Positions 1 through 52,394 of a stretch of DNA of 52,394 nt are shown piece by piece. The DNA is from Desulfobacterales bacterium (lineage in GTDB: Bacteria; Desulfobacterota; Desulfobacteria; Desulfobacterales; JAAELO01). The stretch's first letter is position 1. Each line of letters begins with the position of its first letter. The stretch spans positions 1 to 52,394 of the forward strand of contig JAAELO010000039.1 in the NCBI GenBank assembly GCA_024226555.1, in the 5' to 3' direction. A program made the translations under genes and the position numbers. Below the pieces are notes generated by a model. That model saw nothing but the letters and a program-made list of their open reading frames with translations, was not told the DNA's origin and did no database searches.

Positions 1-45
1 ATGGTTTCCCTTATTTATAGTGCGGAAGGCTGTGATCCGCGACGT

Positions 46-139
46 TATGCGTGAGCGGAAGCGGCCAATGATCCAGACCATTACCATCTCTATTTTAACG
101 CCCTTGGCAGGTCGCGAACCCGCTGTAGCGAACGCATAA
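46..139. repeat. GC-rich long inverted repeat, possible structured RNA or recombination site
   Basis: The arms GTTATGCGT (46-54) and ACGCATAAC (131-139) are perfect complements. Pairing continues imperfectly inward to about 66 and 119, matching 16 of 21 positions. The island at about 20-140 is clearly richer in G+C than the AT-rich surroundings and contains no convincing ORF. The arms resemble integron attC core boxes only superficially: their order is reversed relative to RYYYAAC...GTTRRRY. Function is unknown. Confidence 0.45.
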
Positions 140-330
140 CTTTAGTTTTTACTATCAAAACCTTCCACCGTACCATTATGTATAGGCATATCAAAAATAT
201 TTAAAATTTATTCTTCATGACGCCTGATAAGATGCAAAATCTCTTAATGATTCTAAACGAGAGTGAGTTGCCCACAAGAACATTTCATTTAATATTTTTC
301 ATACCAGCCTGAAAGCCTCTTCCAACAAAT

Positions 331-457
331 AAACCTTATTAATCTTAAGGTTTAGCTTTTCCAAATTACGAGCCTGTTTTTCTGCTTTTCTGAAAAGTTA
401 CAAGGTTTGACAAAAAATAACGTAGTATTTCGCCAAAAATAAGGTTATTAGATTCCC
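331..457. repeat. MITE-like repeat element, degenerate copy
   Basis: The right end TTATTAGATTCCC (445-457) and the preceding stretch with TATTTCGCCAAAA match the family conserved in this window. The left end near 331 (AAACCTTATTAAT) is degenerate. It lies just downstream of the 3' end of the minus-strand gene ending at 469. No coding potential. Confidence 0.6.
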
Positions 458-468
458 ATAAAGTCTAT

Positions 469-1383
469 TTACATCCCTTTTTTTCCATAAAACTCTGATA
501 TTTCATTTAGAATTGAATATACTGTATCTGCATTTCCTTCGACATGTCTTCTAACCCAAAAGGAGTGTAGCCATATTATTGTTGTATTCGTTTTATCTTT
601 GCCATCTGTATATAAATACAGGTCTGAAAACTGCTTTACTGTTTCTTTATTTATTATATTTTTGTAGAGAGGATAAGTTGCTATTGTTCTGTGGTAATAT
701 TCCCCTTCACCCACATCCTTTGTTTTTAAAGCAATAATGCTTAATCTCTCTTTGTAACCATCAATACTCTTAATATGTTTGAAAACATCTATCAAACCAT
801 CCAGATAGTCACGAATTTTCATCTTAGTGAATGTTTTCTCAGAGATATTGGAATAAATAAAATCTTTATAAGTATCAAAAAGCAGTTTTAGATTTTCCGG
901 ACTCCTGTCCAGACGATATATAATATAAGATAAATATCTATCCAGACCATCTCCTTTTTTACTATAACCACTATACTTTTCCCCATATCTTACAAAATCC
1001 GGAAGTTGAGAGACAACATACTCCCAGTAATTTACACGTAACCATGATAATTCTGGATAGAATGAAAATTTATTATTTTTACTGGTTAACAGATGATCTT
1101 TTAAAATTTTTTTTATTAAGAATCTAAAATGCACATCATCAGTTTCGATCCAACCCTTATTTTTTGAAATTCTTAAACCCGAAATTTCTTTTTTCAGTTC
1201 CTTTTCATTAAGATCATTTAGTTCAGACAAATTGACTTTAATCTTCACAATATTTTGTGGTAGTTTCTTTTCAATGCCAACATTTTGCAATCTGTTTTTC
1301 ATAACAGGATTAAAAAAATAGTAAATACCTATAAAGGATACTAATAAAATGGATAGTAAAGTAACTTTTATATAGCTTTTCAT
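469..1383 (-). CDS. Unknown protein with N-terminal membrane anchor
   Basis: This 304-residue protein was not recognised. It has one hydrophobic segment at about residues 7-25, then a long charged, soluble region rich in Lys, Tyr and Asp. The anchor is followed directly by polar sequence without a lipobox, so the protein is probably tethered to the inner membrane with its bulk outside the cytoplasm. I see no catalytic motif or internal repeat. The ribosome-binding site is weak. The gene stands alone: a repeat element lies beyond its 3' end and a gap with element debris separates it from queF, which is divergently transcribed. The reading frame is convincing by length and composition. Confidence 0.75.
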   Translation of the reverse strand: MKSYIKVTLLSILLVSFIGIYYFFNPVMKNRLQNVGIEKKLPQNIVKIKVNLSELNDLNEKELKKEISGLRISKNKGWIETDDVHFRFLIKKILKDHLLTSKNNKFSFYPELSWLRVNYWEYVVSQLPDFVRYGEKYSGYSKKGDGLDRYLSYIIYRLDRSPENLKLLFDTYKDFIYSNISEKTFTKMKIRDYLDGLIDVFKHIKSIDGYKERLSIIALKTKDVGEGEYYHRTIATYPLYKNIINKETVKQFSDLYLYTDGKDKTNTTIIWLHSFWVRRHVEGNADTVYSILNEISEFYGKKGM

Positions 1384-1736
1384 TGGGTCAATCCTATAAT
1401 TATATTTTTAGTCACTAAAACTTATTTAATTTACAACTGATAGTGTCCTTATCTTTAATCCATCTTCAGCAGATTTGGACTTAAAACTGCATCTTCAACC
1501 ATAATATTAATAATCCAATTCATACATCATAGCTTGTTAAACTGATCACAGCATTAAGTATTGGGAACCTCAAATACTTTTAAAAGTTAGCAGGGTTTCT
1601 ATTTTAGTAACAACTAATAATTCTAATAAAATATATATTTTTCTTCAATTTTTTTAGAGTTGCTTCTATTATGAAAATTTAGTAGAAAGATCAATTTTTG
1701 GAATAAATACATATAATTGCAATTTAGGGTTCAAGT
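1384..1736. other. Intergenic region between divergent genes, with repeat debris
   Basis: About 350 bases without a gene. GGGAACCTC at 1563-1571 resembles one end of the MITE-like family and CTAATAATTCTAATAA near 1613 may be decayed internal sequence. The promoters for the unknown gene and queF should lie here, but none was clear enough to call. Confidence 0.4.
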
Positions 1737-2546
1737 ATGAAAGAATTAAGTCCACTGGGTAAAAAAATCAGTCATAAACGAAGCTACGATCCTTCACAGC
1801 TTTTCCCTATTGAAAGAGTAGGTGCAAGAACCTCTATTGGAATTGAAATACCGCAATTTAAGGGCTATGACATTTGGAACAGCTACGAGATTTCATGGTT
1901 AAATTTGAAAGGAAAACCAGAAATTGCTTTAGGTCGTTTTGTGATTCCTTTTGACAGTAAATGTATTATTGAATCTAAATCTATGAAGCTTTACCTAAAC
2001 TCTTTTAACCAAACACGCTTCAAATCATTTGAAACAGTTGAGGAAACTATAAAGAAAGATTTAAGCTTCGCCTCTTCATCAGAAGTTGTTGTAAATATAA
2101 TAATGCCTGAAAACTTCAACTCTGAAACAATTGAAAACCCGAAAGGCGAATGCATTGATCATCTTGATATAGAGTTAAACGAATATATTATAACACCTGA
2201 GTACCTCAAAACAGAAGGGATTGTTACAAATGAAAAACTATATTCAAACCTTTTAAGAACAAATTGCCCTGTTACTGATCAACCGGATTGGGCTACAATT
2301 TTGATTGAATATTCTGGCAAAAAAATTCAAAGACAATCTCTCTTAAAATATATTGTTTCTTTCAGAGAACACTCAGGTTTCCATGAAAACTGTGTTGAAA
2401 CGATCTATATGGACATTATGAAGAAGTGTAACCCGGAAAAACTACTTGTTAATGCGAGATTTACAAGAAGAGGCGGGATAGATATAAATCCTTACAGATC
2501 AAACTATGATATTACACTTGAAGACAGAAGGTTAGTGAGACAATAA
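1737..2546 (+). CDS. queF: NADPH-dependent 7-cyano-7-deazaguanine reductase (preQ0 reductase)
   Basis: QueF reduces the nitrile of preQ0 to the amine of preQ1 in queuosine tRNA modification, in the cytoplasm. The 269-residue length matches the long bimodular (E. coli-type) class. The QueF motif ESKSMKLYLNSF starts near residue 79. The nucleophilic Cys177 lies in LRTNCPVTDQPDW with Asp184 downstream, and FHE is at 215-217. The ATG is preceded by AGGGTTC. No other queuosine gene and no recognisable preQ1 riboswitch lies in the window, so it appears monocistronic. A repeat-element end (TAGGGAACC) begins directly after the stop codon. Confidence 0.96.
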   Translation: MKELSPLGKKISHKRSYDPSQLFPIERVGARTSIGIEIPQFKGYDIWNSYEISWLNLKGKPEIALGRFVIPFDSKCIIESKSMKLYLNSFNQTRFKSFETVEETIKKDLSFASSSEVVVNIIMPENFNSETIENPKGECIDHLDIELNEYIITPEYLKTEGIVTNEKLYSNLLRTNCPVTDQPDWATILIEYSGKKIQRQSLLKYIVSFREHSGFHENCVETIYMDIMKKCNPEKLLVNARFTRRGGIDINPYRSNYDITLEDRRLVRQ

Positions 2547-2548
2547 AT

Positions 2549-2558
2549 ATAGGGAACC
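2549..2558 (+). repeat. Solo end of the MITE-like repeat family
   Basis: TAGGGAACC followed by GATAA matches the left end of the family with a small deletion. It is flanked by TA and sits between the queF stop and the lipoprotein stop. The matching opposite end is at 3560-3577. Confidence 0.35.
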
Positions 2559-2569
2559 GATAAAGGCTT

Positions 2570-3532
2570 TTACATCCTCATTTTCTGTTCAAGTTCAGAA
2601 ACAGTGCTGTAATTTTCATATACTGTTTTAATATCATTAAATGAAAGCATGTTTCTTTTTATCATCTCCTGACTGATGTTTTTTTCCACAGAAAAGGTTT
2701 TCTCATCCAGTTCAGCAAGGTAATTAATAACCAGAAAACCTGCCAGACTTTTATCAATAATTAATTCAAGATCATTGAAACCTGTAAATCCATATTTAAG
2801 AATTATTTTCAAAGATTCGATGTTTTTATTTTTGTTAAAATATTTGAGATCTTTACTCTTGGCAAAGTTCTTATCAAGAGCAGCAAGTTCCGAAAAAGCC
2901 TTATTTGAATTAATTATTTTTTCACTGAAAAGAATAGTTTTTTTTGATAGAGAACTATTCATTTTTTTAAGTATTTTGCCTGGAAAGAAAAAAGGTCTTT
3001 TAGTCGGACTTCCTTTCGGTATATCAGTTTTATTAATTATATTGATAGTATCTAAAACCCCTTCAGCATAAGTCTCATCAAAAAAAGGTTCTGGTGCCGA
3101 CACTCTAATATCTATAAATTTGTTTTTAAGAGGTATAAAATAACAGTTTAAAAAAGTTTTCTCACTATCTTCTCCATCCGTATATTCAAAAGATGCAAAA
3201 AGTGATGGGATTTCATCAACTACAATATTTGATTTCGATTCGATCCTGAAATCTTTTTTACTGTTATATTCGCTGAAAATTTCATCGGTTTTTCTATCAA
3301 ATTTACCATCATATTCTGAGACATTGATCAGAATGTAGTGTTTATTTCGTCCTGAAATCTGTAGTTCACACCAATCAGCAGGAATAGCTCTCCAGTTACT
3401 ATCTAATTCAACTGATATTTCATTTGTCCGTCCAAAAACAAGTGTGTCTTTATTTACAGTAACTTCATAACTTTTTTCTGTGTCTCCACAAGCTGTAATT
3501 AATAGACACAAAAACAATATAATTATTCTCAT
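2570..3532 (-). CDS. Unknown lipoprotein
   Basis: The 320-residue product starts with a short signal peptide ending in a lipobox (LLITAC, Cys15), so it should be lipidated and exported to an envelope membrane. The mature part has a beta-rich first half and a helical, Lys-rich second half. Three further cysteines lie in the N-terminal half. No family was recognised with confidence. The start is supported by GGAGATG upstream of the ATG. Inward-facing ends of the MITE-like family sit just outside both ends of the gene (about 2549 and 3577), so it may have been carried with, or bracketed by, repeat insertions. Confidence 0.8.
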   Translation of the reverse strand: MRIIILFLCLLITACGDTEKSYEVTVNKDTLVFGRTNEISVELDSNWRAIPADWCELQISGRNKHYILINVSEYDGKFDRKTDEIFSEYNSKKDFRIESKSNIVVDEIPSLFASFEYTDGEDSEKTFLNCYFIPLKNKFIDIRVSAPEPFFDETYAEGVLDTINIINKTDIPKGSPTKRPFFFPGKILKKMNSSLSKKTILFSEKIINSNKAFSELAALDKNFAKSKDLKYFNKNKNIESLKIILKYGFTGFNDLELIIDKSLAGFLVINYLAELDEKTFSVEKNISQEMIKRNMLSFNDIKTVYENYSTVSELEQKMRM

Positions 3533-3559
3533 ATATTCATCTCCATATTAAATTTAATA

Positions 3560-3577
3560 TTAATAGAGGTTCCTTAA
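3560..3577 (-). repeat. Solo end of the MITE-like repeat family
   Basis: ATTAATAGAGGTTCCTT matches the right end of the family with one base missing from the CCC run. It sits immediately upstream of the lipoprotein gene and faces the partner end at 2549. Confidence 0.4.
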
Positions 3578-3668
3578 ACTATCAAGTTGGATTTTAATTA
3601 TTTTTTTGTGAAATCTCATGGCTGATGCATTCTAAGTTCTTGTATTATATGGTAAATATAAAGTTTAC

Positions 3669-3696
3669 TTGACATTTGTAATTATTTTGGTAAAAT
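3669..3696 (+). promoter_or_regulatory. Sigma-70 type promoter for the c-di-GMP riboswitch transcript
   Basis: A perfect -35 hexamer TTGACA (3669-3674) is followed, after 16 bases, by TAAAAT (3691-3696) as -10. The predicted transcription start is near 3703, exactly where the riboswitch aptamer begins. Confidence 0.7.
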
Positions 3697-3704
3697 TAAA
3701 TAAA

Positions 3705-3892
3705 GAAAATAGCAAACCATAGCGAAAGCTTGGGACGCAAAGCCGCTGGCCTAACTCCTTGTATACGTTAATTAAATGGATTTATCTTTTTAGGGGTTCG
3801 ACACTGTTTTTACATAAAAAATACGAACTTATCAAAAAAAGAGAGCTTAATCCTGAATTAGTATAAGGGTATGGTAGCAGGGCTGCCTTTTC
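3705..3892 (+). ncRNA. c-di-GMP-I (GEMM-I) riboswitch with extended P3 helix
   Basis: The GEMM-I signature is present in order: GCAAACC (3712-3718), a GAAA tetraloop hairpin, GGGACGCAAAGCC (3732-3744), GGCCTAA (3748-3754), and the 3' half TATGGTAGC (3870-3878) with GGGCTGCC (3880-3887). CCTAA and TATGG form the classical tetraloop receptor. P1 can close with GAAAA (3705-3709) and TTTTC (3888-3892). The P3 arm holds an unusual insert of roughly 100 bases that itself pairs (for example GTTCG with CGAAC and GGATT with AATCC). GGTAGC-AGG-GCTGCC followed by TTTT could act as a terminator, competing with P1. No + strand gene follows; the RNA points into the 3' end of the hybrid kinase gene. Confidence 0.9.
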
Positions 3893-3895
3893 AAT

Positions 3896-6800
3896 TTATA
3901 TCTTTGCAATGATACCTTTAAAAATATCTTCGGCTTTTTCAAATTCATATCTAAACAGATGTTTTTCAAAACTATTTAAATCACTGGCCAATTTTTTATT
4001 ATTTAGGGATGTTTTTACATGACTTAGAAACCATTTATGACTACCAAGATCCCGATTATCTAATAAACTTTGCATCTTATCAAGATTGAACTTTATATCT
4101 TTTTTAGAAATAGTATTAAGCCCATATAATTCCTGATTCTCAAGAGTTTCTTTTACAGCGGGAACATTATCCTGTGAATAATATTTCTCTTTTTGAGATA
4201 CCCAAAAATTGACTTTTGTATAAAGTTCCTCTTCAACAATAGGCTTGGTAATATAATCATCCATACCTGCCTCAAAACATCTTAAACGGTCTTCTTCCTG
4301 AACATACGCAGTCATGGCAACTATTGGCAGATATTTCATATTTAATTCATTTTTAATAATTTCTGTTGCAGTATATCCATCCATTTCCGGCATTTGAACA
4401 TCCATAAGTACTATATCAAAATCATTGTTTTTTACTTTTTCGACAGCTTCAATACCATTTTTTGCAATACTAACTTCAACTCCCTGAAGATTAAGAACTT
4501 CAATTGCAACCTGTCTGTTGATTTTGTTATCTTCTACCAGTAACAATTTTTTTCCACTTATATCATAATAATCTTTAATAGCAGGTACTTCCTTAAATGC
4601 ATCTTTTTTACTTATTTTGTATTCAGATAAAAATGATAGTCTAAAACTGAATTTACTACCCTTATGATACTCACTTGTAAGCCAGATATTACCACCCATA
4701 AGGTTTATCAGTTTTTTTGATATGCTAAGACCAAGGCCTGTACCGCCGAACTCTCTTGTGGTAGAATTATCAGCCTGGGAAAAAGATGAAAACAGATCCT
4801 TTGTCAGATTTTCAGGAATTCCAATTCCGGAATCAGACACATTAAAAGTTAGACATACCCTGCCAAAGCTTATATCATCTGGAGTAACACTGATCTCAAT
4901 TTCACCTTCAGAAGTGAATTTTACAGCATTCCCCATTAAATTTACCAGAACCTGTCTTAACCTTAATGGATCTCCAATTAATACATCTGGTATTTGCTCA
5001 TCAACGATAAGATTTAAAAATATCCCTTTTTTTTCAGTTTTATCAAAAAACATATCAATAACACTTTTCAATATATTCCGAAGATTAAAAGGTATTGATT
5101 CAAGTTTCATTTTCCCTGCTTCTATCTTTGAAAAATCGAGCACATCATTTATTATCCCAAGTAGCATATTACTTGAATATTTCATTTTCTCAGCATAATT
5201 TCTTTGCTGTTCTGAAAGACCTGTTTTTAAAATCAGATTATTAAAACCTATTATAGAGTTCATTGGAGTTCTGATTTCATGACTCATATTTGCAAGAAAC
5301 ATACTCTTAATCTTTGCATTTTTTTCTGCTTCCTCTTTTGCTTTTGCCAAATCCGCCTGGGACTTTTTATATATTATAATCTGGGAAATTAAACCTGCAA
5401 ACATTTCCAGAGGTTTTACCGTTTCACTGGTTGGTAGGTCTCCTGATTTTGAAGTATCAACTGAAATAACTCCAATAAGATTACCTTTTTTGTCATCCAT
5501 ACGAACAAAAAGATTATCCTTTGTGTGCCATTTTTCATCAGTATCTGAATCATTAGCAACATGCTCATTTTTATCATTATTTGAATGGTGGAGAAAAAAC
5601 GATTTAATACCAATTTTTTTACTTAGTGCCAAAACTTTTTCAAATTTTCCAATGTTTGTTCTTTTGTTCTCAAGGTATTCTATGTATTTCTTTTCAACTC
5701 CTCTGTAACTCAAAATTTTTCTGCTCGTATTCCTGCTTTCAAAGTAAGATATAACTACCCTTTGAAAATCAGAGTGTTTAATTATTGCCCTGCTGATCTC
5801 ATCAAAGAAGTCCTCTTCATCCATGGAAATCATATCTGCAACTTCCATACTGAAATTTTCAGTTTGTTTAGATAATATCTCAAGTTGCTCCCTGTAAGCT
5901 GATAAATCCTCTTCTGTTCTTTTTCTGTATATCGCTGAAGCGATCTGTTCACCAAGCATCTCAAAAATGTTAATATCACTTTTTGAGTATTTATCAGCAT
6001 TATTATAGTCCTGAGCAACAATAGCTCCTAATACTTTACCTCTTGTCTTAAGTGGTGAGCCTAACCAAACTTTAGGAATACGTCCATAATGTGTTTTTCC
6101 ACTCTCCTTAGACCTTTCAATTATCTGATCATAATATAACAGTATTGGCTTACCGGCTAAAATAACCTCACCAGTAAGAGAAGTAGTTTTTTTTACATTT
6201 TTTATCGGGTTAACAAGATATTTGTCATCTGAATCTTTCACATAGGGTATGTCTATAATGTCATTTTTCTCATCGTAGGTGGATATATAAAAATTAGGTA
6301 CATCAATAACTGAATCAAGTGCCGAGTGTATAACTGTATAGAGCTCTGAAAGATTGTAGGATGTATTAACTGCGTTGGAAATATTGTAAAGAGCCTTGAT
6401 AGTTTTTTCACTTTGTATGAGCTCCTCTTCAGCCTTTTTTTTAGAAATGGCATTTGCAACCTGCTTTGAAGCAGCTTCAAAAATCATTATATCATTTTGA
6501 GTATATTGATTTTCATCATCATAACTATATATAACCATAGCACCAATTACTATACCATCTACTTCAAGAGGTACACCGATCCAGCTTTCTGTCGCTGTTC
6601 CATAAAAAGTTTTCCCTTGCTGAGAAAGCCTCTTGAGCATCTCTTTTTTATTTAGATAAAGGGGTTTACCACTAAGAATGACTTCTCCAGTGGGAGAAGT
6701 ATTTTTCGTTACATTATGGAAAATATTATAATCATATGACGAATCCTGAAAATAAGGAAACGTTATATAGTCAGATTCTCTGTTATATAATGCAAAACAA

Positions 6801-8500
6801 AATTCTGTTATTTTAATACTTTCAGATAGTGCAACATGTATATTTTTGTAGAGTTCTTCAAGACTTTCTGTGTTATTAATAGTATTGGATATTTCGAGAA
6901 GAGTTTTTACCTTTTTTTCACTTAGTCTTAAATCTTCCTCTGCGAGTTTTTTGGAAATACCAATTGCAATCTGCTTGGATGCAGCTTCAAGTATCATTAT
7001 ATCGTGATCTGTATATTGATTTGCATCTTCATAACTGAAGATTGCCATTACACCAAGCACTTTTCCATCCATTTCCAGTGGTATACCAATCCATGCTTCT
7101 GTAGCTGTTCCGTAATATGTTTTTCCGTCTTCATTAACTCGATTAAGCATCTCTTGTTTATTTAAGATAACAGGTTTTTTAGTTAAAACAACCTCTCCTG
7201 TGGGAGAAGTGTTATCAGATATTTTTAACAATGGATGATAAATATTATTGGGGGAATCATTTGAATCATCCAAATAAGGGAACGTTATTGAATCAGACTC
7301 TTCATGGTATAGAGCGATAAAAAACTCTGAAATATCTATGCCCTTCTTAAGAGATTTATAAATTGTAGGATATAGATCATCAAGATTGTCAACCTTGTTC
7401 ATAGCATTGGATATTTCAAGAAGAGTTGTTACTTTTTTTTCACTTTGTATCAAATCCTCTTCAATTTTCTTTCTGGAAATAGCTATTGCAATTTGATCTG
7501 AAACAGATTCAAACACAAGCAGATCTTCCCTGCTATATTGATTCGGACTTTCATAACTTTGAGTTGCCATAGCCCCAATAACTTCATCATTAATAATTAA
7601 AGGAACTGCCATCCATTGTTCTGAAATTACTCCCATACCTTTTTTTCCCGAGTTTTTAATAGCTTCAATTCTTTCTTCACGGGATAGTAAAAAAGGTACA
7701 CCTTTTTTTATCACTTCAGCTGTAAATATATAGTAATCACCATCTATTGGAATTTCAGAGTTCCCAAGATTATCTATTTTATTAGTGTTAAAAGCCAGAC
7801 TTAAAGAGTTGTTCTCCTTATTATACAGTGCTATATGAAAATTCTCCACATCAATGATTTTCTGTAGTGAAGTATGTATAGATTGAAAAAGTTCATCAAT
7901 GCTTGTGGATGTACTCACAGCGTTTGATATCGTAAGAAGAGTCTTAACTGTTTTCTCATTCTGTATCATCTCATCTTCAGATATTTTCTTTTTTATTGCA
8001 ATCGCTATCTGGTCAGAAACAATCTCAAATATCTTTAGGTCATTTAAATCGAAAGCACTGCTGCTCTTATAACTCTGGGTAGCCATAGCACCAATTACTC
8101 TATCTTCTATTTTAAGTGGTACTGCCATCCACTGTTTAGGAATATCTCCAGGAACTGGTTTACCTGATTTTTTTATAGACGCATCAATCTCATCATTTGC
8201 GATCATTAGAGTTTTACCGGTCTTTATAACTTCGGATGTGAATGAGTGCTTATCTCCATTCAAAGGAATTTCAACAATATCTAAATTATCAACAGTATTT
8301 GTATCAAAAACAATTACAGAACATTTTCTTGTTTCATCAAAAAGTGCGATATGAAATTGAGAAACATCAATTATATGACTAAGAGATGTATGTATTGAAA
8401 GAAATAACTGGTCAAGATTTGACGTATTGTTTACGGCGTTAGCAATGCTGTAAAGTATTTGATTTATGTCACCTTTATGTTGATCACTATTATTTTTCAT
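3896..8500 (-). CDS. Multi-GAF hybrid sensor histidine kinase with receiver domain
   Basis: This signalling kinase of about 1534 residues has no membrane segment, so it should be cytoplasmic. Five tandem GAF domains (each about 150 residues, sharing a W(I/M)(G/A)VPL...GAM(A/V) pattern) fill residues 20-870. A more divergent GAF-like domain follows. HisKA carries the phospho-acceptor His in MSHEIRTPMNSI, the HATPase has the N box NLMGNAVKF and the G1 box DSGIGIP, and a receiver domain has the acceptor Asp in VLMDVQMPEMDG. A C-terminal tail of about 110 residues lacks an obvious HPt histidine. I chose the ATG at 8500, preceded by AGGAA, over an in-frame TTG at 8518. Adjacent GAF copies look recently duplicated. 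Its ligands are unknown. Confidence 0.93.
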   Translation of the reverse strand: MKNNSDQHKGDINQILYSIANAVNNTSNLDQLFLSIHTSLSHIIDVSQFHIALFDETRKCSVIVFDTNTVDNLDIVEIPLNGDKHSFTSEVIKTGKTLMIANDEIDASIKKSGKPVPGDIPKQWMAVPLKIEDRVIGAMATQSYKSSSAFDLNDLKIFEIVSDQIAIAIKKKISEDEMIQNEKTVKTLLTISNAVSTSTSIDELFQSIHTSLQKIIDVENFHIALYNKENNSLSLAFNTNKIDNLGNSEIPIDGDYYIFTAEVIKKGVPFLLSREERIEAIKNSGKKGMGVISEQWMAVPLIINDEVIGAMATQSYESPNQYSREDLLVFESVSDQIAIAISRKKIEEDLIQSEKKVTTLLEISNAMNKVDNLDDLYPTIYKSLKKGIDISEFFIALYHEESDSITFPYLDDSNDSPNNIYHPLLKISDNTSPTGEVVLTKKPVILNKQEMLNRVNEDGKTYYGTATEAWIGIPLEMDGKVLGVMAIFSYEDANQYTDHDIMILEAASKQIAIGISKKLAEEDLRLSEKKVKTLLEISNTINNTESLEELYKNIHVALSESIKITEFCFALYNRESDYITFPYFQDSSYDYNIFHNVTKNTSPTGEVILSGKPLYLNKKEMLKRLSQQGKTFYGTATESWIGVPLEVDGIVIGAMVIYSYDDENQYTQNDIMIFEAASKQVANAISKKKAEEELIQSEKTIKALYNISNAVNTSYNLSELYTVIHSALDSVIDVPNFYISTYDEKNDIIDIPYVKDSDDKYLVNPIKNVKKTTSLTGEVILAGKPILLYYDQIIERSKESGKTHYGRIPKVWLGSPLKTRGKVLGAIVAQDYNNADKYSKSDINIFEMLGEQIASAIYRKRTEEDLSAYREQLEILSKQTENFSMEVADMISMDEEDFFDEISRAIIKHSDFQRVVISYFESRNTSRKILSYRGVEKKYIEYLENKRTNIGKFEKVLALSKKIGIKSFFLHHSNNDKNEHVANDSDTDEKWHTKDNLFVRMDDKKGNLIGVISVDTSKSGDLPTSETVKPLEMFAGLISQIIIYKKSQADLAKAKEEAEKNAKIKSMFLANMSHEIRTPMNSIIGFNNLILKTGLSEQQRNYAEKMKYSSNMLLGIINDVLDFSKIEAGKMKLESIPFNLRNILKSVIDMFFDKTEKKGIFLNLIVDEQIPDVLIGDPLRLRQVLVNLMGNAVKFTSEGEIEISVTPDDISFGRVCLTFNVSDSGIGIPENLTKDLFSSFSQADNSTTREFGGTGLGLSISKKLINLMGGNIWLTSEYHKGSKFSFRLSFLSEYKISKKDAFKEVPAIKDYYDISGKKLLLVEDNKINRQVAIEVLNLQGVEVSIAKNGIEAVEKVKNNDFDIVLMDVQMPEMDGYTATEIIKNELNMKYLPIVAMTAYVQEEDRLRCFEAGMDDYITKPIVEEELYTKVNFWVSQKEKYYSQDNVPAVKETLENQELYGLNTISKKDIKFNLDKMQSLLDNRDLGSHKWFLSHVKTSLNNKKLASDLNSFEKHLFRYEFEKAEDIFKGIIAKI

Positions 8501-8665
8501 GTTTATTCCTGATAACAAAAAGATTATCTAAAAAAAAACAAATAATCAAGGCGATGCAATTATTATATTTATGCGGATTCAGGATTGTTTTTTAAACTAA
8601 TAATAAACTTAGAGACGTCTTAATATAATGAATTGATTTATCAAGACATGTTTTTTTATGTTTCC

Positions 8666-9202
8666 TTAAGGTATATTATAACCAGCCTCTTTGTATATTG
8701 ATCTTATTTTTGAAATGTCTGCATCGATTTCTTTTGGATTTATTTCGCCAAGCCATCTTGTTGTTTTGGTCTCATTATCGAGATACCATAAAATGATAGA
8801 AACATCTGCTTTTTTTGCTATATGCCAGAAACCAGTTCTAATAGAATCTGTCTTTTTACGTGTTCCTTCAGGAACAATTGAGAGATAGAATGATTCTCTC
8901 TTTTCAAACTCAAGGGCCATTTGCTCAACAACACCACTTTTTGAAGATCTATCCACTGGAATACCTCCAATCATCTTAAAAAAAATGGACATGGGGAAGA
9001 AAAACAACTCTTTTTTCATGATTACGTGGCCTTTAAGCTTTGCAATTTTAAAACCTGTGAAAGCCCTTACTGTATCCATATTGGATGTATGAGGAAAGCC
9101 AATTATAACATGTTTTTTATCAAAATATGGTGGCAATGGTATAAATTTCCATCCCATTAAGAAGAAGAGAAACCTGCCGATATAACTTAAAACTAATTTC
9201 AT
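8666..9202 (-). CDS. PlsC-like acyltransferase (lysophospholipid acyltransferase superfamily)
   Basis: This 178-residue enzyme is likely to transfer an acyl group at the membrane surface. The acyltransferase H(X)4D motif appears as PHTSNMD near residues 36-42. GGIPVDR (motif II/III) and VPEGTRKK (the EGTR acyl-acceptor motif) follow in the expected order. The N-terminus is hydrophobic. It is shorter than classical PlsC (about 245 residues), like compact members of the superfamily. The start is supported by AGGA upstream. Its neighbours do not reveal the acceptor, so I do not assign a lipid pathway. Confidence 0.85.
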   Translation of the reverse strand: MKLVLSYIGRFLFFLMGWKFIPLPPYFDKKHVIIGFPHTSNMDTVRAFTGFKIAKLKGHVIMKKELFFFPMSIFFKMIGGIPVDRSSKSGVVEQMALEFEKRESFYLSIVPEGTRKKTDSIRTGFWHIAKKADVSIILWYLDNETKTTRWLGEINPKEIDADISKIRSIYKEAGYNIP

Positions 9203-9357
9203 TGATATATCCTAATATTTTGAAATAAAACATTTATGATCACAGTGATTTATAATATTGATATATATATAAATCAAGATTATTATGCCAATTGAAAGGG
9301 AGCATTATAAAGAATCCCTTGCAAAAAATAATGAAGTTATATTATCCTTTATAGTTG

Positions 9358-9690
9358 ATGAATAAGTTGATTAAGTTTTTGAGTTTTTTTAAAAGAAACA
9401 TTATATGCCCACATTGCAATCAAGCTATACCTCTTAAAAGATCTTTAGGCTCTGGTGTTGTGGAATGTTTATATTGTTTTGAGATCTTACTTGTTAAAAA
9501 TCAGGGTATAGCAAGCGTAGTTTTTTTTATATATTCATTTATTTTGTCATCTGTAATCATTTATTTTGAGTTTAAGGTATCATTTTATTACGTATTCCTT
9601 TTGTTCTTTATTTATTTGTTTGGAGGGATAATCATATATTCAAACATTTTAAAACTGTACAAAGAGAATAGGGATGAGCCTGAAATTTAA
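9358..9690 (+). CDS. Small zinc-ribbon membrane protein, unknown
   Basis: About 110 residues. Near the N-terminus CPHC and CLYC form a treble-clef/zinc-ribbon pair of CxxC knuckles. Two strongly hydrophobic segments follow (about residues 52-72 and 77-98), then a charged tail. This layout, a cytoplasmic zinc ribbon attached to two membrane helices, is common among uncharacterised membrane proteins. An in-frame TTG directly precedes the ATG and no strong ribosome-binding site is visible, so the start is uncertain. It may be co-transcribed with the secreted protein that follows 26 bases later. Confidence 0.65.
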   Translation: MNKLIKFLSFFKRNIICPHCNQAIPLKRSLGSGVVECLYCFEILLVKNQGIASVVFFIYSFILSSVIIYFEFKVSFYYVFLLFFIYLFGGIIIYSNILKLYKENRDEPEI

Positions 9691-9716
9691 TTATTTTAAT
9701 AGGGGGAATGAGTCAA

Positions 9717-10196
9717 ATGAAATTGAAACTAAGTCTTTTTTTATTAATTTCTGTATTTCTAACTGGAAATCTTTTTGCTTTAAACAATGAACCTGAAGGC
9801 TTTGCAGAACTGAAGTGGGGAGAGGCAATTCAACCATCTTTTAACATTCTTTATACATCTGAAGCTGGTTCAAACAAATATGACCTATGCATTAAACCTG
9901 GTGAGAAACCTAATTTTCTTGGAGAAACATTTGACAGAATTTTTTATAGTTTTGTTAACAGCAGATTCTTTCGTGTTAAATACTCAAAAAAAGATACTCA
10001 GGAGTTCTGTAATAAACTAAAAGAAGCCCTTAAGACAAGTCTTGGCGCAGATCCTGAAGATGACACTGTCGACACTATGCTTAAATACAGATGGTCTGGA
10101 AAACTTGTGAAAGTACTTCTTGAGTTTAACTCAGAAGAGGGAGAAGTAACTTTAATAATTTCAAGTTTGAAAACCTCAGAATATATGAACGGATAA
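9717..10196 (+). CDS. Secreted protein of unknown function
   Basis: The product of about 159 residues begins with a typical Sec signal peptide (Lys-rich start, hydrophobic core, predicted cleavage near LFA-LNN) and should be periplasmic or secreted. The mature domain is about 135 residues, with two cysteines and a Phe-rich core. The start of the mature part (GFAELKWG, EAIQPSF) resembles small periplasmic proteins beginning with GFGPLKWGM-like motifs, but I cannot assign a family. I prefer the ATG at 9717 because the GGGGG ribosome-binding site at 9702-9706 is too close to the ATG at 9708. A strong terminator follows the gene. Confidence 0.75.
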   Translation: MKLKLSLFLLISVFLTGNLFALNNEPEGFAELKWGEAIQPSFNILYTSEAGSNKYDLCIKPGEKPNFLGETFDRIFYSFVNSRFFRVKYSKKDTQEFCNKLKEALKTSLGADPEDDTVDTMLKYRWSGKLVKVLLEFNSEEGEVTLIISSLKTSEYMNG

Positions 10197-10217
10197 AATT
10201 GTTTTCATAAAATCATT

Positions 10218-10261
10218 AAAAAGCGTTGATTTACAATCTTTAAAAGAATCAACGCTTTTTT
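10218..10261 (+). terminator. Rho-independent terminator
   Basis: The stem AAAAAGCGTTGATT (10218-10231) pairs perfectly with AATCAACGCTTTTT (10247-10260) across a 15-base loop and runs into a T tract. It ends the two-gene unit 9358-10196 before the transporter operon. Confidence 0.9.
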
Positions 10262-10340
10262 ACTTTATAGTTTTAAACTAACCATCCCCAAATGCTCTTA
10301 TCTCTTGTGAAAAAAAAGAAATTTCTGTAGATTACATAGC

Positions 10341-10501
10341 GGAACCACTAATAATTAGGATTTTGATTGAAATACAACGTTTATAAAAGCTTCTAGTTTT
10401 ATAAAATCTCTGCTGAGAACAAAACAACGGATTGATTTTACACAGTTGTTTTTTTTTGAAAACACAGTAGTTCAGTCAAAAGACAGTTATTAGAGGTTTC
10501 A
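10341..10501 (+). repeat. MITE-like repeat element
   Basis: The left end GGAACCACTAATAATTAGG and right end CAGTTATTAGAGGTTTC bound a 161-base copy. Its first 40 bases match the right end of the copy at 52263-52393 in reverse complement over some 30 identical bases. It also holds the internal TTTATAAAAGCTT / AGTTTTATAAA dyad. It lies between the terminator and yejB. Confidence 0.8.
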
Positions 10502-10542
10502 TAAAACAAACAAATAATTGAGAAACAGTTGGAGAGATCTAA

Positions 10543-11556
10543 ATGGTATCATACTTTATCAGACGTTTTTTACTAATAATACCTACATTTATTGGTATTA
10601 CTCTGATGGTGTTTACGATTACCCGTTTTGTTCCAGGTGGCCCTATTGAGAGGATGATATCTGAAGCCGGAAATATGCAAAACTCCGGAAATATACAATC
10701 TGAGCAGGACCAACCACTTTCTGAAGAGCAGATAGAGGAGTTAAAAAAATATTACGGATTTGATAAGCCACTAATTACAAGTTACTTTATATGGATAAAG
10801 AAAGTTCTTTCAGGAGATCTTGGTATATCTACCCGTTATTACGATCCAGTTTGGGACATGATTAAAAACAGAATACCAATTTCGCTCTTTTTTGGTTCGA
10901 TTGCACTTGTTTTAACATATGGAATATGTATCCCCCTTGGGGTTTTAAAAGCTATAAAACATAAAACCTTGGTTGATAATATAACTTCAATAATAATATT
11001 TACAGGTTATGCGATTCCAGGGTGGGTTGTTGGTGGAGTTCTTATGCAATACTTTGCATCACACCTTGATATATTGCCCTTAGGTGGTTTTGTCAGCGAT
11101 AATTTTGAAGAGCTTTCACTTTCAGGTCAGATCTTTGATCTCATAAAGCACGCTGTTTTACCAGTAACTGCTTATGTTGCCGGTTCATTTGCAGTGATGA
11201 CTGTTTTAATGAAAAATACTCTTATGGATAACCTTGCTTCTGATTACGTAAAAACGGCTATTGCAAAAGGACTCCCTTTTAAAACAGCAGTATTAAAACA
11301 TGCTATGAGAAATAGTCTTATTCCTCTTGCAACAGGCTTTGGAAGCAATATATCAATAATACTATCAGGATCATTTTTAATTGAGAAGGTATTTAATATA
11401 GATGGTATGGGCCTGTTAGGTTATGAATCAGTTTTATTAAGAGATTATCCGGTTGTTATGGGAATTCTTGTTATCTCTTCAATTTTGTTTCTTATAGGAA
11501 ACATTCTTTCAGATATTTGTGTAGCATTTGTAGACCCGAGGGTACAGTTTGAATGA
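10543..11556 (+). CDS. yejB: Peptide ABC transporter permease YejB
   Basis: An inner-membrane permease of 337 residues, one half of the channel of an oligopeptide (YejABEF/microcin C-type) importer. The start MVSYFIRRFLLIIPTFIGIT is typical of DppB/YejB N-termini. The periplasmic loop after TM1 contains GGPIERM, characteristic of YejB. The EAA loop (cytoplasmic ATPase contact) is seen around AIAKGLPFKTAVLKHAMRN. The protein ends VAFVDPRVQFE, as usual for the family. GGAGAG precedes the ATG. It is the first gene of a six-gene operon and overlaps yejE by four bases (ATGA). Confidence 0.93.
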   Translation: MVSYFIRRFLLIIPTFIGITLMVFTITRFVPGGPIERMISEAGNMQNSGNIQSEQDQPLSEEQIEELKKYYGFDKPLITSYFIWIKKVLSGDLGISTRYYDPVWDMIKNRIPISLFFGSIALVLTYGICIPLGVLKAIKHKTLVDNITSIIIFTGYAIPGWVVGGVLMQYFASHLDILPLGGFVSDNFEELSLSGQIFDLIKHAVLPVTAYVAGSFAVMTVLMKNTLMDNLASDYVKTAIAKGLPFKTAVLKHAMRNSLIPLATGFGSNISIILSGSFLIEKVFNIDGMGLLGYESVLLRDYPVVMGILVISSILFLIGNILSDICVAFVDPRVQFE

Positions 11557-12605
11557 TTAAATTAAATCCACTAACAATAAAAAAAATCAGAAGATTCAAA
11601 TCAATAAAAAGAGGATATTACTCTCTTATTTTACTTACTATAATGATTCTTGTATCCATATTTGCAGAACTATTTATAAATAGCAGGGCACTAATAGTAA
11701 AATATGAAGGTAATTATTATTTTCCAACCTACTCCAATATGATTAGCGGTAAAACATTTGGACTTGGTGAAAACTACGATTACGAAACCTCATACAGGGA
11801 TCTTGCTACAAAGTTTGATACAGAAAATTCCGACAACTGGCTTTTAATGCCAATCATACCCTTCAACCCATATGAAGTTGATCTGAAAAATGACAGCTAT
11901 GCTCCATTTCCGCCATCTCTAAAAGATAAACACTTTCTGGGTACTGATACACAGGGTAGAGATATCATTGCAAGAGTAGTTTATGGTTTCAGGATAGCCA
12001 TATTTTTTTCACTTTTTTTACTTTTTGTAACCTATATTGTTGGTATCACAATTGGTTGTCTAATGGGTTATACGGGAAAGCTTTTTGACCTGTTCTTCCA
12101 GAGAATAATTGAGATATGGTCCAATGTACCATTTCTTTATATTGTTATTATAGTTGCTTCAATTATGACTCCTAATTTTATACTTCTTGTGCTAATTGTC
12201 TCATTTTTTGGTTGGACCAATATGACCTGGATAATGCGTACAATTACATATAAAGAGAAAGAAAGGGAATATGTCCTTGCAGCTAAATCTTTAGGTGCTT
12301 CCAATTTAAGAATAATTTTCAAACATATTATACCAAATACAATTGCAATAATTGTAACATTTGCACCTTTTTCAATATCATCGGGCATAGTTACCTTAAC
12401 AAGCCTTGATTATTTAGGATTTGGACTTCCACACCCAACTCCAAGCTGGGGAGAATTATTGAATCAATCCTGGGAAAACCTCGATGCATGGTGGATCTCA
12501 ACAACAGTCGTAACCGCAATGATAATAACTCTAACAACTGTTACATTTGTGGGTGAAGCTGTAAGAGAAGCTTTGGATCCAAAACTACACACTATTTATG
12601 AGTAA
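11553..12605 (+). CDS. yejE: Peptide ABC transporter permease YejE
   Basis: The second permease subunit, 350 residues. YejE-type features are a long periplasmic segment after TM1 (SRALIVKYEGNYYFPTYS, then FGLGENYDYETSY) and the GTDTQGRDIIARVVYG motif that starts the conserved membrane domain in DppC/YejE proteins. The EAA loop is near REYVLAAKSLGASNLRIIFKHI. The C-terminus VREALDPKL is also typical. It is translationally coupled to yejB by overlap, and yejA follows after 14 bases. With YejB it should form the substrate channel in the cytoplasmic membrane. Confidence 0.93.
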   Translation: MIKLNPLTIKKIRRFKSIKRGYYSLILLTIMILVSIFAELFINSRALIVKYEGNYYFPTYSNMISGKTFGLGENYDYETSYRDLATKFDTENSDNWLLMPIIPFNPYEVDLKNDSYAPFPPSLKDKHFLGTDTQGRDIIARVVYGFRIAIFFSLFLLFVTYIVGITIGCLMGYTGKLFDLFFQRIIEIWSNVPFLYIVIIVASIMTPNFILLVLIVSFFGWTNMTWIMRTITYKEKEREYVLAAKSLGASNLRIIFKHIIPNTIAIIVTFAPFSISSGIVTLTSLDYLGFGLPHPTPSWGELLNQSWENLDAWWISTTVVTAMIITLTTVTFVGEAVREALDPKLHTIYE

Positions 12606-12619
12606 ACAGGTGAATAAAT

Positions 12620-14485
12620 ATGAAATTACAAACTAAATATCTTCTACTCACTATCATCTTATTAACTTCTTTTCTTATTTCAGCATGTGACAATGCTGAT
12701 AAAAATGATGACAAATCAATAAAAAAACCTGAACTGGAAGAGTTAAGTGATGATAAAGTCATTAAAGGCACACTTCCTAAAGGGTTGAAATGGTTAACCA
12801 ATGAAATTGATCCTGTTTTTGCCTCTGAAGATGCAAAAAAAGGAGGTGTATTCAGAGCAAGTCTTAGAAGTTTCCCACAAACATTTCGAAGTGTGGGACC
12901 GGATTCCAATGGAGGCTTCAGAAGTTATCTGGATGTTAATAAGATGAGTCTTATCGAAATGCATCCTAATACAGAGAATATTATTCCAGGTCTGGCAACA
13001 CACTGGGCATATGGTAAAGATAAAAGAACAATGTTTTTCAAACTTAACAAAAAAGCCAGATGGTCCGATGGTGTACCTGTAACAGCAAAGGATTTTTTAT
13101 ATACAATAAAATTTCATCGTTCAAAACATATTGTTGCACCATGGTATAATAATTATTATACGAAAGAGATAGATAAAGTTGTGATTTATGATGACTACAC
13201 TCTCTCTGTTTCCTGTACAAAACCAAAACCGGACCTTGCTTATATTGTTGCCCTTGGCCCAACTCCGTCCCATTTCTATAAAAAACTGACAAAGGATTTC
13301 GTAAAAAAATATAACTGGAATATTGTTCCTAATACAGGTCCATATCAAATACATAAGTTTAAAAAAGGTAAAAACGTTATATTTAAAAGGAAGAAGAACT
13401 GGTGGGCTAAAGATCTTAAATACAACAGAAATCGTTTCAATGTTGATACCGTTGTTCTAACTGTTATTCGTGATATGAATCTTGAATGGGAGCACTTTAA
13501 AAAAGCAAAACTTGATACTTTCAGAATGCCATATCCAAAATTCTGGCATAGTAAATCTAAAACAAAAGTATTTAATAATGGATATACTCATAAAATATGG
13601 TTTTTTGTAGACAAAAGAATCAATCCTCAGGGGTTATATCTAAATAGCGATAAGGAGATATTCAAAGATATCAATGTCAGACAGGCTTTTGCCCATTCAA
13701 TGAATGTAGAAAAGGTTATTTCTCAACTACTTCGAAATGATTATTTCAGATTAAATCATGCATATGAAGGGTTTGGTAAATACTCTAATAATACGATCCG
13801 CGCCAGAAAATTTGATATTTCTAAAGTAAAAACGTATATGGAAAAATCCGGTTGGAAAAGAGGTAAAGGCGGTATCTGGATAAAAGGAAAAATAAGGTTC
13901 TCTGTCCCTGTAACCTACTCCTCTGATGTATTGACTGAAAGACTTGTTGTTTTAAAAGAGGAAGCTAAAAAGGCAGGGCTTGAACTACTGCTTCGAAAAT
14001 ATGATAACTCTGCTGCATTTAAGAAGATTCTTGAAAAGAAACATACAGTTGCTTCAATGATTTGGAGCACAAAATTCAGGCCAACTTTCTGGTCACTTTA
14101 TCATAGTGCAAATGCGCATAAGACACAGACAAATAATGTGACTAATACAGATGATCCATTACTTGACAAGATGATTATGACATATAGAAACTCAATAGAT
14201 ACAAATGAGCGAATGGGGTTGTCTGTCAAAATTCAGCAAAGGCTTCATGATCTTTGTTACTATGTTCCAACAATGAAAGTACCCTATGTAAGGCAAGGTT
14301 TCTGGAGGTGGTGGAGATTACCAAAAGAGTATGGAACAAAGAGCAGTGATGATCTGTTTGATCCTATGGGTGTTGGTTTAGCCTGGTTTGATAAAGATAT
14401 TTATGATCAAACCAAGTCTGCCATGAAAAGTGGAAAAATACTCAAAGCTACTACTATAGTTAATGAGAAATATAAAACTTATTAG
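12620..14485 (+). CDS. yejA: Peptide-binding lipoprotein YejA (SBP family 5)
   Basis: The 621-residue substrate-binding component of the importer. The signal peptide ends in the lipobox LISAC, so it is a lipoprotein rather than the soluble form of E. coli. Family 5 features include KKGGVFRASLRSFPQTF, typical of YejA N-termini, and ARWSDGVPVTAKDFLYTI, the central W(S/T)DGxPVTAxDV signature. Positive, aromatic-rich sequence (WRWWRLP) marks the C-terminal part. The family binds oligopeptides, including microcin C. AGGTGAA precedes the ATG. About 60 bases separate it from the receiver-like gene downstream. Confidence 0.93.
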   Translation: MKLQTKYLLLTIILLTSFLISACDNADKNDDKSIKKPELEELSDDKVIKGTLPKGLKWLTNEIDPVFASEDAKKGGVFRASLRSFPQTFRSVGPDSNGGFRSYLDVNKMSLIEMHPNTENIIPGLATHWAYGKDKRTMFFKLNKKARWSDGVPVTAKDFLYTIKFHRSKHIVAPWYNNYYTKEIDKVVIYDDYTLSVSCTKPKPDLAYIVALGPTPSHFYKKLTKDFVKKYNWNIVPNTGPYQIHKFKKGKNVIFKRKKNWWAKDLKYNRNRFNVDTVVLTVIRDMNLEWEHFKKAKLDTFRMPYPKFWHSKSKTKVFNNGYTHKIWFFVDKRINPQGLYLNSDKEIFKDINVRQAFAHSMNVEKVISQLLRNDYFRLNHAYEGFGKYSNNTIRARKFDISKVKTYMEKSGWKRGKGGIWIKGKIRFSVPVTYSSDVLTERLVVLKEEAKKAGLELLLRKYDNSAAFKKILEKKHTVASMIWSTKFRPTFWSLYHSANAHKTQTNNVTNTDDPLLDKMIMTYRNSIDTNERMGLSVKIQQRLHDLCYYVPTMKVPYVRQGFWRWWRLPKEYGTKSSDDLFDPMGVGLAWFDKDIYDQTKSAMKSGKILKATTIVNEKYKTY

Positions 14486-14549
14486 TAATTTTTTTCAATC
14501 CTTAAATATTTCAAAAAACTAAGGAATGTTTGCATAAAAAACAAAATGC

Positions 14550-14855
14550 ATGAAAGTATATCTTGATGATGAAAGAGATGAACCTGAGGGTTGGATAAGG
14601 GTTTACTGGCCTGAAGAAGCAATTGAACTTCTAAAGACCGGGAAAGTTGAAGAGATAAGTCTTGATCACGATCTTGGTGATGATAAACACGGAACAGGTT
14701 ATGATGTTGTATTATGGATTGAAGAAGCTGTTATAACTAAGGGTTTTATTCCACCTAAAATGAAGGTTCACTCTGCAAATTCATCAGCAAGATTAAAAAT
14801 GGAACAAGGGATAAAAACAATAATTAGTAGATCCAATATGCAAAAAATAAGGTAA
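14550..14855 (+). CDS. Cyclic-phosphate processing receiver-like (cREC) domain protein
   Basis: A 101-residue single-domain protein. It begins MKVYLDDERDEPEGW and continues ISLDHDLGDD and TGYDVVLWIEEA, then VHSANSSARLKM. These are the conserved positions of the stand-alone receiver-like family predicted by comparative genomics to process nucleotide cyclic phosphates (from memory, cREC). The acidic DDE and DHD motifs correspond to a receiver metal site. It sits inside the yej transporter operon, six bases before the first ATPase gene, and so is probably co-transcribed. Its role there is unknown. The upstream AAGGAATG is rather far from the ATG. Confidence 0.8.
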   Translation: MKVYLDDERDEPEGWIRVYWPEEAIELLKTGKVEEISLDHDLGDDKHGTGYDVVLWIEEAVITKGFIPPKMKVHSANSSARLKMEQGIKTIISRSNMQKIR

Positions 14856-14860
14856 TTTAT

Positions 14861-15841
14861 TTGACTAATATTTTAGAAGTAAATAATTTAGTAACTTCCT
14901 TTCAAACTGAAGCTGGTAGAGTTCGAGCTGTGGATGGTGTAAGTTTTAGTGTTAAAAAAGGGAAAACTCTTGGAATTGTTGGTGAATCAGGTTGTGGAAA
15001 GAGTGTGTCATCTCTTTCTATTATGAGGCTCCTTCCAAAACCTTCCGGAGTAGTAGAGAGTGGTGAAATTTTACTTCAGGATAATGATATCTTACAACTC
15101 GAAACAAAGGACCTCTATAAAATACGAGGTCGTAAGATTTCTATGATTTTCCAGGAACCGATGACAGCTCTTAACCCTGTCCATAGTGTTGGAAAACAGA
15201 TCAGTGAAATCTTTAAAATTCATTTCCCAAAGATGAATTCCGGTGAGGTTCTAAATAAATCCGTTGAGATGCTAAGAAAAGTTGGAATTCCAGATCCTGA
15301 AAAACGGTTTTCAGAATATCCACACCAGCTTTCCGGTGGAATGAGGCAACGCATAATGATAGCTATGGCTCTTTCCACAGAACCTGAAATACTTATTGCA
15401 GATGAACCAACAACAGCACTTGATGTTACAATACAGGCACAGATTCTTAAACTGATGCAGGATCTTCAAAAAGAAACTGGAATGTCTATAATATTTATTA
15501 CACATGATTTGGGTGTCATTGCTGAGGTTTGCGATGATGTTGTGGTTATGTATGCAGGAAAAATTATTGAGAAAGCTCCTGTTATAGAACTATTCAAGAA
15601 CCCTAAACATCCATATACAATTGGATTATTAAACTCAATACCCAGGCTTGAAAACAAGAGAAAAACAAAATTAAATTGCATAGATGGTGCTGTTCCTGGA
15701 CTTCTCGATATACCTAAAGGTTGCAGATTTCAAAACAGATGTGAATATAAAATTTCTGAATGTGAGAAGAAACACCCAGATGAAATTGAAGTCAGACCTG
15801 AACATTACGCAAGTTGTATTTTCCCGGAAGGATTAAAATGA
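14861..15841 (+). CDS. Oligopeptide ABC transporter ATPase, DppD/OppD type
   Basis: A 326-residue ATPase of the peptide importer. The Walker A motif is GESGCGKS, the Q-loop is [10 protein letters not shown], the signature is LSGGMRQR, and Walker B is [12 protein letters not shown] followed by the H-loop THD. The C-terminal oligopeptide/dipeptide extension has the Cys pattern CRFQNRC...C...C, which in this family can bind a [4Fe-4S] cluster. Translation starts at TTG (14861) with AAGG eight bases upstream. In E. coli the two ATPase halves are fused as YejF; here they are separate genes overlapping by four bases. Confidence 0.93.
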
Positions 15842-16815
15842 GCGATCTGCTTGAAGTAAAAAATCTGAAAAAATACTTCCCTATCAAAGGTGGAATTTTA
15901 AAGAAAAAGATAGGAAATATTTATGCAGTGGATGATATATCACTTTCTGTGAAGGCTGGTGAGAGCGTTGGGTTAGTCGGTGAATCAGGTTGTGGAAAAA
16001 CTACTCTTGGAAGAACAATCGCAAGGCTTTATGAGGCCACATCAGGATCTATAACCTTCAACAACAGGAACATTACAAAACTAAAATATAATGATTTAAA
16101 ATCTACCAAACGAGAAATTCAGGTAATTTTTCAGGATCCTTATGAATCACTTAATTCAAGACATACAATTGGTTCTATATTAGAAGAACCTTTTCAAATC
16201 CACAAAATTGGAAACAAAAAAGAAAGAGTCTCTGAAGTAAAGTCATTATTAAAAAAAGTAGGTCTTCCCGAAGATGCATACAACAGATACCCACATGAAT
16301 TTTCAGGTGGCCAAAGACAAAGGATCGGGATAGCAAGGGCAATTGCATTAAAACCCAAAATGATTATTTGCGACGAACCTGTTTCTGCGTTGGATGTTTC
16401 AATTCAATCCCAGGTTTTAAATCTTCTTTTGGAATTACAGGAAGAGATGAAGCTTGCTTACCTGTTTATTGCCCATGATTTGGCTGTTGTAAAACATATT
16501 TCTGATAGGGTAGCTGTAATGTATCTTGGGAAAATTGTTGAATTTACCGATGCCGATTCAATCTATGAAAACCCCATGCATCCCTATACTAAATCTTTAA
16601 TTTCAGCGATTCCAATACCAGATCCATCTGTTAAAAGAGAGAAAACAATTCTTGAAGGTGATGTTCCTTCACCCTCAAACCCGCCAAAAGGTTGCAGATT
16701 TAATACCAGATGTCCTGAAGTTTTTGACAAATGCAGAAAAGTTGAACCAGATCTGATAAACATATCTAAAAGTGAAACAAATCATTTAGTTGCTTGCCAT
16801 CTGGTTAATAAATAA
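15838..16815 (+). CDS. Oligopeptide ABC transporter ATPase, DppF/OppF type
   Basis: The second ATPase, 325 residues from the ATG at 15838. That ATG overlaps the stop of the previous gene (ATGA) and has GGAAGGA upstream; an in-frame TTG at 15814 lies inside the previous gene and is unlikely. Motifs: Walker A GESGCGKTT, Q-loop FQDPYESLN, signature FSGGQRQR, Walker B IICDEPVSALD, H-loop AHD. The C-terminal Cys-containing extension (GCRFNTRCP, KC) is present. This is the last gene of the transporter operon. A MITE-like element begins six bases after its stop codon. Confidence 0.94.
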   Translation: MSDLLEVKNLKKYFPIKGGILKKKIGNIYAVDDISLSVKAGESVGLVGESGCGKTTLGRTIARLYEATSGSITFNNRNITKLKYNDLKSTKREIQVIFQDPYESLNSRHTIGSILEEPFQIHKIGNKKERVSEVKSLLKKVGLPEDAYNRYPHEFSGGQRQRIGIARAIALKPKMIICDEPVSALDVSIQSQVLNLLLELQEEMKLAYLFIAHDLAVVKHISDRVAVMYLGKIVEFTDADSIYENPMHPYTKSLISAIPIPDPSVKREKTILEGDVPSPSNPPKGCRFNTRCPEVFDKCRKVEPDLINISKSETNHLVACHLVNK

Positions 16816-16820
16816 TTAGT

Positions 16821-16974
16821 GGGAACCTCTAATTATTAGAGTATTAGAAAAAATAAAGAGGCGATTTTATAAACAAATCGGCTCGTTATTTTTTTGTCAT
16901 GCAAAGGGTTTATAAAACTAAAAGCTTTTATATACGTTGAATTTTATCAAAAATTGTTATTACTTAGGTTCCCT
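16821..16974 (-). repeat. MITE-like repeat element
   Basis: The ends are GGGAACCTCTAATTATTAGAG and TTACTTAGGTTCCC followed by TA. Internal blocks AATCGGCTCGTTATTTT and TTTATAAAACTAAAAGCTTTTAT show the copy in the opposite orientation to those at 10341 and 42717. Its right end overlaps the TAG stop codon of the TPR lipoprotein gene. It lies between two convergent genes. Confidence 0.8.
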
Positions 16975-18352
16975 ATAGTTGTTTTAGTTCATATATCGCT
17001 GCTGAATATTCAACCACATCATATGATTTGGTTTCTATACATTTCCTATAGTATTTTTTTGCAGAATTTTTATCCCCTTTAAGTTTGAAATATTCTGCAA
17101 TGTAGTAATATCCCTCACATATAAAGTTTCTCTCTATATTCTTGTTCCTGTTTGAAGATCTTTTAATAAGATCTGAAGGTGATATTTTACCATGGTATAA
17201 TTTCACAATGGAGTTAGTCCATTTAATTATGTCGCTATTTCCTTTATGTAAAACTAACGATGCTTTTTCTCCAGCTTGTTTATTAATCAAATATTTAATG
17301 ATTTTTGTATAAGGAAAATCTGGCCTCAGAGATATTGAATGGTTAACATCTTTAATAGCATTTTTATAGTCCCTTTTAGTTTTATAAATTAACCCTCTTG
17401 TGAGGTAATTTATGAAATATTTATCGATTTTAATTAACTTAGTATAATCTGCAATTGATTTATCAAAATATCCCAGAGAAAAATACGTTTTTGCTCTTTG
17501 AGAGTAACCGATTATGCCTTTACTTAACTCAATCATTTTGTTTGAATCATATAGAGCTTTTTTAAGGTCATATAATTTATCATAATATATATCATATCTG
17601 AATTTATAAAGATTATAGCTATCAGGTTCAAGAGAGATCGCTATACTAATGTCTGTAATTGATTTTTTATAATTCTTCTTTGCAATATATGAATTACTTC
17701 TTCCTGCATAATACATATATTTTTTACTGTTTAAAGAAATTGCTTTATTAAAATCTACTATAGATTTATTGTATTTCTTAAGGCGCATTAATAATGTGCC
17801 TCTTTCATAGTAAATTTCAGCAAAACCTGGGTCTATCAGAATAAAACTACTGAAATCGTTTATTGCTTTGTTGTAGTTTTTGATTGCAACATAGGACTTA
17901 CCTCTGAATCTAAAGCTATATTTGTTTGGTCCAACAGAAAGTACTTTACTAAAATCTGATATTGCTTTTTGATATTGCTTGGTAAAAAAGTATGCAACAC
18001 CTCTCATATGGTATGCATCCATAAAGTTCGGTTTTATTTTAATAGTTTTTGATAAATCCGCAATAGCTACTTTTGGAAGGTTCATATAAAAAGCAGAAAG
18101 ACCTCTCATATAATATGAACTTATATGTTTTTTATTATATTTTAAAGCTTCTGAGAAAGATAGAATAGCCTTTTGATATTGTTTGCTTTTAAATTGTCTA
18201 AGTCCAATATTATAGTAGTTGAAAGTAATTTGTTTATTTTCTTCAATACTATATTTTTTTTCCTTCTCTTTTACATCAGATAACTCTTTTTTTGTACCAC
18301 ATCCAAATGAGAATAAAAGAATGATAAACAGGAACAATGCTTTCTTAAACAT
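16973..18352 (-). CDS. TPR-repeat lipoprotein
   Basis: The 459-residue product has a lipoprotein signal peptide (lipobox FSFGC, Cys18). At least nine tetratricopeptide repeats follow, shown by recurrent YxxGLxxFxxKQYQKAIxDFSKAIxLxP-like units across roughly residues 45-360. A C-terminal helical region (CEGYYYIAEYFKLKGD, SAKKYYRKC) looks like one more divergent repeat. Such proteins act as scaffolds for envelope complexes; the partner is unknown. The TAG stop codon comes from the terminal TAGGGAACC of a repeat element, so the C-terminus may have been reshaped by that insertion. Another element end (TAGGGAACC, 18373) lies about 20 bases upstream of the start. Confidence 0.88.
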   Translation of the reverse strand: MFKKALFLFIILLFSFGCGTKKELSDVKEKEKKYSIEENKQITFNYYNIGLRQFKSKQYQKAILSFSEALKYNKKHISSYYMRGLSAFYMNLPKVAIADLSKTIKIKPNFMDAYHMRGVAYFFTKQYQKAISDFSKVLSVGPNKYSFRFRGKSYVAIKNYNKAINDFSSFILIDPGFAEIYYERGTLLMRLKKYNKSIVDFNKAISLNSKKYMYYAGRSNSYIAKKNYKKSITDISIAISLEPDSYNLYKFRYDIYYDKLYDLKKALYDSNKMIELSKGIIGYSQRAKTYFSLGYFDKSIADYTKLIKIDKYFINYLTRGLIYKTKRDYKNAIKDVNHSISLRPDFPYTKIIKYLINKQAGEKASLVLHKGNSDIIKWTNSIVKLYHGKISPSDLIKRSSNRNKNIERNFICEGYYYIAEYFKLKGDKNSAKKYYRKCIETKSYDVVEYSAAIYELKQL

Positions 18353-18372
18353 AATATAAATAAATCCTTTTT

Positions 18373-18555
18373 TAGGGAACCTCGAATTAAAATTGTTAAA
18401 ACTTTTATCATATCTTTTAATTGTTTGGAATCTCTAATAACTGCTCTTTTGGCGAAATCCTTTGTTATTTCCAAAAAAAACTGTAATAAAATCGGCTCGT
18501 TATTTTTGGAAATGCCTTGTATTTCATCCAAAATTATAGTTATTAGAGGTTCCCT
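18373..18555 (-). repeat. MITE-like repeat element, probably nested
   Basis: A complete copy runs from GGAATCTCTAATAACTG (18428) to TTATTAGAGGTTCCCT (18540-18555). It carries the blocks CTTTTGGCGAAATCC, ACTGTAATAAAATCGG and CTTGTATTTCATCC. A further left-end sequence TAGGGAACCTCGAATT starts at 18373, suggesting one copy inserted in or beside another. It lies in the upstream region of the TPR lipoprotein gene. Confidence 0.8.
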
Positions 18556-18610
18556 GAATATATTGACACATTTGATAATAAATGTTTGCATTAAATTGCA
18601 TGTAGACTTC

Positions 18611-18688
18611 TAACAGACGGTACTCTGTTATGCTGTGCATCCCAATTTAGTTTTTAACTAAGATTACACCTCGTTTGATGCACAGCAT
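18611..18688. ncRNA. Compact structured intergenic element, candidate small RNA
   Basis: Two adjacent perfect helices: TAACAGA (18611-18617) with TCTGTTA (18624-18630), and ATGCTGTGCATC (18630-18641) with GATGCACAGCAT (18677-18688). The second encloses a nested hairpin TTAGTT/AACTAA. A short T run follows (TTTTC). No known RNA family was recognised. It could instead be a DNA-level recombination or binding structure. Confidence 0.4.
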
Positions 18689-18689
18689 T

Positions 18690-19238
18690 TTCTTGTAAAA
18701 ATTCCACAATATTTTAATTGTTTTTACTGGAAGGTAAACCCGAAGAAAAAAATATCCTACTATGCAATATTGTCAAAGGACTTAAAAACCGGTTCTAAAA
18801 AGTGGGCGTTTTATTATTCCTTTAGGCTTTTCATGACTTCTGAAACTTGCACACCAGAATAAGTGAAATCTCCCTTTTTTAATAAAATGGATCTAAGATT
18901 TAACAACATCGCATTGTAGGAAAAAACCAATGATATTAAAAGCTTATCAAGTCTTCAGAAAATTACAAGATAAAAATGATCATTTTTTTTTTTATTTAAT
19001 GTTCCATGTAAAATATAGTAATTTCAGGATCGATTATTTTCATATACATCAAAATCATACAAAAGTTTTTATAAATTCAAAAAATTTATTTTTAACTTGT
19101 ATAGACTATAAACACCTATTTTAAAAAGAAAATGCTTTATATATATGAAAAGAGATATTTGAAATGGATTTTACAATAATTTAAATATAGGATAAATATA
19201 GTTTTTTTAAAAGTACTAACAAAACAGAGGTTATTTTT
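18690..19238. other. Gene-poor AT-rich intergenic region
   Basis: No convincing gene. On the minus strand about 18815-18915 reads as a short peptide-like fragment ending in two stops (MLLNLRSILLKKG, then VMKSLKE), possibly a decayed gene end. TCCTAC near 18757 and GTAGGA near 18915 form part of a loose inverted repeat. The promoter of the lipase gene should lie at the right end. Confidence 0.35.
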
Positions 19239-20105
19239 ATGAAATTCATTAAATGTATATTAATTCTTATTATCTTACTTCCCTCCTCAACATTTGCAGA
19301 TCAGATCGATTTTTCCTATATAAAAAGATTTGGAGAGTTCGCAAAATACTCATATGAGGATGAATCATCCACAAAAAAATTCCTTAAGAATAGTAGTTTT
19401 GAGTTATCACGTTACCGTGAAATAACAGAAATGAAAGTTAGTTACTACTTAGCTACTGATCACAAATCTAAAACACATATTATAGTAGCACGTGGTACAA
19501 ACAATATAGAAAATGTCATTGTAGATCTAAAACTGCATCTTGAAGAAGACCCTGTCCTCAACATCGTACTTCACAGAGGTTTTGCTGGAGCTGCTAATTC
19601 AATATATAAAGATGTTAAAAGTTTGCTGAAGAAAGATTACAAAATCCAGACAACAGGGCATAGCTTAGGAGGTGCAATAGCTGTAATTCTTGCAATGTAT
19701 CTCGATAAAGAAGGTTATAAACTTGGAAACATCATGACTTTCGGGCAACCAAAGGTTACAAATGTATCAGGAGCAGGTAAATTTGAACATCTTAGAATAA
19801 TAAGAGTTGTAACAAAACTTGATATAGTCCCTCTTGTTCCACCTCTTGACCCTGTTGATATTAAAAATATAGATATTTTCTGGCATCTTGGTATTGAACT
19901 CATCTTATTAGAAGATAAGAAATATTCCATTACCAAAGGTTTAAACAGTATGCTCAGGGCAACAAAGTTTTTTAAGAAAATGCCTGATAAAAAGAACCTT
20001 AAATTTCACAAAATGGATTTGTACCTTGATCTGGTTGGGAAAAAATTGAAGTCTTCAGAGAAAATACCATATAAAAATGATTTCAGCTTTTTAGATATGT
20101 TCTAA
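19239..20105 (+). CDS. Secreted class-3 (fungal-type) lipase-like hydrolase
   Basis: The 288-residue protein has a Sec signal peptide (cleavage near TFA-DQ). The alpha/beta-hydrolase fold carries the nucleophile elbow TGHSLGGA with Ser142. The first conserved part (IIVARGTNN, FVRGF-like HRGFAGAAN) and FGQPKVTN are typical of Lipase_3 proteins, and DIVPLVPP probably holds the catalytic Asp. A later His (WHLG or KFHKMDLY) completes the triad. It should act outside the cytoplasmic membrane on esters; the substrate is unknown. AGAGG precedes the ATG. The gene stands alone and ends in a terminator. Confidence 0.9.
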   Translation: MKFIKCILILIILLPSSTFADQIDFSYIKRFGEFAKYSYEDESSTKKFLKNSSFELSRYREITEMKVSYYLATDHKSKTHIIVARGTNNIENVIVDLKLHLEEDPVLNIVLHRGFAGAANSIYKDVKSLLKKDYKIQTTGHSLGGAIAVILAMYLDKEGYKLGNIMTFGQPKVTNVSGAGKFEHLRIIRVVTKLDIVPLVPPLDPVDIKNIDIFWHLGIELILLEDKKYSITKGLNSMLRATKFFKKMPDKKNLKFHKMDLYLDLVGKKLKSSEKIPYKNDFSFLDMF

Positions 20106-20141
20106 AAATCCTCGGATTTCAATTTTTAAAGAATAAAATAT

Positions 20142-20169
20142 AGGGTTATTAAGTTTATAACCCTTTTTT
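20142..20169 (+). terminator. Rho-independent terminator after the lipase gene
   Basis: AGGGTTAT (20142-20149) pairs with ATAACCCT (20157-20164) over a seven-base loop and is followed by TTTTTA. Confidence 0.85.
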
Positions 20170-20219
20170 ATTGAATACAGAAAACCAATATTTAATATTT
20201 TAAACTTTGAAAAGACTCA

Positions 20220-20470
20220 TTAACTCTTTAGTTTATTCGCTAATTCAGTTAGATTTTCTGCATTATGAGTCATTTCTAATCCATTTTTAGCAAGTTCGGA
20301 TACGGATTGATTAGTTCCATCAATCTCTTGTTACATTATTAATTATTAATATAATGAAGACTACTAATATTGGAGCTAACCTCTTCAACACCAGTAGAGA
20401 GTTGTGGGATATTACTGGAAATTTCAGTTGTTGGGTTTACTCTCAAAAAGAGTTAGATAAAATGTATCAG
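20220..20470 (-). pseudogene. Remnant of a methyl-accepting chemotaxis protein C-terminus
   Basis: Read on the minus strand, one frame gives IDGTNQSVSELAKNGLEM followed by THNAENLTELANKLKS and a stop at 20220, the usual end of a chemoreceptor signalling domain. Upstream, another frame gives EISSNIPQLSTGVEEVSSNI, also chemoreceptor-like. The two are separated by stops and an AT-rich insertion. No intact start or conserved hairpin tip remains, so this is a decayed fragment. Confidence 0.6.
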
Positions 20471-20504
20471 AATTTTAAAAAGAAACATAAATTATAATCT
20501 CAAG

Positions 20505-20575
20505 TAAGACCTCTGGATTCCTGACTCATATTTGGTTTAAAAATAAACCAAATACTCTCAGGAATGACAACCAGT
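20505..20575. repeat. REP-like nested hairpin
   Basis: Outer arms ATTCCTGA (20517-20524) and TCAGGAAT (20558-20565) enclose a perfect hairpin ATTTGGTTTA/TAAACCAAAT (20530-20539, 20544-20553). The flank CAGGAATGACAACC recurs in inverted form as GGTTGTCATTCCTGAG at 52149-52164. The GTCATTCC...GGAATCC arrangement resembles dispersed hairpin repeats common in bacteria. It is distinct from the AGGGAACC family. Confidence 0.6.
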
Positions 20576-20579
20576 CACC

Positions 20580-20857
20580 CTTTTATGCAAAATGTGTTTA
20601 TCAAACTTTTAAAAAGGTTGGTTCTCAATAGATCAAACATGATTTTGTGATAGGTTCCCTCTAAATATGTTTTTGATATCGCAAAAGAGGTCTGTGTTTT
20701 TTTGTATTGGCTAAAAACCTTGTTCCTGAGATCAAGGATATAACCAAACAAGGCGTATGGATTTATTTTTTTGTTTCTAAAAGCCAGGAAACAAGAGTTG
20801 AACGCTGATCGGTTGTTACAACATAAATGAAGAGTTTTTACAACGCTCTATAATTAT
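20580..20857. other. Intergenic stretch, no convincing gene
   Basis: One minus-strand frame stays open for about 95 codons (about 20572-20860) but has no early start codon and no recognisable motif. AGGTTCCCTCTAAA near 20653 may be a decayed repeat-element end. Confidence 0.35.
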
Positions 20858-20894
20858 GGGGGTTGTGAGTTTACTCCGTAAACCCACCACCCCC
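20858..20894 (-). terminator. Strong hairpin downstream of hsp20
   Basis: GGGGGTTGTGAGTTTAC (20858-20874) pairs with GTAAACCCACCACCCCC (20878-20894) with two mismatches and a three-base loop. It starts eight bases past the hsp20 stop codon. There is no clear T tract, so it may stabilise the mRNA end rather than terminate by itself. Confidence 0.65.
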
Positions 20895-20901
20895 AAGGGG
20901 A

Positions 20902-21321
20902 TTAATGAATGGCAATCTGCTTGGGCTTAACTTCTTCTGGCTTGGTAACCTTTATTTCGAGTACTCCATCTTTAAACTCTGCATTGATCTTTTCCTGATC
21001 GGTGAACTCAGGAAGAGTAAAGGCACGGCTAAAACTTCCATAGTATCTTTCTCTTTTATAGAATGTTTTTTCTTTTTTCTCTTCAGACAATTTTCTTTCA
21101 CCGCTGATTGTTAGAACTCTACCATCAAGATCTATTGAAACTTCCTCTTTTGTTAAACCGGGAAGTTCAGCATTAATAACGATATCATCTTCATTTTCAT
21201 AGATATCGACTGTTGGGTTGAATGAAGTTACTTTGTTTACAGTTTTTCCCACTGGGAAGAATCTGTCATTAAAAAGGCTATCATTTAAAAATCTGTCAAA
21301 GTTTGTAGTAAGTAGTCTCAT
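20902..21321 (-). CDS. Small heat-shock protein, Hsp20/alpha-crystallin family
   Basis: A 139-residue ATP-independent holdase that keeps unfolding proteins soluble in the cytoplasm. The alpha-crystallin domain spans about residues 38-130: PTVDIYENEDDIVINAELPG at its start, then SGERK and FSRAFTLPE, and the closing A/G-x-L motif appears as DGVLEIKV. A short C-terminal extension ends KQIAIH, containing the I-x-I/V-type oligomerisation motif. The length is normal. I see no CIRCE element upstream. A strong hairpin follows the stop codon. Confidence 0.95.
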   Translation of the reverse strand: MRLLTTNFDRFLNDSLFNDRFFPVGKTVNKVTSFNPTVDIYENEDDIVINAELPGLTKEEVSIDLDGRVLTISGERKLSEEKKEKTFYKRERYYGSFSRAFTLPEFTDQEKINAEFKDGVLEIKVTKPEEVKPKQIAIH

Positions 21322-21517
21322 GTTTATTTCCTCTCATTTTTTGTTTTTATTAAGTTTCCTTGAATTATTTATTTTCTCATTTGAATATAATCTAAACACA
21401 TAAATAGCATATGTCAAATTATATATATTACTAAATTGATTAAAGTCTTTATAGTAATATTGACAATTTTACAATATGATGAGAAACTGATGGTAAATTA
21501 GTAATAATTTTAGTAAT

Positions 21518-21553
21518 AAGGGCTCTGATAATAAAGAAAGTTATTAGATTCCA
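21518..21553. repeat. Minimal MITE-like repeat (end-to-end)
   Basis: AGGGCTCTGATAATAA and TTATTAGATTCC (21541-21552), separated by only a few bases, form a hairpin made of little more than the two family ends. It lies about 35 bases upstream of the ribbon-helix-helix gene and may affect its promoter. Confidence 0.45.
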
Positions 21554-21587
21554 TTAAAAGTACCAATTGTATTAATGAGGCGCATTT

Positions 21588-22160
21588 ATGAAAAAGAAAA
21601 ACCCTTTAAAAATATCTCTGACATCAGATTTAAGAGGCAAGCAGTCTGTTAGAGCTACATTTAAGCTTTCATCGAGAGCTATTAATGCAATGAGTGTTGT
21701 ATCGATGCACCTTGGTATAAAACAAAAGTCTTTGTTTGATCATCTTCTTGAAGATATGCACACATTAAGTTCAATTGCTGAAGAGGTTTCAAAATCTGCT
21801 TTTAAACAACCTGACAGGGTTCAGAAAACATTTGTTTTAAGCAGAAAATCCCTTCTTAGTCTTGATGATGTTGCTAAATCTTTTGGAGCTCCAAGGGATG
21901 CTTTGGTTGAATTTTCAATAAACAGACTTGAAGAGATTATTGAGAATGAAAGAAAGAAGCATGATATAAGAACTGAGATATATAAAGAGATGGATGATCT
22001 TTGGAAAGAGAAAAAGAAGCTTTTTAATAAATCAATTGAACTGCTTGGAGAAGATGATCCCCTTTGTGTATATTATGCCAATGCTATGAATAATGAAAAT
22101 CAGGTTCAAATTCAGATAAAGAATTTTATGATAAAGAGTAAAATTATTGAAGAATTTTGA
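21588..22160 (+). CDS. Tandem ribbon-helix-helix-like protein, putative DNA-binding
   Basis: A 190-residue protein with two similar units: residues 19-56 (SVRATFKLSSRAINAMSVVS, then LGIKQKSLFDHLLED) and 78-118 (VQKTFVLSRKSLLSLDDVAK, then GAPRDALVEFSINRL). Each looks like a beta-strand followed by two helices, as in MetJ/Arc ribbon-helix-helix folds. Two copies in one chain would give a single-chain pseudo-dimer. A Lys/Glu-rich helical tail follows. The fold is inferred by eye and no family name is known to me. GAGGCG precedes the ATG. It could be a regulator, but no operator is apparent. Confidence 0.65.
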   Translation: MKKKNPLKISLTSDLRGKQSVRATFKLSSRAINAMSVVSMHLGIKQKSLFDHLLEDMHTLSSIAEEVSKSAFKQPDRVQKTFVLSRKSLLSLDDVAKSFGAPRDALVEFSINRLEEIIENERKKHDIRTEIYKEMDDLWKEKKKLFNKSIELLGEDDPLCVYYANAMNNENQVQIQIKNFMIKSKIIEEF

Positions 22161-22259
22161 ATTTGTATTTGACAAGATCTCAGCTTTTGAATAGGTCTTA
22201 ATTTTAAAATAATAATATAGATCAAATGCCTGTAATCTTTTAAAAGACTGAAAGCTGTT

Positions 22260-22847
22260 ATGAAAATCAAATTCTATTTCATTCAACTGGTTACCATATC
22301 AAGAATTCCCTTATCCATTGCTTTTGCACTTATGCTGTTTTTTTCTCAAGCACAACTCTCAACAACAATTATTTTTTTAGGCCTTGGCTTACTTATGTTG
22401 ATCGAGTTTTCAGATCTATCTGATGGATATCTTGCAAGATCTTTGAATTTAGTTAGTGAATGGGGTGCTATGCTTGATCCCTATGCTGACAGCATAAGCA
22501 GATTAATTGTTTACGGCGCTCTTGCTTATAAATCACACGTAATAATGTTAGTTCCTCTTGTAATGGCTATTCGCGATATAACTGTTGCTTACTCAAGAAT
22601 TATTCTAACAAAATATAATAAATCTGTTGCGGCTAAGAAAAGTGGTAAAATAAAAGCTGTTGTTCAGGGAGTTGGAGCAGTTCTTGTTCTTCTTGGACCA
22701 TTATACTGGGATTATACTGGTAAATGGACAGTTGACCTATTCTCATGGATCATAATAGTTACAACTGCAATTTCAGCATATGAATATGCAAGATCTGCAA
22801 TTTTAGTTTCAAAAGATGAGATGCTAAAAGTAAAAGATAAAAGTTAG
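22260..22847 (+). CDS. CDP-alcohol phosphatidyltransferase family protein (PgsA-like)
   Basis: A 195-residue membrane enzyme that would transfer a phosphatidyl group from CDP-diacylglycerol to an alcohol, most often glycerol 3-phosphate. The complete family signature D-x2-D-G-x2-A-R-x8-G-x3-D-x3-D starts at DLSDGYLAR and closes with MLDPYADS. About six hydrophobic segments surround it. The length fits phosphatidylglycerophosphate synthase, but the alcohol substrate cannot be read from sequence alone. The ribosome-binding site is weak. Its 3' end overlaps the convergent HAD gene by four bases. Confidence 0.9.
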   Translation: MKIKFYFIQLVTISRIPLSIAFALMLFFSQAQLSTTIIFLGLGLLMLIEFSDLSDGYLARSLNLVSEWGAMLDPYADSISRLIVYGALAYKSHVIMLVPLVMAIRDITVAYSRIILTKYNKSVAAKKSGKIKAVVQGVGAVLVLLGPLYWDYTGKWTVDLFSWIIIVTTAISAYEYARSAILVSKDEMLKVKDKS

Positions 22848-23638
22848 GATCTTTTCTTCAAAAGAGTATTTACAATCTGCGCAAAACCCAAACTACCTTC
22901 ATGATCTGCAATATATGAAGGTAGATGATCCATCTTATCTTTAAACTCAATTACATTTTTGACACCACATGATTTTGAAAAGAATTCAAACATCGGCTCA
23001 TCGTTTGGAGAATCTCCACAAAAAATATAGTTAGATTCTGTATTATTAAGGTCTTCGTAAAACAGTTCATTAACTAAAAATTTTGTCATGGAAAGTTTGT
23101 TATAATCACCGAACCATCCATTAACATGGATAGATGATACTTTACATATTGCACCATGTTCTTTAAAAATATCACAAATATCATCGACTTTATCCCAGCC
23201 TATATGGTCAACATCTTCACAGAAATCTATTGCAAGATCAGCTTCCCTATAATTTTGATCAGAGGCAAGAGCTGTTCCAGATACTTTTGCTAATATTTCA
23301 TCTGAAACTTTATTAAGTTTTAAACGATTTTCTTTAAAGATTTTCTCATCAAAAAAGTATCTTTTAATAAAGTTGCTATTTTCATCAATCCTGAAATAGA
23401 AAGCTCCATTTTCACCAACGATTGCATCAACAGGCCACATGCGGACTATATGATCACACCAGCCTGCAGGTCTTCCGGTAATAGGAATTGATTTAATACC
23501 ATTTTCCTTTAACTTCCAAAGGGCTTGATAAGCCTCTGGTAATATTTTACCGGATGTTGTTATTGTATCATCTATATCAAAGAACACACATTTAACATTA
23601 CTTGCGTCAATTTCACTTAAATCTGCAATATTTTTCAT
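22844..23638 (-). CDS. HAD-superfamily (IIB, Cof-like) phosphatase
   Basis: A 264-residue cytoplasmic phosphohydrolase. The nucleophile motif is FFDIDDTITTSG (DxD), motif II is ITGRP, and the distal acidic motif is CGDSPNDEPMFEF. The cap between motif II and III has the IIB arrangement seen in sugar-phosphate phosphatases. The substrate is unknown. AAGG precedes the ATG. It is the last gene of a minus-strand run with the DHFR-like and ROK genes (gap of nine bases to the former), which suggests a shared transcript and perhaps a sugar-phosphate role. Confidence 0.88.
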   Translation of the reverse strand: MKNIADLSEIDASNVKCVFFDIDDTITTSGKILPEAYQALWKLKENGIKSIPITGRPAGWCDHIVRMWPVDAIVGENGAFYFRIDENSNFIKRYFFDEKIFKENRLKLNKVSDEILAKVSGTALASDQNYREADLAIDFCEDVDHIGWDKVDDICDIFKEHGAICKVSSIHVNGWFGDYNKLSMTKFLVNELFYEDLNNTESNYIFCGDSPNDEPMFEFFSKSCGVKNVIEFKDKMDHLPSYIADHEGSLGFAQIVNTLLKKRS

Positions 23639-23647
23639 CTTAAAACC

Positions 23648-24151
23648 TTATTTTAAAATTTCATACCTTATCAGGATTGAGTCAGATCCGATCCTATTAA
23701 ATTCTTTTAATTTTAGATCAAATTCAATTTTATCTGTGAACATTGTCAGGCCAGAACCAAAGAAGACTGGTGATAATGTGAGTAACAGTTCATCAATAAG
23801 ATTACTCCTGGCAAATAATGTGTTTATCTCAGATCCACCAATCAGAACAACTTCTTTAAAACCTTCGGTTTCAAGTTTTTTTAAAAGTAACTCTGGTTTT
23901 TCAGAAGTATAGAAAAGGTCTTGATCTGGATATTCCCCTTTTACGCTTTTGCTGTAAACAATATTTTTCCTGTTCTTAAGAGGCTTTTCAATAGTTTTGT
24001 ATGTATTTCTTCCCATGATAACAGCGCCGGACCTCTTTGTAACATCCACAAAGATCTTTTTATCCTCTTTTTCAGTCCAGTCTACAAATTCAGAGGAATT
24101 TTTAGCTGTAAGCCCGTCAGCTGTCATTGCCATTAACAGAATAACTTTCAT
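23648..24151 (-). CDS. Dihydrofolate reductase-like / RibD C-terminal domain protein
   Basis: A 167-residue reductase-fold protein. The N-terminus MKVILLMAMTADGLTAK matches the family start (xxxAMSxDGxIA), GAVIMGRNTYKTI is the nucleotide-binding region, and IGGSEIN is the GG motif contacting NADPH. The RibD-C/DHFR-like family includes pyrimidine reductases and many enzymes of unknown substrate; this one lacks a fused deaminase domain. Its ATG immediately follows the stop codon of the ROK kinase gene, so translation is probably coupled. A dedicated folate DHFR role is possible but not shown. Confidence 0.85.
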   Translation of the reverse strand: MKVILLMAMTADGLTAKNSSEFVDWTEKEDKKIFVDVTKRSGAVIMGRNTYKTIEKPLKNRKNIVYSKSVKGEYPDQDLFYTSEKPELLLKKLETEGFKEVVLIGGSEINTLFARSNLIDELLLTLSPVFFGSGLTMFTDKIEFDLKLKEFNRIGSDSILIRYEILK

Positions 24152-25057
24152 TTAATTACCTTCCTTAGAGAGCCATGCTGCACCATAAACACCAGCAGAA
24201 TCACCAAGTTTATTTTTAAGGATTGGAGTTTTTAAATCAGCATGAAAAGCATTCTTCCTGACTAATTCAATACCTTTTGTGTAAAGATCATCAATATTGG
24301 AAAGCCCTCCACCTAAAACAACTGCATCTGGATCTAATATTGAAATTAAACCTCCAAGTACTCTGCCAAAGTTATCAAGGAAACTGTTATATACTATAAG
24401 GCATTTTTCATCATCATCTTTTGCTCCATAAACAATCTCTTCCATGGAAAGAGTCTTGTTAAATCTGACAAAATAATCGTTTTCCACACCTTTTCCACTA
24501 ATAAGGGTCTCAATACAACCTTTTTTTCCACAGTAACAGTCATGTCCATGAGGATTAACAGACATGTGCCCCCATTCACCTGCAATATTATTTGGCCCGG
24601 ATCGAATCTTTTTGTTGATAGAAATACCGCCTCCACAACCTGTACCCATAATAATTCCAAAAACCAATCCATAGTTACTGCAAGCGCCACTAATAGATTC
24701 AGCAAGGGTAAAGCAGTTAGCATCGTTTTCTACTGATACTTCCATTTTCAGACTGTTTTCGATATCTTTTTTTAATGGTTTTCCAATAAGAGATGTGGTG
24801 TTTGCATTTTGTACGAGGTCGTTAGTATCAATTGAACCAGGAATACCTATTCCCACTGAAAATTCATTTTCTTTTGGTATAATAGTTATAGCTTCAGAAA
24901 TTATGTCTATCAGATTATTAAGGATTTTATCATAGTTGTTGCCGGAAGGCGTTTTATAACGCTTTCTCAGGATTGTATCCTTATCTTTTAGAACAAGAAC
25001 CTCTGTTTTTGTTCCACCAAGATCAACCCCTATTTTATAATTGATATCTTTTAACAT
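24152..25057 (-). CDS. ROK-family sugar kinase (glucokinase-like)
   Basis: A 301-residue kinase or ROK protein without an N-terminal DNA-binding domain, so probably an enzyme that phosphorylates glucose or a related sugar with ATP. The phosphate motif IGVDLGGTKTEVLVLKD starts near residue 8. The ROK signature includes GTGCGGG and EWGHMSVNPHG, with the zinc motif CYCGKKGCIE following. The catalytic Asp lies in VENDAN. It heads a minus-strand run with the DHFR-like and HAD genes. No strong ribosome-binding site is visible. Confidence 0.92.
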   Translation of the reverse strand: MLKDINYKIGVDLGGTKTEVLVLKDKDTILRKRYKTPSGNNYDKILNNLIDIISEAITIIPKENEFSVGIGIPGSIDTNDLVQNANTTSLIGKPLKKDIENSLKMEVSVENDANCFTLAESISGACSNYGLVFGIIMGTGCGGGISINKKIRSGPNNIAGEWGHMSVNPHGHDCYCGKKGCIETLISGKGVENDYFVRFNKTLSMEEIVYGAKDDDEKCLIVYNSFLDNFGRVLGGLISILDPDAVVLGGGLSNIDDLYTKGIELVRKNAFHADLKTPILKNKLGDSAGVYGAAWLSKEGN

Positions 25058-25145
25058 ATTAGAATAATTTTATTTTAATTTTTTGAAAATTAGAGTTATA
25101 TCAGTATTAAATGATTAAGGAAACATGTGAGGTCTCTTTTTATGA

Positions 25146-25240
25146 CTAACCTCTAATAATTAGAATTTTAGTAAAATAAAAACTGGAGTTAAAACAAAAC
25201 TAAAGCATTTTGTTTTATAGGCGGTTATTTGAGATTCCCT
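25146..25240 (+). repeat. MITE-like repeat element overlapping the thpR start
   Basis: The left end AACCTCTAATAATTAG (25148) and right end TTATTTGAGATTCCCT (25225-25240) bound about 95 bases. The internal block AAATAAAAACTGGAGTT also occurs in the copy at 40104. The right end contains the TTG start codon and the first four codons of thpR. Confidence 0.75.
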
Positions 25241-25789
25241 ATTAAAAGAATTTTTATTGCAATAGTGCCTGATAGAAAAACTATTCGTTCTCTATCAGAT
25301 TCAATTACAGAATATCAATGTGAATCATGGGCTAAAAATGTAAATTGGGTAAAGTCACAGAATCTACACATAACCCTTAAGTTTATAGGTGATGTTGATG
25401 ATAATAGATTGAATGAGATAATAGATATGATTGAAAAGAGTTTATCAGAATTTGAAGGGTTTACAGTTACAACTGAAAAAATATTAATATTTCCTAACAG
25501 AAAGAAACCACATGTAATTGGTGTGGGATTATCTAATGATAAACTTGTAAAACTTGCTAATAGAATTGAAAACTCACTGATTAAGATAGGTATAAAAAAA
25601 GAAAAGAGAAAGTTTAAGGGTCATATCACCCTTGGACGTTTTAAAAATAATTTTTTATTTCAGGATAGTGTTACAGATCATATTCAAACTTCAGTTTTTT
25701 ATGTAAAAAATGTAATTGTATATAAAAGCGTTTTAAAACCTGATGGTCCACAATATTTTATTGAGAAAAAAGTTGAATTAAAGAAATGA
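25229..25789 (+). CDS. thpR: RNA 2',3'-cyclic phosphodiesterase (2H family)
   Basis: A 186-residue enzyme of the LigT/ThpR type that hydrolyses 2',3'-cyclic phosphates at RNA ends. Both HxTx catalytic motifs are present: HITLKFIG near residue 47 and HITLGRFK near residue 131. The frame starts at TTG 25229. That codon and those for R-F-P lie inside the terminal repeat of a MITE-like element, so the N-terminus (MRFPIKRIFIAIVP) is extended by a few residues relative to the usual MRLFIAI start. AGGCGG, four bases upstream, is also element sequence. It overlaps the next gene by ATGA. Confidence 0.9.
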   Translation: MRFPIKRIFIAIVPDRKTIRSLSDSITEYQCESWAKNVNWVKSQNLHITLKFIGDVDDNRLNEIIDMIEKSLSEFEGFTVTTEKILIFPNRKKPHVIGVGLSNDKLVKLANRIENSLIKIGIKKEKRKFKGHITLGRFKNNFLFQDSVTDHIQTSVFYVKNVIVYKSVLKPDGPQYFIEKKVELKK

Positions 25790-26157
25790 TTTTATATTAT
25801 ATAATAGCTTTAAGTCCTTTTGTAGCTTCATTTGTAAAAAGAGATATTAGTTACTCCTTTCTAATTATATACTTCGTTATGTCTTTGGCCTGTTACGCTT
25901 TCTATTACGTTGATAAAAAAAGAGCTATTGATGGAAAATTCAGAGTTTCTGAATTTAAACTTCACACCATTGAGTTTTTTGGTGGATGGCCTGGAGGACT
26001 AATAGCACAGCAGAGATTCAGGCATAAAACTCAAAAAAAACCTTATTTATATAAGTTTTGGGCAATTGTAGTTTTGCACATTTTGATATGGGCAGAATTT
26101 TTATCAGATTTAAAAGGAATAGAATTTTTTCTTGAATATTTGAGGAATCTTACTTGA
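25786..26157 (+). CDS. DUF1294 membrane protein
   Basis: A 123-residue protein with three hydrophobic segments (about residues 2-14, 23-42 and 92-108). The DUF1294 core is clear: YYVDKKRAIDGKFRVSE, then GGWPGGLIAQQRFRHKTQKK. The function of this family is unknown; some members are fused to cold-shock domains, but this one is not. Translation is coupled to thpR through the ATGA overlap. Confidence 0.88.
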   Translation: MILYYIIALSPFVASFVKRDISYSFLIIYFVMSLACYAFYYVDKKRAIDGKFRVSEFKLHTIEFFGGWPGGLIAQQRFRHKTQKKPYLYKFWAIVVLHILIWAEFLSDLKGIEFFLEYLRNLT

Positions 26158-26233
26158 CATGGTGATTTGAATATTCAATTATATTCCAATTCAAATCTGA
26201 ATAAATCTAATAAACATGCATATCGGAGAGATT

Positions 26234-26995
26234 ATGAAAAAAAGATATTTAAAAATAGTTATTTTATTGGTGACACTCTCATTCATTTCAACATCATGTA
26301 AAGAGTTACAAAAAATGGTGAGCATGGAAGTAACTCCTGCTCAAAAACAGGTAATATACAACAAAGCTAAATCTCTTAAATTCAAAAAAATAAAGAAAAT
26401 CAGAAAATCATCAACAAACAGGCAAACTCTAAAAAAAGGTCAGTGGGTTACATACTTAACAGAGATGAAAGCTGCTGATAAAGACGTAACTCTTACAACT
26501 GTTCGTGTTATAAAAGTATCCAGAGGAACAGTAATACTAGAAACAGAAACCCTTAGTGCATCAAAAAATAATGAACCAACAATAACACAAGTGACATATA
26601 GAAATTACCCTACAAGACAAAAATTATCATATACTGGAAAATCTCACAGAAAATTTTTCAGAAATGTAAAAATAGTCAGGATGCGAACAAAATCAGGTAA
26701 TGATCAGGTTAGAGAAGTACCCCAACAAATTCTTGCCATGGGTACTATGGGTTCAAAAAATCTTTCACAGGTAAGATCTGGAAGATTAATTGCAAAATCA
26801 TATGCTACCAAATATATTAAGACAAAAAGATGTTATAGCTATAATTATAATGTTAGTGTTGCAGGATTTACAGACAGTGGTTCTGTTTATGCCCACAGTT
26901 CAGTTCCAATTTTAGGATATATTAAAGTTATGAGTGGTTCAGCAGATATGACTGTTATTTCATTTGGATACAGAGGCGCAAGGTCAAAAATGTAA
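26234..26995 (+). CDS. Unknown lipoprotein
   Basis: About 253 residues, starting at the ATG at 26234 with GGAGA upstream; an in-frame ATG at 26216 would put six extra residues before the signal peptide. The signal peptide ends in the lipobox FISTSC. The mature protein is strongly basic and beta-rich, with a central region (GQWVTYLTEMKAADKDVTLT) like that of secreted proteins that test carbohydrate or lipid surfaces, but no family is recognised. The stop codon overlaps the CYTH gene start (TAATG), so the two are co-translated. Confidence 0.8.
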   Translation: MKKRYLKIVILLVTLSFISTSCKELQKMVSMEVTPAQKQVIYNKAKSLKFKKIKKIRKSSTNRQTLKKGQWVTYLTEMKAADKDVTLTTVRVIKVSRGTVILETETLSASKNNEPTITQVTYRNYPTRQKLSYTGKSHRKFFRNVKIVRMRTKSGNDQVREVPQQILAMGTMGSKNLSQVRSGRLIAKSYATKYIKTKRCYSYNYNVSVAGFTDSGSVYAHSSVPILGYIKVMSGSADMTVISFGYRGARSKM

Positions 26996-27516
26996 TGAGT
27001 GAACTTGAAATTGAAATAAAAGCATATTGCTCTGATATGAATTCTGTAAAAGATATTTTAAAAGATATTGGTGCAGAATTCATTAAAGAGTGTGTGGAAA
27101 AAGATATTTATTTTAATCATCCTGGAAGGGATTTTGGTGAAACTGATGAAGCTTTGAGGCTTCGTGACGTGTCAGGCCAAACGACCCTGACTTATAAAGG
27201 GTCTAAACTTAGTCGTAAATCCAAGGCAAGAGTAGAAGAGGAAACAATTGTTGTTGATTTTGAATCAATGAAAACTATTCTTATAAACCTTGGATTTACA
27301 GATTCCGGCAATGTAGAAAAAAAAAGAGAGTATTTCAAATTTGATGGTATTGAGATCTGTCTGGATAGAGTAAAGTCCCTTGGAGATTTTGTAGAGCTTG
27401 AAATTAAAGGGGTTGATATTGAATCAACTGAGAAAAAACTATATGAATTAGCAGAAAAACTTGGATTAAAGAAGTTTGAGACACGCTCTTATTTAGAGCT
27501 TCTGTATTATTCATAA
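26995..27516 (+). CDS. CYTH-domain protein (class IV adenylate cyclase / CyaB-like)
   Basis: A 173-residue triphosphate tunnel protein. The ExExK signature is EIEIK at residues 5-9. Further conserved acidic/basic strands follow: EALRLRDVSG, TLTYKGSK, ARVEEE, EICLDRVKSLGDFVELE. The arrangement is that of the CyaB/class IV group, whose members include adenylate cyclases, thiamine triphosphatases and inorganic triphosphatases, so the substrate is not settled. Its ATG overlaps the stop of the preceding lipoprotein gene. Confidence 0.9.
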   Translation: MSELEIEIKAYCSDMNSVKDILKDIGAEFIKECVEKDIYFNHPGRDFGETDEALRLRDVSGQTTLTYKGSKLSRKSKARVEEETIVVDFESMKTILINLGFTDSGNVEKKREYFKFDGIEICLDRVKSLGDFVELEIKGVDIESTEKKLYELAEKLGLKKFETRSYLELLYYS

Positions 27517-27636
27517 ATTATGTATTTTCCTGTTTGAAGCTTATTTAATAATCAGATTAAAGAATGTTATTATAGTTGAGAATGATTAGTTCAAATGGGT
27601 TAATAAAAAAGGCAGGATCAAAATACAAATTTATAT

Positions 27637-27674
27637 GATGCAAGGCTTATTTTTCTGCAAAGTAAGCCTGCATC
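27637..27674 (-). terminator. Hairpin at the 3' end of the cysteine/Fe-S operon
   Basis: GATGCAAGGCTTA (27637-27649) pairs with TAAGCCTGCATC (27663-27674) with one bulged base. It begins ten bases beyond the nifS stop codon. There is no clear T tract on the minus strand, so termination is likely but not certain. Confidence 0.6.
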
Positions 27675-27683
27675 AGTTATTTC

Positions 27684-28868
27684 CTAAACAGTAACTTTCC
27701 CTTCATTGATAGCTTCCTGCCAGAAAGGAGACATATCACGAAGTCTCTGGATAATTTCCGGCATCTTTTCAATCACAAGATCAACTTCCTCATCTGTGCT
27801 GAAAACACTCAGGCTGAATCTTATTGTACCATGAGCTGCTGTAAAAGGAATCCCCATAGCTCTTAAAACATGTGAAGGTTCAAGTGAACCTGATGTACAG
27901 GCTGAACCTGAAGATGCACAAATTCCATACTCATTGAGCATAAGAAGAATTGATTCGCCTTCAATATATTCAAAGCTTATACTTGCTGTATTAGGAAGTC
28001 TGTTTTCAAGGTCTCCATTAACAAAAGAGTTAGGTATTTTTTCAACCAAAGCATTTTCTAATCTGTCACGTAAAGACCTTAATTTGTGATAACCATCATC
28101 TAAATGTCCCTTTGCAATTTCACAGGCTTTACCAAGACCAATAATGGATGCAAGGTTTTCAGTCCCTGCTCTTTTTCCACCTTCCTGATGTCCACCAATA
28201 AGAAATGGGGAGAACTTTGTACCTTTTCTAACATACAAACCACCAACGCCTTTTGGCGCATGGATTTTATGTCCTGAAAAAGACATCATATCTATATTTG
28301 TTTTTGTTACATCAATATCTATCTTTCCAAGGGCCTGAACTGCATCAGTATGAAAAGTTATACCTCTTTTTTTAAGTTCAGCTCCTATTTCATCAATTGG
28401 AAACATAGTTCCTGTTTCATTATTTGCCCACATCAAACTTACAATAGCAGTATTGTCACTAAGGCTATCATAAAAAACGTCCATATTCAGACGGCCTTTA
28501 TTATCAACAGGAACAAATGTGGTTGTATATCCATCCTTTTCGAGATGCTGGAAAAGGTTCTTTATTGCTGGGTGTTCAACCATTGATGTTACAATATGTT
28601 TTTTATCCGGATGTGATTTTAAAGCTGAGTAAATTGCTGTATTGTCACTCTCTGAGCCACAACTTGTAATTATAATCTCTTCAGGAGTTGCGTTAATAAG
28701 GTCAGCAATACGCTTTCTGGCTTCCTTAATTTTTTCAGCAACCTGACCTCCAAATGAATGCATGCTTGATGGATTACCATAAAGCTCAACAAAATAAGGA
28801 GTCATCTCCTCAAAAACCTCAGGATCTACTTTTGTTGTTGCATTATTGTCGAAATAAATGGGCTTCAT
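27684..28868 (-). CDS. nifS: Cysteine desulfurase NifS/IscS
   Basis: A 394-residue PLP enzyme that takes sulfur from cysteine and passes it to the NifU scaffold. Features: YFDNNATT at the N-terminus, the PLP lysine Lys201 in SFSGHKIHAPKG, the catalytic cysteine Cys324 in SSGSACTSG, and HTDAVQ for cofactor binding. The short loop around the cysteine is of the group I type. The gene is coupled to nifU: TAATG overlaps, and GAGGAGG lies within the end of nifU. It is the last gene of the cysteine/Fe-S cluster. Confidence 0.97.
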   Translation of the reverse strand: MKPIYFDNNATTKVDPEVFEEMTPYFVELYGNPSSMHSFGGQVAEKIKEARKRIADLINATPEEIIITSCGSESDNTAIYSALKSHPDKKHIVTSMVEHPAIKNLFQHLEKDGYTTTFVPVDNKGRLNMDVFYDSLSDNTAIVSLMWANNETGTMFPIDEIGAELKKRGITFHTDAVQALGKIDIDVTKTNIDMMSFSGHKIHAPKGVGGLYVRKGTKFSPFLIGGHQEGGKRAGTENLASIIGLGKACEIAKGHLDDGYHKLRSLRDRLENALVEKIPNSFVNGDLENRLPNTASISFEYIEGESILLMLNEYGICASSGSACTSGSLEPSHVLRAMGIPFTAAHGTIRFSLSVFSTDEEVDLVIEKMPEIIQRLRDMSPFWQEAINEGKVTV

Positions 28869-29692
28869 TATGCCTCCTCAACTGAGAGCTCATGGGTAAC
28901 AAATTCACGTAACTTAGCTTCCACATAATTTTTTAAAGTCATTTGTGATTTCTGACAGGTTGCACAGGAACCACAAAGTTTTACAAAAACTGTATTTCCG
29001 TCTATATCAATCAACTCGATGTCACCACCATCTTTTGCAAGTTGTGGCCTTATCTCTCTTTCAAGAGTTTCTTCAATTAGCTTAAGTTTTTTGATAGTGG
29101 TCATTCTTTCCTGTTTTTTTTCAATTATCTGAATTCCACCGCCAACTACACTATCAATAATTTTCTGAATATCATCATGACAATTAGCACATCCTCCACC
29201 TGCTTTAACGTAAGAAGTAACCTCTTCAATTGATGTTAATCCATTCTCTGTAACAGCTCTGTTTATTTCAAGGTCTGTAACACCAAAACATTCACAAATT
29301 ACAGTGCCCTCTTTTTTAATTATCTCTTCACCTCTGAAATTGGCAATAGCTCTTTCAAGAGCATCCCTACCCATAACAGAACAATGCATTTTTTCCTTAG
29401 GTAAACCGCCCAGAAAATCAGAAATATCATCATTTGTGATATCCTTAACCTCATCAAGATGTTTTCCAATAATCATCTCAGTAAGAGCAGATGAAGATGC
29501 GATTGCGCTTGCACATCCAAAGGTTTTAAATTTAGCATCTTTTATTATATCATTCTCAACATTTATAGTAAGTGTAAGAGCATCACCACATGAAAGGGAT
29601 CCAACCTCTCCAACACCATTAGCATCTTCAATTGTGCCAACATTTTTTGGGTTCAAAAAATGTTCTTTAACTTTCTCAGTGTATTCCCACAT
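28868..29692 (-). CDS. nifU: Fe-S cluster scaffold NifU, full-length three-domain form
   Basis: A 274-residue scaffold that assembles Fe-S clusters with sulfur from NifS. The N-terminal IscU-like domain has Cys35, Cys60 and Cys104. The central ferredoxin-like domain has CEC (133, 135) and CANC (168, 171), binding a [2Fe-2S] cluster. The C-terminal Nfu domain carries CGSCATC (Cys240, 243, 246). The full NifU architecture occurs in diazotrophs and also in several anaerobes as the general system; no nitrogenase gene is present here. A 29-base mini repeat sits about 35 bases upstream. Confidence 0.97.
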   Translation of the reverse strand: MWEYTEKVKEHFLNPKNVGTIEDANGVGEVGSLSCGDALTLTINVENDIIKDAKFKTFGCASAIASSSALTEMIIGKHLDEVKDITNDDISDFLGGLPKEKMHCSVMGRDALERAIANFRGEEIIKKEGTVICECFGVTDLEINRAVTENGLTSIEEVTSYVKAGGGCANCHDDIQKIIDSVVGGGIQIIEKKQERMTTIKKLKLIEETLEREIRPQLAKDGGDIELIDIDGNTVFVKLCGSCATCQKSQMTLKNYVEAKLREFVTHELSVEEA

Positions 29693-29725
29693 AAGTCCTC
29701 CAAAAATATTTAAAATTCTAACTTT

Positions 29726-29754
29726 AGGAAATCACTAATAATTAGAATTTCCCT
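29726..29754. repeat. Minimal MITE-like repeat in the nifU leader
   Basis: AGGAAATCACTAATAATTAG runs directly into AATTTCCCT, making a 29-base near-palindrome consisting of the two family ends alone. It lies between the regulator gene and nifU, where an mRNA hairpin or a promoter could matter. Confidence 0.55.
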
Positions 29755-29784
29755 TTATATTAAATAAGATTGATTTTTCTGTTT

Positions 29785-30177
29785 TCAATAGGAAAAATTA
29801 ATTACTTCTTCAAAAATTGGTGTAAGCACTTCACATTTTCGGCATTTAACCATTTTTTCCTGCCAGTTTTTTTGAAGTTCTCCACCACAAATAGTACCGT
29901 TAATAAACCAGCAAAGCTCTCCAGCATCAAATTCAAAAGCCGGGCATTTAACCTTTCTTGTTTTTGGGCACTTATTAACTATCCAACATTTTTTTATTTT
30001 TAAACCAGTTTTCTTTGAAGCGAGAAAAAAAAGTTGTCTCTCAATATGGGGAGGTATAGTGCGCCATCCCTGTTCATAGCTATGAATCGCCTTCAGAGAA
30101 ATACCAACAAGTTGAGCCATCTCTTTTTGGGTCTTCCCCAAAAACTTTCTAAATTGTGTAAATTCAGTACTTTCCAT
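29785..30177 (-). CDS. XRE-type HTH regulator with Cys-rich (two-CW) C-terminal domain
   Basis: 130 residues. Residues 8-45 form an XRE/Cro helix-turn-helix (GKTQKEMAQLVGISLKAIHS, then YEQGWR). The C-terminal half has seven cysteines (64, 70, 78, 89, 97, 112, 115), including KKCWIVNKC and ELCWFINGTIC, the two-CW pattern, and a closing CRKC. This suggests a metal or Fe-S sensor. It sits between cysK and nifU in the same direction, so a role in controlling cysteine and Fe-S genes is a reasonable inference. A 17-base palindrome lies 36 bases upstream of its ATG and resembles one in front of the serine acetyltransferase gene. Confidence 0.85.
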   Translation of the reverse strand: MESTEFTQFRKFLGKTQKEMAQLVGISLKAIHSYEQGWRTIPPHIERQLFFLASKKTGLKIKKCWIVNKCPKTRKVKCPAFEFDAGELCWFINGTICGGELQKNWQEKMVKCRKCEVLTPIFEEVINFSY

Positions 30178-30212
30178 TCTACAAACCTTTAACTTAAGAA
30201 AACTGTAAGTTT

Positions 30213-30229
30213 GTACTACCTTGTAGCAC
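30213..30229. promoter_or_regulatory. Candidate operator upstream of the HTH regulator
   Basis: GTACTAC-CTT-GTAGCAC has 7-3-7 dyad symmetry with one mismatch. On the minus strand it reads GTGCTACAAGGTAGTAC. It shares geometry and the core CYACAWKGTRG with the palindrome at 32156-32172. Autoregulation by the HTH protein is inferred. Confidence 0.45.
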
Positions 30230-30234
30230 TATGA

Positions 30235-31158
30235 TCAAGATAAAAATAGTGGCGTGCTTAAATATCTTTCACCGGTACTCGGCAAAATAACAACTATGTT
30301 TTTACCTTCATTTTCTTTATTTTTACCAATTTTTAAGGCAGCATTAACTGCTGCACCAGAAGATATTCCACAGAGGATTCCAAAACTGTTTGCAAGTATT
30401 CTTGCCATCTGGAATGCCTCCTGATTAGTGACTGTCTCAATTGCATCAATCAAGTCAATGTCAAGAATTTCGGGAACAAAACCAGCTCCAATTCCCTGTA
30501 TTTTATGAGGGGCAGGATCACCACCTGAAAGAACTGGTGAATCATATGGTTCTACTGCTATTGATCTGAATCTGGGATTTTTCTTTTTTAAAATCTGGGA
30601 GACTCCAGTTATAGTTCCGCCAGTTCCAACCCCTGATACGAGTATATCTGCTTTTCCATCAAGATCATTTAATATTTCAACGGCTGTTGTTTCTCTGTGA
30701 GATCTGACATTGGCTGGATTACTGAACTGATCAGGAATGAACGAATTCGGGTTTTTTTCTGCTATCTCTTTTGCTTTTTCGATCGCACCTTTCATGCCTA
30801 AAGTTGCGTCCGTTAAAACTAAATCTGCTCCAAGGTGTTTTAACAGTTTACGCCTTTCAATTGACATGGAATCAGGCATGGTGAGAATTAGTCTGTAATT
30901 TTTTGAAGCACAAATAAAACCAAGCCCAATACCAGTATTGCCACTTGTTGCCTCAACAATAAGAGTTTCAGGATTAATTAGACCTCTTTCCTCCCCATCC
31001 TTTATCATATATTTGGAAGGCCTGTCTTTAATACTTCCCAGGGGGTTTTGGAATTCTAATTTTGCATATATGTTTACACCATCAGCTAATTTATCAAATT
31101 TTAAATTGACCATTGGTGTATTTCCTACAACACCAGTCATATCATCATGTATATTCAT
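30235..31158 (-). CDS. cysK: Cysteine synthase (O-acetylserine sulfhydrylase)
   Basis: A 307-residue PLP enzyme that makes cysteine from O-acetylserine and sulfide. The PLP lysine is Lys44 in NPLGSIKDRP. TSGNTGIGLG is the substrate-binding loop, GTGGTITGVSQ the phosphate-binding loop, and the GISSGAA stretch the C-terminal cofactor contact. The length is normal. AGGAGGA precedes the ATG. The gene lies 20 bases after the serine acetyltransferase gene, giving the two last steps of cysteine synthesis in order on one transcript. Confidence 0.97.
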   Translation of the reverse strand: MNIHDDMTGVVGNTPMVNLKFDKLADGVNIYAKLEFQNPLGSIKDRPSKYMIKDGEERGLINPETLIVEATSGNTGIGLGFICASKNYRLILTMPDSMSIERRKLLKHLGADLVLTDATLGMKGAIEKAKEIAEKNPNSFIPDQFSNPANVRSHRETTAVEILNDLDGKADILVSGVGTGGTITGVSQILKKKNPRFRSIAVEPYDSPVLSGGDPAPHKIQGIGAGFVPEILDIDLIDAIETVTNQEAFQMARILANSFGILCGISSGAAVNAALKIGKNKENEGKNIVVILPSTGERYLSTPLFLS

Positions 31159-31178
31159 AGTTCCTCCTATCCAAAGGG

Positions 31179-32132
31179 CTAATTGAAACTAAGTTCAGGT
31201 TCCTTAATAAATACTCTCGTATTGGAAGGAACAGAATCTGTAAGCCATACATTACCACCAATTGTTGTCCCTTTCCCTATAACTGTTTCACCACCCAAAA
31301 TTGTAGCCCCGGCATATATTATGACATCATCTTCAATAGTAGGATGCCTCTTTATATTCTTTAAACTTTCTATAGATCCCCGTGGTAGTGATAAAGCTCC
31401 AATGGTAACACCCTGATAAATTCGTACATTATTCCCAATAATTGTTGTTTCTCCGATAACAACACCAGTACCGTGGTCAATTACAAATCTTGTTCCAATC
31501 TCAGCACCTGGATGTATATCTATACCTGTTTTACTATGTGCATACTCTGTCATAATTCTTGGTAGTAAAGGCACTTTAGCTGCGTAGAGTAAGTTCGCAA
31601 TTCTGTATACTGAAATGGCATAGAGTCCAGGATAACTAAAAATTATTTCATCGTAACTTTTTGCAGCAGGATCTCCATCGTAAACTGCTTTAATATCATC
31701 AGTAAGAGTTTTTCGTAATTCAGTTACAGATTTTAATATATCTATTGTAGCGAACTGTCCTTTTTTAGTGCAGTCACCGCAAGGGGCTTTAAATCGAATA
31801 CAGTCATGCCTTATTGAGCATGATATCTGATCTGATAAAAGCTCATATAACTCTGTTACATTTTTTCCTATATAATATTTAATATTAACAGGATTAATTT
31901 TTTCTTTACTGAAGTATCCTGGAAAAAGAATTTCCAGAAATTTGTTAATTATTAATACGACTTTCTCTTTTGAAGGGAGTGGCTCATAATCAATATGAGT
32001 AAACCCGCCATTGTTTAAACTACTATCAACTATACTATCAACAATAACAGGTAGCTCTTGTTTAACTCTGATATCTGAATCAATTTCACTTTTGCAGATA
32101 TCCTCAAAGTCCTGTTTGTTCTCAACTTCCAT
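31179..32132 (-). CDS. cysE: Serine O-acetyltransferase (long, EpsC-like form)
   Basis: Acetylates serine to O-acetylserine, the substrate of CysK. I chose the ATG at 32132 (317 residues), which has AAGGAGAG upstream, over an in-frame start at 32195. An alpha-helical N-terminal region of about 170 residues, longer than in E. coli CysE, precedes the left-handed beta-helix (IDIHPGAEIGTRFVIDHGTG, then VVIGETTIIG) with the catalytic His/Asp pair. The C-terminus ends ELSFN and lacks the terminal Ile that anchors many CysE proteins in CysK. It is the first gene of the cysteine/Fe-S cluster, with a palindromic candidate operator 24 bases upstream. Confidence 0.93.
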   Translation of the reverse strand: MEVENKQDFEDICKSEIDSDIRVKQELPVIVDSIVDSSLNNGGFTHIDYEPLPSKEKVVLIINKFLEILFPGYFSKEKINPVNIKYYIGKNVTELYELLSDQISCSIRHDCIRFKAPCGDCTKKGQFATIDILKSVTELRKTLTDDIKAVYDGDPAAKSYDEIIFSYPGLYAISVYRIANLLYAAKVPLLPRIMTEYAHSKTGIDIHPGAEIGTRFVIDHGTGVVIGETTIIGNNVRIYQGVTIGALSLPRGSIESLKNIKRHPTIEDDVIIYAGATILGGETVIGKGTTIGGNVWLTDSVPSNTRVFIKEPELSFN

Positions 32133-32155
32133 CGTCTCTCTCCTTATAAAATAAA

Positions 32156-32172
32156 ATACCACAATGTGGTAT
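32156..32172. promoter_or_regulatory. Candidate operator upstream of the cysteine operon
   Basis: ATACCAC-AAT-GTGGTAT is a perfect 7-3-7 palindrome 24 bases upstream of the serine acetyltransferase ATG. TTGAAA on the minus strand (32186-32181) could be a -35 element beside it. The partner site is at 30213-30229. Confidence 0.5.
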
Positions 32173-32213
32173 TCGGCCATTTCAAAATCTAACACATTGC
32201 AGGATTATAATCA

Positions 32214-32354
32214 AGGGAATCTCTATTAACCGCCGTTAATAGAACTACTTAAGTTGTTTTAAAAGAAATAAAAACAAAAAAAATGGAGTATATTTCGAAA
32301 GAAAAACTGTAAATTTTATAAAAGTAAAAAGCTTTTTAATTATTAGAGGTTCCT
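32214..32354 (-). repeat. MITE-like repeat element
   Basis: The ends are AGGGAATCTCTATTAAC and ATTATTAGAGGTTCCT. The left end carries a perfect internal hairpin CTATTAAC-CGCC-GTTAATAG. It is internally diverged from other copies but keeps TATTTCGAAAG and the TTTATAAAAG-like block. It lies between the response regulator and the cysteine operon promoter. Confidence 0.7.
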
Positions 32355-32429
32355 CAAGTAGGTCTAAAAGGAGTAGTGTTTACAACTTAAAAAACAGAGG
32401 GTTTTTTGAAGAGTTTATGTATTAAAAAG

Positions 32430-32843
32430 TTAAATTATTTTAGTAGTTTTTTTTGAAAACCCCAGATCCTTAACATATTTTAAAACTGTATCTGGTTTTA
32501 GTGGTTTAATTACATATTTATCACAACCAGCTTCAATGCACTCTCTGACAATGTTAGCTTCAGAGTTACCAGTTGCCATTATAACCTTCATTCTTTCATC
32601 AAGTGGTCTGTCTTTATCTTCTTCAATCTTACGGATAGCTTTTAAAACTTCAATTCCTGACATTCTTTCCATGGAGATATCAAGGATAACAAGGTTAAAA
32701 GGTTGATCATTTTTTTCAGCATAAACTATAGCATTCAGAGCTTCTCTACCATCAGCAACTGTTGAACAATCCCCATAATTTTTCATCACTCCTTTTATTG
32801 CATGCCTGACAAGTTTTTCATCATCTGCGATCAGAATTCTCAT
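32430..32843 (-). CDS. Stand-alone CheY-like response regulator
   Basis: A 137-residue single receiver domain. Acidic residues DDE lie at 7-9, the phospho-acceptor is Asp55 in LVILDISMERMSG, the Thr/Ser switch is in VIMATGNSE, and the Lys lies in YVIKPLKP. The output partner is unknown: no kinase lies beside it, although the large hybrid kinase and a chemoreceptor occur elsewhere in the window. GGAGC precedes the ATG. It may be a chemotaxis CheY, but the MERMSG variant and the lack of che neighbours argue for a general phosphorelay role. Confidence 0.92.
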   Translation of the reverse strand: MRILIADDEKLVRHAIKGVMKNYGDCSTVADGREALNAIVYAEKNDQPFNLVILDISMERMSGIEVLKAIRKIEEDKDRPLDERMKVIMATGNSEANIVRECIEAGCDKYVIKPLKPDTVLKYVKDLGFSKKTTKII

Positions 32844-32998
32844 TTTTTGCTCCGTGAAAATATCAATATGAGTAGTTTTAGAAATTTTTTAAAATTTTGA
32901 GATTTAATAACATCTTAAATAGATATCTCTAATATATTAAAAAAGAGTTGAAAAGTCAAAAATGATTTTTTAAATTTCATCTGATAACAATTTAATAT

Positions 32999-33751
32999 TT
33001 AACTTAAATGACCAATTGTTCTGTAATCAATACCCAGAAAGTCAGCAGCTTTCCTGTCAACAGCAGTAGCATCAAAACCAGCGATGAGTTTATTAACAGT
33101 TGGAGAGCAGGTGCTTCCACCAAGGTGGTAGTCTGCAAGACCGACAGTAGCATCCATTAATGAAAAGTCAGGGGTGACGTAGCTGTTCAGATCTAATATA
33201 GCTTGATGGATATTATTATGAAAGCGGGATTTTCTCCAGATACTGCCAGTTTCTGAAAAATATTTCGGAGGTGCAAAACCAACCATATTTTTAAGTGTAC
33301 CGGTAATACCTGATAGTGAATGTGCTTTTAAAACGGGTACTGATATTATGTAGTTTGAAAAAGCAACTAAAGGCAGATAAACTTCAGGAAATTCTGAACA
33401 ATTATTGTTGTTTTTTCTTATTAGAGGTTCATGATTGAGATCAATCAGAGGGACATCATATTTTTTTGATATCTTATCAAACCCGAGAATTTCGAAGATT
33501 TCGCTTGTTTCGTAAGTAGGGTCTCCACAACCTTCAGCAATAACAATAGTTGCATTTGTTTTCTCTCTTAAAAAGGAAACTATGGCTTCACAACACTCAT
33601 ATGGGGTTGTGACCGGGAAAGGTGAGTCGTTTACAAGGTTTGGCTTTATAAGAATATTTTTTTGTTTTGAAAATGTTTTTTCTGCATTTAACAGATCCAG
33701 AATCTCATAAACAGAACTTTTGTAATTTTTAAATTCTACAGTTTTTATCAT
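32999..33751 (-). CDS. DUF362 family protein
   Basis: A 250-residue protein. DUF362 markers are ILIKPNLVNDSPFPVTTPYE near the N-terminus, VIAEGCGDPTYET, the central SVPVLKAHSLSGITGTLKNM, and LMDATVGLADYHLGG. It lacks the ferredoxin-like CxxCxxC domain that some members carry. The family function is not established; several members associate with Fe-S or redox enzymes. It stands alone, divergent from the chemoreceptor gene. AGGTT precedes the ATG. Confidence 0.9.
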   Translation of the reverse strand: MIKTVEFKNYKSSVYEILDLLNAEKTFSKQKNILIKPNLVNDSPFPVTTPYECCEAIVSFLREKTNATIVIAEGCGDPTYETSEIFEILGFDKISKKYDVPLIDLNHEPLIRKNNNNCSEFPEVYLPLVAFSNYIISVPVLKAHSLSGITGTLKNMVGFAPPKYFSETGSIWRKSRFHNNIHQAILDLNSYVTPDFSLMDATVGLADYHLGGSTCSPTVNKLIAGFDATAVDRKAADFLGIDYRTIGHLS

Positions 33752-33926
33752 TGTAATTAACCTGCTTTATTCAATTTAAAATTATTTAAGACTTTTTAAT
33801 AATGTCTATCGGTCTTTTTGTAAAGAGATGTTCTCTAAAATAGTATTGACAAAACAGGTAATTTATTAAAAATTTAATCCGTTTCCCAAAAAATTAATAA
33901 TAATTTAGGTTTTATTAAGGATTGAT

Positions 33927-35972
33927 ATGAATGCATCACTCAAAGTAAAAATCACTGGAATGGCGGCTATAATTCTTTGTTTTAATATTTTAGTATGTGG
34001 ATATGGATTATATCAGATAAATGCTATTGGAAGTGATCTGGATACAATAGTTGCTAAAAATAATAAACTTACTGAAGCAATTACAAACGTATCTATTAAA
34101 CATTACAAACAGGCCCTTGAATTTAACAGAGCTTTTTATGCAGGAGTTAATGCTGAAAAGTTTGGACTGGAAACGTTTCACAAGATGTTTATCAGGTCAA
34201 AAATGACTATAAACAGTGAATTTAATAATTCAATTAAAATTGTAAAAGAAGCTTCAAAGGGAACAGGCGGGAAAACAAAAAAACAATTTCAAAAATTTAA
34301 TATAATGATTAAATCACTTAAAAGTTTTAATGATAACTATACAATGAGTGCAGAGAAAGTTCTGTATTATTTAAATAATAATCAGGTAAAAACAGCTCAG
34401 ACTTTTAAATCTGATATTGAATCGACTGAAGTTAAATTATCCCAGGAGATTGAAAAAGATCTAAGACTGATAAAAGATTATATTGGAAAAACAACAGAGA
34501 ATGCTCAAAAAAATAAAGATCTTTCAATGATTTTAATGTCGGTTTTTTCTATAATCTCTGTTTTAATCGGACTATCATTAACCTTTATCATAACAGGAAG
34601 TATTGGAAAATCGGTTAAAGCAATTGTAGGTTTTGCAGGAACTCTTGCTGAAGGTGACTATACAAACAGTGTTGAAATAAACAACCGTGATGAAATTGGT
34701 GAGATATCAAGTTCTTTGAATAATATGGCGAGATCAAACAAATCTACCTTAACAAACATAAGAGGTAATTCAGAAACTTTGAAAGAATCTTCATCAAAAA
34801 TGTCTGAACTATCAAATGGAATTTTTAAGAAAATTGAAGATCTTTCTGAAAATACAAACTCTGTATCATCTGCAGTATCACAGTTAAATTCAAATATGAC
34901 CCTTGTTGCAACTGCTATGGAAAATGCTTCTTCAAACGTTGAATCAGTTGCATCAGCTGCTGAAGAGATGAATACTACAGTTAATGAGATTGCAAACAAC
35001 TCTGAAAAAGCAAGGGGTATAACAGAGGTTGCTGTGTCAAAATCTAAAATTGTTTCTGAAGTTGTTGAACAACTCGGAATAGCAGCAAGGGACATTAGTG
35101 CGGTAACAGAAACCATAACTGACATTTCAGAACAAACTAACCTGCTTGCACTTAATGCTACAATTGAAGCTGCTAGGGCTGGAGAAGCTGGTAAAGGATT
35201 TTCAGTAGTTGCAAATGAGATAAAAGAGCTTGCAAACCAAACAGCAAGTTCAACAAAGGAGATAAGAAGCAGAATCAGTGACATTCAAAGTTCAACCGAA
35301 CAAACTGTTTCTGGTATAGAAGAGATATCCGGAATAATTAATGATGTTAATGACTTTACATCCGTCATAGCAACAGCCGTTGAAGAGCAGTCTATATCCA
35401 CAAAAGAGATTGCAGAAAATGCATCCAGTACTTTTTTAGGCATTAATGATGTTAATAAGAATATCACAGAATCAACCAAAGCTGTTCAGGAGATCTCAAG
35501 GGAAATTTCACAGATAAATGATTTTTCAAAAGATATTGCTTTTTCAAGTATGGAAGTTAGCATTCATTCAAAAGAGCTTGATAGTTTATCTTCAATTATT
35601 AGTGAAAAAATAGATAACTTTGATATTGGGAAACGAAGATTCAAAATTGGTGTAATAAAAGTTCAATATCTGTCCCTTACAACTATGTTTGAGTCATTAA
35701 AATATCCTGAAATGACAATCGATCTATCAGGGTTTCTATCAAATAATGAGTGTGATCTTGGAAAAGCACTTGCTAAAAATCATGAAATCCTTAAGAATAA
35801 TAGTATATACAAGAAACTAACCAGGGAACATGACCTTCTGCACGAACTGGCGGATAAACTTATAGAATTTTCGAATAACGATGAACTTGAACATGTAAAG
35901 GAATATCTGGAAAAATTAAACAGTACACGGGTTGAAATGTTCAAATGGTTAGATGAACTCTATAGTGAATGA
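33927..35972 (+). CDS. Methyl-accepting chemotaxis protein with C-terminal CZB-like domain
   Basis: A 681-residue chemoreceptor. TM1 is at about 9-30, a helical sensor domain spans 35-195, TM2 is at about 200-222, and a HAMP domain follows. The signalling domain has the conserved hairpin tip ([20 protein letters not shown]). The C-terminal 100 residues resemble the chemoreceptor zinc-binding (CZB) domain: NECDLGKAL gives the Cx(L)G motif and [10 protein letters not shown] the H-x4-H helix. The first-helix zinc histidine seems replaced (KVQYLSL), so metal binding is uncertain. AAGGA precedes the ATG. The stop codon adjoins the GNAT gene's ribosome-binding site. Confidence 0.93.
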
Positions 35973-35979
35973 GGTTTTA

Positions 35980-36474
35980 ATGGTTGCATCAATCATACGT
36001 TCAGCAAGGGCTTCTGAAAACAAAACACTAACAGAGCTGACTTTTGAATCAAAGGGCTTTTGGAATTATCCTGAGAAGTGGTTTAAAATCTGGAATGAAG
36101 AGCTTACGATAACCAGTGACTATATAAAGAAGAACATAGTATATGTTGCCGAATCTGATGGGGCATTATCAGGCTATTTTTCAGTAGTTAAGCGAACAAG
36201 CGATTTCAAAATTGAAGATGTAATTGTTGAAAAAGGTTATTTTCTTGATCATATTTTTATAAAGCCCTCATTTATACGAAAAAAAATTGGTACAAAACTT
36301 ATTACCCATGCTTTGAAATTATGTAAAAAGATGGGAGTCGAAAAACTTAAAGTGATGGCGGATTCCAATTGTAGAGGGTTTTATGAAGACACAGATGCCG
36401 CATATTTAGGCGAGATCCCGTCAAATATAGAAAATAGAACAGTGTCTTTATTTGAGTATATAATTGAAAAGTAA
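35980..36474 (+). CDS. GNAT-family N-acetyltransferase
   Basis: A 164-residue acetyltransferase from the ATG at 35980, with GAGG five bases upstream; earlier in-frame codons overlap the chemoreceptor gene. GNAT features: YVAESDGALSGYFSV (beta-strands 2-3), LDHIFIKPSFIRKKIGTKLI (motif A, with RxxxIG acetyl-CoA loop), and MADSNCRGFYED (motif B). The acceptor is unknown. It is probably co-transcribed with the chemoreceptor. Its 3' end faces recC, with a hairpin repeat between them. Confidence 0.88.
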   Translation: MVASIIRSARASENKTLTELTFESKGFWNYPEKWFKIWNEELTITSDYIKKNIVYVAESDGALSGYFSVVKRTSDFKIEDVIVEKGYFLDHIFIKPSFIRKKIGTKLITHALKLCKKMGVEKLKVMADSNCRGFYEDTDAAYLGEIPSNIENRTVSLFEYIIEK

Positions 36475-36534
36475 AAATAAAGTACCTTTATAATCAACGT
36501 CCTCACAACCTGTAAGCAGGGCCTAATTATTAAC

Positions 36535-36608
36535 TGGGAATCTCTAATAACTGTTCTTTTGGAAATAACAAAGTATTTCGCCAAAAGATCAGTTATTAGA
36601 GATTCCCT
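36535..36608. repeat. 74-bp MITE-like hairpin between convergent genes
   Basis: GGGAATCTCTAATAACTG plus TCTTTTGG on the left pairs almost perfectly with CCAAAAGA plus CAGTTATTAGAGATTCCC on the right: 26 pairs with one T/T mismatch, around an 18-base loop. The right end is followed by TA. It sits between the converging GNAT and recC genes, where it could end transcription from both sides. Confidence 0.85.
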
Positions 36609-36626
36609 ATAAAAATATCCTATTTT

Positions 36627-39600
36627 TTAGACTTTGCTCTTTGTGGAGTATTTAAAATATGGTTCAAATATTTTTACTGCCAAATCCTCAAATTGTGAAT
36701 CAATTGGGTCATAATTTCTGAAACATATATCTCCATATGAGTCGAATTTTTTCTCACCAGCATTAAAGTTAGACCCATGATATCTTTCTTTAGATTTTTT
36801 AACAGCATAATCTGAATCTTTTCCTTTTTCAAAAAGTAATGATGAGTACTCATATGATGAGTCTGGAAAAAAGTGGAGTGGTGATCTTAAACCATTCCAG
36901 TATATATTTAAAAGAGTCATAATATAAGGTCTGGGGTCATCAATTTGATCAAAATCAATTAGTGCAAGATCCCATCTTCTGTTTTTATTTATTGAAAGCT
37001 CAAGAAGTAAAGACTCATTGGGACCTTCCTCTAAAGTATTTAGGAAAAGATGCTTTATCCATGCAAGAAGTCTTTCTTTTCCCCTTGTTTTACCATACCT
37101 AAAGTGAATCATTTTATTAAATATTTTTTCAAGATAACCGGTAACTCTAAATTCACCCATTGATATATCAAGTTTGTATTCTGTTTTATCTGATGAGATT
37201 TTGATATAATCTTTTATTTTATCTGATATTTCTGAGACTTTTCTGAACATCTCGTCTATCATATACTCTCCAGGGCTTCCAACAGGTGTGTTACCAGAAA
37301 ATTTCGCTGATTTTAAATATTCCATGGGGTCAACATCTGAGATTATCTTCTCAAATACTGTTTTTTCAAGAATATGAGCTTCAAGTGGTGCAATATCGAA
37401 TGGTTCCCGATCCTCTAATTTTAAATAGTTATCTTGAATATTAATACCGACCCTGTTTTTTAATAGATATTTTGACGGATTTGAAAAGAAACTTAAAAGA
37501 TTTGATAAATTTATATCTTTAAACTCTTTTGGTGCGTCATTAATAGGCTTCTTTGCAAATATCAAAGGCTTTTTTTCTTTTGTAAGAGAAAGGGCTGACT
37601 GGTAGTATTCTTTAGAATAACTAAAAAGTTTATCTCCTTTAAAGTATTCTAAACTGAATGGTTGCAATGGATGGCGTAAAATAAGATTATTTATTATCTC
37701 TTTATCAGAGCATTTTTTTTCAATATAATCAAGAAGCTCAGTTACAACCACAGATGGAGGAATGTTTGAGTTATCTTTAATTGATTGCCCTATATAACTA
37801 ATATACAGTTTTTCATTTGCAGACATTATAGTTTCTAAAAGAAGATACCTGTCATCATCTCTTTTTGACCTGTCACCTTTTTTAGGGTATTTACCAATCA
37901 GGTCAAATTCGGAGAAAAAGGTACTTGCAGGGAATTCATTGTCATTCATTCCAAGAAGGCAGATCAATTTAAATGGTATACTTCTCATAGGAAGCATAGA
38001 ACAAAAAGTGATACCAGAAGATATAAAACCCCCACCAAATCCTTTTTTTGAAAATGATTTTGATAGATAGTTCATAATAATTTTAATTGAAATTTCATTA
38101 TTAAAAGAAGCAATTTCTGAAAACTCAGTAAGTTCATTAAAAGTATCAATTGCCATTTTAAATTCTCTTTCTGTTTCATCAGAACGAATCAGAAAACTCT
38201 CCAAAATATCTTTTAATACCTCTACCCAATCAATAACAGAATGTTTTTCTTTAAATATTTCAACTGTACCAAAAAGCTTTTTTGTAAAAGAGGAAAGTTT
38301 CCCAAGGATTTCTGAAAATCCTCCTTCAATTGGATCATAAGGAAGAATGTCCATAAACATCTTTTCATTATCACCTGGCATTGCATAACCTGTGAGCATT
38401 CTTTTTAATCCATGATCCCAGGAAAAGGCATTATATGAAGGAAGACCCTCCTGTTCTCTATATTTAGCATCAACACCCCATCTGATACCGCTTTCTTTAA
38501 CCCACTTTCTGATTATATCAAGATCTTTATCTGTTAATTCAAACCTTTCCATAATTTCATTAACTTCAAGAAGAGAAATTATAACTGAAGCTTCCATTCG
38601 AGTTGAAGAAAGATTTAGGATATTCATAAAAGCATCGATTAACCTGCTCTCAGATATAACTGTTCTGTCGGATATGGAGTAAGGAATTTTAATTTTATCC
38701 GAAAGTTTATCAATGTTGAAAACAGAGTGGATATATGGAGTATATTTTTCAATATCAGGTGCCATAACAATAATGTCTTCAGGATTAATACCTTCTGAAT
38801 CAAGAAATGAAAGAATATTATCCTGTAGAATTTCAACTTCTCTTGATTCACTATGGCAAGCATGGAAAGAGATTGAATTGTCTGAAATGTCAACTGAGTA
38901 GGGCGTTTCATTAAAGTTGACTATGTCATTTTTAATCGATGAAAGAAGCGAATTTACTTCATAAGAATCGAATAAATTGTAATCGTTTGTTGAAAACTGA
39001 TTTAGCATATCGAAAAAATCTCTTCCTGACTTTCCCATGGAAGACAGAAGTGAATTTCCCTGCTCAACATGTATATCCAGAGATGTATTACTCTTTTTCC
39101 TGGCATGGTAAATCTCTTTGTCTGAAAGTTGATCCCCCCAGTATTCTCTACATGGGTTCAGTGCAAAAAAATTAACAGGAATATAATCTGAAAGTGCTGA
39201 AACCATCTCCATATGATATTGGGGTAAGGATGAAATACCAAAGATATTTATCCTCTCAAAACCTTCCCCATGAAGATCTGCATTTGGAATTATTTTTTTA
39301 AATTCTACAAGAAGGTCTATACGATGTGGTATTTCAGTATGATTTAATATCTCTCTGAAAAGAGTTGCCTGCCAGTGATTAGCACCTCCTTTTTCCCATT
39401 GTTTTATCATTAAAGGTCTGTAAAGGAGATATTGGTCGAATATATCAGCTATCTGATGGGATATTTGAAATTTTTTAAGTTCACTGTTACTTGAGTTTAT
39501 GTAGCTTTTTATCTGGGCAAACTCTTCATTTTCGACAAGAGAACCTGACAAAAGATCCATTATTTTGAATGTTAAAACATTTTTATCATAAAAGGCCAGA

Positions 39601-39845
39601 TCCGGGTTTTCTGGAAGGAGTTTTAAAAATAATTCATTAACAAGTTGATTGGGAAACATAAAAGATATGTTTGCAGCTATTCCATGGGATCTTGCAAGTG
39701 CAAGATTTATATATCTTTCCATCCCCTTGCTCTGTACGATAAAAATCTCTTTTACAAAAGGTTTTGAGAGAGGCTGTGATATAACTTTTGAGAGTGCCTC
39801 CGAAAGTATTGATAGTTTATTTCCACTAAAGAGATTAATCCCCAA
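36627..39845 (-). CDS. recC: Exodeoxyribonuclease V gamma subunit RecC
   Basis: A 1072-residue protein of the RecBCD helicase-nuclease, which processes DNA double-strand ends and recognises Chi. The N-terminus is diagnostic: IFIVQSKGMERYINLALARS, then GIAANISFMFPNQLVNELF. FGISSLPQYHMEMVSALSDY matches the RecC helicase-like core, and the GMNDNEFPAS motif is conserved too. Translation starts at TTG (39845) with GGGAG upstream. The length is close to E. coli RecC (1122). Unusually, neither recB nor recD is adjacent: MITE copies lie upstream and a GNAT gene downstream. Confidence 0.93.
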   Translation of the reverse strand: MGINLFSGNKLSILSEALSKVISQPLSKPFVKEIFIVQSKGMERYINLALARSHGIAANISFMFPNQLVNELFLKLLPENPDLAFYDKNVLTFKIMDLLSGSLVENEEFAQIKSYINSSNSELKKFQISHQIADIFDQYLLYRPLMIKQWEKGGANHWQATLFREILNHTEIPHRIDLLVEFKKIIPNADLHGEGFERINIFGISSLPQYHMEMVSALSDYIPVNFFALNPCREYWGDQLSDKEIYHARKKSNTSLDIHVEQGNSLLSSMGKSGRDFFDMLNQFSTNDYNLFDSYEVNSLLSSIKNDIVNFNETPYSVDISDNSISFHACHSESREVEILQDNILSFLDSEGINPEDIIVMAPDIEKYTPYIHSVFNIDKLSDKIKIPYSISDRTVISESRLIDAFMNILNLSSTRMEASVIISLLEVNEIMERFELTDKDLDIIRKWVKESGIRWGVDAKYREQEGLPSYNAFSWDHGLKRMLTGYAMPGDNEKMFMDILPYDPIEGGFSEILGKLSSFTKKLFGTVEIFKEKHSVIDWVEVLKDILESFLIRSDETEREFKMAIDTFNELTEFSEIASFNNEISIKIIMNYLSKSFSKKGFGGGFISSGITFCSMLPMRSIPFKLICLLGMNDNEFPASTFFSEFDLIGKYPKKGDRSKRDDDRYLLLETIMSANEKLYISYIGQSIKDNSNIPPSVVVTELLDYIEKKCSDKEIINNLILRHPLQPFSLEYFKGDKLFSYSKEYYQSALSLTKEKKPLIFAKKPINDAPKEFKDINLSNLLSFFSNPSKYLLKNRVGINIQDNYLKLEDREPFDIAPLEAHILEKTVFEKIISDVDPMEYLKSAKFSGNTPVGSPGEYMIDEMFRKVSEISDKIKDYIKISSDKTEYKLDISMGEFRVTGYLEKIFNKMIHFRYGKTRGKERLLAWIKHLFLNTLEEGPNESLLLELSINKNRRWDLALIDFDQIDDPRPYIMTLLNIYWNGLRSPLHFFPDSSYEYSSLLFEKGKDSDYAVKKSKERYHGSNFNAGEKKFDSYGDICFRNYDPIDSQFEDLAVKIFEPYFKYSTKSKV

Positions 39846-39934
39846 ACGCTTTCTCCCGATTTAATATTCCATTATTACAAAATTCCCATTAAATATTCAT
39901 GAACATACTACTTGATAAACAATTAATCAATTAT

Positions 39935-40101
39935 AGGGAATCTCTAATAATTTGAATTTTTGATGAAAAACAAGGCATAACGTTTATAAAAGCTTTCAGT
40001 TTTATAAAATCTAAACAAAAAACAACGGGTTGATTTTATTACAGTTTTATTTTTGTTATAACGATGTGTTTCGCAAAAAGATCAGTTATTATAGATTCCC
40101 T
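39935..40101 (+). repeat. MITE-like repeat element (first of an abutting pair)
   Basis: The ends are AGGGAATCTCTAATAATTTG and CAGTTATTATAGATTCCCT, flanked by TA on both sides. Internal blocks AACGTTTATAAAAGC, AACGGGTTGATTTTATTACAG and TTTCGCAAAAAG match the consensus. It directly abuts the next copy, sharing the palindrome CCCTATAGGG. Confidence 0.85.
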
Positions 40102-40103
40102 AT

Positions 40104-40346
40104 AGGGAATCTATAATATTTAGGATTTTATTAAAATAAAAACTGGAGTTAGAATAAAACTAAAGCCTTTTATTTTGTAATGTTTTTATATGCGTATTGA
40201 AATAAAGATCATAAAAGCATTCAGTTGTTATATAATATCTACATGAAAAAAAATAACGAGCTGATTCGTTTATAAAAAGCTTTTATTTTATAAAGTTTAC
40301 AGTCCTTTTTTTTCGTAGTAGTTTAAACAAAAGTTAATTATTAGAG
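40104..40346 (+). repeat. MITE-like repeat element, long or composite copy
   Basis: It starts AGGGAATCTATAATATTTAGG and shares AAATAAAAACTGGAGTT with the copy at 25146. Further family blocks ATAACGAGCTGATT and TTTATAAAAAGC follow, and it fades out at TTAATTATTAGAG without the final TTCCCT. At about 243 bases it is probably two copies merged. The whole gap 39860-40430 holds no gene. Confidence 0.6.
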
Positions 40347-40436
40347 CAAGATACTTGACCCGCTTGATGAAAAGATTTAAAATAGTAAACAAATCTGGAA
40401 ACTTATAATAGCTAAGATGCAATTTATAAATGGCTT

Positions 40437-40640
40437 ATGGATAAAAAAGAAGAAATATCTGAAAAAAAAGAGAATAAACTACTTTTAATAAGAGCCGGAA
40501 TACGTAGCATTATTGCTAAAAAGCGTAAACAAAAAGAAAATCTCGGTCTTCTCTCTCTTGCCATTGAAAAGAACAACCCTGAAAAAATAAAAGAGTATGC
40601 AATAAGACTCTGCAAAATAGAAAAAAAAACAAAAAAATAG
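40437..40640 (+). CDS. Small basic protein of unknown function
   Basis: 67 residues, very rich in Lys and Glu, predicted helical throughout, no hydrophobic segment and no known motif. No good ribosome-binding site precedes the ATG, which weakens the call. It lies 34 bases upstream of the TerB-like gene in the same direction, and its composition is unlike intergenic sequence, so it may be a real first gene of that unit. Confidence 0.45.
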   Translation: MDKKEEISEKKENKLLLIRAGIRSIIAKKRKQKENLGLLSLAIEKNNPEKIKEYAIRLCKIEKKTKK

Positions 40641-40674
40641 TTGTCTTTTTTATATAATTCAGGAGTTTTAAATT

Positions 40675-41049
40675 ATGTATTTAGCAGATCTCAGTTTGAA
40701 TGATAAAAAGAATTTTCTGGAACTTGCCTATCATGTATCCAATTGCGATGATGATCTTCATGTTGACGAGATCAAAATCCTTATGAAGATCAGAGAAGAG
40801 ATGTCTTTAAGTGAATTTGTATATCAGATTCAGGAAAAAGATATAGATAATGTTTTAAAAAAACTTTCTAAAAGTACCAATAAATCTAAAAAAGGTATGT
40901 TTTTAGAAATAATGAATATTATTATGGCTGATCAGAAATATGATGAAAATGAGATGAAAATTGCCGAAAAGATCGCTACCTCTTGGGATTTGATACCTGA
41001 AGACTCTTTGGTTGTTCTTAAATGGATCAAAAACTTATATAAAATCTAA
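40675..41049 (+). CDS. TerB-like domain protein
   Basis: A 124-residue all-helical protein that fits the TerB/tellurite-resistance fold. The first repeat is FLELAYHVSNCDDDLHVDEI (acidic helix-loop, as in the calcium/metal-binding EF-like loop of TerB) and the second IIMADQKYDENEMKIAEKIA. Such stand-alone TerB proteins are widespread, and their role is not known; tellurite resistance is not implied by itself. CAGGAG precedes the ATG. It lies upstream of the S1-domain gene, with a gap of about 115 bases. Confidence 0.8.
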   Translation: MYLADLSLNDKKNFLELAYHVSNCDDDLHVDEIKILMKIREEMSLSEFVYQIQEKDIDNVLKKLSKSTNKSKKGMFLEIMNIIMADQKYDENEMKIAEKIATSWDLIPEDSLVVLKWIKNLYKI

Positions 41050-41166
41050 CACTCCATAATCATATCACTTGAAAATTAGTACACTCCCTGATAAAAAATC
41101 TTATTTTAGTATATAGATATGTTTTATAAAACCGCTACAGGTTATTTTTTAACAAGGAGCAAGAAA

Positions 41167-42603
41167 TTGTCCGATAACAATCAGGAAGAAAATGAAGATA
41201 GTTTTGCCGATCTTTTTGAAGCTTATGAATCAGAAATGAATCATGATATCAAAGTTGGTGATAAAATTAACGGTAAAATTATAGCTGTAGGTGACACCAG
41301 TATTTTTATAGATACGGGGTCAAAGTCAGATGGTGTTGTTGAGAAACTGGAATTCACTGATGAGGATGGCAATGTTACTGTTAAAGAAGGCGATTCTTTA
41401 GAACTCTATGTTGTAAAGAAAACTGAAAGCGAAATGATACTCTCTAAAGCAGTCTCAAATGCAGGTTCCGATGTTTTAGGAATAGCTTATGAAAGCAGAA
41501 CTCCTGTTGAAGGTAAAGTTTTAGATGAATGTAAGGGCGGTTTTAATGTAGAGGTCTTAAAAAAGAGAGCTTTTTGCCCAGTAAGTCAAATTGATACAAG
41601 ATATGTAGAGAACCCTGAAGAGCATGTGGGTAAAGATTATACATTTCTCGTTACGGAATTTAAAGAGGGTGGTAGAAATATAATCGTATCAAGGCGGGAA
41701 TACCTGAATATTGATCTTGATAAAAAAATCAAAGAGTTCTTTGAAACTGCCAAACCTTCCGATCTCTTCAATGGAACTGTTATTAAATTAATGAAATTTG
41801 GTGCATTTGTTGAATTAGATGCAGGTGTTGAGGGTTTAGTACACATTTCTGAGTTAGGATGGAGTAGAGTTAAAGAGACAAGCGAAGCTGTTAGTGTTGG
41901 TGAAAAAGTAAGAGTAAAACTCCTCTCTTTTGAAAAGAACAGTGATATTAGAAAAACAAAAATCTCACTATCTATAAAGCAGGTAAGTGAAGATCCATGG
42001 GATTTGGTTGACTCAAAATTTCATGTGGGTGACAATATTACCGGAAAAGTAACCAAGCTAATGGATTTTGGTGCATTTGTTGAAATTGGTGATGGCACTG
42101 AAGGTTTGGTTCACATTAGTGAAATGAGTTATACTAAAAGAATATTAAGACCTGAAGATGCTGTTAGTGTTGGGGAAACGATCGATATTGTTATCAAGGA
42201 TATAGATCTGATTAAAAAAAGAATCTCACTTAGTATGAAAGATGCTACTGGTGATCCATGGTCCACAATTGATAATAAGTTTGAAGCTGGAAAAATCTAT
42301 GAAGCCCAGCTTGAAAAAAGAGAAAATTTTGGATTATTCCTAAAGCTTGAACCAGGTATTACAGGCCTTCTACCAAAATCTAAAATGAGATCTGCTGAAG
42401 ATCCTAAAATTTTTGACAGATTAAAACCAGGCGATAGTGTGCCTGTAAAAGTTCTTGAGATTAATAAAGCTGACAGAAAAATTCTGCTTTCACCACCATC
42501 TGAAGAAACAAACTCAGACTGGAAAGGTTTTGTAAAGAAAGACAGCTCATCACTCGGTTCTTTAGGTGACCTGTTACAGGAAGCAATGAACAAAAAGAAG
42601 TAG
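41167..42603 (+). CDS. S1 RNA-binding domain protein (ribosomal protein S1-like)
   Basis: About 478 residues from the TTG at 41167, with AAGGAG seven bases upstream. Earlier frames would begin without a ribosome-binding site. Five S1 domains follow an acidic N-terminal segment: GDKINGKIIAVGD..., TPVEGKVLDECKGGFN..., FNGTVIKLMKFGAFVEL..., ITGKVTKLMDFGAFVEI... and a more divergent fifth. Domains 3 and 4 are canonical (GLVHISEL, GLVHISEM). This matches ribosomal protein S1 of several non-proteobacterial phyla, which binds mRNA at the 30S subunit, but S1-like proteins are hard to tell apart. A terminator follows. Confidence 0.88.
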   Translation: MSDNNQEENEDSFADLFEAYESEMNHDIKVGDKINGKIIAVGDTSIFIDTGSKSDGVVEKLEFTDEDGNVTVKEGDSLELYVVKKTESEMILSKAVSNAGSDVLGIAYESRTPVEGKVLDECKGGFNVEVLKKRAFCPVSQIDTRYVENPEEHVGKDYTFLVTEFKEGGRNIIVSRREYLNIDLDKKIKEFFETAKPSDLFNGTVIKLMKFGAFVELDAGVEGLVHISELGWSRVKETSEAVSVGEKVRVKLLSFEKNSDIRKTKISLSIKQVSEDPWDLVDSKFHVGDNITGKVTKLMDFGAFVEIGDGTEGLVHISEMSYTKRILRPEDAVSVGETIDIVIKDIDLIKKRISLSMKDATGDPWSTIDNKFEAGKIYEAQLEKRENFGLFLKLEPGITGLLPKSKMRSAEDPKIFDRLKPGDSVPVKVLEINKADRKILLSPPSEETNSDWKGFVKKDSSSLGSLGDLLQEAMNKKK

Positions 42604-42632
42604 TAATTTGTACAAAAAACTGTAAATAATTT

Positions 42633-42667
42633 AAAAGCACTTATTTTTTTAAGATAAGTGCTTTTTT
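42633..42667 (+). terminator. Rho-independent terminator after the S1 gene
   Basis: AAAAGCACTTA (42633-42643) pairs with TAAGTGCTTTT (42655-42665) and runs into a T tract. Confidence 0.9.
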
Positions 42668-42716
42668 ATTTCTATAAATTTCCATTTTCTCATAAAAAAA
42701 GTTATAAAGCATATTG

Positions 42717-42879
42717 AGGGAACCTTTAATAATTAAAATTTTGGATGAAAATCAGATTATAAAAGCTTTTAGTTTTATAAAATCTCTGCATTTCAAAAAA
42801 TAACGAGCCGATTTTATTACAGTTTTTTTTGGAAATAATAAATGTATTTCGCCAAAAGAGAGGTTATTAGAGATTCCCT
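42717..42879 (+). repeat. MITE-like repeat element
   Basis: The ends AGGGAACCTTTAATAATT and GGTTATTAGAGATTCCCT bound a 163-base, nearly full-length copy. It has all internal blocks: TTATAAAAGCTTTTAG, ATAACGAGCCGATTTTATTA and TATTTCGCCAAAAG. A further fragment GAATCTAATAAC (42885-42896) lies between it and the murJ ribosome-binding site. The gap 42668-42907 holds nothing else. Confidence 0.85.
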
Positions 42880-42907
42880 TGAGTGAATCTAATAACAAGA
42901 GGTTTTG

Positions 42908-44482
42908 ATGTCATTATCTAAGAAGGTTGGAATAGCTTCGATAATTATGATGCTTTCTGCATTATTCAGTAGAGTTGCGGGACTCGTACGGGAGATCTCA
43001 ATAGCACACATCGGAGGAGCTGATGCAGCTGTTGATGCTTATCAAATAGCATTTATGCTGCCTGAAGTACTAAACCACGTTCTTGCAAGTGGTTTCTTAT
43101 CTATAACATTTATTCCAATATTCTCATACTACCTGGAAAATAACAGAGAGGCAGATGGCTGGAAAGTATTCAATAACATACACAACATATTCTCATTATT
43201 ATTGATCATTCTTATTTTAATAGCTGAAGTATTTACACCACAAATCATTAAAATCCTGTCTCCTGGTACAAAAGACCCTGAAACTATTAAAAAAGCAATT
43301 ACAATGACCAGAATTATTTTACCTGCACAGCTTTTCTTCTTTTCAGGAGGACTTTTTATGGCTGTTCAGTATGCAAAGGAGAAGTTTTTCATACCTGCTC
43401 TGGCACCTGTAATTTACAATCTAGGAATTATTTGTTTTGGCCTTCTTTTAAGCAATATATGTGGAATGGAAGGATTTTCATGGGGTGTGCTTGCAGGATC
43501 TTTAATTGGGAATTTCATAATTCAACTATATGGTGCTAAAAAAGCTGGTTTTAAATTCAGTATGCAACTCAATTTGAAAGACTCCGAGTTAATCAGGTAT
43601 TTTAAAGTATCTATGCCGTTAATGGTAGGAATCTCAATGTTTTTCTCAACTGAACTCTTTTTTAAATTTTTCGGTTCATACCTTGATCAGGGAAGTATAT
43701 CAAAGTTAAATTATGCCATGAGAGTTATGCTTATTTTAGTGAGCCTTTTTGGACAAGCCGTTGGCGTTGCATCTTACCCCTATCTTGCAAAACTTGCAGT
43801 TGAAAAAAACATAAAAAAAATGAACGAACTCATAAATGGGACTGTTAAGTATTTAGGCGTTGTAATCCCCTTTTCTGTATTGTTTATGATATTGAGAAAA
43901 GAGATCATTTTTGTCCTTTTTCAAAGGGGAGAATTTAAAAGCTCAGCAACAATGATAACATCTGAGATACTTTTGTATTTAATGATTGGAACTTTTGCCT
44001 TTGCAGCTCAAACGGTTGTTGTTAGAGGATATTATGCTGTGCAAAATACACTTCTACCAGCATTGTTAGGAACCATTTCTGCATTTTTAAGTCTTCCAAT
44101 ATACTACATTTTTATGAAAAAAATGGGAGTTAATGGTGTTGCTCTTGCTGTTTCTGTTTCTGCAATAATTCAGGTTCTCCTGCTATATTTAATATGGAAC
44201 AAAAAAACCTCAAATAAAGATGCTTTAAAAGTAATTTATTTCTATGGTAAGATAATAGTTGTTAGTGTTATGATTGGTGTCGGCTTGTCATATTTCAAAA
44301 GTTATTTTCTCATTAATATTGATACCAATTCATTTGCAGGTTGTGTTTTTAATGGAATTATAATCTCGGCTCTCTTTATAACTCTGTTAATATGCTCATC
44401 CAATCTCCTTGGCATTAAAGAGGTTAATGAGGTGATATATAAAATATTCAGTAAATTCATAAAAAAGAAGCAAAATGAATAA
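42908..44482 (+). CDS. murJ: Lipid II flippase MurJ (MviN family)
   Basis: A 524-residue polytopic membrane protein that moves lipid II across the cytoplasmic membrane in peptidoglycan synthesis. About 14 hydrophobic segments are seen. Family motifs include ASIIMMLSALFSRVAGLVRE near the start, with the conserved Arg in SRVxGLxRE, LLSFIPIF-like LSITFIPIF, ASYPYLAKLAV and LFQRGEF. The start is the ATG at 42908 with AAGAGG upstream, preceded by an in-frame TTG. The 3' end overlaps the HAD gene by eight bases. Confidence 0.94.
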   Translation: MSLSKKVGIASIIMMLSALFSRVAGLVREISIAHIGGADAAVDAYQIAFMLPEVLNHVLASGFLSITFIPIFSYYLENNREADGWKVFNNIHNIFSLLLIILILIAEVFTPQIIKILSPGTKDPETIKKAITMTRIILPAQLFFFSGGLFMAVQYAKEKFFIPALAPVIYNLGIICFGLLLSNICGMEGFSWGVLAGSLIGNFIIQLYGAKKAGFKFSMQLNLKDSELIRYFKVSMPLMVGISMFFSTELFFKFFGSYLDQGSISKLNYAMRVMLILVSLFGQAVGVASYPYLAKLAVEKNIKKMNELINGTVKYLGVVIPFSVLFMILRKEIIFVLFQRGEFKSSATMITSEILLYLMIGTFAFAAQTVVVRGYYAVQNTLLPALLGTISAFLSLPIYYIFMKKMGVNGVALAVSVSAIIQVLLLYLIWNKKTSNKDALKVIYFYGKIIVVSVMIGVGLSYFKSYFLINIDTNSFAGCVFNGIIISALFITLLICSSNLLGIKEVNEVIYKIFSKFIKKKQNE

Positions 44483-45308
44483 AAAAATACTATTCACAGA
44501 TCTTGATGGGACTTTAATCGGTTCTGATGGGAAAATAAGCGAAAAAGATATTAAAACACTCGAATATCTTGGAGAAAAAGGTATAACCAGAGTAATCGCA
44601 ACAGGAAGATCTCTTTTCTCATTTCAAAAAAGTGTGAAAATAAAACTGCCTATCGATTATATGATTTTTTCAACGGGTGCTGGAATCTGTGAATATCCTG
44701 ATATGGAAAGTTGTATTATTAATCAGAAAAACCTAACAGGTGAAGACGTTAAAGAGATCGTCAGGGTTTTTGAAGATCTTGGACTTAACTATATGGTCCA
44801 TGAGAAAGTTCCCAATAACCACATATTTCACTACAAGCAAATAGGAAAAGCCAAAGATTTTGATCACAGATTGAAAGTCTATTCAAAATATGCAAACAGG
44901 ATTAACAGCAATTTTCATTTTAATGATTCAGCCCAACTCCTTTCAATAGTAGATAATGACCCAAATGATGAGATAATAAATAAAGTTCGCGAAAGCCTTC
45001 CTGATTACAATGTTATAAAGACAACATCTCCATTCGATGGGAAATCTCTGTGGATTGAAGTTTTTCCAAATAATGTATCAAAAAGCCATGCTGCTAAATG
45101 GTTAACTGAAAAAATTGGATTATCTAAAGAAAACTCACTTGCCATAGGAAATGACTACAATGACCTCGATCTCCTTGAATGGGCAGGTAAATCTGTTGTT
45201 GTCGAAAATACTCCTTTAGATATGAAAAATAAATTTTTTACAGTAAAATCAAATGAAGAATCAGGCGTCTCCGAGGCCATAACTGCCTGGCTTCAGAATA
45301 CAATATAA
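44475..45308 (+). CDS. HAD-superfamily (IIB, Cof-like) phosphatase
   Basis: A 277-residue phosphohydrolase. The nucleophile motif is LFTDLDGTLIGSDG, motif II is VIATGRS, and the closing motif is IGNDYNDLDLLEWAG, with a Lys in the KS region for motif III (GVSKSHAAKWL). The cap domain is of the C2B type. Sugar phosphates are the commonest substrates. Overlap with the murJ end makes co-translation likely, but no functional link to peptidoglycan is visible. It is about 28 percent longer in the cap than minimal HADs but normal for Cof types. Confidence 0.9.
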   Translation: MNKKILFTDLDGTLIGSDGKISEKDIKTLEYLGEKGITRVIATGRSLFSFQKSVKIKLPIDYMIFSTGAGICEYPDMESCIINQKNLTGEDVKEIVRVFEDLGLNYMVHEKVPNNHIFHYKQIGKAKDFDHRLKVYSKYANRINSNFHFNDSAQLLSIVDNDPNDEIINKVRESLPDYNVIKTTSPFDGKSLWIEVFPNNVSKSHAAKWLTEKIGLSKENSLAIGNDYNDLDLLEWAGKSVVVENTPLDMKNKFFTVKSNEESGVSEAITAWLQNTI

Positions 45309-45410
45309 AGCCTTTTTAAAACATAAATACAGACACTTAAACTGTTACGATTTGCATTATTTGCTTTTTTGGTGTATTTTATAAGAAGGTAATCATAAAG
45401 GAGAAAAATT

Positions 45411-45677
45411 ATGGCTATTAGCAATGTAAATTCATCAGCACCATATCTAAATGAAACCACTGGAATTAAAAGAGATATCCAGGCAGAAAGACTCAAAGAG
45501 GAAGTTAAGGAAGACTCATATAAAGTGGAGATATCTCAGGAAGCAATGGATAAACGAAGAATAGCTCAGGAAGCGACATTGAAAGCATCTGATGCTAACA
45601 AAGATCGTGAAGCACAAGCTGAAAACAAAGATTATGAGCCTGCTTCGTCATTGGATAATGAAGAATTATCGGGTTAA
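45411..45677 (+). CDS. Small soluble protein, unknown
   Basis: 88 residues with a good ribosome-binding site (AAGGAG) and a terminator, so surely expressed. The N-terminus MAISNVNSSAPYLNETTGIK, the middle YKVEISQEAMDKRRI and the acidic tail have the low-complexity, disordered look of FlgM-type anti-sigma factors or other small flagellar-associated proteins. The similarity is only by composition and position of the motif, and I do not assign a function. Confidence 0.75.
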   Translation: MAISNVNSSAPYLNETTGIKRDIQAERLKEEVKEDSYKVEISQEAMDKRRIAQEATLKASDANKDREAQAENKDYEPASSLDNEELSG

Positions 45678-45719
45678 TTTATACTATTTTAAGAAATTTT
45701 AAAGATTATCTGTAATTGA

Positions 45720-45748
45720 AAACCGTTAGAGTTTCTAACGGTTTTTTA
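45720..45748 (+). terminator. Rho-independent terminator
   Basis: AAAACCGTTAGA (45720-45731), loop GTT, TCTAACGGTTTT (45735-45746), then T residues. A perfect 12-base stem ending the small-protein gene. Confidence 0.92.
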
Positions 45749-45818
45749 ATTTTAAACATTGCTAATTTTTGATACATTATAAAAAGAAGAAAATATCAAA
45801 AAAGTCAGCTTTATATGT

Positions 45819-46265
45819 TTAGTTGTAAACTACATTTAGAGTTGCAGATCCAGTATAATCCTGAGCATATTGATCCGCATTTACATGAGCAGTAGCTCCA
45901 ACCCTTATTTCATATTCTGGAAGTAATGTAACCGATGTTGATAAATTGAAATTATTTACAGTAACATGTTGATCAGAAAATGTAGATCCAATCATTGTAA
46001 TTGATGATTCAACGATACTCAAAGATACGCTAGCTTGGTCATCTCCAGTAATATTAAACTCTGCAGATCCTGTATCACCAGGAGCTATAGTAACCATTTG
46101 ATCAATGCTGCCAATTAGTACAGTTCCAAAACTTAATGCCTGAACTTCTGTTATTGTCATTTCTTTTCTTACTTTCAATGATACATCAAATGATTCTTGT
46201 GCAGAAAAAGTATTACATACAAATACAATAGTTAAAACGATGGATAAAAAAACAATTCTTTTCAT
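45819..46265 (-). CDS. DUF4402-domain secreted protein
   Basis: A 148-residue protein with a Sec signal peptide (cleavage near TFSA-QE). The mature domain follows the DUF4402 pattern: KEMTITEVQALSFGTVLIGS, AEFNITGDDQASVSLSIV, then EYEIRVGATAHVNA and DYTGSATLNVVYN at the C-terminus. This all-beta fold occurs in surface and pilus-like proteins of Gram-negative bacteria; no function is established. AAGGAG precedes the ATG. It stands alone. Confidence 0.9.
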   Translation of the reverse strand: MKRIVFLSIVLTIVFVCNTFSAQESFDVSLKVRKEMTITEVQALSFGTVLIGSIDQMVTIAPGDTGSAEFNITGDDQASVSLSIVESSITMIGSTFSDQHVTVNNFNLSTSVTLLPEYEIRVGATAHVNADQYAQDYTGSATLNVVYN

Positions 46266-46674
46266 TCTGTTCTCCTTTTGAGTTATATATTAAAATTTGA
46301 ACATAATTAAATATTTTAATTGAGTGTAGTGTCAATTAAAATATTCACTAGTACAAATAAGTATGTAGTTAATTTTGAAAAAAGGTTATGTAATTGAAAT
46401 TTTCTTTAATTTCATGATATAAAAGAATAGATTGAATAACTATTTATAATTGCTATTAAAGTTCAAAAATGAACTTTAATATTGCTAATAAAAAAAAATA
46501 TTTTGAATTTCATGAAATAAAATAGAAATATTATAAAATTTGCATATTTTAAAGAGTTAATAAAACCTATAGTATTAATATCGGTTTTTTGTTTCTTACA
46601 ATTTTGACTATATTTTTACTGGAAGTTACTGAGTAAATATACTTTTAATCGTTTTCAGCTCATTATAAGGTATT
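46266..46674. other. AT-rich intergenic region with a perfect hairpin
   Basis: About 410 bases without a gene, very rich in A and T. The only clear structure is ATTAAAGTTCA-AAAA-TGAACTTTAAT at 46455-46480, an 11-pair hairpin without a T tract. The promoter of the DUF4402 gene should be near 46290-46340. Confidence 0.5.
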
Positions 46675-46696
46675 TTATGCGGTCGAAGACAGAACA

Positions 46697-46714
46697 CCAC
46701 GGGTTTACCCGTGG
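46697..46714 (+). repeat. Left-end hairpin of the IS200-type element
   Basis: CCACGGG-TTTA-CCCGTGG is a perfect seven-pair stem upstream of the transposase start. In this class such subterminal hairpins are bound by TnpA. Confidence 0.85.
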
Positions 46715-46746
46715 ATGAATGAGCCCGGAGGTGGTATGGTACATTT

Positions 46747-47171
46747 ATGGAATATACCAAGACAGCTCATAGCATTATCTTAAATATCATACAGTTTGGG
46801 TGTGTAAATACCGCCGAAGGATCCTGAATCCTGGAGTATGTGGATATTTAAATAAGCTTTTACCGAAGCTAACGAGGAGTATGTCCGGCGTTATTATAGA
46901 AACGATTGGCTTTGATAAAGATCATTTACATATGATTATAACGATACCACCTAAATACAAGATTTCAAGTGTTATAGGTCAATTAAAAAGTCAATCGGCT
47001 TCTCAATTAAGAAAAAAATATTCATGGTTATCAGAAGTATATTGGAAAGAAAATATTGTTTGGTCGCCGGGCTACTTCGTCAGTAGCGTAGGGATTGATG
47101 AAGATACAATTAGAAATTACGTTGAACATCAGGGGGAACAGGATTCAGGTCAACTTCTCCTGAAGTTGTAA
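46747..47171 (+). pseudogene. tnpA: IS200-type Y1 transposase tnpA, frameshifted
   Basis: The product would be a single-strand transposase acting on hairpin ends. The start reads MEYTKTAHS (46747-46773) in one frame; the continuation YLKYHTVWVCKYRRRIL is in another, so one base has been lost at about 46773-46774. The rest is intact for 123 residues from 46800: DKDHLHMI holds the HUH metal motif, and the catalytic Tyr is in RNYVEHQ. The last half could be expressed alone from GTG 46800, but it would lack the N-terminal beta-strand, so activity is unlikely. Confidence 0.85.
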
Positions 47172-47180
47172 CAGAAAGAA

Positions 47181-47197
47181 CCCCGGGCTTGCCGGGG
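47181..47197 (+). repeat. Right-end hairpin of the IS200-type element
   Basis: CCCCGG-GCTTG-CCGGGG lies ten bases after the transposase stop codon and is the expected right-end recognition hairpin. Confidence 0.75.
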
Positions 47198-47256
47198 GAA
47201 TCTATGCTTGATTTCCCGAAATTCGAGAAGTTTTGGGGATGCAGTTATTATTTTGA

Positions 47257-47331
47257 TGCAAATACAAGGGGCATAAAGCCCTAAAGTCGTATGGTTTACT
47301 ACTACGAAGGGCTTTTAACGATGTATTTGCA
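47257..47331. ncRNA. Nested long inverted repeat downstream of ligA, candidate structured RNA
   Basis: Three coaxial helices: TGCAAATACA (47257-47266) with TGTATTTGCA (47322-47331), AAAGCCCT (47275-47282) with AGGGCTTT (47308-47315), and TCGTA (47287-47291) with TACGA (47303-47307), with an 11-base loop. The two asymmetric internal loops are typical of a folded RNA. It lies between the IS200 element and the ligA stop codon. It could be a 3' end structure of ligA on the minus strand, an independent RNA or a recombination site. Confidence 0.45.
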
Positions 47332-47348
47332 GTGAAATAATCAATTGC

Positions 47349-49253
47349 TTAAAATGAAAATAGTTGATCTTCAGTAATAATTTCAATTCCTAATTTTTCT
47401 GCCTTGATATACTTGGAACTGGAACTTTTTTCATTACATACAAGAAAAGAAGTATTTTTTGAAACAGTCTTAGTACTCTTGCCACCCCTATCTTCAATAA
47501 AAGTTTCAATCTCTTTCCTTGGCTTTGAAAGCTTTCCAGTTATTACAAAGGTCTTTCCTGAAAGTGAAAGATCTCCAGAATCAACATCTGACTGCTCAGG
47601 CATATCTTCAACCTCAATACCAAGTTCCTGAAGTTCAGAAAGCATTTTCCAGCCATGATCATTTAAACCATTTAATATCTGTTCTGCCAGAATTTCTCCA
47701 ATCCCTTTGATGCTAACAAAATCTTCATACTTCATCCTCTTTATAGCTTCTATTGTTCGCATCTCTTCAACAATAAGCTTGGAAACTCCCCTTCCAAGAC
47801 CTTCAATTCCAAGACCCTTAAGAAAAGTAACAATATCCATCGTCTTACTGTTCTGAATATTCTCAACAATTTTTTTAGCAGATTTATCCCCAAGCTTTTC
47901 AAGACCTGAAATATCGCTTTCTTTAAGCGTATAGAGTGACTTAATATCCGTTACAATTTTCTCATCATAAAGTTTACCAAGCGTTCCATCACCAATATTC
48001 TCAATACCAGTTGTTTTTATCCAGTTAGCAATCTGTCCATATAGTTTTGATTTACACACCTGATTGTAACAGAAAAGATCAACCTCAGTTTCATTCATTT
48101 TAACTTCAGTGTCGCAGATAGGACAAACCTTTGGAACATCATAAATTCCATTTTTCTTTATAGTTCTCTCATGTTTGGGAATTACTTCACCGGATCTTGT
48201 TATCTCAATCTCACATCCAATATTAAGATCGTTATCAGCGATATATTTTACATTATGAAATGTAACTCTCTGGACTGTTGCACCTGAAAGCTCAACAGGT
48301 TCGACAATTCCAACAAATGTTATTTTTCCTGTTCTTCCAACATCCACTATAATGTCTTTAACTTTAGTAAAGGCAGTATCAGATTTAAATTTATAAGCGA
48401 GTTTTCCCTTTGGGTGATGTCCGGTAAACCCTCTATCAATCTGATTTTCAATAGAATCTACAGAAAAAACAAGGCCATCTGTTAAAAACTCATATTTTTC
48501 AATAGCTTCAGCATATCCATTTATAAAATTTGTTACATCATCTTCATTTTCAACCATGCAGAAAAGAGGGGTTACAAATTTTTCGCTATTTAGTACAGAT
48601 ATTTTTTCCTCTTCTGTTTTTATATTTGAATCTTCGCAAAAGATTTCATAACCGATAAAATCAAGATATTTACAAAGATCAAGGTCAGTCTTTTTATGAA
48701 GAAGTCCAGCGACTATATTTCTAATAGATTTTGGTTTTGAAAGTTTTCTCTTTTCCATCTCAACACAAAGATCATCAAAATTGTTTTTTGTGATACAAAC
48801 TTCACCCCGAATCTCAAGGTCTTTTCCTTTTAGTTCCTTAGATTTAAGCTCTTTAGGGATATTTATATATTTAAAGTATTTTGTAAGGTTTTCACCATAA
48901 ATTCCATCACCACGTGTTTTTCCAATTTTAAAAGCACCTTTTTCATAGATAAGTGATGCTGAGCTTCCATCCATCTTGTAAGTTACAAAGCATTTTTCAC
49001 CTTCCATCCATGAGATAACATCTGGAATCTCTCTGGATTTTGAAAGGGAAAGCATGGGCTTATCATGTTTAATCTTGTCTTCCATAACTTCAAAACCAAC
49101 AAGGGCTAATGCATATGAATCCGGATTAAGAGCCTTTAATTCATCTTCAAGTTTGTCAAAATGTTCATCGGAGATCTCAGCTTCACCTTTGTAATATTTT
49201 TGCTTATGGTAAATTACAAGATCTTCCAGTTCTTTTTTTCTCTTTAAAGACAT
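47349..49253 (-). CDS. ligA: NAD-dependent DNA ligase LigA
   Basis: A 634-residue ligase that seals nicks in replication and repair, using NAD. Domain Ia (YHKQKYYKGEAEISDEHFDK) takes NMN. The adenylated lysine is Lys93 in TYKMDGSSAS. The OB-fold contains VDVGRTGKITFVGIVEPVEL, followed by the zinc finger (CPIC and CYNQVC), helix-hairpin-helix repeats (LGIEGLGRGVSKLI, IKGIGEILAEQI) and a C-terminal BRCT domain (GKTFVITGKLSKPRKEIETF). It is somewhat short for LigA (about 670 is typical), mainly at the N-terminus. AAAGGGCTGAAGACT precedes the ATG. Confidence 0.96.
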   Translation of the reverse strand: MSLKRKKELEDLVIYHKQKYYKGEAEISDEHFDKLEDELKALNPDSYALALVGFEVMEDKIKHDKPMLSLSKSREIPDVISWMEGEKCFVTYKMDGSSASLIYEKGAFKIGKTRGDGIYGENLTKYFKYINIPKELKSKELKGKDLEIRGEVCITKNNFDDLCVEMEKRKLSKPKSIRNIVAGLLHKKTDLDLCKYLDFIGYEIFCEDSNIKTEEEKISVLNSEKFVTPLFCMVENEDDVTNFINGYAEAIEKYEFLTDGLVFSVDSIENQIDRGFTGHHPKGKLAYKFKSDTAFTKVKDIIVDVGRTGKITFVGIVEPVELSGATVQRVTFHNVKYIADNDLNIGCEIEITRSGEVIPKHERTIKKNGIYDVPKVCPICDTEVKMNETEVDLFCYNQVCKSKLYGQIANWIKTTGIENIGDGTLGKLYDEKIVTDIKSLYTLKESDISGLEKLGDKSAKKIVENIQNSKTMDIVTFLKGLGIEGLGRGVSKLIVEEMRTIEAIKRMKYEDFVSIKGIGEILAEQILNGLNDHGWKMLSELQELGIEVEDMPEQSDVDSGDLSLSGKTFVITGKLSKPRKEIETFIEDRGGKSTKTVSKNTSFLVCNEKSSSSKYIKAEKLGIEIITEDQLFSF

Positions 49254-49462
49254 AGTCTTCAGCCCTTTATTTTTTTTATACGACCTTTAACAGGCCACCA
49301 ATAATTTATAACCTAACAACTTTAAAACAGAGAAAGTTTTATATCAAGTCAATATAGAAAGTACCAATGAATATAATCACATTCCAAACAATTTGACAAA
49401 AAAAAGTATATGTTTAAATTTTGAATGGGAATAAAATAAAATTACTGAAATTAGGAGAAGTC

Positions 49463-52096
49463 ATGCGTTTAGATAAATTTACAGTAAAATCAAAGGAGTT
49501 GGTCGCATCTTCACAGCAGATTGCAAACGATTATTCAAATCAGCAGATAGAACCCGTTCATATTTTTATTTCAATGCTAACAGAGCAGGATGGTATTGTA
49601 ACCTCCATACTTAATAAAACAGGTGTTTCAATACCTCAGATTGAAGCTGAAGTTGAAGATTTAATAAACAGATTACCAAAGATATCAGGTTCCCACACAG
49701 AACCATACATTTCAGTAGATCTAAAAAAAGTTCTTGATAATGCTTTCACAGAATCAGCAGATATGAAAGATGAGTATGTTAGTGTTGAACACATATTGCT
49801 TGCTCTTACAGCTATTAAAAAAGGTGACCTTAAATCAGTTTTTCAAAAAAATGGATTATCAAGAGTTAATATCCTGAAAGTACTGATGGAGGTTAGGGGA
49901 AACCAGAGAGTTACAGATCAAAATCCAGAAGGCACATATAATGTCCTTGATAAATATACAAGGGATCTTACAAAACTCGCAAGATTAGGAAAGTTAGACC
50001 CGGTTATAGGTAGAGATGAAGAGATAAGAAGAATAGTTCAGGTTTTATCAAGAAGAAGAAAAAATAATCCTGTTTTGATCGGAGAACCAGGAGTTGGTAA
50101 AACCGCAATTGTAGAAGGATTAGCGGGTAGAATAGTGGCTGGAGATGTTTCATCAACACTTATTGATCGAAAAGTTTGTGACCTTGATATGGGAGCACTC
50201 ATTGCAGGAGCAAAGTACAGGGGAGAATTTGAAGAGAGATTAAAAGCTGTTCTAAAAGAAGTAGAAGAGAGTGATGGAAATATTATACTTTTTATTGATG
50301 AACTCCATACTTTAATTGGAGCAGGAGCGGCAGAAGGTTCAATAGATGCATCCAACATGTTAAAACCAGCCCTTGCAAGAGGTACCCTGAGATGTATTGG
50401 CGCAACAACAATTAATGAATATAAAAAGTACATAGAAAAAGATGCTGCATTCGAAAGAAGGTTTCAGCCAGTAAGAACCAGTGAACCATCAGTTGAGGAT
50501 ACGATATCAATCCTTAGGGGACTTAAGGAGAAGTACGAAGTTCACCATGGTGTTAGAATTAAGGATTCTGCGATAGTTTCAGCAGCAACACTGTCAAATA
50601 GATATATTTCAGACAGGTTCCTACCCGATAAAGCAATTGATTTGATAGACGAATGTGCCAGTAAACTACGTATTGAAATAAGCAGCATGCCCATGGAAAT
50701 AGACGAAATTGATAGAAAGATAATTCAGGCTGAAATTGAAAAAGAAGCCCTCAAAAAAGAAAAAGATGATTTGTCACTAAAACGACTTGATGTTATTGAA
50801 AAAGAACTTTCAGAAATGAAAGAGACAATCCACGGAATGAAAGCTCACTGGCTAAATGAGAAGGAAGCCATTAAAAAAATAAGTGACATCAAAGAAGAGA
50901 TCGAAGATCTGAAAATTAAAGAGCAGAACGCAGAGCGTGATGGTGATTTAGCAGTTGTCGCAGAGATAAGGTATGGAAAACAAAATGAGCTTCAGGATAA
51001 ACTAGAAGAAGAAAATAGCAAACTCCAAAATCTACAGTCTACAAAAAAGATGCTAAAAGAGGAAGTTGATGACGAAGATGTCGCAGCTATAGTTTCAAGA
51101 TGGACTGGAATACCAGTAGAAAAGATGCTCCAGGGTGAAATGGAGAAGCTCATAACTATGGAGGATTATTTAAGAAAAAGAGTAATAGGTCAGGAAAATG
51201 CCCTGAGAGCAGTCTCTGACGCTGTAAGAAGGTCAAGAGCAGGGCTTCAGAGTTTTGATCGTCCAATTGGAACATTCATTTTTTCAGGGCCAACAGGTGT
51301 AGGAAAAACCGAATTGGCAAAAGCTTTAGCAGAGTTCATATTTGATACAGAGCAATCAATAATTAGAATAGATATGTCGGAGTATATGGAAAAACATTCA
51401 GTAGCAAGACTTATTGGTGCACCTCCAGGATATGTCGGTTATGATGAAGGTGGATATCTCACAGAATCAGTCAGAAGAAATCCATACTCTGTAATACTTC
51501 TTGATGAGATAGAAAAAGCGCACCCGGATGTCTTTAATATACTCCTACAAATATTAGACGACGGGCGAATGACAGATGGAAAAGGAAGAACAGTTGATTT
51601 TAAAAATACGATTATAATCATGACATCAAACCTTGGTAGTAAAGAGATCACAGAAGCACATTTTGACCAGAAAGATATTGAAGAGAAAGCTTTTAAAGCC
51701 TTCAGAGAGAACTTTAAACCTGAATTTCTTAATAGAATAGATGAAAACATAGTATTTAAACCACTTGATTTTGAAGAGATAGAACAAATAGTGAAGATTC
51801 AAACAGACCTCCTATCAAAAAGAGTTGCTGAAAGAGAAATCTCTATCAAATTTGAAAAAGAAGTGATAAACTTTCTGGCAGAAAAAGGTTTCGACCCAAT
51901 CTACGGAGCAAGACCACTCAAAAGAGCAATACAGAAATATATAGAAAATCCATTAGCAATGGAGTTATTAAAAGGAAGCTTTAAAAACAATGAAGAAATT
52001 ATTGTAGATACAGATGATAAAGGTGATTTGGTGTTTAGAAAATCTTTGAAAGGTATTAAAATTAAAAACTCCTCCGGAGGCTCTCCCGAGAGGTAA
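49463..52096 (+). CDS. clpB: ATP-dependent disaggregase ClpB
   Basis: A chaperone of about 877 residues that rescues aggregated proteins with DnaK. I chose the ATG at 49463 (MRLDKFT) with AGGAGA upstream; the longer in-frame extension to 49421 lacks a ribosome-binding site. Order: Clp N-domain (residues 1-150), AAA1 with Walker A GEPGVGKT at about 207 and GATTINEY sensor, the coiled-coil M-domain (about 400-530), AAA2 with GPTGVGKTE at about 609, and a C-terminal D2-small domain. The M-domain marks it as ClpB rather than ClpA/C. No CIRCE element is visible. Confidence 0.97.
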
Positions 52097-52148
52097 ACTT
52101 TTGAAAAGTTTAATAAACAGATATTAAAAAAAATAGAAGTAAGCGAAT

Positions 52149-52164
52149 GGTTGTCATTCCTGAG
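52149..52164 (-). repeat. Half-site of the REP-like hairpin repeat
   Basis: GGTTGTCATTCCTGAG is the perfect reverse complement of CTCAGGAATGACAACC in the repeat at 20505-20575. The remaining part of that hairpin is absent here. Confidence 0.45.
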
Positions 52165-52262
52165 AATAAAATACTACAAATGTAAGTGTTTTAACGTAAC
52201 CTGCAAAAACCGTTTACAAAATAAAAGTATGCGTATAAACTGATTCTTCATATTTTAAATAA

Positions 52263-52393
52263 CGGGAATCTCTAATAACTGTCTTTTGACCGAACTACTG
52301 CGTTTTTGAAAAAAATAACTGTAGTAAAATCAACCCGTTGTTTTTTTCTCAGCCTTGTATTTCAATCAAAATCCTAATTATTAGAGGTTCCCT
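52263..52393 (-). repeat. MITE-like repeat element at the window edge
   Basis: The ends are GGGAATCTCTAATAACTG and AATTATTAGAGGTTCCCT, with TA at the right boundary. Internal blocks ACTGTAGTAAAATCAACCCG and CTTGTATTTCAATCAAAATC are the reverse complement of the left half of the copy at 10341. The gap between clpB and this element holds no gene. Confidence 0.85.
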
Positions 52394-52394
52394 A

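Follow-up and report, generated by a model that had tools for sequence, protein, structure and literature searches.

A predicted c-di-GMP-I aptamer with a long P3 arm as a candidate stand-alone small RNA of the Desulfobacterales

Aptamers of the c-di-GMP-I class usually reside in leaders. Their described architecture includes a GNRA-type loop on P2 and a receptor in P3 (PMC12564702). The closest stand-alone case is merRNA of Bdellovibrio bacteriovorus, an RNA of 445 nt which is described as massively expressed during attack phase and proposed to be a c-di-GMP store, and for which conservation is reported to be lacking beyond the Bdellovibrio lineage (PMC3627812). Another described system is Bc1 of Bacillus, a c-di-GMP-I riboswitch reported to have two terminators and a long expression platform (PMC11218506).

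The window (the whole stretch of DNA analysed here, 52,394 nucleotides from a bacterium of the order Desulfobacterales) contains a c-di-GMP-I-like RNA of unusual length, termed here the long form. As a predicted transcript it would be like merRNA in having a c-di-GMP aptamer in a non-coding RNA with no conserved ORF downstream; merRNA itself is massively expressed (PMC3627812). It shares with Bc1 a c-di-GMP-I aptamer followed by terminators, but Bc1 is described as acting on downstream genes and has its extra length behind the aptamer, not in P3 (PMC11218506). As in the antisense-acting riboswitches described in a survey (PMC9943018), the aptamer runs toward a convergent gene within 500 nt, although this placement was not seen in 14 relatives. 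As in aptamers of Rfam family RF03167, the core is matched at full length from P1 to P3, but the P3 loop measures 121–191 nt in the long forms, while the ordinary listed matches span about 73–120 nt overall. The papers listed in open-access literature searches include none on a long-P3 c-di-GMP-I RNA of this order. The locus is, as judged from sequence comparison, one member of a conserved RNA family with a c-di-GMP-I aptamer and a structured arm, and with moderate confidence we read it as an independent small RNA gene with a GGC aptamer, one whose RNA would bind c-di-GMP in the manner of merRNA, and not as an mRNA leader.

The covariance model RF03167 (c-di-GMP-I-GGC) matches window positions 3702–3891 (+) at 42.6 bits (E 7.5e-9; model positions 1–80), and RF01051, the family against which the initial annotation had proposed to check the region, matches the same aptamer at 32.2 bits (E 5.4e-4). 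Both scores are under the Rfam gathering scores (59 and 35, respectively); the RF03167 alignment has 114 inserted, unmodelled positions within the P3 loop, which cost score. In a gathering-level Rfam scan of the whole window the aptamer is absent from the matches, the sole match being a 6S RNA (RF00013; 18750–18925, minus strand; 66.5 bits, above its gathering score of 46.4). P1, P2 and P3 are all intact in the family models (RF03167 and RF01051), and positions 3702–3891 (+) are predicted to be a c-di-GMP-I aptamer for which the GGC subtype fits best. The orphan c-di-GMP-I RNA seen in the initial annotation is thus borne out, both by the RF03167 match and by the same RNA in 14 relatives; its c-di-GMP-I signature stands as an intact aptamer core, with the GGC subtype fitting best, and the 121-nt P3 insert had been overlooked. 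Two short sequences at the insert's base, CCTAA and TATGG, resemble by eye a putative receptor for the GAAA loop on P2. Coordinates of the elements are given in Table 1.

Table 1. Features of the long-form RNA locus and its neighbours in the window.
Feature	Position	Strand	Basis
c-di-GMP-I-GGC aptamer with P3 insert (RNA body, predicted)	3702..3892	+	RF03167 at 3702–3891; MFE fold has P1, P2 and P3
Promoter-like site TTGACA-16-TAAAAT	3669..3696	+	11 of 12 matches; TTG at the same offset in 15/15 long forms
P1 5' strand GAAAA	3705..3709	+	Pairs with TTTTC 3888–3892; MFE fold; both-side changes among 4 relatives
P2 with GAAA loop (3724–3727)	3717..3733	+	RF03167 alignment and fold
P3 5' strand AGCCGCTGGCC	3741..3751	+	RF03167 alignment and fold
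121-nt P3-loop insert (long arm)	3752..3872	+	Closed by helix P4 (3757–3764 with 3861–3868); MFE fold
P3 3' strand, or alternative hairpin GGTAGC-AGG-GCTGCC then TTTT	3873..3887	+	Hairpin in 15/15 long forms
P1 3' strand TTTTC, also short U tract	3888..3892	+	MFE fold
Convergent multi-GAF hybrid histidine kinase (neighbour, outside the RNA)	3896..8518	-	ORF list; Pfam domains
320-aa lipoprotein-like ORF (by eye), upstream of the promoter, divergent from the RNA	2570..3532	-	

The RNA of the window folds moderately better than its shuffles (z −1.75; 7 of 200 shuffles as good). A comparison of this value with those of relatives (−3.7 to −5.1) was dropped, as the stretches from the relatives included the terminator; the RNA of the relative G017, taken without its terminator, has a z of −1.87 and folds no better than that of the window. 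Among the 150 candidates scored (of 183) in the genome itself, this is the one RF03167 match with an E value no higher than 1, and a second RF01051 candidate (L002; 18.8 bits, E 1.05) was dismissed as chance. Metabolism of c-di-GMP is indicated in this genome by 29 GGDEF matches. The GGC subtype is widespread in the order, being present in 105 of 146 genomes at E 0.01.

At least 15 long forms of 192–262 nt (the window and 14 relatives) are present among the matches listed for 389 genomes of the order Desulfobacterales, a lower bound in that scoring covered a few top candidates of each genome. They span five families (f1, f11, f18, f35 and f59) and seven genera (g1, g18, g76, g94, g114, g81 and g85), with 8 of the 11 sampled genomes of genus g85 having the long form. 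The window genome is the single representative of its family in the genome set. A DNA search of 58 relatives singled out the genome G017, which aligns with the RNA at either end and leaves a comparable gap between, and within the family of G017 (8 members) the long form is also found in G081 and G168. Since exact-pattern searches found few members (2 of 389 genomes, 3 of 389 genomes and 2 contigs), covariance models were used: model R1, built from the four long forms of the window, G017, G081 and G168, gave nine more in 291 genomes of the class, and model R2, built from those nine, gave two more, the order-wide set being the 389 genomes. Matches in G039, G035, G362, G497 and G567 were left out of the long-form members. 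That of G039 (268 nt) probably bridges tandem aptamers, that of G035 (252 nt, E 2e-7) has no long core by pattern, and that of G362 measures 152 nt. Outside the order, the matches listed for 297 genomes of the phylum are all short apart from two c-di-GMP-I-like matches of intermediate length, G497:C48:74455–74629 (175 nt) and G567:C29:35843–36037 (195 nt).

The arm, whose length is shortest in the window among the 15 long forms, falls into two subgroups, of which subgroup A (f1 and f18; insert 121–161 nt) shows greater divergence and subgroup B (f59, f11 and f35; insert 172–191 nt) contains long identical runs. Helix P4, which adjoins P3, is common to both. Among four relatives of subgroup A, two of the eight P4 pairs are changed on both sides with pairing kept, one such change sitting in the window copy, and P1 pairs are likewise changed on both sides. 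For the arm of subgroup B, 10 of 57 pairs are changed on both sides against 3.3 in shuffles, none of 500 shuffles reaching 10, and the number of paired cells drops by half if the partner is shifted one column. The alignments used for these counts also served to derive the arm structures, which biases the counts in their favour. When three groups are compared, identity is 59–83% in the insert, 22–62% in the stretch before the promoter and 18–65% in the spacer before the next gene. A role as a CsrA sponge was rejected, as GGA motifs in the insert are without excess (the best of the 15 is reached by 74 of 300 shuffles), and no conserved ORF was seen by eye in the insert in the subgroup B alignment. 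The arm is predicted to be a conserved, folded extension of P3.

The promoter-like site abuts the aptamer, and a TG precedes its second hexamer. The match alone proves little, since a scan of the window counted 15 such sites where shuffles gave 10.3 (sd 2.4), but the putative promoter is backed by the relatives, the stretch upstream of all 15 long forms having a TTG at offset 11 or 12; the near-consensus promoter of the initial annotation thereby holds as a prediction. Also as annotated, no gene follows on the same strand in the window, where the 400 bases past the aptamer contain no start of a + strand ORF of at least 40 aa. The convergent hybrid kinase is confirmed too, its stop lying four bases from P1. 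The kinase contains five GAF_2 stretches, HisKA, HATPase_c and Response_reg (Pfam). The lipoprotein-like ORF has no Pfam match at E 0.01, and upstream of it lies a QueF-type gene with QueF_N and QueF domains (window 1737–2546, +).

Of the 15 long forms, 12 are followed within 120 nt by a separate, strong hairpin and its T tract, against 7 of 45 short (ordinary) aptamers, these being 47 best-scoring loci (30 + 17, no random sample; L082 omitted as the same site as L038) less L024 and L050, which have little flank. A stricter rule finds a terminator in 6 of 13 long forms and in 4 of 47 short ones. In 10 of the 12 long forms the separate terminator starts 13–19 nt behind P3; the exceptions without one are the window, G299 and G167, the last having an irregular hairpin. 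In the window it was probably lost when the kinase gene came beside the RNA through a local deletion, and G299 shows a similar loss. The genes behind the long forms vary in kind: some are, by eye, argS-like or lipoprotein-sorting-like, and others encode sensor kinases, cNMP-binding proteins (the single one tested has PF00027) or a small protein. The separate terminators and these varied neighbours give the RNA the look of a discrete unit in the relatives, and the trans role or ligand sink that the initial annotation had raised gains support as a suggestion. Aptamer-independent folding of the terminator, which lies between 0.82 and 0.996 in all 12 long forms, was dropped as proof of a discrete unit, since values of at least 0.75 are reached by 5 of 7 terminators of short forms as well; equilibrium folding cannot settle whether the ligand controls the terminator.

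A serious rival, which we consider rather unlikely, is a cis-acting riboswitch whose aptamer, perhaps via the arm, would govern whether transcription terminates ahead of the next gene; in the window that gene would have been lost by rearrangement. Leaders are the usual place of c-di-GMP-I aptamers, which favours such control. The initial annotation had itself named a coding gene behind the riboswitch in relatives, simply lost here, as refuting its claim. This is in part what the relatives show: a gene is present on the same strand within about 290 nt in 12 of 14 relatives, but it belongs to several unrelated kinds, and in G168 no close same-strand gene is found behind the long RNA. The window copy itself is not placed as the 5' leader of a controlled gene, and the relatives are mixed in this respect. 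Distance to the next gene fails to separate long from short forms, as an automatic rule finds a + ORF within 300 nt behind 9 of 13 long forms and behind 36 of 47 short ones, the latter count being in keeping with leaders. Genes for cNMP-binding or small proteins recur behind the long forms in f59 and f11. In G299 (L101, about 701–1472) the RNA directly joins a gene that is cNMP-binding-like and has a ribosome-binding site, and the terminator seen in sister genomes is missing, an arrangement that favours cis control, although this junction may be a deletion or an assembly effect. Against it, G337 (L112 1850–2024) keeps an intact RNA while the gene behind it is degraded, a cNMP-gene piece (15 aa, 67%) and a kinase piece (44 aa, 59%) being fused there, and in two f35 genomes a TTGACA promoter seemingly lies between terminator and kinase (by eye). 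The small protein family (KQ[IV]SV..., about 122–124 aa where the start is clear; L106 6153–6527, L100 6720–7088 and L099 6821–7318) has no Pfam match in the member tested; in G253 and G167 its gene follows the long RNA, and in G317 it follows the cNMP gene.

The relation of the terminator to the aptamer bears on cis control from both sides. In none of the 12 long forms examined does a terminator arm match the core of the aptamer above the level of shuffles (best 83 of 500; insert left out), which speaks against it, whereas the six short forms tested (of seven with a terminator, L025 being left out) all lie at or under 58 of 500 shuffles, a line set post hoc. When the insert is included, the arm of the terminator matches it in 4 of 12 long forms at 7 or fewer of 300 shuffles (G317 6, G216 4, G174 0 and G342 7). 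These matches run through the conserved GACCGGATGA element and CCGG-type arms; the element is altered in G229 and G167, so the coupling is not kept throughout. Coupling between arm and terminator is a possibility on this evidence, and it is mainly this which lets cis control retain its weight.

The initial annotation had proposed that c-di-GMP could toggle the locus between a short transcript and a long antisense one that tunes the hybrid kinase, a model which now appears very improbable. The kinase lies opposite and near, in the placement of an antisense riboswitch, and a survey reports that, of the riboswitches it covered, those for c-di-GMP tend most strongly to the antisense orientation (152 antisense, 2,554 sense; PMC9943018). 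The terminator-like stem on which the switch was to depend is present (1 found, 0.6 expected), but it is the 3' strand of the aptamer's own P3. In each of the 15 long forms the aptamer includes this hairpin, which has 5–6 pairs and is weak (−4.5 to −6.9 kcal/mol), and that of the window (−6.9 kcal/mol) is followed by four U. In the model of the window RNA, the P3 fold (−47.0 kcal/mol) and the hairpin fold (−45.9 kcal/mol) differ by 1.1 kcal/mol, so either would be reachable. P1 persists in each of them, however, and the U tract, being the 3' strand of P1, would therefore stay paired; a regulated terminator at this hairpin is possible but weak. No convergent kinase was seen by eye in the 14 relatives, all of which lie outside the family of the window, so in these relatives the antisense placement is not kept. 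The adjacency of the kinase is probably a coincidence, and any antisense effect on it is probably incidental, selection for it not being indicated by the findings here. The earlier observation was right and the mechanism proposed for it mostly not.

That the window copy is a decaying relic of a small RNA or riboswitch, without present function, is the least probable reading and hardly credible, for although its insert is the shortest of the 15, its separate terminator is missing, its fold is only moderately better than shuffles and it is the sole RF03167 match among the candidates scored in its genome, the core, P1 and near-consensus promoter are intact, the P4 pair changed on both sides still pairs, and the G017 RNA without its terminator folds no better.

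The preferred reading therefore remains that of a discrete c-di-GMP-binding small RNA, whose function is inferred. The RNA would be transcribed from the promoter-like site abutting the aptamer and would bind c-di-GMP; binding may favour the long-range P3 over two local hairpins and so fix the base of the arm, which may then act in trans on an RNA or protein partner. Alternatively, the RNA may serve as a c-di-GMP reservoir or buffer, as proposed for merRNA. In the window, the end of the kinase gene probably came to lie beside the RNA by the local deletion, and an antisense effect would be incidental. It is suggested only tentatively, and with less confidence than the small RNA itself, that the P3 arm of this conserved Desulfobacterales small-RNA family is an effector domain, the ligand-fixed P3 presenting the arm to a partner or hiding it from one.

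Curated cut-offs can miss aptamers that carry large P3 inserts. merRNA is a precedent for a stand-alone c-di-GMP RNA, and its function is still described as a proposal (PMC3627812). If the reading offered here is true, a second stand-alone RNA, present in several families and having a structured arm under selection, would make trans action or ligand storage testable comparatively in more than one lineage. If the arm is an effector, the family would be an allosteric second-messenger RNA and not the riboswitch of a gene.
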